Program-made: the position numbers and the translations under genes | NCBI GenBank assembly: GCA_937125455.1 | Contig: CAKZLK010000061.1 | Location: 51,836 to 115,835 of the forward strand | From: an uncultured Aequorivita sp. | GTDB taxonomy: Bacteria > Bacteroidota > Bacteroidia > Flavobacteriales > Flavobacteriaceae | Reading direction: 5' to 3' | DNA: 64,000 nt | Notes under the pieces: generated by a model | Told to the model about the DNA's origin: nothing | Seen by the model: only the letters and a program-made list of their open reading frames with translations | Databases searched by the model: none | In this document: piece after piece, positions 1 through 64,000 of the stretch | Layout: each line of letters starts with the position of its first letter | Numbering within the stretch: the stretch's first letter is position 1

Positions 1-78
1 GACTTTATTTATAACATAAAAAAAGAATTTAATAATGAAAACATTACTATTGAAGAATTTAATATACTAATTGCACTT

Positions 79-309
79 TTGATTCATAAACAGTTTCTCC
101 CAAAACATCCAAACATGAGTGCAATACACGATGTGTTTGTTCCAGCTTTAGATGTAAAGAAATTTACCAAGTCACATTTCCGAGATGAGCAAAAAAATTA
201 TAACGATTTTTTAAATTTAAAGATAAAACCTGACCCTTATACAAAGCAAAGGATTGATAGTGTTAATCAAAAAATTAGAAACGCAAAAGATTCTGTTGGA
301 TTACAATAG
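79..309 (+). CDS. hypothetical protein, possibly 5'-truncated or mobile-element related
   Basis: ORF track; no recognised domain. Confidence 0.35.
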   Translation: MIHKQFLPKHPNMSAIHDVFVPALDVKKFTKSHFRDEQKNYNDFLNLKIKPDPYTKQRIDSVNQKIRNAKDSVGLQ

Positions 310-428
310 TTGCGCTAATTAATAGCACATTTGGTGCAAGTAATTAACCCCCTAATCATAATTTAAGAGCATAAATACCTCCATAAGTTTGCCATAGAAA
401 ACGAATAACAAATCAAAATTCGATCGCT

Positions 429-698
429 ATGCAAACTATAGAATTTAAACTTCCCGAGAGCCTTACCGATGAGATTAAGGCATTGAAGAAAGAACTTCAA
501 GAAATAAAAGACAATTTCATACCCAAAGAACAAACAAAATACCTTAGTAGAAATCAGGTAGCAGAAATGCTTGGAATAAATGTTTCAAGTGTTCATAATT
601 GGACGCAAAAAGGTATTCTTCAAGCATACCAAATTGGCGGTCGGGTTTACTATAAACGTAAGGAATTGGAAGCAGCAATTGTAAAGCTTCAAAAATAA
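429..698 (+). CDS. excisionase/MerR-like helix-turn-helix DNA-binding protein
   Basis: Motif YLSRNQVAEMLGINVSSVHNWTQKGILQAYQIGGRVYYKRKELEAAI, typical of Bacteroidetes mobile-element HTH_17-type proteins. Confidence 0.75.
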   Translation: MQTIEFKLPESLTDEIKALKKELQEIKDNFIPKEQTKYLSRNQVAEMLGINVSSVHNWTQKGILQAYQIGGRVYYKRKELEAAIVKLQK

Positions 699-704
699 TA
701 GGCT

Positions 705-2180
705 ATGAAAGGAAACAAAAAACATAGCCTTCCAAAAAAATCAAAAAAGAAAGCATCTAACAACGTTTCAAAGTTTCAGGAACTGAAATTTTGGCTATTT
801 AATAGTAAAAACGGAAAGCATATAATAGACCCTGCTTTGTTGTCTGATTTTTTAGAAAAAAACAATTTTTACAATGTTAGTTATTTCGGAACTCGTTTAA
901 TTGTTAAAGTAGATTATAACATTGCTAAAATCCTAAAACCACAGGAAGTCTATAATTTTGTTATCGAGTATGTGAAACAACAAAAAAAGAATGATCTACG
1001 CTCCCAATTTATTAAGGATGGTGAAGCCCTTCTCATAAGCAAAAAAGCGATTTTGGGCAGTTTGCAAGAACTAACATTAAAGCGATTCAAAGACACAAAA
1101 TACTCAGGAATATTCTTTTTCAAAAATATATTTGTCGTAATAAATAAAGCTGGATTTAAGTCCTATGAATACTCAAAACTTAGCGAGGTTATAAAGGGAT
1201 ATTTTATTTTTGAAAGCCAAATTATAGACAACACTTTCCAACCTCAAAACGACTACAAGAAAAGCCAGTTTTATGAGTTTTTGAAACTTTCTACCAATGA
1301 AAAAACCCACCTTAAAAATGTAATTACTTCCCTTGGGTACATATTGCATAGGTACAAAAACCCAAGTGTCGCCAAAGCAATTATTTTAAGTGATATTTTG
1401 AGTCAAGCCACCAATACCGCCAGCGGTCGAAGCGGAAAGGGTTTAATGATAAAAGCATTAGCGGAAGTTTTAAATGTGGTTGAGTATAACGGCAAGAACT
1501 TAGATTTAAGTAAGGATAAATTTGTTTTCCAATCAATTACACCCCAAACGGATTTATTTGTATTACAGGACGTGGAACAAAGTTTCAGTTTTGAAGCTCT
1601 CTTTGCCGTGCTTACCGATAAAATGAATATCGAAAAGAAGCACCAAGACAAAATTACTCTTGATTTTGAAAGTAGTCCTAAAATTGCCGTAACAACAAAT
1701 TACACGCTATCTGATAAAGGCGGAAGTTATACAGATAGGAAACACGTTGTTTTACTTAACAACCACTTCAACAGCACCAACAAACCCGAAAACCATTTTA
1801 AGAATTTGTTTTTTATAGAATGGGATGATAAAGAATATCAACGATTCTACTCCTTTATGATTTTTTGCCTAAAAAAGTATTTCAAAAGTGGCTTGATTAA
1901 TTATGACAGTCCCGAACTGCGTTTGCAAAAATTAGAGGTTGATACAAGCAAAGATTTCCTAAAACTTATGAAATCGACTTACGGCAAATTAAATGAAAAT
2001 TACTTATTGAAAGATATAGCGAAAGCCCTTGGCGATTCAATTAACAGCAATAATGGAAGTGTTAGGAGTCGGGTTGCAAGTGGATGGATTAATATTTGGG
2101 CAGATTTTAAAGGCTATAATGTTGAAAGACTTGAAAGTGGTGGGATTGTTAAGTTTGGTTTTACCAAAAAGAAAAGTTAG
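705..2180 (+). CDS. primase/SF3-like helicase of a plasmid or integrative element
   Basis: Walker A-like ASGRSGKGLMIKAL, acidic TDLFVLQDVEQ, TTNYTLSDKGGSYTDRKHVVLL; follows the excisionase-like gene. Confidence 0.6.
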   Translation: MKGNKKHSLPKKSKKKASNNVSKFQELKFWLFNSKNGKHIIDPALLSDFLEKNNFYNVSYFGTRLIVKVDYNIAKILKPQEVYNFVIEYVKQQKKNDLRSQFIKDGEALLISKKAILGSLQELTLKRFKDTKYSGIFFFKNIFVVINKAGFKSYEYSKLSEVIKGYFIFESQIIDNTFQPQNDYKKSQFYEFLKLSTNEKTHLKNVITSLGYILHRYKNPSVAKAIILSDILSQATNTASGRSGKGLMIKALAEVLNVVEYNGKNLDLSKDKFVFQSITPQTDLFVLQDVEQSFSFEALFAVLTDKMNIEKKHQDKITLDFESSPKIAVTTNYTLSDKGGSYTDRKHVVLLNNHFNSTNKPENHFKNLFFIEWDDKEYQRFYSFMIFCLKKYFKSGLINYDSPELRLQKLEVDTSKDFLKLMKSTYGKLNENYLLKDIAKALGDSINSNNGSVRSRVASGWINIWADFKGYNVERLESGGIVKFGFTKKKS

Positions 2181-2250
2181 CCAAGTGAGTGATTTTGAAA
2201 TAAAAACGCAAAGAATAATTGTAGGGTTAGGAATTCGGCACCCCCCTTGA

Positions 2251-2359
2251 GGTGGGTCAGTAGGCTTATTTTAAAAAAGGGTATGCAAGAAAAGGCGATA
2301 AATATTTACATAAACTCAAATATTAAGCACCTGACCCTAGAAATTGGTGGGTCAGTAGG
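2251..2359. repeat. 14-bp direct repeat GGTGGGTCAGTAGG (2251-2264 and 2346-2359) plus inverted repeat CTGACCC/GGGTCAG (2331-2355)
   Basis: Read directly in the intergenic region downstream of the primase. Confidence 0.6.
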
Positions 2360-2516
2360 GTAATTTCTGGTATTACGCAGACGAGGAAAAAAACATATAT
2401 ATAAAAGAAGGTAACAATTTACCCCCCTAACCCTCAGACAGCTTAAATAGCAAAAAATAAATAATTAAACAAGTGGCAGTTGTTGGTTAAACATTGCAAC
2501 TATAAATTTTAAAATA

Positions 2517-3224
2517 ATGAAAGACAAAGTAAAATTAGATTTTGACCAAAATGGTTACGATAGCTTAAAAAATTATGTATTGGAAACTGGCGAAATAATC
2601 TTAAAAGCTAAAACCATATTAAACAACCTTGAAGTTAAATGCAATACCAAGGATTTAATTGATGGCGAGTTCATTTCAAGATTTCACGAACACCACAAAA
2701 ACGCTCACCAAAATGAAACCGATGGTTTTGCAAAAAGGTTAAGCTACGAAAAGTATATTGAAATGCTTGAGCTTGATACAACGCCATTAATAGAGCTGGA
2801 AAGCACCTACAAATCAAGGGTTGAAAGATCTTATGAATTTTATTCTAAGAATAATAGCTTTTATAAATATTGTGAGTTTAGAGCTCCAAGGAGTGCATTT
2901 TTGAAAGATTTTTTAGATGATGCTCCAAACAAAATATCAATATTACTGAAAGACCTTTTTAAAATTTCAAGGGATAAAGTGATAATAAATATTAATGAAG
3001 AACTTTTTACACTTTATACCACAAACAGCAAACAAATTTTAATTATAAATACAGTTCGAGAATTAATTAAGAATTGTGAAATGCTTGGAAAAAAGGTAGA
3101 TGAGGTACGGCCGTTAATTAAAGAATATCTTGTTGAGGGAAATATTCTAAGCGAAAAAATAGGTTTGAGCAATGATATGAAAACAATAAATTTTAATAAT
3201 AATAAAATACTTACAATCAAATGA
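2517..3224 (+). CDS. hypothetical protein
   Basis: ORF track, good coding character. Confidence 0.6.
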   Translation: MKDKVKLDFDQNGYDSLKNYVLETGEIILKAKTILNNLEVKCNTKDLIDGEFISRFHEHHKNAHQNETDGFAKRLSYEKYIEMLELDTTPLIELESTYKSRVERSYEFYSKNNSFYKYCEFRAPRSAFLKDFLDDAPNKISILLKDLFKISRDKVIININEELFTLYTTNSKQILIINTVRELIKNCEMLGKKVDEVRPLIKEYLVEGNILSEKIGLSNDMKTINFNNNKILTIK

Positions 3225-3370
3225 AAACAGAATATAACACAATGGTTGTAGTGGCAGACACAAGAACCAAATTAGAGAAAAAAATAGTCGATGAATTTCA
3301 CAAAGGTCATGAACCTTTATCGGATGTAATTGAAGCGGACGGTCAATTTCAAATCGAACTAACTAATTAA
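3221..3370 (+). CDS. small hypothetical protein (49 aa) overlapping the upstream stop codon
   Basis: ATGA overlap with the preceding CDS; MKTEYNTMVVVADTRTKLEKKIVDEFHKGHEPLSDVIEADGQFQIELTN. Confidence 0.5.
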   Translation: MKTEYNTMVVVADTRTKLEKKIVDEFHKGHEPLSDVIEADGQFQIELTN

Positions 3371-3374
3371 ATTT

Positions 3375-3521
3375 ATGGAGGAAAAAATAAAAATTTTAGA
3401 AAGCAATTGCACGCCAGAATTTGAAAAAACAATTAATGAGTATTTAAAAAAAGGATGGAAAATCAAAGGCAATTTGCTAAATAACAACGGCTGTTTAACG
3501 TTAATGATAATCAAAAAGTAA
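3375..3521 (+). CDS. small hypothetical protein (48 aa)
   Basis: MEEKIKILESNCTPEFEKTINEYLKKGWKIKGNLLNNNGCLTLMIIKK, preceded closely by another small ORF. Confidence 0.45.
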   Translation: MEEKIKILESNCTPEFEKTINEYLKKGWKIKGNLLNNNGCLTLMIIKK

Positions 3522-3547
3522 GTTTAGCCTTATTTGATTATTGAGGG

Positions 3548-3901
3548 ATGGTTTGTCATTTTACCATCCCTTTTTTTACGCTTAAATCTGAAATAAATTA
3601 TATTAAATGGAAATATTCCATATTTTTGGAATTTATCCAAATGGTTTATACAGATTATTTTTCAAGATATATTAAAGAATGTGGAGTACCACCATTATCC
3701 AAGGAACAATGGCAACGGCTGTTAAATATTGTCTATATGGAAGCGTTGGTGACTGCTACTTCCGAATGTGGTGAGCGACGTATAAAGAATTACCAGACTT
3801 ATAGGCATACAAAATCCCTTAATGAATTAACTGGGAGAAAAAAACCATATTATTTGATAGGAGAAATGCTTAAATTGTCGGATCAAAAGCCAGTCCGATA
3901 A
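3548..3901 (+). CDS. hypothetical protein; likely start at 3641 (MVYTDYFSRYIKECG...)
   Basis: ORF track. Confidence 0.45.
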   Translation: MVCHFTIPFFTLKSEINYIKWKYSIFLEFIQMVYTDYFSRYIKECGVPPLSKEQWQRLLNIVYMEALVTATSECGERRIKNYQTYRHTKSLNELTGRKKPYYLIGEMLKLSDQKPVR

Positions 3902-4407
3902 AACACTTTCTATTCATATCTTTTCTTTTCCTCGGGTGTAGGGATGCGCCAAAAGAAAACTACGAGCTAAACCGTGAACTGCAACAAACAAAAGCAGAAA
4001 TACAAAGATTGGAAAGACTTAATGATAGTCTTAGCGAGCAATTGGAAAAATGCGATGACTGGGTGAAAATGTTGGAACGTGATTAAATCCTTTGGTAATT
4101 TATATATACCATCCCTTTTTTGTTATGAAAATCAAGTAGCACCCCTGAAGCCTTAAAAATATTGGGTTTTGAAACAATACATATTTATTAAAATTTGGAA
4201 AAACTACAATTCACAACAAAAACCATAACAAGATGTCAAATCTGTGTAACGTATATGTGCTTTGGGGGGCGTAACATATTGTACTAAAAATAAAGTTAGG
4301 GGAAAGTACCTTTTTCTTTCCTTAAAAAATAAAATTATATATTTAAAATCACGAATAAGCAATTGGAACAAAAAATTTATATAAATAATATTCAAAATTT
4401 ATAATAG

Positions 4408-7400
4408 TTGAAAAATAAATTTCTTTTAAGAATATCTCTAATGATTTTATATTTGTGTGGACTATCTATTTTTGCACAAAATAATATTGTAACTACCCCC
4501 CATGACAATTCGAGAGAAGATTTAGCCTTCTATTATTTCATGAAGGATGTCAGCAATGAGAAAGCAAGCTCCATTGTTAATGATTTTCTTATAAAAGATA
4601 GTGAAACCGCTCTCTTATATCAAAAATTATCAGAAGATTTTTTAAAAAAACAAGATACTATAAGATATATAATCTTATCTAGTAAATTAGTGGAAAGTGG
4701 TTTCAATTTTCCAAGAAAAAAGCCACTTATTTATTTTTTAGCATCTAATCGTCATGATTTAATAAATCCTAAGTCTTTAAAAAAGTTAGTTGAAAACACT
4801 AAATGGAATAAAGAAGAAACGGAATTATTAATAGACTTATTTTTTAAAAAAAATAAGTTCATAGATCAACAAAACCATGAAAACATTATTATTCTATATC
4901 AAAATCTGGAAATCAGCAGTAAAAATATTACGAAGATAATAGAGAAATTAAAAAGCTATAAAATCTCCCGAGAAGACATTAATCTCAATACGATTAAAGG
5001 GAGAAAATACAGAACATTAGTCACTGTTTTATTTAACAAAAAATTGAACAAAGATAATTTACAAAATTTATTGAAAATTTTAGATACTAATTATTTACCC
5101 AACGTAGTTGTCATGAGTAGTTCTAATTTCAAAAAAATAAGCAGCTATAAAAATCGACACGATTATTTAGGCAGAACTGCTAGACGTATTTTATATAGTT
5201 ATGACGGAAATTCAGAAAATTTAGATTTTTTACTTGATCTCACATTAAATATCAATGCAACAAATAAAAAGAAAAATGATTACCTGAGAACTCTCAATTA
5301 TGGGTTTAACAAAATTTCAGACTCAAATTTCTTAAAATACACGAGTTTATTTTTGAAGGAACCGTATTTATCCAATAAAGCTCAAGAATTACTTTATCGT
5401 CCCCAAATTTATAATATTTCACCAGTTTTGGATTCTGAATACATCCAAAATGTTATAAATAAACTCCCCTTAGATAATAAAAATCTAGAGAATATCACTT
5501 TAACAAAACTGAGCAGCTCTATTAATAATGAAAAATCTGCTAATATTATCTTAGAATATATAAAAAAAAATAATTTAGAAAAAAAGGAAGCAATAAAAAA
5601 AAATCTTAGAGCAAAAGGGTATTTTGATGAATCTTTAGATAAAATAATTTCTTCAATAATTGAAGAAAACAAAGAGCTTATTGACATTCAAAAAACACAC
5701 ACAGGTTTAAAAACTTTAAATTGGTATAATTTCAATCGACCAATTTTAAGCCACGAACAAATAGATCGAATATTAAATGCTTCTGATTTTATTCAGAATA
5801 CCCAAGTATATTTTATCCTTCTAGAAAATCAAAAATTAACTCAGAATCAACTAGATTTTTTATTTCAAATTATTGAAGATGGAAATCTAAAAGTTGCATC
5901 TTTTTTTTATAATACATTTAAAAATAATAAACTCAATGAAATTAATACACATAAATTTTTAAAGCTCTATTCTAAAGAAAATTTAAGGAAACTATATGAT
6001 GCGGTGGATGATAGAGATGCAAACTTATTGCCAAATTACAGAACACATTATTCAGTTTTTTTTGAGGGATTAGACCCTAAAGTTTTACAACCTTTTATTC
6101 TAAATGAATATTTTGCTTCAATATACGAAACGACACCTTTTTATAACATAGGTGATAATGCGCAAATTTATAGACAATTGTTATACCACAGTTTAATATA
6201 CCAGTACTCAACTCATGATGAAAATTTACTTCAAATTACGAGAATATCAAACAAAGACAAGAATGATGTTAAACTCTATTTGAAAAATCTTGATTTAAAA
6301 AACAATAAACAAATTTCAAAAAATTTATTGTTAAATCTAATTAATTATTTATCCGATAACAGAGATTTATTGGATAAGAAAAACTTTATATATTATTCAG
6401 ATATATCAAAGCTTATTATTGAAGAAACTTCTTGGGAATATAATGACATAGGGTTTTTAGAAAAATTGACAGAACTAATGAGTTACGGTGGTAATTCAGA
6501 AATAACAAAGTCAAAAATAAAAACTCTTAAAGAAATCAATTATAAGAATCAAAAAATTATAGATTGGGCTCTGCCATTTATTATTACATTTTTACTTTTT
6601 TCATTGGTGGTAATTACATTTTCAATTGTTATTTATATTAAAGGAAATAGTTTTTCACTTGAAAATACTATAATGGATTGGAAATTCGAAGTAGGTAAAG
6701 TGAATATAATGGCACGAACCCCAATAATTGGATTTATTAAATTAATAAGACCTTTCAGAAATAAAATCTTAAATCAAAACAAACCTTATTTATTAAGAGA
6801 GCTTAATATTAATCTTGGTAAAAACATTTATGACAAATTAAATGTTAATGATAAAAATATTGTTACCAATAAAATATATGAAACCTTGAATTCACAAATG
6901 GATTTTAAAATGATATTAGGTGATTCAGGCACAGGTAAAACAGTTTTACTATCAAATTATATCCTAAATTCAGATAAGCACATCATATATTTAAAGGCAA
7001 ATGAAATTGATGAGAAAATTATCAATACTATTAGCAAAAGAGTTGATGGTTTATTGAAAGACACAAAATTTATTACTTGGTGTTTAAAAAAAGGTGAAAT
7101 TCAATTATGTATAGATGGATTAAACGAAATCAATATAATTAAACAATCAAAAATAATTGAGGAGATTAAAGATTCTAAGTTTTCAGACATCATTATTTCT
7201 TCACAAAAAACTAGAGCAATATCAAAAGACAAATTTTACTTAGAATTAAAAGGAATTCATGAAGACAACTTAAAAGACTTTTTAAACAAGTATGAAAGAA
7301 GTGAAAATTATCAAAATAATCTAGAAACTTTCCTTAAAAACAATCAAAAGGATAATAAATCACATTTAACTAATACTATGGATTTATTTGTAATTTCTGA

Positions 7401-7893
7401 ACTATTAAATCGAAATATCGAAGTTGATCTTTACAATATTTATAGCCAGCAAGTGAATGCCGCAATAATGAATTACCAAGAAAATAATAATGGAAAATTT
7501 CCGTTAGATCAAATTACTTCACAAGCGTACAAATTAAAGTCTGAGGGACTATCAAGAATTGATTCTACGGGAATTGAAGAAGCTCTTGAGTCATTGTTAG
7601 AATATAAAGTTGTTAATAAAAGAGAATTAGAAAAATCCAAAAACTGGAATTTTAGACACGATAAAATTGAAGATTATTTTGTTTGTGAACACTTTTCAAA
7701 AAATAAAAAATTAATTTTTAATCATCTTGGAGATATTGAGTTTATTGGTGTTTATGCATATATAGCAAAAAAACCCACGGAATTTGATATTAAGAAGATT
7801 AATGCTGCGTTATATGCAAAAGCTGATGAAATGCAGGATTGGACAATTCACAGTTCCTTTTGGAATAAATTAAATCAAAATCGAGACACTTAG
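4408..7893 (+). CDS. large signal-peptide protein with extracytoplasmic helical region, one TM segment and a cytoplasmic STAND/NACHT-like NTPase domain
   Basis: N-terminal MKNKFLLRISLMILYLCGLSIFAQNN; TM IIDWALPFIITFLLFSLVVITFSIVIYI; Walker A MILGDSGTGKTVLL; Walker B-like IQLCIDGLNEI; TTG start. Confidence 0.7.
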   Translation: MKNKFLLRISLMILYLCGLSIFAQNNIVTTPHDNSREDLAFYYFMKDVSNEKASSIVNDFLIKDSETALLYQKLSEDFLKKQDTIRYIILSSKLVESGFNFPRKKPLIYFLASNRHDLINPKSLKKLVENTKWNKEETELLIDLFFKKNKFIDQQNHENIIILYQNLEISSKNITKIIEKLKSYKISREDINLNTIKGRKYRTLVTVLFNKKLNKDNLQNLLKILDTNYLPNVVVMSSSNFKKISSYKNRHDYLGRTARRILYSYDGNSENLDFLLDLTLNINATNKKKNDYLRTLNYGFNKISDSNFLKYTSLFLKEPYLSNKAQELLYRPQIYNISPVLDSEYIQNVINKLPLDNKNLENITLTKLSSSINNEKSANIILEYIKKNNLEKKEAIKKNLRAKGYFDESLDKIISSIIEENKELIDIQKTHTGLKTLNWYNFNRPILSHEQIDRILNASDFIQNTQVYFILLENQKLTQNQLDFLFQIIEDGNLKVASFFYNTFKNNKLNEINTHKFLKLYSKENLRKLYDAVDDRDANLLPNYRTHYSVFFEGLDPKVLQPFILNEYFASIYETTPFYNIGDNAQIYRQLLYHSLIYQYSTHDENLLQITRISNKDKNDVKLYLKNLDLKNNKQISKNLLLNLINYLSDNRDLLDKKNFIYYSDISKLIIEETSWEYNDIGFLEKLTELMSYGGNSEITKSKIKTLKEINYKNQKIIDWALPFIITFLLFSLVVITFSIVIYIKGNSFSLENTIMDWKFEVGKVNIMARTPIIGFIKLIRPFRNKILNQNKPYLLRELNINLGKNIYDKLNVNDKNIVTNKIYETLNSQMDFKMILGDSGTGKTVLLSNYILNSDKHIIYLKANEIDEKIINTISKRVDGLLKDTKFITWCLKKGEIQLCIDGLNEINIIKQSKIIEEIKDSKFSDIIISSQKTRAISKDKFYLELKGIHEDNLKDFLNKYERSENYQNNLETFLKNNQKDNKSHLTNTMDLFVISELLNRNIEVDLYNIYSQQVNAAIMNYQENNNGKFPLDQITSQAYKLKSEGLSRIDSTGIEEALESLLEYKVVNKRELEKSKNWNFRHDKIEDYFVCEHFSKNKKLIFNHLGDIEFIGVYAYIAKKPTEFDIKKINAALYAKADEMQDWTIHSSFWNKLNQNRDT

Positions 7894-8170
7894 TATGATT
7901 TATTAAAGAATTTATAATGTCATATTAAATCGTGAAATTGAATTCATGAATAAGGCCTTGAATGACTTTATTTACTAAATCTTCTTTGTGTATGTTCGTT
8001 AATTTCTCCAACTGCTTGGATTGAGTGTTTTTCAAGAAACTTGAAATATATGAAGGAAATAAGCGGAGTTTTGTGTCAAAGTCTTTTGAAGCTCTTTTAC
8101 CTATCCAACTCTTAAAAGTAAAGCATCTTCAATAGCTCAAATGTTAACTCTGTATATATTCCTTTTGCCA

Positions 8171-11086
8171 TTAATTAATATAGTTAATATTTTTATTACA
8201 GATTTTATCTATTTCTTCAAAAAGAGTGATAAAATTAGAATATAGTTCTACGTCAACTTCATTTAAAATATTTTTATAGAATTTAGTCTTATCTCCCGTT
8301 ACTTCATATACACCCTCAATTCCCGTGTCAGATATCATTTTTTGATCTTCGAGGTATTCTTTAGAGAAATAATGTTCAACTTCAAAAAATTTAAACACTT
8401 GTTTCTTTTGATTGAATGATATTAACTCTTCTGGTATTGGTAATAAAACAGCATATATATTAAGCGTCCTATGTTTCTTAATTATACCATTAGTTATAAT
8501 AAAATCATTTCCTAGACTTCCATTAAATTCTTGAAATCCTTTTGCATCATTATCAAACAATCCTATTATAATTTTGCGTTTATCACCTTCTGTTTGAATT
8601 TTTTTAGATAACATCACTAAATGTTCTGCTAATTGTTGTGCTCCACCAGCTTTTGCGGAAATCACATCTTCAATTGATGTTATGTTCCAATAAGGCTCTT
8701 CATTCATTGTACAAACTCGATATGCGTGACTAATGATTGAAGCATCTGATTTACCCTCAGTGAATATTTCAACATTTTTAGAGATTTGTAATCTTTCAAA
8801 AGTTGTGTGCCTAATTTCAGATGCATTGTGATCTAAAAGAAATCTAATTCCGTTATAATGTTTGCGTTTTTTTGACTCTAGTTTATAATCCTTTCTAATT
8901 TGCGCTTGATTATTATATTCAAGAATTTCAATTGCTTCATTAAAAAGGAAGAAAAACAAAGGTTTAGAAAGAATTTTGTCCTCATCAAATAGAACATTTA
9001 ATTTAGAATCATCAGCAACTCTACCTGTATTCAACGTTGCACCAATGCAGAATAACTTATACAGTTCAGTTGTCAAATCACTTTCAAATAACGTTCCTTT
9101 TAACTTTTGTGCTTTTAAATGTAATTCATCGAATGCGAGAATTAGAGGGTCTCTTAATGTAATTGAATTATAGTGAATGTAGAACCAACTTAAATTTAGA
9201 AGGGCTATATCAACATCCCTAATCCCTTTGAAATAGGGAAACTCCTGTTCAGCCATTTGTTTAACTCCTTTATCTGCTTTCATTAATAAGTCAAGAGCTT
9301 TAACGACTGCATTTTTTCGTTCTTTGGAGTCTGTCATCCACAAAGATTGAAGCACATAACCTAAACCTGATATTGCCAATAATTGGTCTGGTAACTTACT
9401 ATAATCATCAACCCTTTTAACAAGTTTATCCAAAAATTTAGACATTTTTCTAGTTCTACCTGTATAAAATATAGCTGTGTTTTGCCAATTATATTCTGTG
9501 AACTTACTAATTACTTCGTTCTCTAAATCTATTCTATTTTCACTATTGAAAATCTCACGTGAAGCATAGTATTCTAAAAAGTGGTCGTGCTGAAAAGTTA
9601 CAAAACCTTGTTCATCAATGCAAAGAACACCTGTTCCATCGGTCATACCTTTAATCAATTGCGGAATAACTCCTTTCTCTATCGTTATAGATTGTCCTTT
9701 AAAATAATTTACTAAATAATCTATAAAATCCTCTTTCTCCATACGACTCCTATTAGGTGTCTGTATAATCTTCAATGCATACATTTCAAGTATTTGCTCT
9801 TTTAAATTAATTTTTAAAAAATCAAGTTTTGAGTTAACATTTAGTCTTCCAAGTAAAAATGTATTAAAATTGTCATAGACATCTGTTAAAGTAGCTGGGA
9901 CTTCATAACCATTTTCATCATAAAGAATTGATAACAATGAAATAGTTAGCGGTGTAGCTGGAACTTTATCAAGAATTTTATTCTCTAACAGACTATCCCA
10001 AAGCTCATCAGATTTTTTTAAATCTTGTTTAAAAAATGTTGTTAAATATTGCTTAACCTGTCTTAAGTCAAAGTTTGAAATAAATGTTAGTAAGTGAGAG
10101 GGAACTTCGCATTCATTAGTTAGGGTTTCATGATTTCTTGTAGCCAAGATGAAGTTAGTATTTTCATTTTTTGTAAAAATGGTTAACTCTTCGAAAATAC
10201 TATTCTGTTTTTGTATCTCAAATTCATCAATAGAGTCAATAAGAATAAGCACCCTATAATCATCAAAAACTTTATCGAAATTCTCTTTCCCAACAAATTC
10301 TGTAATTTGACTAGTTACCGAATCAGCAATGCTATAATTTGAGGAAACAATAAGACTTGTTTTCAATCTAATAGGTAATATTTTTTCTGTCGTAGTATCA
10401 TTCAACTTTACAGCTAATCGCCCTATTTCTTTTAATAATGTGGTTTTACCAGTTCCTGCATCACCAGTAATTATATAATTACCTTTTAACAGATAACTTT
10501 CTATCTTAAATCTAACCCTTAAATGTCTTTGGGTTTCAGCATCTTCTTTAAAATAAAATATCTTCGGTTCAATAAAAAAGTTAAGCGATTTTTCAAACTT
10601 ACCATCTAATTTGAGAATTTGATTCAACTCAGATATTCCTTGAGTTGACTTAAGAAAAGCATCTTCAAATGCCTTTAAAAAAACGTCATTATGTCCCCAA
10701 TATTCAGATAATTTATCATCTATTATTTTTGATACTTTAATTGCATCCCAAAACTCAATTTTGTCAGTATTCAAGCTTTTTAAAATCCACTTTTGGAAAT
10801 ACTGAGATATTTTTTTTCTATGACTTGTTAAGATTATTACATTATCATCTTTAATATAATTTTTTTGAATTGTTTCTAGTACAAATGGAATCTTACCATT
10901 TAACTCACTCAAAAAACAAAAAACTTTAAATGGCCTTTTATTTACTATACCGTCTTCAAATGCAAATATGGTGTACTGGTCTATAATTTTTACTTCCTTA
11001 AAACCTATTTTTTCTAAAAGTATAGCAGTCAACGTTATTAGACTCTCCGTATCTTCAATATTTTCTAATCTATATTTTTCACTCAT
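8171..11086 (-). CDS. NACHT/STAND NTPase with possible nuclease-like N-terminus and C-terminal TOPRIM-like domain
   Basis: Walker A ITGDAGTGKTTLL; Walker B VLILIDSIDEFE; C-terminal EIFTEGKSDASII ... AGGAQQLAEH ... KIIIGLFDNDAKGFQEF resembling OLD-type TOPRIM motifs. Confidence 0.7.
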   Translation of the reverse strand: MSEKYRLENIEDTESLITLTAILLEKIGFKEVKIIDQYTIFAFEDGIVNKRPFKVFCFLSELNGKIPFVLETIQKNYIKDDNVIILTSHRKKISQYFQKWILKSLNTDKIEFWDAIKVSKIIDDKLSEYWGHNDVFLKAFEDAFLKSTQGISELNQILKLDGKFEKSLNFFIEPKIFYFKEDAETQRHLRVRFKIESYLLKGNYIITGDAGTGKTTLLKEIGRLAVKLNDTTTEKILPIRLKTSLIVSSNYSIADSVTSQITEFVGKENFDKVFDDYRVLILIDSIDEFEIQKQNSIFEELTIFTKNENTNFILATRNHETLTNECEVPSHLLTFISNFDLRQVKQYLTTFFKQDLKKSDELWDSLLENKILDKVPATPLTISLLSILYDENGYEVPATLTDVYDNFNTFLLGRLNVNSKLDFLKINLKEQILEMYALKIIQTPNRSRMEKEDFIDYLVNYFKGQSITIEKGVIPQLIKGMTDGTGVLCIDEQGFVTFQHDHFLEYYASREIFNSENRIDLENEVISKFTEYNWQNTAIFYTGRTRKMSKFLDKLVKRVDDYSKLPDQLLAISGLGYVLQSLWMTDSKERKNAVVKALDLLMKADKGVKQMAEQEFPYFKGIRDVDIALLNLSWFYIHYNSITLRDPLILAFDELHLKAQKLKGTLFESDLTTELYKLFCIGATLNTGRVADDSKLNVLFDEDKILSKPLFFFLFNEAIEILEYNNQAQIRKDYKLESKKRKHYNGIRFLLDHNASEIRHTTFERLQISKNVEIFTEGKSDASIISHAYRVCTMNEEPYWNITSIEDVISAKAGGAQQLAEHLVMLSKKIQTEGDKRKIIIGLFDNDAKGFQEFNGSLGNDFIITNGIIKKHRTLNIYAVLLPIPEELISFNQKKQVFKFFEVEHYFSKEYLEDQKMISDTGIEGVYEVTGDKTKFYKNILNEVDVELYSNFITLFEEIDKICNKNINYIN

Positions 11087-11298
11087 TGTTAACTGCTAAT
11101 TTTATTTTTATAATACTCGAATATAGAACATATATATAAATCGTATTAATTCGCTTAACATGCCCTAAAATATTATTGTGCTTTCTTATCTAAATCTCTA
11201 TGATTATTTTCTTTTGTCTAATTTAATGATATTTAAATAACATTTCTTATTCAGTTCTTGTAGTTAGATATTAATTCCAGAAAACAAGGTTGTTAATT

Positions 11299-12444
11299 TC
11301 ATAACTCTTCTAAGTATTTGTTAATATCAAAATCCTTAAATTCTTTAGAATAAGAAACATATAAAGGATGTCTAGGATGTCCATATTTAGTAGTATCGTC
11401 ATAATGAAGCCATCTATATGAAGCATCGAAATTTTTAGAAAGTTCTTCTAAACAATCTTTAAGAAAAGGACGATGCTCAATGGTAGTACCCCAAGCAGCC
11501 CAAATGTCTTTAAATTTATACATTTTAAGAACTTCTTGAATAGCTTTGTTATTTGCTTTAATACCATCATCATTACTGACCAAATCAATATTATTAGGAT
11601 AAGTGTCACGCTGGGGATAAATATTGAGCATTAACCATCCATCGTAGCCGTTTAACTCAGCAATCCTGTTTACTTTTTTTAAAGTTGAATCAAGTCCTTC
11701 TGGAGTGGCAGTGCTCGGATTAATTCCTATACAAATGAGATTTCGAGTACCTATCCGCCCTAAAGTATACCTACTACTATTATCTTCATTATGTTCATAA
11801 ACCCATTTATATTTATTGGACGACAATTTTAAAAAATAGTATCTCCCAACAGTAGTCCAATTGAAAACATAACTACCTCTTAAATTAATATCTACATCAT
11901 ATCCACCAATTGGAGTGTTTAGAGTAATTCCATTAGTAAATGATTTTCCATCAGAAATATCAAAGTCCCATTTCTTACCTAATTTTTTTTGAGGAAAAAC
12001 CAAACGTTTTAAATCTGTCATAACTAATACAATACCATCAATATAATTTTCAGTAAATGAATAGTGCTCTAGTAATTGAAGATCCTCATAAACGTCTTTC
12101 ATAAATATATCTGAAGCACCCCGTTTACCACCACTAGAAGCATATTCTTTATAGCATTTCATTTCAATAGGTAAAAAACACTTCTTGTCACCCTTCACAA
12201 TTTCAACAACAATATCACACTCTCGCATTCTACCATTTAAAGGAATTCCTGTTTCAAGCTCCAACTCCACTGATTCATCATCATTATAAACAACAAGATC
12301 TAGAGTATTTTTGAGTAAATATGCAAACTGCAATTGCATAGAGGCCTCCTTATTAATTGAAATAAGACCACACCCTACTTTTGCTGAAAAACTATCCCAA
12401 CATAGGTCAGTTGTTTTATGAACTCTATTAATTAATGCTTCCAC
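11299..12444 (-). CDS. DUF1643-domain protein fused to an N-terminal PD-(D/E)XK-like domain
   Basis: C-terminal ICIGINPSTATPEGLDSTLKKVNRIAELNGYDGWLMLNIYPQRDTYPNN; N-terminal ECDIVVEI...CFLPIEMKCYK. Confidence 0.6.
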   Translation of the reverse strand: MEALINRVHKTTDLCWDSFSAKVGCGLISINKEASMQLQFAYLLKNTLDLVVYNDDESVELELETGIPLNGRMRECDIVVEIVKGDKKCFLPIEMKCYKEYASSGGKRGASDIFMKDVYEDLQLLEHYSFTENYIDGIVLVMTDLKRLVFPQKKLGKKWDFDISDGKSFTNGITLNTPIGGYDVDINLRGSYVFNWTTVGRYYFLKLSSNKYKWVYEHNEDNSSRYTLGRIGTRNLICIGINPSTATPEGLDSTLKKVNRIAELNGYDGWLMLNIYPQRDTYPNNIDLVSNDDGIKANNKAIQEVLKMYKFKDIWAAWGTTIEHRPFLKDCLEELSKNFDASYRWLHYDDTTKYGHPRHPLYVSYSKEFKDFDINKYLEEL

Positions 12445-12698
12445 TTAATTTCATCTTGAACTTCAACTAAATATGTGAACTCATCAGAATCGGGTAAATA
12501 AATATTCTCAAATTCACCAATTTTCAAATACACCTCTTGCGAATTCGTATCTATGTTATTTCGTCTATCGACAATTATTTCTTGTCCGTTCCAATTGGTT
12601 TCATAGACAGTATTTCCTTTTAATTCCCATTCAAGCAGTCCATCTTTTGAAGCTTGTAAAAGTTCTGTAAAGTGTTCAATAATTTTTTCAATTTCCAT
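12432..12698 (-). CDS. small hypothetical protein, overlaps the DUF1643-fusion gene by 13 bp
   Basis: ORF track, same-strand overlap suggests operon. Confidence 0.5.
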   Translation of the reverse strand: MEIEKIIEHFTELLQASKDGLLEWELKGNTVYETNWNGQEIIVDRRNNIDTNSQEVYLKIGEFENIYLPDSDEFTYLVEVQDEIKWKH

Positions 12699-13373
12699 TT
12701 GCTTTTCTCTGATTTAAAACTTCTTCTATCACATCAATTTTACCTCTGACTAAATCTAATTTAAGGTAGTTTAGTATTCTTTTAGATATTTGATTTCTTT
12801 CCTTGTGGTTCTAATAGTTAAATCAAATTCAAATTTATCATTGATAAATTCAATAATTTTATGTTACTCATTAAAACTTGAATATTGATAAACAATTCAT
12901 AATATTTGGCTATATACCCGACTTTAAGCACTTGTTTCTTAAATAAAACATTTTTGAAATAAAATCCGATTCAATATAAATTTTATAATAGTATTAATTT
13001 AATTTGTTCAAATTAAACCTTATGAAAGTTATACCATTTTGAAACGCTAGCCACTCAATTTAATCAAAAATTAAAGTTCTACCAATTTTACTTTCGCAAG
13101 TAAGCAGCAACTCGCCTTTCTTTGGAAATTCATTTTTGATAATCTCTTGATAGTTTCCTCTGGGAGTTGCATATTACATTGAAATTATGGTGTTGGGAGA
13201 ATACCTTTTTTTGATGTTGGAGGCCTAACTACCTCTTTGTAAACGAACGAACGAGAGAACGCACGACATTAACCCAAACAATAACTATGAGGGGGTATTA
13301 CAAAGATGATAATAATTGGAAAAAAGGCAGTTATGAATATTAAATCATATAAAAAAAGTATTTTTAGCCCATT

Positions 13374-14327
13374 ATGGCGAGAGATTTTGATTATTTACTT
13401 AAAAAACATGGTCGTGAAGGATCACGACAGGTTTTTGAGGATTGCTGTGCTAAAGCACTTTCGAGTGAGTTTAAAGATGCCTATCCTATTGAATGTAATC
13501 CTGGAGATGAGGGCATAGATGTATTTGTCGGTGATTTTACAGAAGAAATAGATGTTTATCAATGTAAATGTTTCTTTTATGAAATTGGGGATAGTCAAAT
13601 AGCTCAGATTAATTCTTCTTTTAAAAAATCTATCGAATCAAAAACATACAAATTAAAAAAATGGATTTTATGCGTTCCAAAAAGTCTTACAATAGATGAA
13701 GTTAAATGGTGGAGTAAATGGAAGAAAAGTAAAGAGAAAAAATTTAAAGTAGAGATAGATTTAATGGATAGCATTAAATTGTTGAACCTCATTACAAAAC
13801 ACAATTTACATTTAGAATTATTTGATGAGGAAGAGTTAAATAAACTTGACCAAGTATTGGAGCATTTGGCTGAAAAAAAACAATCGCTAAAAGAAATATT
13901 TGACTTACCGTTAGATATGGATTATTCCGAGAAACTTTTTACACTAAAACTTCAATCAGCTAACATAAATGAGCATTTAGATGTATTTAATAAGCAGTTT
14001 TTTAATGCCGAAATTTTGACTAAAGAAGTAGAAAGTCGCAATATTGTGAATGAATTAAAAGAATTGAAAAGCCTCAGGTCTGTATTGAATGAGGTTTGGT
14101 TAACCCAATATATGTTATATGAAGATCAGTTTGATGGAAATAAGCTTTTGGCTATTTTAAATAAAAGAATTGAAGATTTAAATGGTACTGAGACATTAAG
14201 AACAAAGCTTGATGTTAGTTCCTCTGAAAAAAAAGGGATTTTGCATCAATTGGCAGATGAATGTACAATAGGCTGGGTAAGAAATTATAAAGATAGGCTC
14301 ATAGAATTTTTAGAAGAAAACAAATGA
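13374..14327 (+). CDS. ABC three-component system effector-like protein with Mrr-like restriction endonuclease domain
   Basis: PD-(D/E)XK core NPGDEGIDVFVG...IDVYQCKCF; translationally coupled to the next gene. Confidence 0.65.
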   Translation: MARDFDYLLKKHGREGSRQVFEDCCAKALSSEFKDAYPIECNPGDEGIDVFVGDFTEEIDVYQCKCFFYEIGDSQIAQINSSFKKSIESKTYKLKKWILCVPKSLTIDEVKWWSKWKKSKEKKFKVEIDLMDSIKLLNLITKHNLHLELFDEEELNKLDQVLEHLAEKKQSLKEIFDLPLDMDYSEKLFTLKLQSANINEHLDVFNKQFFNAEILTKEVESRNIVNELKELKSLRSVLNEVWLTQYMLYEDQFDGNKLLAILNKRIEDLNGTETLRTKLDVSSSEKKGILHQLADECTIGWVRNYKDRLIEFLEENK

Positions 14328-14797
14328 TAGCCATTGGTGAAAAATACGAGCTTGTAATAAGTTCAATGAGGGTTTTAAATTTGCTTGAAGCATTTAAGAA
14401 TAATAAAACCTATCAAATGACCTTTGATAAAATTATTTTATTTGATTTCTATATGAAGTTTCCTCAAACAATGATTAGAGAGGGTAATGATATATCAAAT
14501 TTCGATTTTGAAGAGCTTTATTCTTTTTTTCACGCTCACCCCGATAGAGATAGTTATCACAGAATATTAAATTTTGTTCGATCTAAAAGACTTGTTTCTA
14601 AAGAAATTTTAAACTCTTCATTTATTTATAAAATCACTGAAGTGGGAATTGAGATTGTTAATGATATTGAAAATCCATTTGCTGAAAGAATGAGGGCAAA
14701 TGCTCTTTTAATCAAAAAGAACATATCTAAACTGAGTGATACAAAAATTAAGGAGGAAATAAATTCGAAAAGCTTAAACAATATACATCTTTTATGA
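14324..14797 (+). CDS. ABC three-component system middle component-like protein
   Basis: ATGA overlaps on both sides between the REase-like and SMC-like genes. Confidence 0.6.
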   Translation: MIAIGEKYELVISSMRVLNLLEAFKNNKTYQMTFDKIILFDFYMKFPQTMIREGNDISNFDFEELYSFFHAHPDRDSYHRILNFVRSKRLVSKEILNSSFIYKITEVGIEIVNDIENPFAERMRANALLIKKNISKLSDTKIKEEINSKSLNNIHLL

Positions 14798-16707
14798 GAT
14801 TAAGATTAAATAAATTAACGCTAATAGGAGACGACAAGCACTACGAAGTTGTATTTAAAGATGGGTTAAATTTTATCACTGGCCCTATTTCAACAGGAAA
14901 ATCTACAATTCTTGAACTAATCGATTATTGTCTTGGCAAAAAACGTCATAAAAACTACGAAGAAGTAAGATTAAAAAGCAAATATGCTGCTTTAGATCTT
15001 TATTTAAATGAAAAAAGGTTTTTAATAGAACGCCCTCTATTTTCTTTTGATTTACCAGTTAAGATTTATAATTGGAATGAAGAAGAAAATAGGTTTGATG
15101 ATGATTTTGATTTTTTTATAGTTACAAATCCAAAAGAAGAAAATTCATTAGCCAGGTTTTTACAAGAGAAGCTCGAAATACCTGATATGAAACTATCAGG
15201 GCAAACATTTAGTTTTAGAGATTTATTTAAATACTGTTATATTTCTCAAACTAATATTGATAGCGAAAATTTGCTTGACGAGAAGGATTACGCTAAAGCT
15301 TTTAAGAGAAAACCTACGTTAGAAATTATACTCAATTCTTTGAATCAATTATTAAATGAATTGAAAAACGATAAAAAGGAGCAAAGGCAATTCATCTATG
15401 AACTTTTAGACAGAAAAGAAGCGATTGTAAAGTTTCTTAGAGATGTAGAGTTGTTTTCTACAAAATCTGAAAATGAAGATAGAAAAGCTGCATTGATAAT
15501 AAAAAGAACTGAATTTTTATCGGAACTAATTGATGTAAAAAATAATGGAAAACTTAAAGATGATAATACAAAATCTTTGGAGTATCAATTGTTTAAATTG
15601 AGGGATGAAATTGAAAGTCTTAAAGAAGAAGAAAGTGAGATTAGAAAATATATAAGTAAACTAAAATTGTTATCAAATCAGTATTCTAATGAAATAATTA
15701 AATTAGATTATCTAATATTATCTAACGGAAAATTACAAAGCATTGAGTTTTATTCATGCCCTTCTTGCAGTGCTGAAATAGATAAAAAAGAACATAAAAA
15801 TTGTGATTTATGTGGAAATATATTAACGGAATACAATGAAGATGAGGAAAAGGCTATAAAATTAGAAAGGAAAAGATTAAATATAAGATTAAATTCTCTT
15901 GACAATTTTATTGAAGAGCAAAATGATTTACTTTATGAAAAAAATAAATTAAAGGAAAATAAAATAAAACAGATTGCAGGAGTTGAAGATAAAATTGACA
16001 CTATACAAAATCAATATATCAGTCCATTTATAGAAAAAATAGAGCTGCTAAATAGAAACATAGGAGAATTAGATAAAAAAATTGAAAATTTCGAATTAAG
16101 TACGAATGTTCAAGAAGAGTTGACAATGTTATCAGATAATATCCAGAAAAATGAGAATAAGCTGAAAGCTATTTTAGATCAAATTGCAGATATAGAAAAG
16201 GATAGCACGGATTTTTCAAATATCATTAATAAACTCAGTAAGATATTCAGTAATATTTTGAAAAATTTTCAATTCCCAAAATTGAATAACGCTTATATAA
16301 ATGATAAAAATTATTTGCCTTATGTTAGAGGAACCAAATATGATGAGATTGGAAGTTTGGGGGCTGTTACTTTAGTTAATATAGCATATTTTTTATCCAT
16401 TTTAGAATTAAGTTTAGAACTAAAAAAATCATATCACCCAAAAATACTACTTCTTGATACTGTGGGTAAAAACCTTGGAACTAGAGAGGTTGAAGATGGT
16501 GATGATGAATTTAGAGATACTAAAATATTCAAATCCCTTTTCAAATACTTAGTAGAGTTTTCGGAAAAATATAAAAGTCAAATGCAATTATTTGTTATAA
16601 ATAATGATTACACAGAAGATATAGTGGAATCTGATATTATTATAAAATTTGATGGAGATGGTACGAAGGGCATCAAATATGGTTTGATTGATGATGTAGT
16701 AACTTAG
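14794..16707 (+). CDS. SMC/RecF-like ABC ATPase (DUF3732-type) with zinc-hook
   Basis: Walker A GPISTGKSTILELIDYCLGKKRHKN; Zn-hook CPSCSAEIDKKEHKNCDLCG; flanking coiled-coils; LLLDTVGKN. Confidence 0.75.
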   Translation: MRLRLNKLTLIGDDKHYEVVFKDGLNFITGPISTGKSTILELIDYCLGKKRHKNYEEVRLKSKYAALDLYLNEKRFLIERPLFSFDLPVKIYNWNEEENRFDDDFDFFIVTNPKEENSLARFLQEKLEIPDMKLSGQTFSFRDLFKYCYISQTNIDSENLLDEKDYAKAFKRKPTLEIILNSLNQLLNELKNDKKEQRQFIYELLDRKEAIVKFLRDVELFSTKSENEDRKAALIIKRTEFLSELIDVKNNGKLKDDNTKSLEYQLFKLRDEIESLKEEESEIRKYISKLKLLSNQYSNEIIKLDYLILSNGKLQSIEFYSCPSCSAEIDKKEHKNCDLCGNILTEYNEDEEKAIKLERKRLNIRLNSLDNFIEEQNDLLYEKNKLKENKIKQIAGVEDKIDTIQNQYISPFIEKIELLNRNIGELDKKIENFELSTNVQEELTMLSDNIQKNENKLKAILDQIADIEKDSTDFSNIINKLSKIFSNILKNFQFPKLNNAYINDKNYLPYVRGTKYDEIGSLGAVTLVNIAYFLSILELSLELKKSYHPKILLLDTVGKNLGTREVEDGDDEFRDTKIFKSLFKYLVEFSEKYKSQMQLFVINNDYTEDIVESDIIIKFDGDGTKGIKYGLIDDVVT

Positions 16708-16798
16708 AATAGACCTCAAGCATAGTACAATTATAGTACAAGTTTAAAACTAAAAAAAGCTAACCTATTAATTATAATAGAGTTAGCTTTCTTATTTG

Positions 16799-16856
16799 TA
16801 CAGGCGGATAGACTCGAACTCTCACACCTCACGGCACTAGATCCTAAGTCTAGCGT
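16799..16856 (-). pseudogene. displaced 3' portion of a tRNA-Leu (attachment-site remnant)
   Basis: Reverse complement ACGCTAGACTTAGGATCTAGTGCCGTGAGGTGTGAGAGTTCGAGTCTATCCGCCTGTA; completes the 5' fragment at 43137-43175. Confidence 0.85.
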
Positions 16857-17079
16857 ACATTTGCCTAAATGTCACCAAAGTCATTCATTTTCAATTAATT
16901 ACTAAACATTTAATTTTTTATAATATCATCTAAAATTAATTGATTTCAACATTTGTTGTACCTATGTTGTACCTATAAAACCTAATTAAATTGTATCTTT
17001 AGGTTACGTAAACATTCAAAAATGAATGTTTTACCTATGTTGTACCTGATTTGACTTTCGTGAGAAAAACAGGCTAACA

Positions 17080-18294
17080 ATGTCTTCTAATGCAAAAATA
17101 ATACTTCGTAAAAAACCGAATAAAGAGGGGCTTTTCCCCCTTGCTATTCGAATTACAAAAAATCGCCGATCTTCCTATCGATTCTTCGGGCACTATATTG
17201 AACTGGAGGATTGGGACGAAAAAAACATTCGGGTCAAGAAGTCCCATTCAAATTCTGATCACTTAAACAGTCTGCTCTCGCAAAAACTTGCCGAAGTGAA
17301 TAAAGCCTTAATTACACTCCAAACTGAAAAAAAGGATGCTTCAGCAAATCAAATAAAGAGAGAAATCTATTCCTCAAGCAAAAAGGGAAGCTTCTTTGAT
17401 TTGGGACAGGAACACCTTGATAACCTAAAAATTTCAAAAAAGCTAAATCGCCTTTCCTGTGACAAAGCTTGGATAGGATTTGTTCTAAAATTTCACAAGT
17501 CAAAGCAGTTATCGTTTCAAGAAATTGATGAACGGTTTTTAAAAAAACTAACATTATACCTACGCACAACGTACACACTTTCCGAAACATCTATAATGAA
17601 CATTCTAGTCATTATTAGGTTATTATTTAATAGAGCCATTAAACAAAAAATTGTTAGTAGTGAACTATACCCTTTTGGATCAGACCAAATTAGAATCAAG
17701 TTTCCCGAGACTTCCAAAATCGGATTAAATATTGAAGAAATTAGAAAAATAGAACAATTAGAGAATCTTTCATTACAGGAGGAACATACTCGGAACGTTT
17801 GGCTATACAGCTTTAATTTCGCCGGAATGAGGGTTTCAGATGTATTAAAATCTAGGTGGTCTGATATATATGATAACAGGCTACATTATAGAATGAACAA
17901 AAATTCAAAAATGTTATCACTTAAAATACCCGTTAAAATATCTGAAATTTTAGAATACTATATTTTAGAAAAGAGAGAAGAAAATGATTTTATATTTCCC
18001 GAAATGAAAAAGGCGAATCTCGACGATGCAAGAGATGTTTTCAATAAAATCAAAACAGCAACAAAAAAGTTTAATGATAACCTTAAATCTATTTCAAAAA
18101 AGGCGGGAATAAACAAAAAACTAACGATGCATATTGCTCGGCACAGTTTTGGGAATATTGCAGGGGATAAGATCCACCCTTTAATGCTGCAAAAATTATA
18201 TCGCCATAGCGATTTAAAAACAACATTAAATTATCAAGCTAATTTTATACATAAAGATGCTGACGAAGCATTGGATAGTGTTATAAATTTCTAG
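17080..18294 (+). CDS. Bacteroidetes-type tyrosine recombinase/integrase
   Basis: Catalytic motifs FAGMRVSD, HIARHSF, LYRHSDLKTTLNY; adjacent to left attachment site. Confidence 0.9.
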   Translation: MSSNAKIILRKKPNKEGLFPLAIRITKNRRSSYRFFGHYIELEDWDEKNIRVKKSHSNSDHLNSLLSQKLAEVNKALITLQTEKKDASANQIKREIYSSSKKGSFFDLGQEHLDNLKISKKLNRLSCDKAWIGFVLKFHKSKQLSFQEIDERFLKKLTLYLRTTYTLSETSIMNILVIIRLLFNRAIKQKIVSSELYPFGSDQIRIKFPETSKIGLNIEEIRKIEQLENLSLQEEHTRNVWLYSFNFAGMRVSDVLKSRWSDIYDNRLHYRMNKNSKMLSLKIPVKISEILEYYILEKREENDFIFPEMKKANLDDARDVFNKIKTATKKFNDNLKSISKKAGINKKLTMHIARHSFGNIAGDKIHPLMLQKLYRHSDLKTTLNYQANFIHKDADEALDSVINF

Positions 18295-18690
18295 AAAAGA
18301 TTTAATTTTTACATTTAAAATTTTAAATCTAAAGCCAATTGTTCTTGTGACCGTTTTTTTTGCTAATCACGATTTTTAGCTTGAACCCAAAGATCTTGAT
18401 TTATACACTATTACTATTAATCACATGTTAAAGTGACTATATTAGGTAAAATTATACACGCAAAAATGCATTGTTTATAAATTTATTTTTTAGTTTTATT
18501 GCTCAAGTTATTCTCCCCAGTTAAAACTTGCATTATACCATTAGTTAATGGTGTTACAGCTTACAAACTGTATTCGTGCAAGTATCTTAATTTTTTTTTA
18601 ATTCGTATTGTAATCATTAGTTACAAAACTATTGTGTCTTTATAATGGCAGAGTAAAAGTTTTGTTCTAAAGATAATCAATTGACTTAGC

Positions 18691-19056
18691 ATGCTGGAAA
18701 TAGGACATAAACTGAAACAGATTCGTGAAGACAAAAAAGTATCACAGCAGGAGGTGGCATACTACCTTAAGGTATCGCAAAAAACCTACTCCAATATAGA
18801 GGCCAATAAATCGTCTTTATCGATTATACAATTATTTAAGCTCGGGACATTTCTAGATTTCAATATAATGGAATTTTTAAAGGAACAACAATTTGTTTTC
18901 AACAAAGTCAATAATTTATCTCATAAGGAAAATGACAATACCTTACCAAAAAAACTTCTTGAACAGTATGAATATCGAATAAGAGAAAAAGAGCAACTTA
19001 TCGTGCTCTTAAGGGAAAAAATAACCTCGCTTCAAATAAAATCCAATGAGAAGTAG
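18691..19056 (+). CDS. XRE-family transcriptional regulator
   Basis: LKQIREDKKVSQQEVAYYLKVSQKTYSNIEANKSSLSIIQLFKLG. Confidence 0.85.
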   Translation: MLEIGHKLKQIREDKKVSQQEVAYYLKVSQKTYSNIEANKSSLSIIQLFKLGTFLDFNIMEFLKEQQFVFNKVNNLSHKENDNTLPKKLLEQYEYRIREKEQLIVLLREKITSLQIKSNEK

Positions 19057-19207
19057 ATAAAATTTTTTTAGTAATATTTTACTAAATTTTAGTAAAATCG
19101 GTATAGGTTTAAAACCAAATATTTAGGACTTTAGTAAAATCTTTATTAAGAAAAGGCGTAAACCGAAAAGCCATAAAAGAGTAGGTGAAAATTAAAAGTT
19201 TTTAATC

Positions 19208-19390
19208 ATGAATTTATTGAAAAAATTTGAACCAAAGAAAATCGAAAATCTAAACGCAATTCACGGTGGTGGTTGGTATTACACTGGTGGATCAAATAAT
19301 GGCTACAGAGACGATATGAACGTAAATGGAAATTTATTATGTAGCAATGGAGACGGAACCTACTCACCAGCTCCAATTGCAGGAAATTAA
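19208..19390 (+). CDS. RiPP precursor-like peptide with GG-type leader
   Basis: MNLLKKFEPKKIENLNAIHGGGWYYTGG...; lies upstream of ATP-grasp, SPASM and C39-ABC genes. Confidence 0.75.
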   Translation: MNLLKKFEPKKIENLNAIHGGGWYYTGGSNNGYRDDMNVNGNLLCSNGDGTYSPAPIAGN

Positions 19391-19453
19391 ATATTTCGAA
19401 TTTACTTATCTTAAAAAGAGCGTTAATTTTTATCGCTCTTTAATTTTTTTATT

Positions 19454-20278
19454 ATGTCTATATTATCAAGAATATTTTTTATAATCTTAAGTTTCACCTG
19501 TTTCTCTTGTCACAAAAAAATGGATACAGTTGATGTACCCTGGTTTATAAGCCTGGAAGATGGTGAATTGGATAGTTTTAATATATCTGATAGTTTAAAA
19601 AAGTATAGAGATATTAATCCAAATAATCTTATCAACAAAGCACAGTTTCTATCTTACAGATCAAACTTGAATGCCTTTGGTAAAGATTCTATTAATTCAA
19701 GAAAATTTATTGCCCAATCATTTAAAACAGATTCAATAGCTATTTGTAAGAATTTGATTCTTCCAATTAATAATTATTTGATAGAAGATAGACCCGACAG
19801 GGAAAAATCCATACCCCCAATCTTAGATTATAATCTTGATTATATTATTGATCTTATTGATTTATGTGATTGTAGAATACCTAAAAGAATGGATATTAGA
19901 TCAGAAAATAAAAGAAATTTCTATTGGTTGAAATATATTATTCTGAGGGATCAATGGTATCGTGTGCCAGAACGAAAAGAGAATTGGCAGAGCCAAACAA
20001 GGTTAGATATAGAGAATCAAAAATTACTAGACCGCTTATTTCCAAAGAAGAAATATCCAAAAGGTCAATTTTTTAAAGAAGTTTTACAAGTTTTATTACT
20101 TCATTCAAGTGAGCCAGAGTGGACAGAAAACTGGTTAAAAACATATTTAGAAATTTTTAAAGGTGATTCACAAACACTACCCTTTCTTTCACATTTTATG
20201 CAGAGAAGTTATGTTTCGGATGACCTTAATATAATTAAGATTGTAGAAAGTTATAAAAAGAGCAATTTTGAAGAATGA
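19454..20278 (+). CDS. RiPP-cluster-associated protein with lipoprotein-like signal
   Basis: N-terminal MSILSRIFFIILSFTCFSCHKK; within the RiPP operon. Confidence 0.55.
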   Translation: MSILSRIFFIILSFTCFSCHKKMDTVDVPWFISLEDGELDSFNISDSLKKYRDINPNNLINKAQFLSYRSNLNAFGKDSINSRKFIAQSFKTDSIAICKNLILPINNYLIEDRPDREKSIPPILDYNLDYIIDLIDLCDCRIPKRMDIRSENKRNFYWLKYIILRDQWYRVPERKENWQSQTRLDIENQKLLDRLFPKKKYPKGQFFKEVLQVLLLHSSEPEWTENWLKTYLEIFKGDSQTLPFLSHFMQRSYVSDDLNIIKIVESYKKSNFEE

Positions 20279-21212
20279 AAATTTGTTAATTTTATGCACT
20301 AATGATGATCCTTCCGCAAATGAATTATTAATGTGGGCACAAAAGTTCAATTATAATAATATTTTGCGGTTAAATGATGAGGACATCATTACAGATTTAA
20401 AAATAACACTTAACAATAATTCTCAAGAATTTTTTATAAATGGGAATAATATTCTTAATTATAAAAATATTTGGATCAGAAATGGGCAACTTCCTTACAT
20501 AAAAATTAAAAACAATTTAGAAGAATCTGAATTTAAAGTTATAAAGGATTTTATTTTATTTAATTTAGAAAAATTCAAGAACTGCATTGGATCAATCTCG
20601 GAAGATTTAAATCATAATAAATTAATTGATCTTCAATATGCCAAAAAAGTTGGTTTGGATATCCCAGATAATTGGATTATTAATCACAAAAAAGACTTGC
20701 AATGCATTTTTAGTGATATAAATATTGAGGTTTTAATAAAACCTTTAAAAAATTATTATATCGAAAAAGAATTTGAATTTGAATATATATTAGATCTTTT
20801 TGAGTTAGATAAGCTACCGAAATCTCTTGAAAAATCATTTTTTCCTTCTCTTGTTCAGAAAAAGATTCCAAAATTATTTGAAGTAAGAGTTTTTTTTCTC
20901 AAAGATAAATTTTACTCAATAGCTATTTTTTCTCAAAAAAATAAAAAAACTCAATTATCTTTCAAGTTTATTGACAAAAATTTAATGAATAGAATGGTAC
21001 CTTTTAACCTTCCACCATTTCTTAAAACTAAATTAATACAGTTTTTCGAATTAAAAAAAATGAATACAGGTTCGATTGATTTAATTTATAGTACAGATAA
21101 AAAATTTTATTTTTTAGAAGTGAATCCCATTGGCCAATTTAACTGGCTGTCCAAAGTAGCTAATTATCAAATTGAAAAGGAAATATTATCTCATCTAAAT
21201 TATATTAAATGA
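20268..21212 (+). CDS. ATP-grasp peptide maturase, grasp-with-spasm type
   Basis: MvdD/C-like ATP-grasp features (IWIRNGQLPY, IEVLIKPL, MNTGSIDLIYSTDKKFYFLEVNPIGQFNWLS). Confidence 0.75.
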   Translation: MKNENLLILCTNDDPSANELLMWAQKFNYNNILRLNDEDIITDLKITLNNNSQEFFINGNNILNYKNIWIRNGQLPYIKIKNNLEESEFKVIKDFILFNLEKFKNCIGSISEDLNHNKLIDLQYAKKVGLDIPDNWIINHKKDLQCIFSDINIEVLIKPLKNYYIEKEFEFEYILDLFELDKLPKSLEKSFFPSLVQKKIPKLFEVRVFFLKDKFYSIAIFSQKNKKTQLSFKFIDKNLMNRMVPFNLPPFLKTKLIQFFELKKMNTGSIDLIYSTDKKFYFLEVNPIGQFNWLSKVANYQIEKEILSHLNYIK

Positions 21213-21397
21213 ATAAAATGAATAAATCATTACTGTTTCTTAATAGAAAACAAATTGATACAGATGTCAAAGCTAAAATTGATAAAAGGAAAACCGTTTC
21301 AGTAGATGTGTTGCAATCAACTATGGTAGAAGTTTTCGGTATTAATAAGCCAATTTCAAAATGTATAGAATTTAAAATAAAAAGAAATGAATATTGA
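21209..21397 (+). CDS. small peptide in RiPP operon (second precursor or accessory peptide)
   Basis: 62-aa ORF overlapping both neighbours by a few bases. Confidence 0.5.
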   Translation: MNKMNKSLLFLNRKQIDTDVKAKIDKRKTVSVDVLQSTMVEVFGINKPISKCIEFKIKRNEY

Positions 21398-22481
21398 TAA
21401 TCTCTACCCGGTTTTATTTGAATGTTGTAGGATTACAAAAGGTATAAACAAATCAATTATTTGTGATTTACAAAGAAATGAATATTATAATATACCATCA
21501 GATATTGTTGATTTATTAGAAGCATGCAATACTAATTCAGTTTATTCAATTAAGGAGAAATATGATTTTCGCTTTAATGATATAATTGAAGAAAATTTAA
21601 GGTTTTTGGAAGAAAAAGAAATTATTTTTTTTTGTGATTATCCGGAGTGGTTTCCTCAATTATCATTATCATGGGATAATCCTTCTCATTATACAAATGC
21701 TCTCTTAGACTACTCTAATGTATTATCTGAAAATTTGGAGAAAATAATTGATGAGTTGGAAAAGTGCGGATGTCAACATGTTCAAATCCGGTTTTTTGAA
21801 AATGTACTCCCTGAAGAATTAGAAAATTTTTTGAAAAAATTTCACAACAAAAATATTTTATCATTAGAGCTTATTGTAAAATATGTTGACGACTTTCATT
21901 TAGCTTTTTTTAAAAAACTTTTTGACATCCATCCACGAATATTTTCGATTTTAGTTCATTCTTGCCCGAAGTCTGAGCAATTTAACAAAATGAGTTTTGA
22001 AAACGGACCTCTATATTTTTCTGATAAAAGTTTAAATGATGAAACTTGCTGTGGAAATATTTCTGAAAATTATTTTTCTACGAATTCTGATTTTTTTATT
22101 GAATCACAAAATTATAATAATTGTTTAAATAGAAAAATTAGTATAGATCGAAACGGTTTTATTAAAAATTGTCCTAGTATGAAAAAAAGTTTTGGTCATA
22201 TTTTAGATGTTGAATTAAATCAATTAATATTCGATGTAAACTTCACTAAGATTTGGTCTATAAATAAGGATCAAATTTCCATTTGTAAAGATTGTGAATT
22301 CAGATATATCTGCTCAGATTGTAGGGCTTATGTGGAAAACCCACAAGACATTTATTCAAAACCTTTAAAATGCGGTTATAATCCATATACTAACGAGTGG
22401 AATGAATGGAGTAAAAATCCATTAAAAAAGAAAACAATTAATTTTTATGGAATAGAAGGGTTGTTATCTAATGATTATTAA
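21387..22481 (+). CDS. SPASM-domain peptide maturase, grasp-with-spasm type
   Basis: C-terminal Cys cluster CKDCEFRYICSDCRAYVENPQDIYSKPLKCGYNPYTNEW; no N-terminal CxxxCxxC. Confidence 0.75.
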   Translation: MNIDNLYPVLFECCRITKGINKSIICDLQRNEYYNIPSDIVDLLEACNTNSVYSIKEKYDFRFNDIIEENLRFLEEKEIIFFCDYPEWFPQLSLSWDNPSHYTNALLDYSNVLSENLEKIIDELEKCGCQHVQIRFFENVLPEELENFLKKFHNKNILSLELIVKYVDDFHLAFFKKLFDIHPRIFSILVHSCPKSEQFNKMSFENGPLYFSDKSLNDETCCGNISENYFSTNSDFFIESQNYNNCLNRKISIDRNGFIKNCPSMKKSFGHILDVELNQLIFDVNFTKIWSINKDQISICKDCEFRYICSDCRAYVENPQDIYSKPLKCGYNPYTNEWNEWSKNPLKKKTINFYGIEGLLSNDY

Positions 22482-22483
22482 TA

Positions 22484-24673
22484 ATGAATATATTTCCTTA
22501 TTATAAACAACCTGACAGCAAAGACTGTGGGCCAACTTGCTTAAAAATTATTGCCAAATACTATAAAAAAACTATTCCACTTCAAGAGCTCCGGGTAATT
22601 TCAGAAACCCAAAGAAATGGAAGCAGCATGCTAAATCTAAGTGATGCAGCAGAAGAAATAGGTTTTAGAAGCCTGGGCGTAAAAATCAATCTCAAGGATT
22701 TATCTCAAGCCCCCCTTCCCTGTATTCTCCATTGGAATAATAATCACTATGTTGTCCTTTACAAAATAAAAAATGAAAAATATTTTTTAAGTGACCCAGC
22801 TTATGGTTTGGTAAAATACTCACAAGTCGAATTTCTTAAGAATTGGATAGGCAATAATGCCAATCCAGAAACTGAAGAGGGTATTTCACTACTATTGGAG
22901 CCAACTCCGAAATTTTACAGTAATCATTTCGGTTCAGATGAAAAAATTCTTGGTCTAAGGTTCCTTTTTACCTATCTCTTAAAATATAAGTCGTTCATTA
23001 TACAGCTTATTATTGGGTTATTAGCGGCAAGTGTATTACAATTAATTTTTCCGTTTCTTACACAGAGTATTGTTGATGTGGGTATAAAAAATCAGGATCT
23101 CCATTTTATTTACTTGATACTCTTTGCACAAATTTTTCTATTTATAGGTAGAACTTCCATTGAAGTCATTCGAAGTTGGATTTTATTACACCTAAGTACC
23201 CGTATCAACATTTCCCTTATCTCAGATTTTTTCATAAAATTGATGAGCCTACCCATAGCCTTTTTTGATACAAGAATGACAGGCGATATTTTACAGCGTA
23301 TTAATGATCATAGGCGAATAGAACAAATCTTAACAACCTCTTCTTTAAACGTGCTATTTTCATTGGTCAACCTTGGTGTATTTGGTATTGTGCTGGCGTA
23401 TTACAGCTTATCCATTTTTGCTATTTTTCTAATTGGCAGTGTTTTATATTTCTTATGGATAGCCATCTTTTTAAAAAAGAGAAAGGAATTAGATTATAAA
23501 CGCTTTTCTCAGGTTAGTCAGGAACAGAGCAAGGTTATTGAGCTAATTAACGGCATGCAAGAAATAAAACTCCACAACGCAGAAAAGCAAAAGCGTTGGG
23601 GTTGGGAGTTTTTACAGGCACGTCTTTTCAAAATATCCATTGCAGGGCTTGCATTAGAACAGTACCAAAGTGTGGGTTCTGGTTTTATTAATGAGCTTAA
23701 AAATATTTTAATTACGGTACTGTCGGCAAAATTGGTAATAGATGACGAAATCACTTTGGGTATGATGCTGGCAATAAGCTATATTGTTGGTCAGTTAAAC
23801 TCCCCTATTTCGCAACTTATCAATTTTGTACGCGAGGTACAGGATGCCAAAATATCGTTGGACAGGCTGTCGGAAATCCACAATAAAGAGGATGAAGAAA
23901 AGCACGATGGCCAAAATATAACAGATATTCCAAAAAATTCAAATATCAGTCTTTCGGGTGTTTCATTTAGGTATATTGGTTCAGACCTAATGGTTTTAAA
24001 GGATTTGGATTTAGAAATACCTTCTAATAAAGTTACCGCAATTGTTGGTGTGAGTGGCAGTGGCAAGACCACTTTAATGAAGATGTTGCTCAAGTTTTAT
24101 GACCCAATTGATGGAACAATCAAGATAGGCAATTACGATTTAAAAAATATTTCACAAAAAGCGTGGCGCAATGAGTGCGGTGTAGTAATGCAGGAAGGCT
24201 ATATTTTTAACGATACCATCGCCAACAACATTGCCGTAGGCGAAGATTATGTTGACAAAAAAAAACTCGCCCACGCCGTGGACGTTGCCAATATCAAAGA
24301 ATTCATTGAAACCCTGCCCCTATCCTACAACACAAAAATAGGGATGGAAGGAGTAGGACTTAGCACAGGTCAAAAACAACGACTGCTTATTGCAAGGGCA
24401 GTTTATAAAAATCCAAACTTTCTCTTTTTTGATGAAGCCACTAGCGCCTTGGATGCCAACAATGAAAAGACAATCATGGAAAAACTGAATGTTTTCTTTG
24501 AAAACAAAACCGTGGTAGTCATCGCCCACCGTTTAAGCACTGTAAAAAATGCCCATCAAATCGTAGTCTTGGACAAGGGAAAAATAATTGAAAAGGGTAC
24601 ACACGCGGCCTTGGTAAAACAAAAAGGAGAATATTTTCACTTAGTAAAAAACCAACTGGAACTAGGAAATTAA
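22484..24673 (+). CDS. C39 peptidase-containing bacteriocin ABC transporter
   Basis: C39 motif QPDSKDCGPTCLKIIAKYY; Walker A VGVSGSGKTTL; signature GLSTGQKQRLLIARA. Confidence 0.93.
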   Translation: MNIFPYYKQPDSKDCGPTCLKIIAKYYKKTIPLQELRVISETQRNGSSMLNLSDAAEEIGFRSLGVKINLKDLSQAPLPCILHWNNNHYVVLYKIKNEKYFLSDPAYGLVKYSQVEFLKNWIGNNANPETEEGISLLLEPTPKFYSNHFGSDEKILGLRFLFTYLLKYKSFIIQLIIGLLAASVLQLIFPFLTQSIVDVGIKNQDLHFIYLILFAQIFLFIGRTSIEVIRSWILLHLSTRINISLISDFFIKLMSLPIAFFDTRMTGDILQRINDHRRIEQILTTSSLNVLFSLVNLGVFGIVLAYYSLSIFAIFLIGSVLYFLWIAIFLKKRKELDYKRFSQVSQEQSKVIELINGMQEIKLHNAEKQKRWGWEFLQARLFKISIAGLALEQYQSVGSGFINELKNILITVLSAKLVIDDEITLGMMLAISYIVGQLNSPISQLINFVREVQDAKISLDRLSEIHNKEDEEKHDGQNITDIPKNSNISLSGVSFRYIGSDLMVLKDLDLEIPSNKVTAIVGVSGSGKTTLMKMLLKFYDPIDGTIKIGNYDLKNISQKAWRNECGVVMQEGYIFNDTIANNIAVGEDYVDKKKLAHAVDVANIKEFIETLPLSYNTKIGMEGVGLSTGQKQRLLIARAVYKNPNFLFFDEATSALDANNEKTIMEKLNVFFENKTVVVIAHRLSTVKNAHQIVVLDKGKIIEKGTHAALVKQKGEYFHLVKNQLELGN

Positions 24674-24680
24674 GTTTAAA

Positions 24681-25973
24681 ATGTCAGAAACATTAGATAA
24701 AATAGAACTCCGTAGCGAAGAAGTACAGGAAATCTTGACCAAAGTACCCCATTGGATGATACGTTGGGGCAACGTTCTGTTTCTTTCGCTGATTGTTCTA
24801 TTGCTCATTATGAGTTGGTTTATAAAATATCCAGATATAATTTCCTCAAAAGCAATTATTACCACACAAATACCCCCACAAAAAGAGTATGCTAAAATAA
24901 CGGGTAAATTGTCAAAAATTCTGATCAAGGATCATGAAGCTGTAACTAAGGACGAACCGTTAGCAATACTTGAAAATACAGCCACATATCAAGATGTACT
25001 GCTATTGCAATCAATTATCGACACCATAAAAATTAATAACAAATCATTTGATTTTCCCATTGAAAATATACCAGTCCTTTTTTTGGGAGAAGTAGATTCA
25101 GATTATGCACTTTTTGAGAACAGCTTTCTTCAATATGCACTCAATAAAGATTTAAAGCCGTTTTCAAATGAGGCAATGGCAAACAGGTTTTCATTATCAG
25201 AACTAAATACACGGCTTGCTAATATGAAATCCCAAAAAGATTTAAACCAAGCTGAACTCGCTTTTAAGAAAAAAGATTTGGAACGCAACCAAACCCTTTA
25301 TGATAAAGGCGTTATTTCTGCAATGGAATTTGAAAGCAAACAACTTGACTATTTACAGGCAGAACGTAGTTATACGAATATGACAGCTTCCGTTTCCCAA
25401 TTACGTGAGGCTATAAGCAATGCCAACAGCACTTCAAGAAATACAGAAATTAACAAAACAAAAGAGAACATTACTTTATTGAAAACCGTAATACAGTCTT
25501 TTAACCAACTCAAAACAAGTATAAAAGATTGGGAATTGCGTTATTTATTAGAGAGCGATATGGATGGCAAAGTGTCTTTTCAAAAACCGTGGACAGAGAA
25601 CCAAACCGTAAATCAGGGAGATTTAGTGTTTACAATAATCCCAACAGAAACTTCTCATTATGTAGCAAGGTTAACAACTCCTGCGCAAAATTCAGGTAAA
25701 ATAAAAGTAGGTCAAAAAGTAAATATTAAACTGGACAACTACCCTGATACGGAATTTGGAATGTTAACAGGGACAGTAAAGAATATTTCTCTTATTCCTG
25801 ATAGTGAGGGCTTTTACCGTGTGGATGTAGATTTACCATCAAGATTAGTAACATCCTATAATAAAGAAATAACATTTAAACAGGAAATGGGTGGCACCGC
25901 AGAAATTATTACAGAGGATTTAAGGCTACTTGAACGCTTTTTCTACCAATTTAAGGATGTTCTTTCAAGGTAA
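24681..25973 (+). CDS. HlyD-family secretion periplasmic adaptor
   Basis: Single N-terminal TM, coiled-coil and lipoyl-like segments; downstream of C39 ABC transporter. Confidence 0.85.
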   Translation: MSETLDKIELRSEEVQEILTKVPHWMIRWGNVLFLSLIVLLLIMSWFIKYPDIISSKAIITTQIPPQKEYAKITGKLSKILIKDHEAVTKDEPLAILENTATYQDVLLLQSIIDTIKINNKSFDFPIENIPVLFLGEVDSDYALFENSFLQYALNKDLKPFSNEAMANRFSLSELNTRLANMKSQKDLNQAELAFKKKDLERNQTLYDKGVISAMEFESKQLDYLQAERSYTNMTASVSQLREAISNANSTSRNTEINKTKENITLLKTVIQSFNQLKTSIKDWELRYLLESDMDGKVSFQKPWTENQTVNQGDLVFTIIPTETSHYVARLTTPAQNSGKIKVGQKVNIKLDNYPDTEFGMLTGTVKNISLIPDSEGFYRVDVDLPSRLVTSYNKEITFKQEMGGTAEIITEDLRLLERFFYQFKDVLSR

Positions 25974-26213
25974 TTCCCGCAATATAAATTATAGATAATT
26001 CACTTAAAAGTATTGATCTTAATGTCACATCCTAAAATAAACTTATTAAAAAAAATTAAAGAAATATTCTGCAAGTAAAGGTTTCTTTTCTCCAAAACAA
26101 AGATGCATAGCTCTTGACAATATATTTATCCAAATGTCGAACACTTTCAGGCTGAATTTCTTTGCTCTTAGATTGTGTTTCGTATCTTTAAGAATGAGAC
26201 TTTCAATTGGAAA

Positions 26214-29168
26214 TTATTCCTCATTTTCATGAAAAAGCTTTTCCATATCCCTTTTAAGTAATTTATACACCCAATTTCTAAGGACACAAAACTCATCAAT
26301 TTTTGGAGTTCTAATTCTATCTATGGTCTGGACAGGAAAATGAATAAAGTCTTGTATATGAAGAATAACGTCAAGTGAGAGTGATCTTAAACTCAAAACC
26401 TCACCTTTTTCAAATGCCTTTCCGGATTCATCAATATTTCTAAAATGAATTTCAAATTTACCAGTTTGAGATGCCCTATAACCAAAACTCCCCCACTTAA
26501 GTACATCTGAATCCTTCATGTAAAAAAAGTACTCATGTGGAAGTGTTTTATAAAAAGAAAAATCATCTTTAAGAGTTGGAAAACATTCTTCAACAAATTC
26601 TTTGTAGCACAACTCTAAATGCTTAAAAAATTCGGTAATATATAAAATTGCTTGTTTTTTAGTGTATTGAGCAATCCTAACGTAATGAATATTTTCTTTG
26701 CGATTTTGCTCGTAAAACTCTTTGGCTTCTATTATCGATTTATCGGGATATGGTAGATAATGCTCTTCAATACTATTATAACCTTTATGAATTAATATGT
26801 CTACAACCTTCGATAATTCTTCAAGAGGGGGGACATCTCCAATTCCATTATATTTTGGTATCTCAACATTATCTCTAATCGTATTTTCAACCAACTCTTG
26901 TATGAGGTTTCGTTCTATTCCTTTTCTTTTATAATATTCTGTAATTCTATACTTTTTTATTCTCTCTCTTAAGTTTTGCAAGTCTAATGGATAAATTAAG
27001 TGAAATCTAGGGAGGTAGTAGTCTTCAATGAGAAAATCATAATCTAGTTTTTTATAATAATAATAGACGATTAAAGACACTTTCTCCATAAGGAGGATAT
27101 CAGAATCATAAGCACTGATTCTACCCTTTTCAATTATTTCTTCAAGCTGCTTAATAATATCCTTTTTAATAACCTTGTCCTGATCTTGAACGAGCATGGA
27201 AGTATTACTTCCATATATTGTGTCAACTCCAATTTGAAATATACGACTCTCGTGGTAACGACCAGAAAACTCTAAACTTTCATACAGAATTATATTAGAT
27301 GAATTTGATTTCAATGGAAATAGTGCATAGCCGTCTTTCTTTAAAACATTAATTGGCAATACTATTCCTATTTCACCTTCAGTTTTAGGAATGAACTTAT
27401 TTTTAAAAGAACTAAAGTTATTATCTAAATAAGAATTATAACCGATCACGTAATTTAAGGCTTTATCCTTTTTGAACTTTATTAATGTATTTTGATGTGA
27501 AGTACTTGCATTTTCGATATAAAAAGCAATAGCACTCTGACCAATATAGTTTTGATAAAAACCTTCCAGTACATTATAAAATTCATTATCGCTTAATTTA
27601 TCTAGTTTGTAGGTATTAAAGCATATTATATAATCCCGGATTTTAGAATAGTAGAAGGAAATATTGTACGAATCTTCCTTATTGGATTTAATGAGTATAT
27701 TTCTATCAAATAAATCTTCTGGTAAATGTTCATCAATTGAAAAATTTAATTTTTCAAGCAAATCCTCCACATCAACACCCTCCTTTTTAAAAACTTCTAA
27801 AGAACTATACTTCCTATTTATAATAACTTGACCGATTTTCGATAGGATTCTCAAGCCAAATTGAGCGCCAATATTTGTTTTTTCAAGAGATTGTTTAATA
27901 TATTTCCTAATTAGCTCTTTATCATCTATTGTTTGTGGTATTTTTTTATGACTATATACTTCACTGAATATTCTTAAAAAAAAACCATTTCGAAGTTCAT
28001 TAAGTAATTGATCAGAAATTTCACCTTTAAAATCAAAAGTGCGTTTGTACAAAGGAATTATACTTTTTAGTTCTTCACTAGTAAAATCCTCGAGTAAAAA
28101 TCCAGGGCAATTATCAACGCTTGAGGTTAACAAGTGAGATTTATCCAACTCTTCGAATAAATGATTTTTAGTGTCATTAATCTTTAAAAAGTTTTTCCAA
28201 ATATTCGATTTGCAACTAAGACAAATCTTGACCTTATCTAAATTTCTTATTTTAAGAGCGATTTCACTTAATTCAAGAGAAATATTTGAATCAACACTTT
28301 CGTCTATTGCATCAATAAATATTAGAACATTTTTATTTAAAAATCTTCCTAGTTCATCAAGCTTTTTTAAAACTCCATCACTTTCGCTAATACTGGAAAA
28401 AAACCAATTTAGGTCTTGGGCTATATGATCTAAAGGTGATTTATTGATTATAGCGGCATTGTAAAAGAATACAAATTTATCTTCTAAGCTTTGGAGTGCT
28501 AATGAGCACATAGCACTTGTCTTGCCAACTCCAGCAGATCCAACTATACCAAAAATAGATGAATCTGAATGGATAAAATCATTAAAAGCATACTGAAGAT
28601 CTTTTCTTTGAACATAAAGTTCTTTCACAAATTTTGAATAAGGATTATCTATATTGCCAATAATAGGTCCCATCCTATCTCGAACTTGATCTTCACAAAA
28701 TCGCTTCAAATTTTCAGGAGAAAAGGAAACAAAATTTTTGAGTGCCTCATACCTAATTCGTAGGTCAATGTCGGCCGAAAGAGTACAATCATTTTGCCAA
28801 AAGGAGGATTGTTCAGAAAGCTTTGTTCCTGTTAATTCTTTTCTTGATATTGAATCAAAAATCTTTGTTGTTTTTCCATTTGTTACTACTGTGAAAGGCG
28901 CAATATCTTCTAGCAACCGGGCGTATGAAATCCCTTGGTCTATATCATCTTGAGTAATTGATATTGAATTATTTTTTAATTCTATTATGAACAGATTTTT
29001 TCCATTTCTTTTACAAAGAATATCTGATCTGCCGTTAATAATATGTTTGGTCTTCCCAAGTCTAATAGAGAAAGATGTTTCTAATGAAATCTCGGAAATA
29101 TCAAATCCTAAATCTTTTAGATAAGGTAACAATATTTTACCTCTTATCTCTTCTTCGTTTATTAGCAT
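26214..29168 (-). CDS. STAND-type NTPase with N-terminal HsdR_N-like PD-(D/E)XK domain (Avs-like architecture)
   Basis: NGRSDILCKRNGKNLFIIELKN; Walker A GIVGSAGVGKTSAM; Walker B VLIFIDAIDES. Confidence 0.7.
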   Translation of the reverse strand: MLINEEEIRGKILLPYLKDLGFDISEISLETSFSIRLGKTKHIINGRSDILCKRNGKNLFIIELKNNSISITQDDIDQGISYARLLEDIAPFTVVTNGKTTKIFDSISRKELTGTKLSEQSSFWQNDCTLSADIDLRIRYEALKNFVSFSPENLKRFCEDQVRDRMGPIIGNIDNPYSKFVKELYVQRKDLQYAFNDFIHSDSSIFGIVGSAGVGKTSAMCSLALQSLEDKFVFFYNAAIINKSPLDHIAQDLNWFFSSISESDGVLKKLDELGRFLNKNVLIFIDAIDESVDSNISLELSEIALKIRNLDKVKICLSCKSNIWKNFLKINDTKNHLFEELDKSHLLTSSVDNCPGFLLEDFTSEELKSIIPLYKRTFDFKGEISDQLLNELRNGFFLRIFSEVYSHKKIPQTIDDKELIRKYIKQSLEKTNIGAQFGLRILSKIGQVIINRKYSSLEVFKKEGVDVEDLLEKLNFSIDEHLPEDLFDRNILIKSNKEDSYNISFYYSKIRDYIICFNTYKLDKLSDNEFYNVLEGFYQNYIGQSAIAFYIENASTSHQNTLIKFKKDKALNYVIGYNSYLDNNFSSFKNKFIPKTEGEIGIVLPINVLKKDGYALFPLKSNSSNIILYESLEFSGRYHESRIFQIGVDTIYGSNTSMLVQDQDKVIKKDIIKQLEEIIEKGRISAYDSDILLMEKVSLIVYYYYKKLDYDFLIEDYYLPRFHLIYPLDLQNLRERIKKYRITEYYKRKGIERNLIQELVENTIRDNVEIPKYNGIGDVPPLEELSKVVDILIHKGYNSIEEHYLPYPDKSIIEAKEFYEQNRKENIHYVRIAQYTKKQAILYITEFFKHLELCYKEFVEECFPTLKDDFSFYKTLPHEYFFYMKDSDVLKWGSFGYRASQTGKFEIHFRNIDESGKAFEKGEVLSLRSLSLDVILHIQDFIHFPVQTIDRIRTPKIDEFCVLRNWVYKLLKRDMEKLFHENEE

Positions 29169-29318
29169 TGGTTATAGCTTGAATTGTCATTGTTAATTTA
29201 AAGAACAGCTAATAGGAATTCATTGGAGTATAAATAAATTGGAGAAATAATTTTATACTTTTATAAAGCTGTAATCCTATCTTTGGGTATTTTATTCTCC
29301 TGTATTTAATATATTACT

Positions 29319-29792
29319 TTATTCATCTGACAACAATTTAATAATTGCGAGAGCAGCAATTCCACCTAATATCCATCCCATAGCACTGTTATTTTCAGAG
29401 TTTCTTTTTGAGTTTCTGATTGTTGCTTTAATCTGTTCAATTTGTTGGTTTGGATAGTGGCGATTAAACCTCACAACATTTGGATGACTCATTAATTCCG
29501 GTGCAATATTTACAGAATCCTCTAGAAGTAGCAAACTTGGAATTTTATAATTTAAAGCAACTTTCCATTCGTTAAATACATTTTGGTTTCTATCTCCATA
29601 TTGAGTTATTAATCCTATAAATAAAGAAGATTTTATAATATTACTATGTGTAGCCCTTTGAACTAAATAACTATAATCATCATAACTCGAGTTAATTGAA
29701 TAGCCTTCATCTCTCAATAAATTTGAAAGTAATGTAAGAACAAATTGCTCGTTATCTTTTAGTGCATATGATATGAAAGCTATTTTTATCAT
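29319..29792 (-). CDS. TIR-like domain protein with C-terminal TM segment
   Basis: KIAFISYALKDNEQFVLTLLSNLLRDEGYSI...SLFIGLITQ...NEWKVALNYKIPSLLLLE; C-terminal MGWILGGIAALAIIKLL. Confidence 0.5.
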   Translation of the reverse strand: MIKIAFISYALKDNEQFVLTLLSNLLRDEGYSINSSYDDYSYLVQRATHSNIIKSSLFIGLITQYGDRNQNVFNEWKVALNYKIPSLLLLEDSVNIAPELMSHPNVVRFNRHYPNQQIEQIKATIRNSKRNSENNSAMGWILGGIAALAIIKLLSDE

Positions 29793-30310
29793 TAGTCCAG
29801 TTTTATTTTTCCAAGCCTTAAATCTCTTTCTTTGGAATATTCATAATATTTTGGAAAATATTGATTATGTAATGTGCCGACAAATCCAAGGATTTGTCTA
29901 AAATGATTTCCATTCCAGATTTCATATGAAATTCCATTTTTGTCATTACACCTTAGCTTTTCAAAAGATTCAGTAACTCCAACGTGCACGGAACTTTTGG
30001 CTATGAGTAAATAACCACAAGCTCCATATTCACTTATAAGTGTAGGTATGTTAATTTTGTCCATATGACTTTTTAAAAGATTATCATAGAATTTGCATTG
30101 AACAACCCATTTTCGTTCGTAAGTAACAATTGTATCATCAATTAAAAGGGAAACCAAAATATCTCTTCCACCATCTGGTCCATTACCAGAAGGTTCAACT
30201 CTCACATTAGTAATTTGATTTGTATCGAGCTTTTTGATTTCTCGAAAATAATCAGCAACAAGGTCTTCAAATTCTTCCCAATTTGCTATTTCGTTAAAAT
30301 CAATTTTCAT
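29792..30310 (-). CDS. Mrr-like restriction endonuclease domain protein
   Basis: FEDLVADYFREI...GNGPDGGRDILVS...WVVQCKFYD; start overlaps stop of next gene. Confidence 0.7.
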   Translation of the reverse strand: MKIDFNEIANWEEFEDLVADYFREIKKLDTNQITNVRVEPSGNGPDGGRDILVSLLIDDTIVTYERKWVVQCKFYDNLLKSHMDKINIPTLISEYGACGYLLIAKSSVHVGVTESFEKLRCNDKNGISYEIWNGNHFRQILGFVGTLHNQYFPKYYEYSKERDLRLGKIKLD

Positions 30311-30511
30311 TTCTCTTAATTCTTAGGTCCTGTTGTTATGGCAATAAATAGGCACGTAATTATAAGTTTCACTAAAGCTGACTCTTTTAAGTTTATTATT
30401 ATTTGCCTTCAAATAACCAAATCAAAAGATTTGAAGACTATCAAATATACCGAAACTTTGGTTTAAATAATATCACACTTATTACTTCTAAAAGTGTTTC
30501 ACAACCGACAT

Positions 30512-31441
30512 TTATTTCGCGTTTTCAATCATTGGTTCAATAAGTATTCTTAAAAATTTTGCCCCAATAATAACATCCAGATACCAAATCATTTTATGCG
30601 AATATGTAGAATTGTCAAATAAATTTATATCGTGTTTTATATCTAATGCCCAAGTAAAGTAACGCTTCATTGCAATTTGATGTAAACAGATTTCGGATAA
30701 TGATTGCTCCATTTCTATCCATTTCCCACCACTAATTGATGGGACAAATTTATTATGGCTAATTTTTTTTAATGAATTGATTACATTGTGATAGAAATTA
30801 CCATGTGCGCTCTCCGAGAGTTTGGTGTAGTGATCTTTTCGAATGGCGTTCCAATAAATATCAAAGGCTTCTTTTGAGTTTTGCTTACGACCCAGAGATT
30901 TGCCTATTTCTCTCATTACAGATTCCGACATTCCTTCAATAGTTTTGTTCTTAGGCGAAATAAATGGATTTCCTTCTTTCTTATGATTTGGCTTTATATG
31001 ATTCTCAAAAAAATCCTTTCGATATAATATGCATAGGGCTAAATCGGATATTTCAATTGAGTTCCGATATACTGTTTTTGCTTGAGTATCGAAACCCAAC
31101 TCATATAAATATTTTACAGAAAAGAGATTATTTGTCAGAAGGATTAAGAGTTGAGTAAAATATCCCTTTTGGGTATATTCTGAATCTGCTTCAGATTTTA
31201 ATTCAGGAGATTCTTCTAACATTATCAGGGTTATACTGATATTCCAAATTATTAATGCATCTAGAGTTAAGCTATAGATACTATATTCCTTCTCGAAAAA
31301 CTCCTGATTTTCCGATTGGATCTTTTTAGATTCAAACCAACTTTCAAAGCTTTCTAATGATTCTTTGAGTTGTTCCTTGGTAAACCTATCCTCTGGAATC
31401 ATTTTTATATTCTCAATTAATAAGTCTTTAATTTTTTGCAT
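30512..31441 (-). CDS. hypothetical protein, DUF5677-like
   Basis: LGFDTQAKTVYRNSIEISDLALCILYRKDF pattern; family assignment from memory. Confidence 0.4.
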   Translation of the reverse strand: MQKIKDLLIENIKMIPEDRFTKEQLKESLESFESWFESKKIQSENQEFFEKEYSIYSLTLDALIIWNISITLIMLEESPELKSEADSEYTQKGYFTQLLILLTNNLFSVKYLYELGFDTQAKTVYRNSIEISDLALCILYRKDFFENHIKPNHKKEGNPFISPKNKTIEGMSESVMREIGKSLGRKQNSKEAFDIYWNAIRKDHYTKLSESAHGNFYHNVINSLKKISHNKFVPSISGGKWIEMEQSLSEICLHQIAMKRYFTWALDIKHDINLFDNSTYSHKMIWYLDVIIGAKFLRILIEPMIENAK

Positions 31442-31601
31442 TTAGGTGGTTTGAGTGTTAAAATAGAGCTGAAAACAGAAACTATCCATTCGGTTAATCA
31501 CAAGCCAAATTTTCAAATTTGGCGACTCGAAAAACCACCTTTAACCTGAGATTAAGCAACTAATTGCCCTATTATTTTGTAGGTCTATACATGCAGCATA
31601 T

Positions 31602-32171
31602 TTAATCGAACTCGATTTGTTTAATTCTATCTAGCAAAGATTCTTCCTCAGGAAACTGATATCTTGCCATAAAATTTTCGAAATTTTTGTTTTGAACTAA
31701 TCCATTATTATATATATTAAATTCTATTACAGGTGACGAAAATTTACGACCTACATACTTAGTTAAGTTAGAATAATCCGATAGAGTAGGCGAAAAAATT
31801 ATAGTCCCTTTACTTAACTTTCTGTTTTTTATCTTTTCAATTTTTTCCAAGTCGACATTAAACACGATAAGTTCATTTCGTACTGAGGTATTAGGATAAA
31901 CATCTTTAATTGCTTTAAAGAAAATTTCGTCAATTCTGTCGTTTGGATAATTTTCCTGTTTAGGATATTCATTAATTAAGCAACTTATCCTATTTTCAAT
32001 TGAATTATCTTCTGCTTCGGGCTGGCTAAACTTGTAATCATCAGAAAATTTACGTTTATAGATTATACTTAAATTAGGAAATCCATTGAATTTTGCATCC
32101 GTACTAATTTGAATATGTTTTAAAATTCGAAATTCTTTCAATTCAAGTGATGTGATTGTTTTTACTTTCAT
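31602..32171 (-). CDS. hypothetical protein
   Basis: ORF track. Confidence 0.5.
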   Translation of the reverse strand: MKVKTITSLELKEFRILKHIQISTDAKFNGFPNLSIIYKRKFSDDYKFSQPEAEDNSIENRISCLINEYPKQENYPNDRIDEIFFKAIKDVYPNTSVRNELIVFNVDLEKIEKIKNRKLSKGTIIFSPTLSDYSNLTKYVGRKFSSPVIEFNIYNNGLVQNKNFENFMARYQFPEEESLLDRIKQIEFD

Positions 32172-32458
32172 TTTGTTTTTTTAAATTGCTTGTAACAAGC
32201 AGGCATGATTAGCTGTTACATTTATATATACATATATGGTTTATCTTGTTTAACTTCAAATATCTGAGTAATTCAAGGCAAACCAATCTGGAAAACCGAA
32301 TTGCAAATTTTTTAATCGGAGAGAATACCAAATATATGGAATAAATTTTAACTGTTGAACAATCATGTTTAATCTCGTAATGTGGTTTATCATATGACGA
32401 AGAATTGGTATTAAAAACTGAACTTAAATTTTTTTTAACTCTTTGTTGACAATAGGTT

Positions 32459-33046
32459 TTATTCTTCGATAAGACGAATTTTTAGAATTTTAATAAGAGT
32501 ATTTATTTTTTCTTTATACTCTGTGTTAATTAGTTTTTTTAGGTTTTCGTTTTGTATTTTTAAAAATGTATCCAATTCGCTTTGATCTAGGAAATTTTTG
32601 GGGAAATCATCAATTTCAATGCTTGAATAATTATATATATTGTCTATTGCAGATTCTAGTTCAGAGTTAATTTTGAAGCAAGTTTGGATTAAACCAAGGG
32701 TTTCGAAAAATTGCATTTGATAATTTGAAACATCTTTAATCAAGGATAATGCTCTTTCATTTTGTTTCCTTGCTTCATTAAAATCATCGATATTGTTTGA
32801 AAATTGTAAAAAGCGAGTTTCGTAAAATTCACATAGTAATTTGGCTTCTCCATTCGTTTGGACAGATTGAATCCAAGGAATTTTTAATGCCATAACTTTA
32901 GAATAAGCAATTCTCCTGCTATCATATATTTTTTGTCTTTTGTAAAGATTATATGAATTTTTATGGTTGACATAACTACCTACTAATACACCAAAAATTG
33001 TAAAAAGAGCTGGTATTAAAATTTGCATTAACATTCCTGTTTCCAT
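32459..33046 (-). CDS. hypothetical protein with N-terminal TM segment
   Basis: N-terminal MLMQILIPALFTIFGVLVGSYVNHK. Confidence 0.6.
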   Translation of the reverse strand: METGMLMQILIPALFTIFGVLVGSYVNHKNSYNLYKRQKIYDSRRIAYSKVMALKIPWIQSVQTNGEAKLLCEFYETRFLQFSNNIDDFNEARKQNERALSLIKDVSNYQMQFFETLGLIQTCFKINSELESAIDNIYNYSSIEIDDFPKNFLDQSELDTFLKIQNENLKKLINTEYKEKINTLIKILKIRLIEE

Positions 33047-33249
33047 TTTTTAAACTATTACCAACTTATTTAATAATTACTATTTTATTTTATCAGAAAT
33101 AAAACAAACATAAATCCACATATAATGGAAAACTATAAAAAGGCATTTTCTTAATCGGGGAGAAGATCAAATATAGTAAATTTCAATTATCAATTGGCAA
33201 TTAACGAATTGGAGAGTTGGATGTGAACATTTTTTTTCACTTTTTTATT

Positions 33250-33510
33250 TTAATTCTTTGGAAAATCAAAATCAAATAAATCTCTGGGATGAACATCTAG
33301 CCCTTTAGCAAGCTCGAGAATAGTAGGTAATTGTATTTTTATAAGTCCTTTTTCAATTTTACTTATATCACTATAGTCCACATTACACCTTTGTGCTAGT
33401 TTTCTATAACTTAGATTTTTAGATTTCCTAAGTTTAGAAATTCTCTCACCAAAAGCTTTTAAAAATAATTCAGCTTCTTCCACTGCCATAAAACTTATGT
33501 TTGACGACAA
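33250..33510 (-). CDS. XRE-family HTH regulator
   Basis: ISKLRKSKNLSYRKLAQRCNVDYSDISKIEKGLIKIQLPTILELAKGLDV. Confidence 0.85.
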   Translation of the reverse strand: MSSNISFMAVEEAELFLKAFGERISKLRKSKNLSYRKLAQRCNVDYSDISKIEKGLIKIQLPTILELAKGLDVHPRDLFDFDFPKN

Positions 33511-33642
33511 TTTGAAAATTTCATTTCAAAATAATGTGGGCTTATTAGCCCACTATTAAAATATTATTCATATATTTGGTTCAGAATTATATATTTGCGA
33601 TACTTCTTAAAGTAAAATAGTAGAAGCATTCGCTTTGAATCT

Positions 33643-33775
33643 CGGACAGAAAACTGGTACTTTTTATACGACGAGAGGATAAGTGTAAATGCTCACGACC
33701 CGGGGCGTGGGCTTACTTATTGTCGTAGGGTATACCAGTACCTCTGTTCGGTAAGTTGAGTCTCCACGCCCTTTT
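33643..33775 (+). promoter_or_regulatory. structured RNA leader or ncRNA upstream of the sigma-factor gene, with alternative terminator-like hairpin
   Basis: Nested stems CGGACAG/CTGTTCG, CTGGTA/TACCAG, TACGAC/GTCGTA, ATAAGT/ACTTAT, GCTCACG/CGTGGGC; competing GGGCGTGG/CCACGCCC followed by TTTTTG. Confidence 0.55.
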
Positions 33776-33907
33776 TGTTTGTTAAAAACAGGCTGGATTC
33801 ACAGCTCTTTTCAAGGCCATCTTCTCTTAAACATTCGAAAGAGCTCGCTTTAGTTATAAACAATAATCAAGTTAATGTTGTTGCAACTATTCATTAAATG
33901 AGGTCTT

Positions 33908-34684
33908 ATGTCAGATGATACATTTATACAATTAAAGAAAGGCTGTCCCGCCGCCTTTGCGCACATACACGCAAAGTACAGCAGGAACATCTTCTGGGTG
34001 GGCAAGCGGCTTATTGAGAATGAGTTCGTTATAGAAACCTTGGTACAGGATGCTTTCTTAAAACTGTGGCTCCATAGGGACACGTTGGAATCACCCAAGC
34101 ACGTCTTCTTTTTTTTAAGGTTCGTGATGAAAAGGGAATGCATATCCTACTACACCCGCCCCAGAAACAAGTTTTCCAGAAACATCCATTCGCTCGAACG
34201 GTTCGAAAATTACCAGGATTATATGGCGGGCTATGACCCTGTTGCTGAGGCAGAAGATCTAAAAGCCCAAAATATGAACCAAGAGGAATTGGAACAAATC
34301 GAAAAAGTATTGCCTCTACTCGATACCGAAAGTCACCGTTTTATAGAACTCTGCTTAAAATATGGCTTTCAGTACAAGGCCATTGCAGAGGCGATGGGGA
34401 CGAGCATTAAAGAAACAAGCAACAAGATTAAAAAAGCCATTGGGGAAATCAGAAACATAATCCATCAATGTGAGAGCTTTGAAAAACCTACGGTCAAATT
34501 GAAAGTTGAGGGGGTCATCACCGATCAACAGGCAGAGGTGCTGAAACTTCGTTGTGAGGAGAAATATTCGTTTGCCGATATTGCCACGGCGCTCAACCTT
34601 TCACAAAAGGAAGTTCACAGTGAGTTTATGGTAGCCTATAAGCTATCCCGTGACGGATACCAACAGCAACCCCAATCTGCATAA
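33908..34684 (+). CDS. ECF-type RNA polymerase sigma factor associated with a Cas12f-like protein
   Basis: Sigma2 region AFAHIHAKYSRNIFWVGKRLIENEFVIETLVQDAFLKLWLHRD; sigma4 HRFIELCLKYGFQYKAIAEAMGTSIKETSNKI; extra C-terminal HTH-like region. Confidence 0.85.
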   Translation: MSDDTFIQLKKGCPAAFAHIHAKYSRNIFWVGKRLIENEFVIETLVQDAFLKLWLHRDTLESPKHVFFFLRFVMKRECISYYTRPRNKFSRNIHSLERFENYQDYMAGYDPVAEAEDLKAQNMNQEELEQIEKVLPLLDTESHRFIELCLKYGFQYKAIAEAMGTSIKETSNKIKKAIGEIRNIIHQCESFEKPTVKLKVEGVITDQQAEVLKLRCEEKYSFADIATALNLSQKEVHSEFMVAYKLSRDGYQQQPQSA

Positions 34685-34685
34685 T

Positions 34686-35783
34686 ATGGAAAAGGCCACA
34701 ATGAAACTGACACGAAAGATTCAGCTCTTGGTAGACCTCCCTTCCCAAGAAGAAAGGAAGGAGGCACTGGACACGCTATACCAATGGCAGAACAGGTGTT
34801 TTAGGGCGGCCAACCTCATCGTTACCCATCTGTATGTGCAGGAAATGATAAAGGAATTTCTTTACCTATCGGCAGGTGTACAATATAAACTGGCCGATGA
34901 AAAAAAAGATGAGGATGGAATCCTCCAACGTTCCCGAATTAATACTACCTATCGGGTGGTATCAGATCGTTTTAAGGGCGAGATCCCCACGAATATATTG
35001 TCCACCCTCAACAAGACCTTGATTACTTCCTTTAATAAAAACAGGCCTGAGTACTGGCGGGGCGAATGCTCCCTTAAGAACTTCAAAAGGGATATGGCGT
35101 TTCCGTTCAGCATGGAATTGGTAAGCGGACTACATTATGACGATGAGAAAAATGCCTTCTGCTTTAGTCTGTTCCAGATCCCCTTCCGCACCTATCTGGG
35201 GAAAGACTTTACGGACAAGAAAAAACTATTGGAACGTGTCGTAGCGGGAGAGACAAAGCTCTGTACCTCACATATCAAATTAAAGGATGGCAAGATTTTC
35301 TGGCTTCCGGTTTTCGAAATTGAAAAGGATGAACATCATCTTAGACCCGAAGTAATCGCCGAGGCTTCCCTTTCGTTGGAATATCCGATAATAGTAAAGA
35401 CAGGCAACAACAAGCTCACCATTGGCAGCAAGGAAGAATTTATGTACAGAAGGTTGGCGATACAGGCAGCCAGAAAACGGGCACAGGCTGGGGCGACCCA
35501 TTCCAGATCGGGTAAAGGAACCAATAGAAAATTAAAGGCCGTGCGCTCTTTCCATCAAAAGGAAAACAAATATATACGGCACCGTATCCATGTCTACAGC
35601 AAAAGACTCATAGACTTTTGTATCAAACATCAGGTGGGCACGTTGATATTGGTCAACCAGGAGGATAAGATCGGGATAGCCAAGGCAGAGAAATTTGTTC
35701 TACGGAACTGGAGCTATTATGATCTGATGGTCAAAATAAAATATAAGGCCGAAAAGGCAGGCATCGAGCTTTTGGTCGAATGA
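34686..35783 (+). CDS. nuclease-dead Cas12f/TnpB-like protein (dCas12f), truncated before the zinc ribbon and RuvC-III
   Basis: By-eye similarity to Un1Cas12f1: RKLKAVRSFHQKENKYIRHRIHVYSKRLIDFCIKHQVGTLILVNQE and LRNWSYYDLMVKIKYKAEKAGIELLVE; RuvC-I Asp and RuvC-II Glu replaced; start 2 bp after the sigma-factor stop. Confidence 0.85.
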   Translation: MEKATMKLTRKIQLLVDLPSQEERKEALDTLYQWQNRCFRAANLIVTHLYVQEMIKEFLYLSAGVQYKLADEKKDEDGILQRSRINTTYRVVSDRFKGEIPTNILSTLNKTLITSFNKNRPEYWRGECSLKNFKRDMAFPFSMELVSGLHYDDEKNAFCFSLFQIPFRTYLGKDFTDKKKLLERVVAGETKLCTSHIKLKDGKIFWLPVFEIEKDEHHLRPEVIAEASLSLEYPIIVKTGNNKLTIGSKEEFMYRRLAIQAARKRAQAGATHSRSGKGTNRKLKAVRSFHQKENKYIRHRIHVYSKRLIDFCIKHQVGTLILVNQEDKIGIAKAEKFVLRNWSYYDLMVKIKYKAEKAGIELLVE

Positions 35784-35893
35784 TAAACTGATTGCGAAAC
35801 GAGGGTGCTTGTACACCCGTAAGGTGAGGTCACTTTAGAACACTCACTAAATGTAAAGAGCATATACAACGCGTGGACTCTCTTATTTTAAAT
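35784..35893 (+). ncRNA. candidate guide RNA for the dCas12f-like protein; scaffold about 35784-35870, guide about 35871-35893
   Basis: Immediately downstream of the dCas12f gene; hairpins GGGTG-CTTGTA-CACCC and GTGAG...CTCAC; 3' scaffold end GCATATACAAC resembles the Cas12f repeat end (..ATGCAAC); then GCGTGGACTCTCTTATTTTA. Confidence 0.5.
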
Positions 35894-36420
35894 GAGGGCA
35901 AAATTTTTATCGAATTAAAAAAACTGTCGGGAATTATCGATCAATTTCCGAGTGGGCAAAATTGGCATCTTACTAAAAAATCCGTGAAAAATTTGCCTGT
36001 TAATAGGCTGTCCGAAGGTTTTTCACGAAAATTTACTAAAAAATAAATTTGCAATATTTTATAAAACCCTTTAAATAAAGAATTTGTAAAACTATAACAT
36101 CGCGCAGCGTGTTATCCTCTTGCTTTACAAATTTTTTCCGCTCCGCTCCAAAAAAAGTAAACAAAATCAAACTAAAACAAACATAAATTTATAGCCAAAC
36201 ATTTTATTTTTTTAATATCAATTACCTTTTAACTTTAGAGAATAATCAAAGAAAGGGAGTTTATTTTTAGATCAAACCCAAACGATTTACTTATTATATC
36301 TTGAGCGTTTTCCTTTCCTTTTTGATTTATAGCAGAATCTTACAGACAATAGGATTCGCTACCCTAAAAACAGACACCATCCCCATCCTATTCTCGATTT
36401 ACTTCCCATAGCGCCATCGC

Positions 36421-36543
36421 GTTACCTTTCCGATACTGCTCCATTTTAAAATTTAAAATTAGAAAAGAACTTATAAAAGGGAGCTTGCGACCGGTTATGC
36501 AGTTCTCTAATTTTAAATTTTATACCTTTTATCGGAAAGGTAA
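36421..36543. repeat. long imperfect inverted repeat (arms about 45 nt)
   Basis: Left TTACCTTTCCGATA...AAAATTTAAAATTAGAAAAGAACT; right AGTTCTCTAATTTTAAATTTTATA...TCGGAAAGGTAA. Confidence 0.7.
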
Positions 36544-36789
36544 TGGGATGTTGGGATTTATCAATTTAAATGGGACGTTTTGGAATTTTACTTTGGAAAC
36601 CTGCACACCAAATCAATCAGGATGAAGCGGACTCAATTTCAAAATTTTATATACCGAGATTTATTTCTTTCAATAACCTTCAAATTAAATTTTGGGATTT
36701 GTGTCCAAGACCATTTAGTGAAGCGCATTTCCCGGAATGCAATGGAGCGGGAATGGGCTGGAACGGGGGAAGGTTTTATCAAAGTTAAA

Positions 36790-37782
36790 TTACCAATTTA
36801 ATTGGTGTATCCTTTCTTGCAAAATAGTAAGTCGTCTCAAAATATCATCCCAAGAAAGAGATTCACCCGCAAACATACTCTCTTGCATTAAATTATAGTC
36901 GGCAGCATACTTTTGGATAACTGAAGGAGGTGGTATCACTTGAATTGAACTTGGCTTATGCTTGGTATAATCTATTCCTTTTAAGGGCGAAAAAGCACTG
37001 CGATGTTCAGCTATATGGTAAAATAGATCTGCATCTTTAAAAGCTTTTTTTGCGTGGTCAGTGTCCATTAATCTTTCTAGATCATAGAGATGCCGACTTA
37101 AGCGTTCTACTCTAATACTATCTTTTTGCCATTCCTCGTGTAGCAGGAATATTTTTTCTAAAAAAGTTCGTTGCGGTTCCACAGTTCTTACAGCAAATGC
37201 TGGATTTGTAAAAGGCTCTTCATTAAATTCTCTGTCCACAACGGAATTTACAGGAACATCCTCGAAAGGCTCACGAAGAGATCTACAACTTACTTCCAAT
37301 AGTATTCTTGGTTTTAAATAATCGCTATGTTTTGTCAAGGGATCATACGTAATAAAAATCCTTAGAGGATCAGTATCAGAATCTTCAAATGGTTCCACAC
37401 CCATAGAGTTAATCGGGAGTTTTCTTTTTTTTACTGCTTCTGTTAAATCCGCAAGCAGTTCTGTGCTGATGAATTTGGCACTTTTCTTCCGAAGTTTCTG
37501 TATTTGTGTTCGGGACAATTTACCTTCCATATTAAAAAATGAACGGTCAATTGCCAAGTCTATATCTTCAGAAAAGCGATTTATTAAGTTATAACCTTTG
37601 CTTAAAGAAGTACCGCCCTTAAATACGAATGCTTCCGCATAGGGTAAAGAAAATACAATCCGAAGCATTTCTGTTACCCACCAATCCTTTTCTATTGCAT
37701 ATGCTGGGAGTCCTGCTCTTACACCAGTTTGGGTGAATATTCTCAATTTCTGTTCGTCGGCAAGGTCTATAAAATCACTCAT
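36790..37782 (-). CDS. abiEii: AbiEii/AbiGii-family nucleotidyltransferase toxin
   Basis: AFVFKGGTSLSKGYNLINRFSEDIDLAID; paired with upstream AbiEi-like gene. Confidence 0.88.
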   Translation of the reverse strand: MSDFIDLADEQKLRIFTQTGVRAGLPAYAIEKDWWVTEMLRIVFSLPYAEAFVFKGGTSLSKGYNLINRFSEDIDLAIDRSFFNMEGKLSRTQIQKLRKKSAKFISTELLADLTEAVKKRKLPINSMGVEPFEDSDTDPLRIFITYDPLTKHSDYLKPRILLEVSCRSLREPFEDVPVNSVVDREFNEEPFTNPAFAVRTVEPQRTFLEKIFLLHEEWQKDSIRVERLSRHLYDLERLMDTDHAKKAFKDADLFYHIAEHRSAFSPLKGIDYTKHKPSSIQVIPPPSVIQKYAADYNLMQESMFAGESLSWDDILRRLTILQERIHQLNW

Positions 37783-38401
37783 AATAATACATAAGTAGGT
37801 CCCCAAAAATATCTGCAATCCATGATGGAGCAAGTTTCATATCGTGATATATATTTTCAGTTTCTTCTTTTTTTAATTGTTCTTTAATCTTTAAAATATC
37901 GTTTTGAGACACTTTTTCTTTTCCAATTTCTTTTAGTGCCTGAATAGCAAGTCCACTTAACCGACCCTTGGCGGCTAAATTTTTTGGGCTGGTTTTTTTA
38001 AACTTTATTCTGCGTTTACCAATGATTAGGGTTCGTGGTGACCCATCAGTTAGAAAAACGGCATTTAATGGAATTTGTGTTGAAAGTCCGAGCAGGTTTA
38101 ACGCCTGTATTCCGGTAGGAATAATACGAGCGTTGTCGCGTAGCGCTATTTCTTCCGCGATAGTTTCTATGTCCGGATATATTACGCCTAATAATTCGTC
38201 TCTCTCGGGATATAGATATATCCCTCGCGCTAATCGTGCTAAAAAACCATCATTTGTCAGTCGCAATAATGATTTTTTTGTATTCTCTACGCCATATTTT
38301 CTTTCAAATTCAGATGGCAAAACTATTTTACCTTTTTTCCCGACTTGAATTTCATCTTTTATTTTGTCCTTTACAGATTTCACAACTTTAATTTGTCCCA
38401 A
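37775..38401 (-). CDS. AbiEi-like antitoxin / DUF6088 family protein
   Basis: Overlaps AbiEii start; LLRLTNDGFLARLARGIYLYP winged-HTH-like. Confidence 0.8.
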   Translation of the reverse strand: MGQIKVVKSVKDKIKDEIQVGKKGKIVLPSEFERKYGVENTKKSLLRLTNDGFLARLARGIYLYPERDELLGVIYPDIETIAEEIALRDNARIIPTGIQALNLLGLSTQIPLNAVFLTDGSPRTLIIGKRRIKFKKTSPKNLAAKGRLSGLAIQALKEIGKEKVSQNDILKIKEQLKKEETENIYHDMKLAPSWIADIFGDLLMYYYE

Positions 38402-38544
38402 ATATATATCTTTTTTGGGACAAATTCAACTGTTTTCCCTCAAATATCCTTTAAAATACACACAATAACAAAAAATTCTATTTTTTTGTGTGTTTAATTA
38501 TTTTTTGTATTTTTGTATAAATGTTTAACTAGCAAAACTTATAT

Positions 38545-39651
38545 ATGGAACTTGGAAAAAGAATAAAACACTTAAGGCAAAATGCAGGTCTATCCCAGCA
38601 GGAATTTGCCGATTACACAGGGTTTTCAGTTTCTTATATCCAAAAATTTGAAGAAGGAAAGCGAGAAATGAAAACCAATCATTTAATACGTTTTTCCAAG
38701 GTACTAAAGCTAAAGCCATTCGATATTATAAATACCGAAAGTACTAATTTAGAATATCTTAATACCGATAAGTCTGCATTTTCAATGACCAATATTGAGT
38801 ATCGTGAAAAACAAGATTCGTATAAAATTTTTGAAAATGAAATTATAGAAACCATTTCAAGTGATTTCTTCAATATTATAGAACTGGAAAATATAATGAA
38901 CGATAAAATCAAGTTCAAAAATCCAGTAGAGAATATTGTGATAAGTAAAGGCGCTGATGTTGAAGATGCAGTTAAGTTAATCCGTAAAAAATGGAAACTT
39001 GGTAATAACCCCATATACGATGTGATTCACCTTTTGGAAAACAAAGGGGTTAAAATCTTTGAGGTTGAAAAGCCGAATAGCTTTGTTGCATTTTCAGGTT
39101 GGGCAGGTGAAGTCCCTATCATTGTACTTAACGCAATAAACTCAGATGTAGCAAGAAGGCGTTTTACAACCCTACACGAACTGGCTCATTTAATTCTTGA
39201 TTTTGATATCGATGATCATAAAAAAATCGAACGCTTTTGTGATCATTTTGCAGGGGCGATGCTTCTCTTTGAAGATGTGCTTTATGATCACTTTAATAAT
39301 GAAAGAAATGGAATTACCCTTGAAGAACTAAAAAACATCAAAGCTGCATACGGAATATCCATTTTGGCAATCATAATTCGTGCTCTTACCCTCAAAATAA
39401 TTAATTGGGACACCTATCACTCGTGGAAGGAAAAGTATGACCAATGGCGAGAAAATGATGATACTTCATTAGGGGAGTATCACGGTGTTGAAAAGCCAAA
39501 ACGGTTTTTTAGCCTTTTGGCTAAAGGATTGAATATGGACAATCAAGAAGGCAAGTCCCTATTGTCGCCAGCAAAAGCGGCAGAATTGTCAAATATGACT
39601 ATAAAAGACATTAATGCCAGGTTTGGCGGAAAAAACTTTATGCGAAACTAA
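38545..39651 (+). CDS. XRE HTH plus ImmA/IrrE-family metallopeptidase
   Basis: LRQNAGLSQQEFADYTGFSVSYIQKFEEG; HExxH motif TTLHELAHLILDFD. Confidence 0.88.
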   Translation: MELGKRIKHLRQNAGLSQQEFADYTGFSVSYIQKFEEGKREMKTNHLIRFSKVLKLKPFDIINTESTNLEYLNTDKSAFSMTNIEYREKQDSYKIFENEIIETISSDFFNIIELENIMNDKIKFKNPVENIVISKGADVEDAVKLIRKKWKLGNNPIYDVIHLLENKGVKIFEVEKPNSFVAFSGWAGEVPIIVLNAINSDVARRRFTTLHELAHLILDFDIDDHKKIERFCDHFAGAMLLFEDVLYDHFNNERNGITLEELKNIKAAYGISILAIIIRALTLKIINWDTYHSWKEKYDQWRENDDTSLGEYHGVEKPKRFFSLLAKGLNMDNQEGKSLLSPAKAAELSNMTIKDINARFGGKNFMRN

Positions 39652-40065
39652 ATGTATATATTCAGCGACATAGAATTTTTGCTTCTTTTGGACAGTCTAA
39701 GAATTTTGGACAGTTCATCAGATTCATTTTATGTTACTGAAATGGCCCTTGAATCCCCTTGTTATGATTACGTGCAGCGAAATCACTTAAATCGGTTAGT
39801 GGAAGAAGGTAAAATACACACATATTCGCTCAAAGGTGAATTTTTTAAGTTTTGCTGCAAAGAAAGTATAAATTTTGCCGGACTGCAAATTATGGATTTT
39901 GCCGCTATTTATTATTGTAAAACTATAAATGGCGTTCTCGTAGAAAGAAATGAACTTATAAAAGAATGTGCCGAAAGCAATGGAGTAAATGCCTTATCGG
40001 TTAATGAAATATTGAGCACTATTGTTAAAGAAAAAAAGTATATGGAATTTATAAAAGCACTTTAA
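39652..40065 (+). CDS. hypothetical protein coupled to the XRE-ImmA gene
   Basis: Start immediately follows the ImmA stop codon. Confidence 0.55.
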   Translation: MYIFSDIEFLLLLDSLRILDSSSDSFYVTEMALESPCYDYVQRNHLNRLVEEGKIHTYSLKGEFFKFCCKESINFAGLQIMDFAAIYYCKTINGVLVERNELIKECAESNGVNALSVNEILSTIVKEKKYMEFIKAL

Positions 40066-40282
40066 AAAAAGCTGATATCAATTTGATACCAGCTCTCTAA
40101 TTTACTTTAAGATAAGATTGGAATATTATCTATAAAGACTTTGTTTTTGACGACACAAATATACCGTTTATTTCGGTATCTACAAGTCTTTCCCGCATAA
40201 TCTTCCCTTTTCATCTAGAGTTATACCTCACTACCAAAATGGTAATAGAAACCTATTTGTTTAATTATTAATATTAACTATT

Positions 40283-40459
40283 ATGGCAAAGAACAAACCT
40301 TATGGTGACAACGCAAGAAAAGGGGCCGTAAAAAATCGTTCCCAAGTACTAAACCCTAAAACCGGGCTTTACGTCAAAATTAATTCCAACTCTGGTAAAT
40401 TTATGGATGTAAAAACCAGCGGCGGAAAGTTTAAAGGGATTACCGATAAAAGTAGGTAG
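40283..40459 (+). CDS. small basic hypothetical protein (58 aa)
   Basis: MAKNKPYGDNARKGAVKNRSQVLNPKTGLYVKINSNSGKFMDVKTSGGKFKGITDKSR. Confidence 0.6.
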   Translation: MAKNKPYGDNARKGAVKNRSQVLNPKTGLYVKINSNSGKFMDVKTSGGKFKGITDKSR

Positions 40460-40511
40460 TACTTCAGCGAAACCCAAATGCTGTGAACTTGGGCTATTTT
40501 AATTTTTGAGA

Positions 40512-40664
40512 ATGAGATATTCATTTCAAAACGACAAGTTGAGTCTTTGCGAAAAAGACACTTGTCTGCATTTAAACGGGGATAACGCCAAAGTTATTTC
40601 CACACTTATTACTGTTATAACATTTGTAGCAGCTGTATCAGCTATTGCAAAGCTTATTAAGTAA
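40512..40664 (+). CDS. small single-TM protein (50 aa)
   Basis: MRYSFQNDKLSLCEKDTCLHLNGDNAKVISTLITVITFVAAVSAIAKLIK. Confidence 0.45.
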   Translation: MRYSFQNDKLSLCEKDTCLHLNGDNAKVISTLITVITFVAAVSAIAKLIK

Positions 40665-40713
40665 TCAACTAGGCTGGCTCGTTGGAATCAGCCTAGTTAA
40701 TAATTTATTTATT

Positions 40714-41208
40714 ATGGAAAAAGAAAGATTAGAATACACAGTTAATCGGCTAGACCACTATTACGATAGCGTTAATAATAAAACGACTGTTTACATAGCC
40801 ATTAATACATTTATAACAGGTGGTATTATTACGCTCTTAACTCAAATACAAGACCTTCTCGATAAAGAAAACTGGCTATTGATTTTTTTAGCGGCTATTA
40901 TTGCATTTGGAGTGTGTAGCCTCATACTGTTGGCATTAGCCAGTATGCCCTACTTTTCTAAAAAAACGGAAATAGAGTCCTTGTATTATTTTGCTAGTAT
41001 CGGACAAAAAAAATCTCAACATTTTTGTGAACTATCAAAAAATCAGGACAAGAAGGCTGATGTGAAAGACTTAAGAAATCAAGTTTATGTTCTTTCAAAA
41101 GGCTTAATATCAAAATTCAGAAAGCTTAAATGGGCTTGTATTCTTTTAATCATACAATTTGTGCTTTTAGCACCTGTAACATACATATTAATCAAAATAA
41201 CTTCCTAA
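40714..41208 (+). CDS. Pycsar transmembrane effector (PycTM-like)
   Basis: LDHYYDSVNNKTTVYIAINTFITGGIITLL, two further hydrophobic segments; precedes cyclase gene. Confidence 0.75.
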   Translation: MEKERLEYTVNRLDHYYDSVNNKTTVYIAINTFITGGIITLLTQIQDLLDKENWLLIFLAAIIAFGVCSLILLALASMPYFSKKTEIESLYYFASIGQKKSQHFCELSKNQDKKADVKDLRNQVYVLSKGLISKFRKLKWACILLIIQFVLLAPVTYILIKITS

Positions 41209-41209
41209 A

Positions 41210-42196
41210 ATGAACTTATTCGAAAATTACAAAAATGTCATCCGAAAAGCGGTTGAAAACGACCCTACTAGATCAAATAAAATTTACGGTCTAAGTGAAT
41301 CCATAGTGGATAGCAATCGTGAATATCTTAAATTGTTAAGAAATGAGCTTCCTGGTAAAGAACTATCACCCGAGATGAAAATGTTTGCAAAAGAAATGGG
41401 TGTACAACAAACATTTGATTACCAACCACTGGGAAGCCATCCTGATTTCGTTTACCTAAAAGGTACAAATTTGGTTGAAGAGCATTGGATAATATCTGGA
41501 TTTATAGACGTAAAGAAAAGCACTAAACTCTTTAATAACTTTACAAAGGGCACAGTAAGATTGATAACAGAAAGTATCATCCGAGCTTCAATTTTTGCAG
41601 TAAATCTCTGTGGCGGATATGTGCATCGAATACAAGGAGACGGCCTCATGGTTTATTTTGGTGGGAAAAATATCGAAAAACTTAAGGCCGTGGAGGATGC
41701 TTTAAAAGCCTTTTCTATGATATCATATTTCGTCAAAAATGACCTTAAAAGCTTTTTTGAGGAAAATGGAATTCAAGATATTCATACAAGAGCAGGGCTG
41801 GATTTGGGGCATTCAAAACAAGTAGATTGGTTTTATTCTGGCACGGGTGAATCAGGGGAGGTTACTACTTGTAGCCTACATACTAGCCTTGCCCCCAAAA
41901 TGCAAAGTAATGCTATAAACAGTGGGATTGTTGTAGGTCATAATATAACGACTCAACTAAGAAAAGATAAGTATTTTGAAAAACGAAGTAAAGAAATACA
42001 TGATTATGAGGACGGAAGAAAGTACTATCAATATAATTTTGACTGGGAACGCTATTTGGTTGATAACAATTTGGCCGTGCAGAACGATATGGGGGTTTTG
42101 ATTCTAACCATAAATACATCGCCAGATCCACATAGAAATAGCCGTGATTTGTATCCTATCGCTTCAAAAAGCAGGCCTTATTTCAATTATGATTGA
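41210..42196 (+). CDS. class III nucleotidyl cyclase, Pycsar cyclase-like (PycC)
   Basis: ISGFIDVKKSTKLFNNFTKGTVRLI...GGYVHRIQGDGLMVYFGG; adjacent PycTM-like gene. Confidence 0.8.
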   Translation: MNLFENYKNVIRKAVENDPTRSNKIYGLSESIVDSNREYLKLLRNELPGKELSPEMKMFAKEMGVQQTFDYQPLGSHPDFVYLKGTNLVEEHWIISGFIDVKKSTKLFNNFTKGTVRLITESIIRASIFAVNLCGGYVHRIQGDGLMVYFGGKNIEKLKAVEDALKAFSMISYFVKNDLKSFFEENGIQDIHTRAGLDLGHSKQVDWFYSGTGESGEVTTCSLHTSLAPKMQSNAINSGIVVGHNITTQLRKDKYFEKRSKEIHDYEDGRKYYQYNFDWERYLVDNNLAVQNDMGVLILTINTSPDPHRNSRDLYPIASKSRPYFNYD

Positions 42197-42617
42197 AAAT
42201 AACCTCAATATTGATATTGATAGCTTTTTGAATAAATACTATTCTTTCAAAGAAGGGGAAAGCCAAAAAGCAGGTTATCTTGCCCTTGAAGGAAAAATTA
42301 GTATTCTCGACAAGCAATATAAACTTTGGGGACATTTTGAAATCATCATATTTATAAATGAAAAAGAATACCCATATACCATACCTATCGTAGTCGAGAA
42401 AACCAAAGTAATTAATAGAGATTGGGATTTTCATATTTCAAAGGACGGTGTTTGTTGTTTAGACATTCCGCACAAACTATTGAGAAAAAAAGACAAGGAA
42501 TACAATTTGAAGAATTTTACAGGGAAGTTATATATCCATTTTTTGCCAATTACCACTACAAGGAATCAACTGGTGAGTACGCTAATGGGGAATACAAACA
42601 TCATTTTGAGGGCATAA
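42189..42617 (+). CDS. E2-like (ubiquitin-conjugating-like) N-terminal part of a Pycsar-linked accessory protein
   Basis: HFEIIIFINEKEYPYTIPIVVEKTKVINRDWDFHISKDGVCCLD; ATGATTGA overlap with PycC stop. Confidence 0.5.
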   Translation: MIENNLNIDIDSFLNKYYSFKEGESQKAGYLALEGKISILDKQYKLWGHFEIIIFINEKEYPYTIPIVVEKTKVINRDWDFHISKDGVCCLDIPHKLLRKKDKEYNLKNFTGKLYIHFLPITTTRNQLVSTLMGNTNIILRA

Positions 42618-42865
42618 CTCAATTTTATAAAGAAGAATTTGACCTTGAGAATTTTGAAGACATTATTTTACTTTTGGAAACTGCGATAAGTGGCACCAAG
42701 TATCAACCAAATAATGAATGCCCAATATGTGGGAAGCCTAAATACAAAAAGTGTTGCAGAAAGATAGTTTATAGCTTAAGAGCATATGATTTACAGCAAT
42801 TAAAGGTAGATTTGACTCTATTTAGGCAATATCAACTTAAAAGGAAGGAAGTTTTAAGCAATTAG
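42422..42865 (+). CDS. SEC-C motif C-terminal part of the same accessory protein, -1 frame
   Basis: C-terminal CPICGKPKYKKCCRK; shares A7 run at 42485-42491 with the upstream ORF. Confidence 0.5.
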   Translation: MGFSYFKGRCLLFRHSAQTIEKKRQGIQFEEFYREVIYPFFANYHYKESTGEYANGEYKHHFEGITQFYKEEFDLENFEDIILLLETAISGTKYQPNNECPICGKPKYKKCCRKIVYSLRAYDLQQLKVDLTLFRQYQLKRKEVLSN

Positions 42866-43020
42866 TCCGTTTACGATAGTTATAATTGTAAATGAAATTA
42901 ATAAACACCAAAACTTATTTATCAATTAAAAAACCCTAGATGTTGTACCTATGTTGTACCTGACATTTTTTTGGAGTGAATTATAAACAGAAAAAGCCGA
43001 AGATTTCTCTTCGGCTTTAG

Positions 43021-43102
43021 TACGGGCGGAGAGACTCGAACTCTCACACCTCGCGGCACCAGATCCTAAGTCTGGCGTGTCTACCAATTCCACCACGCCC
43101 GC
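43021..43102 (-). tRNA. tRNA-Leu(UAG)
   Basis: Reverse complement GCGGGCGTGGTGGAATTGGTAGACACGCCAGACTTAGGATCTGGTGCCGCGAGGTGTGAGAGTTCGAGTCTCTCCGCCCGTA; complete cloverleaf stems; anticodon TAG. Confidence 0.95.
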
Positions 43103-43136
43103 ATTTTAAAATTTTAACGCTTTATATTTGCATAGC

Positions 43137-43175
43137 TCCTAAGTCTAGCGTGTCTACCAATTCCACCACGCCTGC
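43137..43175 (-). pseudogene. 5' fragment of a second tRNA-Leu (right attachment-site half)
   Basis: GCAGGCGTGGTGGAATTGGTAGACACGCTAGACTTAGGA; complements the fragment at 16799-16856. Confidence 0.85.
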
Positions 43176-43278
43176 ATCAAAATCCTTTACAACACTTAGG
43201 ACATATTGTAAAAGGAGTGCAAATATAAATAATACTTCTAAATGTTCGCTAACTTATTCCAAAAAAATTTTGCGGCAT

Positions 43279-43773
43279 TTATTCCCGAAGCCAAGTCTTC
43301 ATTTTTGGGAATGCATGTTCTCCTTCCGCATCGGCCAAGCCCATCCATTGTAGTAGTGGGAGTCCAATATATTTCCCACTTTCAAATTGTTCCCTCAGCC
43401 ATTTTGCCTCTCCTTTATAACCTTTGTCATGAAAAACGACCTCCGTTTCCAAGCCAATTTTTTGAGCAGCGGCAAAAGACCATATTAAAACCGCCATTTC
43501 ATCTCCAGCTTTTTCACTATTGTTTTCAATAATATTGTCATTGAGGCTTTCGCGATCTGTGGAACATGACACTGCAATATGTCCTGCTTCGTGGAGCAAA
43601 TCACCAGGATATTTTAGTTTTTCTAAATCAATTTGCAAGACTCCCTTTTTGATTTGAATACCTGGCAAAAAAGTGTCATCCCCTATTTCATTCAAAGTGA
43701 AAGGAAGTTGTATTTCCTCCAAAAAATCAAAAATCTTCATCAAAACAACCTCGCGATCCATCACTTTTTTCAT
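43279..43773 (-). CDS. ImmA/IrrE-like metallopeptidase-domain protein
   Basis: HExxH-like DLLHEAGHIAVS. Confidence 0.5.
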   Translation of the reverse strand: MKKVMDREVVLMKIFDFLEEIQLPFTLNEIGDDTFLPGIQIKKGVLQIDLEKLKYPGDLLHEAGHIAVSCSTDRESLNDNIIENNSEKAGDEMAVLIWSFAAAQKIGLETEVVFHDKGYKGEAKWLREQFESGKYIGLPLLQWMGLADAEGEHAFPKMKTWLRE

Positions 43774-44465
43774 TAAAGTTCTTTTTGTAATTGTGCTATC
43801 ATTTCTCTAGAAATTTCGGTATCCATTAATTTTAACTGTTCAATCATTTGTAATTTTGTTTCATTAGAATATTCAGGCTGGTTATTTTCTACTTCAAAGT
43901 TATAGCCACATTCTAAAAATAAGGCATCAGACCATTCATTGCGCAGACAGTCTACCACCAAATGGACTCTATCTGTTTTTCCATTATTTCGAACACTATG
44001 TGACAAGTTGAAATTTCCATACCAACATTCACTTGGAAGCATTTTCACTTCTTTGGAATCGATAAAAAAATGGACATCTTCATTTGTAGTAATAGGAATG
44101 TGAATTCTGAAAACACCGTCTTCGTAACCTAGGTTATAATCCGTATGTTCTTTTATAGCACTACCAGGTTTTAAATTCAGAAGTCGAATGGATTCTTTTT
44201 CACATTTAAGGAAATCAACAACCTCTTTAAAATAGTTGCATTTCAGGAGAAGCTCGGTGTCTTTATATTTTTCTTCGCCATATGGAAGGGCAAAAATATT
44301 GTTCATTTCACCGTTTTGCGAACGCAAAGCAATGGAAGTCCATTCACCCGAATAATCATTTTGGTTATAATGGGAGATAAAGCTATATTCTTTGCAAATT
44401 CCTAATTCGTTCAAAAGTTTTTCTTCTGAAAAGTAAAAAGGCAACTTTAAAAAAGCGTTTTGCAT
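43773..44465 (-). CDS. aspartyl/asparaginyl beta-hydroxylase domain protein
   Basis: LNLKPGSAIKEHTDYNLGYEDGVFRIHIPITT...NLSHSVRNNGKTDRVHLVVD. Confidence 0.75.
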   Translation of the reverse strand: MQNAFLKLPFYFSEEKLLNELGICKEYSFISHYNQNDYSGEWTSIALRSQNGEMNNIFALPYGEEKYKDTELLLKCNYFKEVVDFLKCEKESIRLLNLKPGSAIKEHTDYNLGYEDGVFRIHIPITTNEDVHFFIDSKEVKMLPSECWYGNFNLSHSVRNNGKTDRVHLVVDCLRNEWSDALFLECGYNFEVENNQPEYSNETKLQMIEQLKLMDTEISREMIAQLQKEL

Positions 44466-44537
44466 AAAAATGAAAGCGTTGATTCAGCCTACAAATTACT
44501 GTATTTTTAGTACTTTTAGAAAAAAAAATTATTTATA

Positions 44538-45926
44538 ATGAAAAGTGCAAAACCTTATATTGAAAAAAACAAAGAACGATTTTTAGACGAATTGATAGAA
44601 CTGTTGAAAATACCTTCCATCAGCGCCGATTCAGCCTATAAAAAAGATGTTCTGAAAACCGCAGAAGCCGTAAAAACACAACTTAAAAAAGCAGGTTGCG
44701 ATTCAGTAGAAATCTGTGAAACACCTGGGTACCCAATTGTGTATGGCGAAAAGATAATCGATAAAAAATTGCCAACTATTTTAGTGTATGGCCATTATGA
44801 CGTGCAACCCCCAGATCCAGTAGATTTATGGGATAGCCCACCATTTGAACCAGTTATAAAAAAAACAGAATTACATCCCGAAGGTGCCATTTTTGCCCGT
44901 GGAAGTTGTGACGATAAAGGCCAGATGTATATGCATGTAAAGGCCTTGGAATATATGACAGAGACCAATCAATTGCCTTGCAACGTAAAATTTATGATTG
45001 AAGGCGAGGAAGAAGTGGGAAGTGAAAGTCTAGGATGGTTTGTGGAAAGAAATCGCGAAAAATTAGCAAACGATGTAATTTTAATAAGCGACACAGGAAT
45101 GATCGCACCAGACGTACCTTCCATTACTACTGGATTGCGCGGACTAAGTTATGTGGAAGTGGAAGTTACAGGGCCAAACCGTGATCTTCATAGTGGATTG
45201 TATGGGGGTGCCGTGGCAAATCCAATTAATGTCCTGACAAAAATGATAGCCTCGCTTCACGATGAAAATAAACATATCACCATTCCGGGTTTTTATGATG
45301 ATGTGGAAAATCTTTCGAAAACGGAACGTGATAAAATGGCCGAAGCACCTTTTAACCTTGAAAAATATGAGAAAGCAATCGGCATTAATGCTGTGTATGG
45401 CGAAAAAGGATATTCAACAAATGAAAGAAATTCCATCAGACCTACTTTAGACGTAAACGGAATTTGGGGCGGTTACATTGGTGAAGGCGCAAAAACTGTA
45501 ATTGCCAGCAAGGCATACGCCAAAATAAGTATGCGTTTGGTGCCAAACCAGGATTGGAAAAAGATTACAGAACTTTTCACAAAACATTTTGAAAGCATCG
45601 CGCCAGCAGGGGTTCACGTGAAAGTAAAACCACATCACGGCGGACAAGCTTATGTTACACCCATAGACAGTTTGGGCTATAAAGCAGCTGAAAAAGCGTA
45701 TGAAGAAACTTTTGGCAAAACCCCAATCCCACAACGCAGTGGGGGAAGTATTCCGATTGTTGCACTATTTGAAAAAGAATTGAAAAGCAAAACTATTTTG
45801 ATGGGCTTCGGCTTAGACAGCGACGCCATCCACTCGCCAAACGAACATTTTGGGATTTGGAATTACTTAAAAGGAATTGAAACCATTCCGCAGTTTTACC
45901 ATTTCTTTACGGAGATGAGTAAGTAA
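44538..45926 (+). CDS. M20 family dipeptidase/metallopeptidase
   Basis: ILVYGHYDVQPPDPVDLW, FARGSCDDKGQMYMH, IEGEEEVGSESL. Confidence 0.93.
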   Translation: MKSAKPYIEKNKERFLDELIELLKIPSISADSAYKKDVLKTAEAVKTQLKKAGCDSVEICETPGYPIVYGEKIIDKKLPTILVYGHYDVQPPDPVDLWDSPPFEPVIKKTELHPEGAIFARGSCDDKGQMYMHVKALEYMTETNQLPCNVKFMIEGEEEVGSESLGWFVERNREKLANDVILISDTGMIAPDVPSITTGLRGLSYVEVEVTGPNRDLHSGLYGGAVANPINVLTKMIASLHDENKHITIPGFYDDVENLSKTERDKMAEAPFNLEKYEKAIGINAVYGEKGYSTNERNSIRPTLDVNGIWGGYIGEGAKTVIASKAYAKISMRLVPNQDWKKITELFTKHFESIAPAGVHVKVKPHHGGQAYVTPIDSLGYKAAEKAYEETFGKTPIPQRSGGSIPIVALFEKELKSKTILMGFGLDSDAIHSPNEHFGIWNYLKGIETIPQFYHFFTEMSK

Positions 45927-45979
45927 ATTTCTATTGATCTGACCCATAAGATTTCCTAGATCTTTCGGGAATTTTTAGA

Positions 45980-46025
45980 AAGACCTGCAAGAAAGCCATC
46001 GGCGAAATCTTGCAGGTCTTTTTTT
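45980..46025. terminator. bidirectional intrinsic terminator
   Basis: AGACCTGCAAGA...TCTTGCAGGTCTTTTTTT between convergent genes. Confidence 0.75.
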
Positions 46026-46041
46026 TAGTTAAATTCGTTCG

Positions 46042-46944
46042 CTACCAACGGTAGTTTGCTATATATTCATTGAGTTCTTCCACGGAGCTTTCAAAATCGA
46101 AAGCTTGGCTCACTTTGAAATAATTCCCTATGTCGTAGGTATATGGATATGCGAATTTTGCAAGCTCCAACTGCGTATCATCAAAACTCATCAATTCCAC
46201 CAAATCACGGACTTGATCCGCGAACATACAATTGGACTGGATAATCTGTTTTGCAAGACCTAACCTTGTATCGTCAAATGCTTTGTCCTTTATTGTTTTT
46301 TTCGCTTCTTGGAAATCCGCGTCGGTCAATGGCCAAGGGCATCCTATTTTCCCGTTATAGCCGTCCATTACATAAACATCCGTTACAGTAGTGTTAGTTA
46401 TAGTAGTTGTGGACGTGGTTTGTTCATAATAACCATCATTACCTCCAACATTTACAGAAACATTTACTCCTACTCCATCACCATTTACGTCCATATGCAT
46501 ACCAGTATTATTTCCTCTGGTGGTGGTAGTTGTTGTACTTTGTACCACAACCGGCACTGTAGCGTATGGTACTACAATAATATCTGGGTGGGCGCTTACT
46601 GGAAAATCCTCTTGCAAGGCAACAGAACTAAAGAACCTTACTTTAACACCCTTATTTGTATTCTTTATTTGATATACTATTTCTGAAGATTCCTCTGGCA
46701 TATAGAGTGTTTTTGTAACCGCATCACTATTATCTTCAAAAGTTAATTGCAATTTTAGCACTGGCTGTTCAAAACCTTCAATACGAACATTTTTAGCAGG
46801 AGCTGCATGTTGTTGAATACCATTGATGAAAATTGTAAACGGTGCAGTTTCTTGAGTAAAAAATTCAAGGTTATAACTGTTTTGTCCTATGGCACTGTTA
46901 AGCATAAAGACCGAAAAGAGAACGAAGTAGTTTATTGTTTTCAT
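46042..46944 (-). CDS. DUF4476-domain protein with signal peptide
   Basis: C-terminal ADFQEAKKTIKDKAFDDTRLGLAKQIIQSNCMFADQVRDLVELMSFDDTQLELAKFAYPYTYD. Confidence 0.75.
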   Translation of the reverse strand: MKTINYFVLFSVFMLNSAIGQNSYNLEFFTQETAPFTIFINGIQQHAAPAKNVRIEGFEQPVLKLQLTFEDNSDAVTKTLYMPEESSEIVYQIKNTNKGVKVRFFSSVALQEDFPVSAHPDIIVVPYATVPVVVQSTTTTTTRGNNTGMHMDVNGDGVGVNVSVNVGGNDGYYEQTTSTTTITNTTVTDVYVMDGYNGKIGCPWPLTDADFQEAKKTIKDKAFDDTRLGLAKQIIQSNCMFADQVRDLVELMSFDDTQLELAKFAYPYTYDIGNYFKVSQAFDFESSVEELNEYIANYRW

Positions 46945-46988
46945 ACTAGTTTATTTACCCAAGCATTTTCAAAGATTGTGCCACCAGA

Positions 46989-47564
46989 TTATATTTTCTT
47001 TACAAAATCTGTAATAATTACTATCTGTTGCCCATCAACTTTACCTTCAATGTATTTTTCGTTTTCGTGATCTAGTGAAATTCTTCGAACGGCAGTGCCT
47101 TGTTTGGCTACCATACTACTTCCCTTCACCTTCAAATCTTTTATTAAAACCACAGAATCTCCCGCTTCCAAAATAACACCATTACTATCTCGGTGAATAA
47201 CTGCTTCACCTTGACTTTCTGCAACTCCAGCTTTTGCCCATTCTTTGGTTTCATCTTCAAGATACATCATGTCCAGTAAATCCTGTGGCCAGCCTTCCGT
47301 TTTTAAACGGTTCAGCATACGCCAAGCCATAACTTGTACGGCAGGAACTGTGCTCCACATACTGTCGTTTAAACAACGCCAATGGTTTGCCTCAACTTTT
47401 TCTGGATCTTCTATTTGTTCTTTACAAGTGTTGCAAATATAAATGCTAGTTTCTGCCACATCCGTTGGAGAATTAGGCACTTCATACACACTTAGATTTT
47501 CCTCCGAACCGCAAAGTTCACATTTGTTACCACTTCTTTCTTGTAGGTCTTTTTCTGAATTCAT
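46989..47564 (-). CDS. PhnA/YjdM-family zinc-ribbon protein
   Basis: CELCGSEENLSVYEV; DSNGVILEAGDSVVLIKDLKVKGSSMVAKQGTAVRRI. Confidence 0.85.
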   Translation of the reverse strand: MNSEKDLQERSGNKCELCGSEENLSVYEVPNSPTDVAETSIYICNTCKEQIEDPEKVEANHWRCLNDSMWSTVPAVQVMAWRMLNRLKTEGWPQDLLDMMYLEDETKEWAKAGVAESQGEAVIHRDSNGVILEAGDSVVLIKDLKVKGSSMVAKQGTAVRRISLDHENEKYIEGKVDGQQIVIITDFVKKI

Positions 47565-47721
47565 TTAATTAAAATTTATACTCCTTCACTAAGGCTATGG
47601 AGAATGAGGTTGCAAATATAAACTATTCAAAAACATATGATTTTAAAAAATTCAGCCTCTACATTTGTAGAATTAAAATATTTGTTCTACGTTTGTAGAG
47701 TTAATTATAAGAATTAAAGAA

Positions 47722-48087
47722 ATGACGCTCTCAAACGCCGAAGAACAATTAATGCAACTCCTCTGGAAAAAGGAGCGTGCTTTTATGAAAGATTTAGTGG
47801 AAGCCTATCCCGAACCAAAGCCCGCCACAACAACAGTCGCCACGCTTTTAAAACGTATGCAGGACAAAAATTTTGTAGATTACAAACAGCAGGGACGTTC
47901 TCGAGAATATTTCCCTTTGGTAAAAAAGAAGGACTATTTTTCAAAACACGTTAATGGATTGATCAAAAATTTCTTTAATAACAGTCCTTCTCAGTTTGCT
48001 TCGTTTTTTACCGAAGAAACCAATCTCTCCAAAAAAGAATTGGAGGAATTGAAAACGCTTATAGATTCTGAAATTAAAAAGAAATAA
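47722..48087 (+). CDS. BlaI/MecI/CopY-family repressor
   Basis: LSNAEEQLMQLLWKKERAFMKDLVEAYPEPKPATTTVATLLKRMQDKNFV. Confidence 0.92.
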   Translation: MTLSNAEEQLMQLLWKKERAFMKDLVEAYPEPKPATTTVATLLKRMQDKNFVDYKQQGRSREYFPLVKKKDYFSKHVNGLIKNFFNNSPSQFASFFTEETNLSKKELEELKTLIDSEIKKK

Positions 48088-48089
48088 GT

Positions 48090-49667
48090 ATGGAACTCTA
48101 TCTCTTAAAATCCGCAGCTTGTCTCGCCCTGTTCTTTGCATTTTACAAACTTGTTTTGGAAAACACTTCCATTCACACTTTTAAGCGATTTTACTTATAT
48201 GGAAGTTTATTGGCTTCTTTTTTAATTCCGCTCATCTCTTTTACAACCTACGCTGAATTTTCGCCAGTTATTGCAGTTGCTTCGGAAGACGCCCCACAAA
48301 TAATTTTTACGCAAGTAGAACAAACCACCAACTACTGGGCGTATATTTTATGGACGATTTATGGTTTGGGCGTTTTGTTTTGTAGCGTGAAATTTTTTAG
48401 GAATCTTTTCAGTTTAATTCAACAAATACAAAAGAACCCGAAATACCGAAACAGTAGTTTTATACAAGTTCTTTTAAAAGAAACTGTAATTCCGCATACT
48501 TTTTTCAGCTATATTTTTCTGAATAAACGGCAATTTGAAGACAATGAAATACCAAGTGAAGTATTGCTTCACGAACAAGCACATGCAATTCAAAAGCATA
48601 GTTTGGATATTCTATTTGTCGAATTTTTGCAAATTATATTTTGGTTTAATCCGCTGTTTTATTTCATAAAAAGGAGTATAAAACTGAATCACGAATTTCT
48701 AGCAGATCGCGCCGTTTTAAACGCTGGTGCAGAAACCTCAGCCTATCAAAAAATATTATTGGCATTCTCATCACATGCATCTACGCCAGCTTTGGCGCAT
48801 TCAATCAATTATTCATCCATCAAAAAACGTTTTACAGTTATGAACACACACACCTCAAAAAGAAGTATTTGGCTTAGAAGCTTCTTAATTTTTCCGCTAC
48901 TATCTCTATTGATTTTTGGCTTTAGCACGAGAGAAGTTGTAAAAAAGGAAATTCAATCAGAGATTATTCAACAAAAAGCCACTGAAGCAGAGCTTGCTGA
49001 ATACAACAAACTGGCAAAAAAATACAACGCAGTCGATATTGAAAAGAGAATCATTAAAAAGAAAGATTTAGAGAGCCTAGAATCAATTTACCGTAAAATG
49101 ACCGATGCGCAAAAGGCAAATGCCGAACTGTTTCCAGAATGCGTTCCACCTCCTCCTCCATCTCCAAAAACACCGCCAACCCCTCCAAATAAAAATGGCA
49201 GTGAATTAAATATTTCGAGATCTAGAGAAACTGGCTTTCATTTTAATACTCAAGCGAGGTTAGATAATACAACGTATTACTACAATGACAAGGTTATTAC
49301 TTTAGATCAAGCAAACGATTTACTTAAAAAGAATAAAGGATTAACAATCAATGTCTTCAAAGAAAATGTTGGGAACGGAAAAGTAATTTTGTCTGACAAA
49401 CCGATTTTAAGCCTTAAGGAAAGTAAAATGAAAGCTCCCAAAGCACCTTCCGCAGAAAATGGAAATTTATATATGGCTGCCGAAGCACCTCCCGCTCCGA
49501 ATTCAGATCCTGTGGAATATATAAAGGAATTGGGGAAACGCGGAGCCACTTTTTATATTGGTCCCCATAAATACAGTACAGATGAAGCCATTGAATTAGT
49601 GCGAAAAAGTAAAAAAGCAACGATTGATGCAAGCAAATATCCAGAAGTGCATTTGGGCGGTTGTTAA
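48090..49667 (+). CDS. M56 family (BlaR1-like) metallopeptidase
   Basis: HExxH LLHEQAHAIQKHSLDILFVEFLQIIFWFNP; N-terminal TM helices; follows BlaI-like gene. Confidence 0.9.
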   Translation: MELYLLKSAACLALFFAFYKLVLENTSIHTFKRFYLYGSLLASFLIPLISFTTYAEFSPVIAVASEDAPQIIFTQVEQTTNYWAYILWTIYGLGVLFCSVKFFRNLFSLIQQIQKNPKYRNSSFIQVLLKETVIPHTFFSYIFLNKRQFEDNEIPSEVLLHEQAHAIQKHSLDILFVEFLQIIFWFNPLFYFIKRSIKLNHEFLADRAVLNAGAETSAYQKILLAFSSHASTPALAHSINYSSIKKRFTVMNTHTSKRSIWLRSFLIFPLLSLLIFGFSTREVVKKEIQSEIIQQKATEAELAEYNKLAKKYNAVDIEKRIIKKKDLESLESIYRKMTDAQKANAELFPECVPPPPPSPKTPPTPPNKNGSELNISRSRETGFHFNTQARLDNTTYYYNDKVITLDQANDLLKKNKGLTINVFKENVGNGKVILSDKPILSLKESKMKAPKAPSAENGNLYMAAEAPPAPNSDPVEYIKELGKRGATFYIGPHKYSTDEAIELVRKSKKATIDASKYPEVHLGGC

Positions 49668-49704
49668 CTTTAAGTGCTTAGTTCTCGACTGCGCTCGAAC
49701 GGAC

Positions 49705-49757
49705 AAAAAAAAGACACCTCCAAACTTTAAAGTTTAGAGGCGTCTTTTTTTAAACTT
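49705..49757. terminator. bidirectional intrinsic terminator
   Basis: AAAAAAAAGACACCTCCAAACTTTAAAGTTTAGAGGCGTCTTTTTTT. Confidence 0.75.
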
Positions 49758-49765
49758 TTAATCTT

Positions 49766-51703
49766 TTAAAGTTTATTCCAAGTATCATTCAAAACATTCA
49801 CATCTGGCAACATTTTATTAGGGTCTAAAACCACACGTTTTACTTGTTTTGTAGTTTTCAAAAGGTGAGTCCAGCTATTTCCACGTTGCCAAATTTCTAC
49901 TGGAAGCTCAATATTTTCAGTGGTATCGTCTGAATAAATTACTTGCAGATCTACAGGCATCGGGATTTGCCCATCGTTTTCAACTGTAATTAGATAATTG
50001 CCCAAATAGGGTTTTACTTCAGTTATACCCAAATCTATATTGCCATTTCCATAAAACCAGCCTTTCCAAAACCATGCAAGGTCTTCGCCTGCTACGTTTT
50101 CAATGTGATTAAAAAAATCATTTGGTTGCGGGTGTTTATATGCCCAAGTATGTATGTAGCTTTTAAAAGCATTGTCAAAACGTTCAGGCCCGAGAATGTA
50201 TTCGCGAAGCAGAAAGAGTCCAACAGCAGGTTTATAATAGGCGGTATATGCAAGATTTCTTGCGTCTGCAACATCTGGATAGGTATCAATCCCTTCTCGG
50301 TTTTCATAGGTAAGATATTGCACCAAGTTACGTGGATTGTCTTGAGAGGAGACAAATACACCATTGTCGAAATCTTTAGTGCTATAATGGTTTATAAAAG
50401 TATTGAAACCTTCATCCATCCATGGATAGCGGCGCTCGTTGCTACCGACAATCATCGGGAACCAGTTATGACCAAATTCGTGATCGGTAACGTCCCAAAG
50501 ATCGGCTGCCCCCCTATTTTTATATTCGCAAAAACTAACACCCGGATATTCCATTCCGCCAACGCTGGCGGCTACATTGATAGCATTTGGATAAGGAAAA
50601 GGAAAATAGGTTTTAGAGTAAAATTCTATAGATGCCTTTGTATATTCCGTAGAACGTGACCACGCAATTTCTCCATCACTTTCTTTAGGATATACCGATT
50701 GAGCAAGCGCAGTTTTTCCCTCGGGAAGGTTAATTTTTGCTGCGTCCCAGATAAATGCTTTTGAAGATGCCCAAGCAACGTCTCTAGTGTTTTCCATTTT
50801 AAAATGCCAAGTAACCATCCCACTGGTTTTGGTGTGAGCGGCTGGTTTACCAACCTCCTCTGGTTTTATAATGTAGACTGTCTTGTCGCTTTTAGCAGCC
50901 GCTGCTAAGCGTTCCTGTTGCGTTTTGGTCAAAACTTCGTTTGGGTTTTCCAACTTACCTGAACAGATTACGGTTTGGTCTGCTGGAGCAGTAATTTTCA
51001 CGTCGTAGTTTCCGTATTCGCAATAAAATTCACCTGCGCCCAAATAAGGATCCGTATTCCAGCCTACCACATCGTCAAAAACACAAACTCTCGGGTACCA
51101 CTGTGCAATGGCGTAAATAGTGCCGTCTTTTACATCAAGCCTACCCATTCGGTCCATTCCTTCTACTGGAACTTTAAACTTGAAATTCATTTTTATATCA
51201 ACTTCGCCTCCTTTTGCCGCTAACGGTTTATCTAGCCAAAGTTGCATACGGGTATCTGTGATTAAATATTTTGAAGACGTACCCGTTTTGGTTTTTGCAG
51301 AAACATTACTCAATTCAAAACCGCCTTCTACGTCTCCATTATAGCGGTTTCCTTGAACAGGTGTTGTAAGCGTTCCACGGGAATTTTCGGTGAAACGATC
51401 CTGTTCCAAATAAAGCCAAATAAAATCTAATGTTTCAGGACTATTGTTTGTATAGTGAATTGTTACATCCCCAGAAACGGTATGGTTTTTATCATCTAGG
51501 GTTGCTTCCAAACTATAATCTGCAGAATTCTGCCAATATTCAGGACCTGGTTTTCCAGAGGCCGAACGGTAGACATTTCCTTGTCTGTATGAAAAGTTAT
51601 CGAAAAGATGTTGATTGTCTGGGATTACTTCCTGTGCTGAAATTACAGCAGAGAAAGCGAAAAGGAGCAGCGATAAAAGAAAGCTGCTTTTTGAGTATGT
51701 CAT
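49766..51703 (-). CDS. M1 family aminopeptidase
   Basis: VGGMEYPGVSF; HExxH-type DVTDHEFGHNWFPMIVGSNERRYPWMDEGFNTFI. Confidence 0.92.
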   Translation of the reverse strand: MTYSKSSFLLSLLLFAFSAVISAQEVIPDNQHLFDNFSYRQGNVYRSASGKPGPEYWQNSADYSLEATLDDKNHTVSGDVTIHYTNNSPETLDFIWLYLEQDRFTENSRGTLTTPVQGNRYNGDVEGGFELSNVSAKTKTGTSSKYLITDTRMQLWLDKPLAAKGGEVDIKMNFKFKVPVEGMDRMGRLDVKDGTIYAIAQWYPRVCVFDDVVGWNTDPYLGAGEFYCEYGNYDVKITAPADQTVICSGKLENPNEVLTKTQQERLAAAAKSDKTVYIIKPEEVGKPAAHTKTSGMVTWHFKMENTRDVAWASSKAFIWDAAKINLPEGKTALAQSVYPKESDGEIAWSRSTEYTKASIEFYSKTYFPFPYPNAINVAASVGGMEYPGVSFCEYKNRGAADLWDVTDHEFGHNWFPMIVGSNERRYPWMDEGFNTFINHYSTKDFDNGVFVSSQDNPRNLVQYLTYENREGIDTYPDVADARNLAYTAYYKPAVGLFLLREYILGPERFDNAFKSYIHTWAYKHPQPNDFFNHIENVAGEDLAWFWKGWFYGNGNIDLGITEVKPYLGNYLITVENDGQIPMPVDLQVIYSDDTTENIELPVEIWQRGNSWTHLLKTTKQVKRVVLDPNKMLPDVNVLNDTWNKL

Positions 51704-51817
51704 TTCTTAAAAATTTAGAAGAGTATGCGAAGTTAATAAATGAGATGTAAAAATCTTGTTAAAACATTGGACGATTAAAAGTGGACGAGTCACCCAGAAA
51801 AAGGAAACAATTCTGAA

Positions 51818-53083
51818 TTAATTTTGAGAATTTTGATTTGATTCTTGGGGAATCAATCTTTTAACCATTTTACCTACAGAAAGTCCCTGTGCTAAAATTG
51901 AAAATACCACGACCACATAGGTTATAACCAAAAATAACTCACGGTGCATAACTTCGGTTAGTCCGAGTGCCAATGCTATGGAAATTCCTCCGCGAAGGCC
52001 GGCCCAAGTCATAATTTTTGCAGTGTGGGGAACAAAGTTCAACTTTCTTTTAAAGAAATTTACGGGTAAAATTAAAGATGTATATCGGCTAATAAGTACC
52101 ACAGGAATAGCGATGAGCCCTGCCAAAATATAGATTCCCTTAAACTCCAGTGCAAGCATTTCCATACCAATCAAAACGAACAAAATGGTATTAAGTAGAA
52201 TATCCATAAGCTCCCAAAATTTGTCCACATAGGTTTCTGTTAGTTCACTCATTGCTCCCTGCCTTACAATATCATTACCAATAAAAAGGCCAGCCGTTAC
52301 CATTGCCAAGGGAGCGGAAACGTGAAGGCGTTCAGCCACAACAGTTCCGGCCATTACTGCAGCTAAGGTAATAATCACTTCAATGTCGTAATCATTAATA
52401 GTTTTTAAAAGACGGTACGTAACCCACCCTAAAAGTAAGCCTAGTGCAATTCCGCCAATTACCTCAGTTCCAAATAGCTTTAAAACACCTAAAGTGCTAA
52501 CATTTTCAGCCCCCAAATTTGCGATTTCAAAAATGGTGAGAAAAACCACTACGCCCACCCCGTCATTAAATAGTGATTCGCCAACAATTTTAGCTTCCAG
52601 GTTTTTTGGCACTTTAGCTTTTTTCATGATTCCCAATACCGCTATAGGATCGGTGGGAGATATTAATGCTCCGAAAAGGATACAGTATAAATATTCCACT
52701 TCCAATCCCGTAAATTGAAGGAGTATATATAAAAATGTGCCGACGAGAAAAGTGGAAACCACAACCCCTAAGGTGGAGAAAATTAAAATTGGCCAGCGCT
52801 GTACCTTTAATTGTTCAAAATTTGTATGGAGTGCTCCCGCAAAAAGAAGGAAGCTAAGCATTATATCCAGCAGGGTCGTTCGAAAATCTATTTTGGTAAT
52901 TATATATTTTTCGGCATTTAAAAGCGTAGGATTAACATAGCTCAATGCAAAAATACCGAAGGTAAACACAATTGTTATAAGCATAAGCCCAATGGTGTTC
53001 GGCAGTTTTAAAAATCGCACATTTATATAGCCGAATGTTGCCGCAAGCGTAATTATGATGGTGATGATCAGGAAATAATCCAC
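51818..53083 (-). CDS. Na+/H+ (cation:proton) antiporter
   Basis: Multiple [45 protein letters not shown]. Confidence 0.93.
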
Positions 53084-53166
53084 AGCATTTATTTGGTTAA
53101 ATATACCTTTAAAATTACAGAATTTATAAATAAAAAAAGCCCCAAGTAAACTTGGAGCTTTGTTGT

Positions 53167-53208
53167 AGCGGGAACTGGACTCGAACCAGTGACCTTCGGG
53201 TTATGAGC
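53167..53208 (-). pseudogene. 3' fragment of a tRNA-Met (CAT), probable attachment-site remnant
   Basis: Reverse complement GCTCATAACCCGAAGGTCACTGGTTCGAGTCCAGTTCCCGCT; tRNA similarity stops at the anticodon loop. Confidence 0.8.
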
Positions 53209-53344
53209 TCTCAATTAATTCATTTTTTATGAATTTTAGCGAGCTTTGGAACCTATATATTATGGGTTGTGTTCAAAAACGTGTTCAGCGTCGTGTTCAC
53301 TCAATTAATACTAATTTACAGTGCAATATATAAAAAAATTGCCA

Positions 53345-53470
53345 GTTGCATTTCGGTCACAAACCTTTTCAATACCCGTTGCATTTCCCGTTGCGATAAC
53401 CGTTGCAATGACGTTCAATAAATTACATTTCGGTTGCATTTCGGCCACAAAGCGTTCCAATACCCGTTGC
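53345..53470. repeat. pair of diverged 38-nt direct repeats GTTGCATTTCGG(T/C)CACAAA..TT.CAATACCCGTTGC with extra CGTTGC motifs
   Basis: 53345-53382 versus 53433-53470. Confidence 0.75.
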
Positions 53471-53485
53471 TATAACCATTGCAAC

Positions 53486-53854
53486 TTACTTCTCCATAAA
53501 TTTTTGCCATTTAATTAAAACATACTTTTCTTTCCCATTGTCCTTAATTCGGAAAAAACCGAATTCATAAACAAAGAGATATACGTCCCCTTTTTTGTTT
53601 TTCCAAAAATGAGTGAAATAATTCGGGTTAAATCCCGCCTCAACCAAATCCGTTGCGCGTATAGTTGATTTCCCTGCTTTGTTGTAGTGTTTCAACAACT
53701 TTCGGTTTAATTTTAAATGACGATCAACCTTTTTGAAGAAACTAGGAGTTTCCTCCTTGGATTTTTTGTAATGGTAACTGCTCTTGCAATAAACATCACA
53801 AAATTTTTTATCAGATCGGCCATTAATTTCTTTTTTGCAAAAAAGACACTTCAT
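53486..53854 (-). CDS. zinc-finger (DUF2116-like) protein
   Basis: MKCLFCKKEINGRSDKKFCDVYCKSSYHYKK. Confidence 0.65.
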   Translation of the reverse strand: MKCLFCKKEINGRSDKKFCDVYCKSSYHYKKSKEETPSFFKKVDRHLKLNRKLLKHYNKAGKSTIRATDLVEAGFNPNYFTHFWKNKKGDVYLFVYEFGFFRIKDNGKEKYVLIKWQKFMEK

Positions 53855-53920
53855 ATTACATTATTAAAAGCGTATTCTATACGTATAATATACGCATAAT
53901 CAACAACTAAGATACTCAAA

Positions 53921-55078
53921 GTGGGTATCTTAATCAAAAATGTATATATGAAATTGGATAGGTTTATAACATTGAGACATCTATTTATCTCAAACAAAAA
54001 ATACATTGGTCTAGATTTTAAGATGGATAAGGTTCTGGTGGCACTGACCAAAGGATTGCCAGACATAGCTTGGGATAAACAAAATTCCATTTACCTACTT
54101 CCGAACACAGGCCAAAATATTGATGCCATTTTTAAGACGTTTAAAGGTGTGGCTTGGATCAACTGTAGTTATTTCTTTGAAAAAACAAGGTCAAAACAAT
54201 TGAACGAGGTTTTTGATATCCAATGGATAAAAAAAAGAGAATTGCCCTTAAACCATAGAACCTGCCCAGAAGAATATATAGAAAAACTAAAGCTTAAAAA
54301 ATATTCAAACAACACGGTAAGAAGTTATGTTTCGTGCTTTGAGAAATTTTTAAACCACTTTAAAAATGTAGAAATTCGGGATATAAACGATAGAAATATT
54401 CGTGAGTATTTGGATTTTCTGATCAGGAACAATAGCTCAGATTCATATATTAACCAGGCTATAAACAGTATAAAGTTCTATTATGAAGTTGTTCTGGGCA
54501 TGCCCAATACATATTATGATTTGGAAAGACCGAGAAAGAAAAAAACACTCCCTATTGTATTGTCAAAGGATGAAGTTAAGCGAATGATTTCAACAACAAA
54601 AAATCTAAAACATAAATGTATTATCAGCACCTTGTATTCAGCGGGATTAAGGAGAAGCGAACTGTTGAATCTGGAGTTGGGGGATATAGATAGTGAGCGG
54701 ATGGTTATACACATCAAAGATGCGAAAGGAAACAAGGACAGATATACATTGCTTTCAGCAACCTTATTGGAAGATTTGAGAGTGTATTTTAAACAATATA
54801 GACCAAAAAAATATTTGTTTGAGGGAGTTGGCGGTATTCCGTACAGTACATCCAGTGTAAGCACAATAGTAAAAAGAGCTGCAAAAAAAGTTAAGATTGC
54901 CAAAACAGTAACACCGCATACATTAAGACACAGTTTTGCCACACATCTACTTGAGTCTGGAACAGATTTAAGATATATCCAACTATTACTGGGTCATAAC
55001 TCAACAAAAACCACAGAAATTTACACACATGTATCTACAGCCAGTTTTAATTCAATAAAAAATCCTTTAGATTTGTGA
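53921..55078 (+). CDS. XerC/D-like tyrosine recombinase at head of the cassette array
   Basis: Core-binding domain; catalytic SAGLRRSELL, HTLRHSFATHLL, LGHNSTKTTEIYTH. Confidence 0.92.
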   Translation: MGILIKNVYMKLDRFITLRHLFISNKKYIGLDFKMDKVLVALTKGLPDIAWDKQNSIYLLPNTGQNIDAIFKTFKGVAWINCSYFFEKTRSKQLNEVFDIQWIKKRELPLNHRTCPEEYIEKLKLKKYSNNTVRSYVSCFEKFLNHFKNVEIRDINDRNIREYLDFLIRNNSSDSYINQAINSIKFYYEVVLGMPNTYYDLERPRKKKTLPIVLSKDEVKRMISTTKNLKHKCIISTLYSAGLRRSELLNLELGDIDSERMVIHIKDAKGNKDRYTLLSATLLEDLRVYFKQYRPKKYLFEGVGGIPYSTSSVSTIVKRAAKKVKIAKTVTPHTLRHSFATHLLESGTDLRYIQLLLGHNSTKTTEIYTHVSTASFNSIKNPLDL

Positions 55079-55085
55079 AGATATA

Positions 55086-55400
55086 ATGGGAATAAATGCA
55101 ATATTGTATTTATCCACATGTTGTAAAACATTAAGAAAAACGAAGTTGATAAAATCAAAAAATATATCTGATAAGAAATTGAAGTTGGCAACAAAAATCC
55201 TGATTTCTATTTCTGTATTATTTGTGATGCTTCCTTATACAACTTTATTTGGATTGCCATTTTATATAATCGGGTTGATCTTGTTGTGGAATTCAAATCT
55301 GACCAAAAAACTTAAATGGAAATGGACATTTGTTCCATTATTGATTGTTGGACTGATTTATATAATAATCGCATTAATTATTTACATTTTTAAGCTGTAA
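55086..55400 (+). CDS. cassette 1: small TM protein (translation probably starts inside the cassette, e.g. TTG at 55146)
   Basis: Hydrophobic ILISISVLFVMLPYTTLFGLPFYIIGLILLW; cassette termini 55121-55129 / 55486-55494. Confidence 0.5.
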   Translation: MGINAILYLSTCCKTLRKTKLIKSKNISDKKLKLATKILISISVLFVMLPYTTLFGLPFYIIGLILLWNSNLTKKLKWKWTFVPLLIVGLIYIIIALIIYIFKL

Positions 55401-55637
55401 AGTATTGGCATTTGAGGATAAAAAATAACAGAATAAGAAATTAGAAAAATCCGATTCTTATTTACTCAAAGGAAACATAAAAAACGTTTTACAACAACGT
55501 ATAAAAACAATGCTTAAACCTGTCTCAAATCGAAACTCCATGCTCGCTTGCTTAGCGGATTGTCCTGCGGACAATCACGCTCGCCCGCTCGCACTGTTTT
55601 TATACGGGACGTTGCCAGTAATACAAAAAATACTCGA

Positions 55638-56060
55638 ATGACTAAATATCCACATCTGATTTCGATAATATTATCAATAATGGTTTTTAGCCAATGCAAA
55701 GCGCAATCTGAAAATATAACTGACCAATCTAAAAGCACAATAGAAGTTAGAGCTGACATTGCGGAAAAGAAGACTAAATCAAAAATAGAACTCGAAAAAA
55801 CTTATAATGAAAGTGTTAGATTTCTTGACAGTATCGGTAATTCCGATGCAGAGAATTACAAATCATTTCTGATTGACAGCCAAAACGGATGGGAAATTTA
55901 TTGTGAAGGAAAATGCAAAATAATTGAATATCAAAGTAGAGATGGAGCACAAGGAGGTTTACCTTTCTATAATATTTGTATAACTGAACAAAATGATATG
56001 CGAACGACGGAATTAAAAAACTGGATGGCGGAATGGAAACGTGAATTTGAGGATGACTAA
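55638..56060 (+). CDS. cassette 2: lipoprotein with LprI-like (DUF1311) domain
   Basis: MTKYPHLISIILSIMVFSQCKAQ; DSQNGWEIYCEGKCKIIEYQSRDGAQGGLPFYNICITEQNDMRTTELKNW. Confidence 0.65.
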   Translation: MTKYPHLISIILSIMVFSQCKAQSENITDQSKSTIEVRADIAEKKTKSKIELEKTYNESVRFLDSIGNSDAENYKSFLIDSQNGWEIYCEGKCKIIEYQSRDGAQGGLPFYNICITEQNDMRTTELKNWMAEWKREFEDD

Positions 56061-56238
56061 TTGCAATAGCGTGTAGAAGTACTACTGGCAACAATGTATA
56101 ACCGCAATTATGGCGGATTCGACTGCGTCCGAATCCACGCGTAATTGCTAACGTCAGTGCTTAACCGAAAAACATTAACTTTAATCCCGTAACTTCGGTT
56201 ATACTAAACGTTGTGCAACATTGAAAAAAAATTAAGTA

Positions 56239-56946
56239 ATGAGATTTAAAATTGTTTTTTCAATATACTTTGCAATTTTGGTTTCTTGTCAAACACCGAT
56301 AATAATCCAAAATAACAAATCTGACTATTCAACTGAAAGACTCAATAAACAGGCATTAATTAATGCTAAAAATCAAGACAATAAAAATAGATTTGTTAAA
56401 GTAGACACGAGTTACAATCCATTGCATAATAGAGTTGTTAGTGGTCATTATATGGAATTAAACAAAAAAAATAATGAGCGAACTTACATCTCGTGGGGAG
56501 ATACTTACGCCACAAAAAAAGTTTTGAAATCAGGAGATTCAATAATCAGATATTCACATTTTTATGGCAACGGAAATTTAAAATCATCTTATAATAAATT
56601 TGTAGGTAAAATAAATATCGATGAAAATGACAATTTAATATATAATGCAGGATATAATGTTGTGATTGGCAAACTATATGACTATGATGAAGAAGGAAAT
56701 TTAAAGAATATTTATGATTATGACTTTACCTTTTCTATTTTTGATTTGAGGAACTTTTTAGAAAAAAAATATGTAACTGATGCTAACAAAGTTGCGATAA
56801 GACAATTTAGAGATTTCGAAACCCAAGAAATTCTATGGGAGGTTGTTTACGAAGATGATTCTAAAAACTATCCACAATTATTAATTATAGATAGTAAAAC
56901 AGGAAAAGTCCTTGAGAAAAAAGATTATATCGTAAAAGAAATGTGA
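56239..56946 (+). CDS. cassette 3: predicted lipoprotein, unknown function
   Basis: MRFKIVFSIYFAILVSCQTP. Confidence 0.65.
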   Translation: MRFKIVFSIYFAILVSCQTPIIIQNNKSDYSTERLNKQALINAKNQDNKNRFVKVDTSYNPLHNRVVSGHYMELNKKNNERTYISWGDTYATKKVLKSGDSIIRYSHFYGNGNLKSSYNKFVGKINIDENDNLIYNAGYNVVIGKLYDYDEEGNLKNIYDYDFTFSIFDLRNFLEKKYVTDANKVAIRQFRDFETQEILWEVVYEDDSKNYPQLLIIDSKTGKVLEKKDYIVKEM

Positions 56947-57177
56947 GAACAACGTTGCACAACACTGTATAAAAAAAATAGGGCAAGTAAGTGCTAAACC
57001 CAATGTTTTGGCACATTTGCGAGGTCGCCAAATCTTTTGATTTGGCTTTTATAAAAATAATTTAAAACAAAATGCAAAAGATTTGGCTTGTTGATAATCC
57101 GAAAGGTAATTGCCTATTTTCAGCCCTACTTCTTTTATAATAAACGTTGTGCAACATTTGACAAAAACCAAATCTGA

Positions 57178-57522
57178 ATGAGAAAAATTGTAAATCTGAC
57201 CAAACCGAAAGACGGAATTGTGAGACTTATGATTTTTAATGACGATTATGGAACTTACCTATTCGGATATAAAAAAAATGAGGATTGCCGAGCAGAATGG
57301 GACGAATGGTATGAAACGGAATATGATGCATTGGAATCTGTTTTGACAGAATACGGAGTTCAGAAATCGGAATGGAACGAAATTCCAAATCCAGAGCCGA
57401 ACTGTCAACACGATTGGATAAATCCTGTCCGAGTTAAAGGACGTGAAAACGGAAATCCTGAATTCGGAAAACTGGAAAAGCTGATTAACGGAAAATGGAC
57501 AGAGTTTGAGCCGGCTAAATAA
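57178..57522 (+). CDS. cassette 4: hypothetical protein
   Basis: ORF within cassette boundaries 57147-57536. Confidence 0.6.
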   Translation: MRKIVNLTKPKDGIVRLMIFNDDYGTYLFGYKKNEDCRAEWDEWYETEYDALESVLTEYGVQKSEWNEIPNPEPNCQHDWINPVRVKGRENGNPEFGKLEKLINGKWTEFEPAK

Positions 57523-57671
57523 AAAACGTTGCACAACAATGTATAAGCGCAATTACGGCGGATTCGACTGCGTCCGAATCCACGCGTAATTGCTAACGCT
57601 GGTGCTTATCCGAAAAACATTAAATTTAATCCCGTAACTGCGGTTATACTAAACGTTGGTGGTAATGTAAA

Positions 57672-58301
57672 ATGACAAAAGAAATCGAATTCAAAATATT
57701 TACTAAAAACAAAGGATTTAAATTGTCAGTGAATATTGTTGTTTATTCATTGTTATTTATTGGTATAGGAATCGCATATTTAGCCAGAGAATATCTTGGC
57801 AATAGCACAATTGAAAATCTTGGTCAAGGAGTTGGAATTTTAGCTTGTATGCTAATGATATATTTTAAAATCACTCAAGCGTCAAAACGAAAATCACTTA
57901 ATGGAAATCTAAACAAAAAATTGAGGTTCAGAACCCGTGAAATCTTAATTGATGACATAAAGATTGAACTAAATGAAATTAAGAAAATTGAGTTTTATAT
58001 AAATGATTATTTTGATAAATGGGAATCCCAAGCGCCAGGAGACTTTGCTCCAGGAAGAACAAATGGAACATCTAACATATGTGAGTTAACCCTAATCAAC
58101 GGACATAAAACTAAAGTGAATTTTCAACTAATGTATGAGAATGAATTCTTAAAAATGAGAGAACTATTACTACAATATTACTCTGAAAATAAGATTCATT
58201 TTTTAAAATTGATTGAATATTTGGGAATTGAGAAATACGAAGAAATACAAGAATTCAAAAAAACACTACCACCAACATTAGCTATAAGCAATGCGGGATA
58301 A
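57672..58301 (+). CDS. cassette 5: hypothetical membrane protein; C-terminus encoded by the attC-like end
   Basis: Two N-terminal TM segments; CDS runs through terminus 58267-58275. Confidence 0.6.
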   Translation: MTKEIEFKIFTKNKGFKLSVNIVVYSLLFIGIGIAYLAREYLGNSTIENLGQGVGILACMLMIYFKITQASKRKSLNGNLNKKLRFRTREILIDDIKIELNEIKKIEFYINDYFDKWESQAPGDFAPGRTNGTSNICELTLINGHKTKVNFQLMYENEFLKMRELLLQYYSENKIHFLKLIEYLGIEKYEEIQEFKKTLPPTLAISNAG

Positions 58302-58462
58302 GTGCCCAAACGAAAATCAGTTGTATATTTACGAGGTCGCCAAAACTTTTTGTCGATTTGAATAATAAGAAATTAAAGAACAAAAGTTTTGGCTTATTGC
58401 AAGCCCGAAAATGATTGCATTTTTGCCCCGCACTGCTCATAGCCGAGACGTTGTACACAATT

Positions 58463-64000: not shown

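What the first reader, a model, noticed from the sequence alone, without database searches (positions are those of the whole stretch)
35784..35900. Candidate dCas12f guide RNA with spacer GCGTGGACTCTCTTATTTTA
The ~87 nt after the dCas12f stop fold into hairpins (GGGTG/CACCC; GTGAG/CTCAC) and end in GCATATACAAC, resembling the 3' end of Cas12f repeats (...ATGCAAC). The following ~20 nt (from 35871) would be the guide. I could not find a perfect match elsewhere in the window. A partial 10/12 match of the first guide bases (GCGTGGACTCTC) to the complement of GAGTCTCCACGC at about 33757-33768, upstream of the sigma gene and preceded by G on the minus strand, is suggestive but weak.
Basis: inference. 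Interest (0 to 1): 0.75.

Follow-up and report, generated by a model that had tools for sequence, protein, structure and literature searches.

The report
Guide RNA aimed at leader switch
Just after a gene for a dead Cas12f protein lies a real guide RNA, whose conserved guide matches a regulatory RNA switch upstream of its own operon (and, in related bacteria, upstream of nutrient-receptor genes), so an RNA-guided transcription system appears to aim at, and bypass, a natural on/off terminator.

Summary
The guide RNA is real. The 70-nt scaffold at 35801-35870 recurs after nearly every homologous dCas12f gene found, with three hairpins (97% paired, 0/500 shuffles) and the guide starting at 35871. 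It tracks dCas12f across 400 genomes. The protein has lost its RuvC residues, sits one nucleotide after an ECF sigma gene, and is 74% identical to the solved 'nuclease-deactivated Cas12f' 9n9c, so this is a member of the known dCas12f-sigma class.

Its minus-strand 33757-33768 site is the 3' arm of a terminator hairpin. The supported site is on the plus strand at 33705-33721 (5'-G, 14/17), inside a ~190-nt leader upstream of sigma. In all 18 first-guide loci of this guide class that carry such a leader, the best 5'-G site within 5 kb lies inside it (1-4 mismatches).

The leader has no match in Rfam 15. It occurs across Bacteroidia, mostly without dCas12f, and supports two mutually exclusive folds. 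The guide copies its switch strand. In relatives the same guides match leaders upstream of SusC genes (0-2 mismatches in most). Likely effect (inferred): sigma-RNAP recruited there starts downstream of the terminator's 5' arm, so the transcript bypasses attenuation. In this genome only the operon's own site was found.

The parts
33590..33785 (+). structured leader upstream of the sigma gene (model core 33639-33770): antiterminator-like nested hairpin and competing terminator hairpin
   Evidence: nhmmer 192 bits, R2 142.5 bits; two mutually exclusive structures supported by covariation; no Rfam match (distant copies)
33590..33597 (+). TATATTTG, matches the Bacteroidota -7 promoter box TAnnTTTG at the 5' edge of the leader
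   Evidence: sequence; TAnnTTTG kept in most aligned copies; consensus of the box from general knowledge
33704..33704 (+). 5'-G target-adjacent base
   Evidence: sequence; the best 5'-G site lies in the leader in all 18 class loci with a cis leader
33705..33721 (+). best-supported cis target of the guide (GCGTGGGCTTACTTATT, 14/17), the switch strand of the leader
33703..33710 (+). 5' arm of terminator stem (GGGCGTGG)
   Evidence: sequence
33764..33776 (+).
   Evidence: sequence
33908..34684 (+). ECF-type sigma factor (258 aa)
   Evidence: Pfam Sigma70_r2/r4_2; PDB 9n9q chain C 'RpoE' E=3e-90
34686..35783 (+). dCas12f, nuclease-dead (365 aa from ATG 34686)
   Evidence: PDB 9n9c, 74% identity; catalytic D->S, E->V, third site and zinc finger missing beyond the C-terminal end
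35801..35870 (+). guide RNA scaffold, three hairpins
   Evidence: 87.8 bits, the only hit in the window; only hit in the genome
35871..35890 (+). guide GCGTGGACTCTCTTATTTTA; about the first 16-17 nt are conserved across genera
33250..33510 (-). divergent XRE-type HTH gene; HTH-like genes sit in this position in many leader loci
   Evidence: Pfam HTH_3

Best explanation
35801-35890 is the guide RNA of the adjacent dCas12f-sigma pair. Its guide base-pairs with the minus strand of the leader upstream of the sigma gene (protospacer 33705-33721 on +, 5'-G at 33704). Inferred action: dCas12f-guide RNA recruits sigma and RNA polymerase, and transcription starts downstream of the R-loop. Because the R-loop covers the 5' arm of the leader's terminator, such a transcript lacks that arm, cannot form the terminator, and reads into sigma-dCas12f-guide RNA: positive autoregulation. 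In relatives the same guide class would do this at paralogous leaders upstream of SusC-type receptor operons, so the guide reads the most conserved strand of a leader family. Shown here: guide RNA homology and structure, loss of catalytic residues, guide conservation, cis and trans matches with 5'-G, two competing leader folds. Inferred: binding, recruitment, start site, terminator bypass.
For: Scaffold conserved and covarying; found in 22/400 family genomes, which include all 20 with dCas12f. Guide GCGTGG[GA]CTCTCTTATT conserved across genera. In 18/18 loci with this class as first guide and a cis leader, the best 5'-G site within about 5 kb is in the leader (1-4 mismatches; next best at least 5), and 0/200 guide shuffles match the leader as well in each; for 13 loci whose first guide differs: 0/13. 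Trans matches upstream of SusC with 0-2 mismatches in most relatives lacking a cis leader, two of them perfect. Another guide class, including that of the genome whose dCas12f is solved as 9n9c (100% identity), matches 5'-G sites about 225 nt downstream of the same leader and about 260 nt upstream of SusC, outside the structured RNA, which favours DNA targeting. Two competing folds: S1 covariation 0.261 and S2 0.192, 0/500 shuffles each.
Against: In this genome the cis match has three mismatches (positions 7, 10, 11), and no SusC-linked leader was found, so activity here is uncertain. Several relatives (L053, L058, L064, L066, L067) have no good match among the leaders examined. The start site and terminator bypass are not shown. 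Conservation between guide and leader could partly reflect the leader's own constraint.
Confidence: 0.75

Rival explanations
1. The guide acts on RNA: as a copy of the terminator's 5' arm it pairs in trans with the leader transcript and blocks the terminator, without DNA binding.
For: The guide equals the switch strand and can pair with both its partners, GATAAG/GCTCACG and CCACGCC.
Against: The TTGTGGG guide class matches sites outside the structured leader; the 5'-G is kept at the Flavobacteriaceae sites; a nascent terminator hairpin should fold faster than an intermolecular duplex (general knowledge).
Confidence: 0.08
2. The cis match is a by-product: guides are selected only for SusC-linked leaders in trans, and sigma merely shares the leader. 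Here, where no such leader is found, the system is decaying or idle.
For: Two perfect matches are in trans (L189, L205); no trans leader in this genome.
Against: Cis sites match with 1-4 mismatches in 18 of 18 loci; sigma and dCas12f here have open frames.
Confidence: 0.2
3. The hairpins are an ordinary 3' UTR or terminator, not a guide RNA.
For: The single-sequence fold is no better than shuffles.
Against: Scaffold conservation and covariation next to dCas12f across genera; variable guides at a fixed boundary; tandem scaffold copies with different guides.
Confidence: 0.02

Closest known systems
dCas12f-sigmaE RNA-guided transcription system of Flagellimonas (Allomuricauda) taeanensis (PDB 9n9c, 9n9m, 9n9o, 9n9q)
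   Same: dCas12f 74% identical over the matched region; sigma matches 9n9q chain C RpoE; same gene order; same scaffold at L051; 5'-G sites
   Different: Different guide class: here the guide matches the switch strand inside the leader, including the operon's own, rather than a site downstream of it. The primary paper was not found in the library; its mechanism is cited from memory.
TldR (TnpB-like nuclease-dead repressors)
   Same: Catalytically dead TnpB/Cas12-lineage protein using a guide RNA to regulate transcription (described in PMC13418256)
   Different: TldR acts as a repressor; this protein is closer to Cas12f and is coupled to an ECF sigma gene
Type V-F CRISPR-Cas12f
   Same: Homologous protein family (9nzo, 134 bits; PADLOC Cas12f)
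   Different: Catalytic residues lost; scaffold matched once in the window and genome, so no array of this repeat
Transcription-attenuating leaders and riboswitches
   Same: Leader with competing hairpins and a terminator
   Different: No Rfam 15 family matches; ligand or signal unknown; copies sit upstream of diverse genes

Membership tests
dCas12f-sigmaE RNA-guided transcription | Cas12f homologue with lost RuvC residues | tested here: met
   D->S, E->V, third site and zinc finger absent
dCas12f-sigmaE RNA-guided transcription | adjacent ECF sigma gene | tested here: met
dCas12f-sigmaE RNA-guided transcription | guide RNA encoded just downstream of dCas12f | tested here: met
dCas12f-sigmaE RNA-guided transcription | guide match with 5'-G upstream of a gene | tested here: met
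   33705-33721, 14/17
dCas12f-sigmaE RNA-guided transcription | matches upstream of SusC/D operons | tested here: inconclusive
   met in relatives; not found in this genome
dCas12f-sigmaE RNA-guided transcription | RNA-guided recruitment of RNA polymerase | not testable with these tools
   needs ChIP-seq, in vitro transcription
Type V-F CRISPR-Cas | active RuvC nuclease | tested here: not met
Type V-F CRISPR-Cas | CRISPR array | tested here: not met
   single scaffold copy in window and genome; other repeats not scanned for
TldR | TnpB-derived repressor | not tested
   best PDB matches are dCas12f and Cas12f, which points away; repression not tested
Rfam families (leader) | match at gathering score | tested here: not met
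Transcription attenuator | mutually exclusive terminator and antiterminator-like structures | tested here: met
   helix of at least 7 pairs and T run in 31 of 33 distant copies
Transcription attenuator | signal-dependent termination | not testable with these tools
   needs transcription assays

The most novel reading that the evidence does not exclude
An RNA-guided transcription system has captured, as its conserved guide, the switch strand of an undescribed Bacteroidota-wide two-state leader RNA, so that one guide can override attenuation at its own operon and at paralogous leaders of receptor operons.
Probability: 0.5. Interest if true: 0.85.

Novelty: new variant of a known kind. Interest (0 to 1): 0.68.

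Why it matters
It gives a testable reason why a dCas12f guide is conserved across genera: it reads the strand of a leader that is constrained by two pairings. It links RNA-guided transcription to a leader RNA family that has no Rfam entry yet occurs across Bacteroidia upstream of receptor, restriction-modification and defence genes, and it predicts a circuit (self-activation plus receptor activation) that can be tested with short reporters.

Tried and rejected
Own-genome sites with 3 or fewer mismatches to the first 17 guide nt: of seven besides the guide itself, only the cis site has a 5'-G. Single-sequence folding of the guide RNA: uninformative. Rfam for the leader, gathering and E-value modes: nothing. 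Literature: searches did not find the dCas12f-sigma paper or a description of the leader in the open library; the F. psychrophilum transcriptome paper reports structured 5' regions without Rfam hits, but the passages read do not identify this one (PMC9723704). Mapping the terminator structure onto the model-made alignment A6 was abandoned for its many insert columns and replaced by a direct helix search, whose helix lengths alone often do not beat shuffled tails; the recurrent GCGTGGG/CCCACGC stem and T run carry the argument there. Targets of the first guide of L071 (another class): only weak sites found, not pursued.

Full report
OBSERVATION. The window lies in a 3.73-Mb draft genome. At 33908-34684 is an ECF-type sigma gene and one nucleotide later, from ATG 34686 to 35783, a Cas12f-like gene. 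The protein matches PDB 9n9c 'Nuclease-deactivated Cas12f' (E = 9e-187; 74% identity) and the sigma matches chain C 'RpoE' of 9n9q. Against the Cas12f 9nzo, the catalytic Asp (GVDLG) is Ser (EASLS), the Glu is Val, and the chain stops before the zinc finger and third acidic residue (which residues are catalytic is general knowledge of the family). The ASLSL/ASLSI variant was read in 46 of the homologous loci scanned. 9n9c is 100% identical to the protein of L051, Allomuricauda (Flagellimonas) taeanensis.

GUIDE RNA. Fifty-seven loci encoding relatives were fetched. Nearly all carry, shortly after the stop codon, GAGGGTGCTTGTACACCCGTAAGGTGAGGTC...ACACTCACTAAATGNNNNNGCATATACAAC, followed by a guide. 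Thirty-six scaffolds support three hairpins with 97.1% paired cells, against 28-57% when partners are slid. A covariance model hits the window once, 35801-35870, the genome once, and 22 of 400 family genomes; dCas12f hits 20 of 400, all of them among the 22. Several loci carry two to five scaffold copies with different guides.

GUIDE AND TARGET. In 25 aligned guides of the class, about 16-17 nt are conserved, GCGTGG[GA]CTCTCTTATT. In this genome the best 5'-G site is 33705-33721 on +, 14/17. Taken alone this match would be weak: the genome has seven places with three or fewer mismatches besides the guide itself, although only this one has a 5'-G. The comparative evidence carries it. Across loci whose first guide is of this class and that have a leader upstream of sigma, the best 5'-G site within about 5 kb is in the leader in 18 of 18 (1-4 mismatches); for loci whose first guide is of another class, 0 of 13. 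L057 and L065 of that second group carry a further scaffold copy with a guide of the GCG or GTG type. Class loci without a cis leader often have trans sites: two perfect matches in the genome of L044, and 1-2 mismatches upstream of SusC in those of L045, L048, L056, L070 and others, but L053, L058, L064, L066 and L067 have none among the leaders examined. The other main guide class, TTGTGGGATAYACG, matches 5'-G sites about 225 nt downstream of the leader and about 260 nt upstream of SusC. In the genome holding both L044 and L052, the two guides match the same two leader regions at two positions.

THE LEADER. The target lies in a ~190-nt element with a TAnnTTTG box at its 5' edge and a terminator at its 3' end. 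Forty-seven copies support a nested hairpin S1 (92.1% paired, covariation 0.261) and a terminator fold S2 (98.1%, 0.192), each above all 500 shuffles and above slid controls; S1 and S2 use the same strand, columns 72-89 of A3, which is the guide sequence. No Rfam 15 family matches. The model hits 69 of 400 family genomes and 62 of 346 class-level genomes, most without dCas12f. Of 30 family loci read, about half precede a SusC gene, ten precede sigma-dCas12f and the rest are other or cut off; in distant copies the next genes include DNA methylases, a RibD_C protein, a response regulator and ZorA. One SusC operon continues with SusD and an S9 peptidase.

MECHANISM (inferred). dCas12f-guide RNA at 33705 would recruit sigma and RNA polymerase. 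Since the R-loop covers the terminator's 5' arm (33703-33710), a transcript begun downstream lacks it, whatever the exact start, and should escape the terminator at 33764-33776. That is positive autoregulation here and coordinated SusC activation in relatives. In this genome no SusC-linked leader was found, so the own-operon site is the only supported target, and its three mismatches leave activity open.

WHAT IT IS. By every feature tested it is a member of the dCas12f-sigma class whose Flagellimonas representative is solved (9n9c and related entries). What is not covered by that filing is the guide class: conserved across genera and equal to the switch strand of a leader family that has no Rfam entry.

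LIMITS. The primary paper on dCas12f-sigma transcription was not found in the library; statements on its mechanism rest on memory, and it may already describe some of these targets. No expression data were available. The leader's ligand or signal is unknown. Searches over more than 40 genomes used stricter filters that lose weak matches.

Noticed in passing
window 36790-38401 (-): AbiEii/AbiEi toxin-antitoxin type pair next to the dCas12f operon (PADLOC).
   Followed up: partly
window 40645-42196 (+): Pycsar-like pair: 2TM/PycTM effector and PycC cyclase.
   Followed up: partly
window 38545-39651 (+): HTH protein matching RmrA models.
   Followed up: partly
L013, L015, L068, L071, L074: Tandem guide RNA scaffolds with different guides downstream of dCas12f, three to five per locus.
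   Followed up: partly
L044 and L052 (one contig, Allomuricauda abyssi): Two dCas12f-sigma systems with different guides match the same two leader regions; the L044 guide also matches, with three mismatches, the leader of the L052 operon, suggesting cross-regulation.
   Followed up: partly
L225, L239, L241, L253: The leader precedes ZorA, DNA methylases and a RibD_C protein in other Bacteroidia.
   Followed up: partly

Follow-up and report, generated by a model that had tools for sequence, protein, structure and literature searches.

A probable integron with a XerA-like tyrosine recombinase in place of IntI in Flavobacteriaceae

Anatomy of the locus

The window, i.e., the whole 64-kb stretch of DNA that was analysed, carries an intact gene for a XerA-like tyrosine recombinase, which is preceded by a divergent gene for a zinc-ribbon protein and followed, on its own strand, by a row of gene cassettes (Table 1). 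The first crossover (CATG/TTG; here and below the stroke marks the crossover point) lies 42 bp beyond the recombinase stop codon (55076-55078) and opens a series of seven tandem cassettes pointing in one direction, each with a reverse-complementary start and end: they open with TTGnnnnnn and close with the reverse complement nnnnnnCAAC. Thus, each cassette can circularise into a single folded attC-like site, this pairing of its own start with its own end being the requirement of a circularising integron cassette. The preliminary description of this DNA had placed the recombinase directly at the head of a cassette array and in the same orientation, both of which we confirm, and its proposed attI, 55079-55121, is off by no more than 1 bp.

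Table 1. Coordinates of the features around the recombinase gene; positions are those of the window
Feature	Position	Strand	Remarks
Divergent zinc-ribbon gene	53486-53854	-	122 aa, CxxC...CxxxC; conserved recombinase partner
Candidate operator	53855-53947	.	TATACGnnTAA direct repeats, 11-bp period, about 53876-53899
XerA-like tyrosine recombinase	53921-55078	+	intact ORF, 385 aa from GTG
N-terminal domain, HARP/XPB-DRD-like fold (weak evidence)	53960-54170	+	about residues 14-83
attI	55079-55121	+	crossover G55120/T55121; same place after the stop in relatives
attI palindrome ATAAATGCAA-TA-TTGTATTTAT	55092-55113	.	axis 17 bp before the crossover G (axis scan)
Cassette 1	55121-55611	+	104-aa ORF 55086-55400 overlaps the cassette start; attC-like site from 55482
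Cassette 2	55612-56210	+	LprI-like ORF; attC-like site from 56079
Cassette 3	56211-57146	+	235-aa ORF; attC-like site from 56950
Cassette 4	57147-57655	+	114-aa ORF; attC-like site from 57524
Cassette 5	57656-58450	+	209-aa ORF; attC-like site from 58263
Cassette 6	58451-59486	+	312-aa ORF; attC-like site from 59355
Cassette 7	59487-61563	+	DUF7674 ORF; attC-like site split by IS110-family element (read from sequence)
IS110-family transposase gene	60336-61391	-	inside the attC-like site of cassette 7
Further cassette start ACG/TTACCACACATTTG, truncated	61564-62020	+	sequence reading; no matching end, no signature pair

A complementarity scan recovered exact 10-nt start/end pairs for the cassettes starting at 55611, 56210, 57146, 57655, 58450 and 59486, to which a scan with the R-stem signature described below adds 55120/55488 on the forward strand, giving eight pairs over seven cassettes, one of them a cross-match. 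A scan of the whole window found no signature pairs on the reverse strand and nothing comparable elsewhere in the 64 kb. Most cassette ORFs could not be assigned a function by family scans, and a sigma-70 scan for a Pc promoter driving the array did no better than on shuffled sequences (Bacteroidota promoters differ). The element within the last cassette belongs to a group, IS1111/IS110, for which specific target choice is known (PMC11187229). The window stops at the end of its contig, and the array may therefore be incomplete; a 675-aa ORF without a Pfam match occupies this contig end (61963-63990, reverse strand). Further attC-like copies are present in the same genome on contig C30 (102436-104485), where they lie near the contig end, and on contig C33 (49278); these are a possible continuation of the array. 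The genome also encodes a second recombinase of this kind (contig C50, 105416-106216), which is followed by a palindrome, the cassette-like start CACTAG/TTGTGGTGCATTA and the end of the contig, and is probably a second integron head.

Upstream neighbours of the recombinase

In 52 of 60 recombinase loci from Flavobacteriaceae, the zinc-ribbon gene was found upstream of and divergent from the recombinase (tblastn), and it recurs at loci from several other Bacteroidota (L107-L112, L118, L131 and L157). Its product has four invariant cysteines (C3, C6, C19 and C23); family scans returned no informative match and no function for it. The intergenic repeats are likewise a recurrent feature, with 87 copies of TA[TC][ATG]CG upstream of 61 recombinases against 12.8 expected from shuffled sequences. 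Together, the two genes and the repeats suggest a regulated two-gene module. This partner and the repeat operator had escaped the preliminary description, as had three features discussed below: the N-terminal domain, the palindrome in attI and the strand asymmetry of the R stem.

About 0.7 kb upstream of the recombinase lies the 3′ half of a tRNA-Met gene (about 53165-53208, reverse strand). The tRNA-Met noted earlier at this place stands as such a fragment but not as a complete tRNA, for which ARAGORN made no call. From 53165 to 53330, this scar is succeeded by a stretch that is 83-90% conserved in the same-genus genomes G681, G682 and G698, and in G682 the zinc-ribbon gene and recombinase region also lie at the tRNA-Met scar. 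Between the scar and the zinc-ribbon gene are two imperfect 65-nt direct repeats (53330-53482; 75% identical and 88 bp apart). As for the boundaries of a putative tRNA island, one would be the tRNA-Met 3′-half scar, and the other is not visible, the window reaching the contig end.

A XerA-like recombinase without the IntI insertion

Relatives of the recombinase begin at the residue encoded by the ATG at 53948, which is thus probably the true start. The protein meets the cut-off of the XerA-like family NF040815 in NCBIfam (232 versus 220 bits) and fails that of the integron integrase family TIGR02249 (205 versus 265 bits), which it matches in two pieces because the segment corresponding to the IntI insertion is missing. 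The absence of this insertion, already claimed in the preliminary description, is evident both from an alignment to IntI4 (PDB 2A3V) and from the spacing of the KGxKxR and HxLRH boxes, which is 64-65 residues in all 57 Flavobacteriaceae relatives as against 106 in the six classical IntIs where it could be measured. The catalytic residues R244, K269, H333, R336, H359 and Y368 are invariant among the relatives, in keeping with membership in the RKHRH-Y recombinases. In a maximum-likelihood tree of 101 recombinases (quick search), the 16 IntIs form one clade with a support of 100, and all array-heading relatives fall outside it. The array label is clustered on this tree (none of 500 shuffles was as low) but does not mark a single clade, and deeper in the tree, where the quick search leaves many forks open, the association with arrays is patchy.

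XerA acts at dif on chromosomes. It and the other members of NF040815 (PDB 5HXY, 4A8E) are the best match of the catalytic half in both sequence and fold; unlike XerA, the clade considered here is found at the head of cassette arrays and carries an extra domain at the N terminus. A further likeness, 55.6% identity over residues 155-385, is to TnpF of FJ012881 and related Acinetobacter plasmid genes, with the difference that TnpF is annotated as a transposon gene.

Residues 14-83 are confidently predicted to form a separate domain. A profile of this domain matches the HARP domain of SMARCAL1 (4o66) at E=0.015, and single relatives match Pfam HARP at E-values of 0.001-0.012, but no member reaches the Pfam gathering score (the best among relatives being 18.3 versus 25 bits). 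Foldseek places HARP and the N-terminal region of XPB near the top, with probabilities of 0.72-0.89 (0.75 for 4o66 and 0.80-0.89 for XPB), all at E>0.1 and with no match below 1e-3. Hence, the domain is likely to be HARP-like, but this is not established.

Association with cassette arrays across relatives

Full-length relatives with at least 52% identity occur in about 51 of 301 Flavobacteriaceae genomes (about 17%, counted among the matches listed), several of which carry more than one copy. We compared 60 recombinase loci from this family. By the exact 10-nt criterion, 206 cassette pairs lie in 419 kb downstream of the recombinase versus 5 in 260 kb upstream; by the signature criterion, the counts are 310 in 428 kb downstream versus 2 in 976 kb of the three other configurations. 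For 45 relatives, 2 kb or more of sequence is available downstream; 40 of them (89%) are followed by at least two signature cassettes in the same orientation, and 4 have none. In about ten further members the contig breaks off on the array side after no more than a few hundred bases, an effect that repeats would have. Across these arrays, 236 of 242 cassette ORFs lie on the cassette strand. The signature also adjoins relatives in Rufibacter, Flavobacterium, Algibacter, Winogradskyella and Seonamhaeicola. It was derived in part from the loci on which it was counted, against which the control regions, the simpler 10-nt criterion and the loci from viruses and other Bacteroidota serve as guards.

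Putative recombination sites and their strand asymmetry

Cassette start and end are complementary over 10 bp and, after an interruption at step 11, over 3 bp more. Step 11 is paired in only 2-3% of cases, with an A on the start and a C on the end in about 80%. Folding accounts for this break, since the A.C of the top strand corresponds to a T.G wobble on the bottom strand, within a continuous stem. The bottom strand is predicted to fold more stably at 146 of 150 sites, by a mean of -4.1 kcal/mol with DNA parameters; at classical sites from the same phylum the bottom strand is the more stable in 24 of 29, by a mean of 1.6 kcal/mol. These energies come from a thermodynamic model. Classical arrays lack the step-11 signature: in 43 pairs, pairing at that step is 0.65 and then stops. 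The strand asymmetry at step 11 is a candidate strand selector. Within the R core GTT is invariant and the fourth position is mostly G or A; none of the seven window cassettes fits the GTTRRRY R′ core.

In attI, the arms of the palindrome co-vary, with three to four pair types at the inner steps across 44 distinct sites, and their summed pairing of 7.80 exceeds the maximum of 6.32 in 2,000 shuffles, while the T and A at -9/-8 are invariant. The natural reading of this palindrome is a double-stranded binding site for the recombinase.

Footprints of recombination

Within several arrays whole cassettes are repeated at 100% identity, namely 407 bp four times (locus L084), 725 bp twice (L102) and 588 bp twice (L085). 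The identity of the copies starts 0-1 nt to the left of the G and ends just past the next G/TT, and in both L084 and L102 one exact copy sits at attI, ending at the attI G. Such boundaries, some of them at attI itself, point to precise recombination at the predicted position, and, judged from the DNA alone, the clade has been active recently, as its exact duplicates show. This support is indirect: all the evidence for integron activity is comparative, there being no recombination assay and no recombination event observed. Related cassettes are also found across genera, mostly at 76-92% identity.

Phage and viral loci

Signature cassette pairs are also present in Polaribacter phages, four in P12002S (KR136260) and one in P12002L (KR136259), although chance cannot be excluded for single pairs; some of them lie near methyltransferase genes. 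The attC2 site of P12002L has been recombined by IntI1 in E. coli (PMC9892861), but it is not established that it is one of the signature pairs. These phages, including P12002L, thus share the signature cassettes with our system, but no integrase was described for these phage CALINs (PMC9892861).

On IMG/VR contigs classed as viral and up to 281 kb long (L198, L199, L224, L239, L263 and others), we observed relatives of the recombinase without the N-terminal domain, which are divergent from arrays with the step-11 signature. In these viral loci, 229 signature pairs lie upstream on the reverse strand as against 5-12 in the other configurations, at 40 of 54 loci. Of the 163 cassette ORFs here, 154 point against the att direction, unlike those of Flavobacteriaceae and classical arrays. 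Some genes near the viral recombinases match phage helicase, RNA ligase and HNH families.

Alternative explanations

The preliminary description had offered two options for the recombinase: a distinct cassette-mobilising enzyme or the integrase of a tRNA-Met island. Under the latter, which we regard as quite improbable, the array would be a passenger moved by something else. The nearby 3′-half fragment would fit such an island, as would the joint presence of recombinase and scar in G682 and the finding of a tRNA-Met gene or 3′ half near 13 of about 61 recombinase loci, apparently more often than by chance. Against this, arrays accompany 89% of the relatives and tRNA-Met about a fifth, the boundaries common to the cassette copies lie at the attI beside the recombinase, the palindrome lies between the gene and the array rather than at the tRNA, and the scar region is matched without the recombinase in other same-genus genomes. 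The platform is sometimes located at tRNA-Met, but the arrays are by far the stronger association. The earlier proposal was to fall if the clade consistently lacked arrays and occurred next to tRNA sites only; this is not the case, and the array counts and the exact copies bounded by G/TT favour the first option.

It might instead be held that a classical IntI acting elsewhere produced the cassettes, which survive as a fossil or CALIN with the recombinase as a chance neighbour. The ability of IntI1 to recombine a flavobacterial phage attC (PMC9892861) lends this some plausibility, yet an IntI above the cut-off, while present in 105 of 396 genomes of the phylum (scoring 280-497 bits), is absent from the window's genome, and none of the 107 IntI-matching genomes of the phylum search belongs to Flavobacteriaceae. 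As recombinase and array also co-occur far above background, the R-stem signature is absent from classical arrays and the exact duplicates speak for recent activity, we consider this account highly improbable. Both it and the tRNA-island account were rejected as main explanations.

Scarcely credible, in our judgement, is a chromosomal XerC or XerD whose dif-like site happens to precede repeats. The recombinase does have Xer-family scores and its attI palindrome resembles a dif-like core, but, unlike the universal Xer proteins, a full-length close relative is present in only about 51 of 301 genomes of the family, several with more than one copy, and other Xer-like genes reside in the same genome. 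A different recombinase of that genome could act on the cassettes; no signature array adjoins those on contigs C21, C46 and C50 (at 22556).

A probable integron and its significance

We conclude that the locus is very probably an integron whose enzyme is a XerA-like tyrosine recombinase rather than IntI, the catalysis being inferred. Like the sedentary chromosomal integrons of the Vibrio type (IntI4, PDB 2A3V), it combines a tyrosine recombinase with an adjacent attI and tandem unidirectional cassettes whose attC-like hairpins cross over at G/TT. It differs from them in lacking the IntI insertion, falling outside the IntI clade and having an added N-terminal domain, in an extended R stem with a strand-asymmetric wobble and an R box other than GTTRRRY, and in having a zinc-ribbon partner and an integrase that points the same way as the cassettes, with attI on its 3′ side. 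The preliminary description had called the shared orientation unlike most integrons, which is correct as to orientation but no novelty by itself, because the same unusual integrase orientation has been reported in spirochaetes, where the enzymes are IntIs (PMC9668308).

As a platform, the system would insert, excise and shuffle promoter-poor gene cassettes by site-specific recombination. In a circularised cassette, the start G/TTRnnnnnnA TTT would join the end AAA C nnnnnnYAAC to give a single attC-like hairpin site, whose bottom strand is predicted to form a 14-bp R stem, in which step 11 is a G.T wobble, and beyond it an L stem and a variable loop, while the top strand would have an A.C mismatch at that step. 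The folded bottom strand is what the recombinase would bind, with strand exchange at G/TT between it and the attI just 3′ of the recombinase gene; the palindromic arms of this attI probably serve as binding sites in double-stranded form. Recognition of folded DNA may fall to the HARP-like domain, which would thereby substitute for the IntI insertion, and the zinc-ribbon protein and the shared repeat operator are probable regulators of the recombinase. That the bottom strand is the one used, and what the HARP-like domain and the zinc-ribbon protein do, remain inferences, unlike the anatomy of the locus, its association with arrays, the precise duplications, the absence of the IntI insertion and the asymmetry of the predicted folds, which can be read or computed from the sequences themselves.

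The extra domain of IntI has been called defining (PMC9668308) and essential (PMC8138268), and useful for distinguishing IntI from other integrases (PMC9024848). Integrons being recognised by it, tools that require the insertion are expected to miss systems of the present type; in Bacteroidetes proper, IntegronFinder 2.0 named one complete integron, in Salinibacter (PMC9024848). Our search of the literature on integrons in Flavobacteria and Bacteroidetes found no description of such a system, but preprints and most subscription papers lay outside it, and a prior description cannot be excluded. The recombinase and its cassette row thus apparently represent an undescribed kind of integron that is widespread in Flavobacteriaceae. 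On balance, we lean toward the broader proposition that folded single strands can be used for cassette recombination without the IntI insertion, and that a separate XerA-like lineage does so with, in Flavobacteriaceae, an added HARP-like domain and a G.T wobble of the bottom strand in the R stem for strand choice. If active, the system would allow two questions to be tested, what equips a tyrosine recombinase to act on folded single-stranded sites and by what means the choice of strand is enforced, and would add a large unsurveyed pool of cassettes in marine bacteria.
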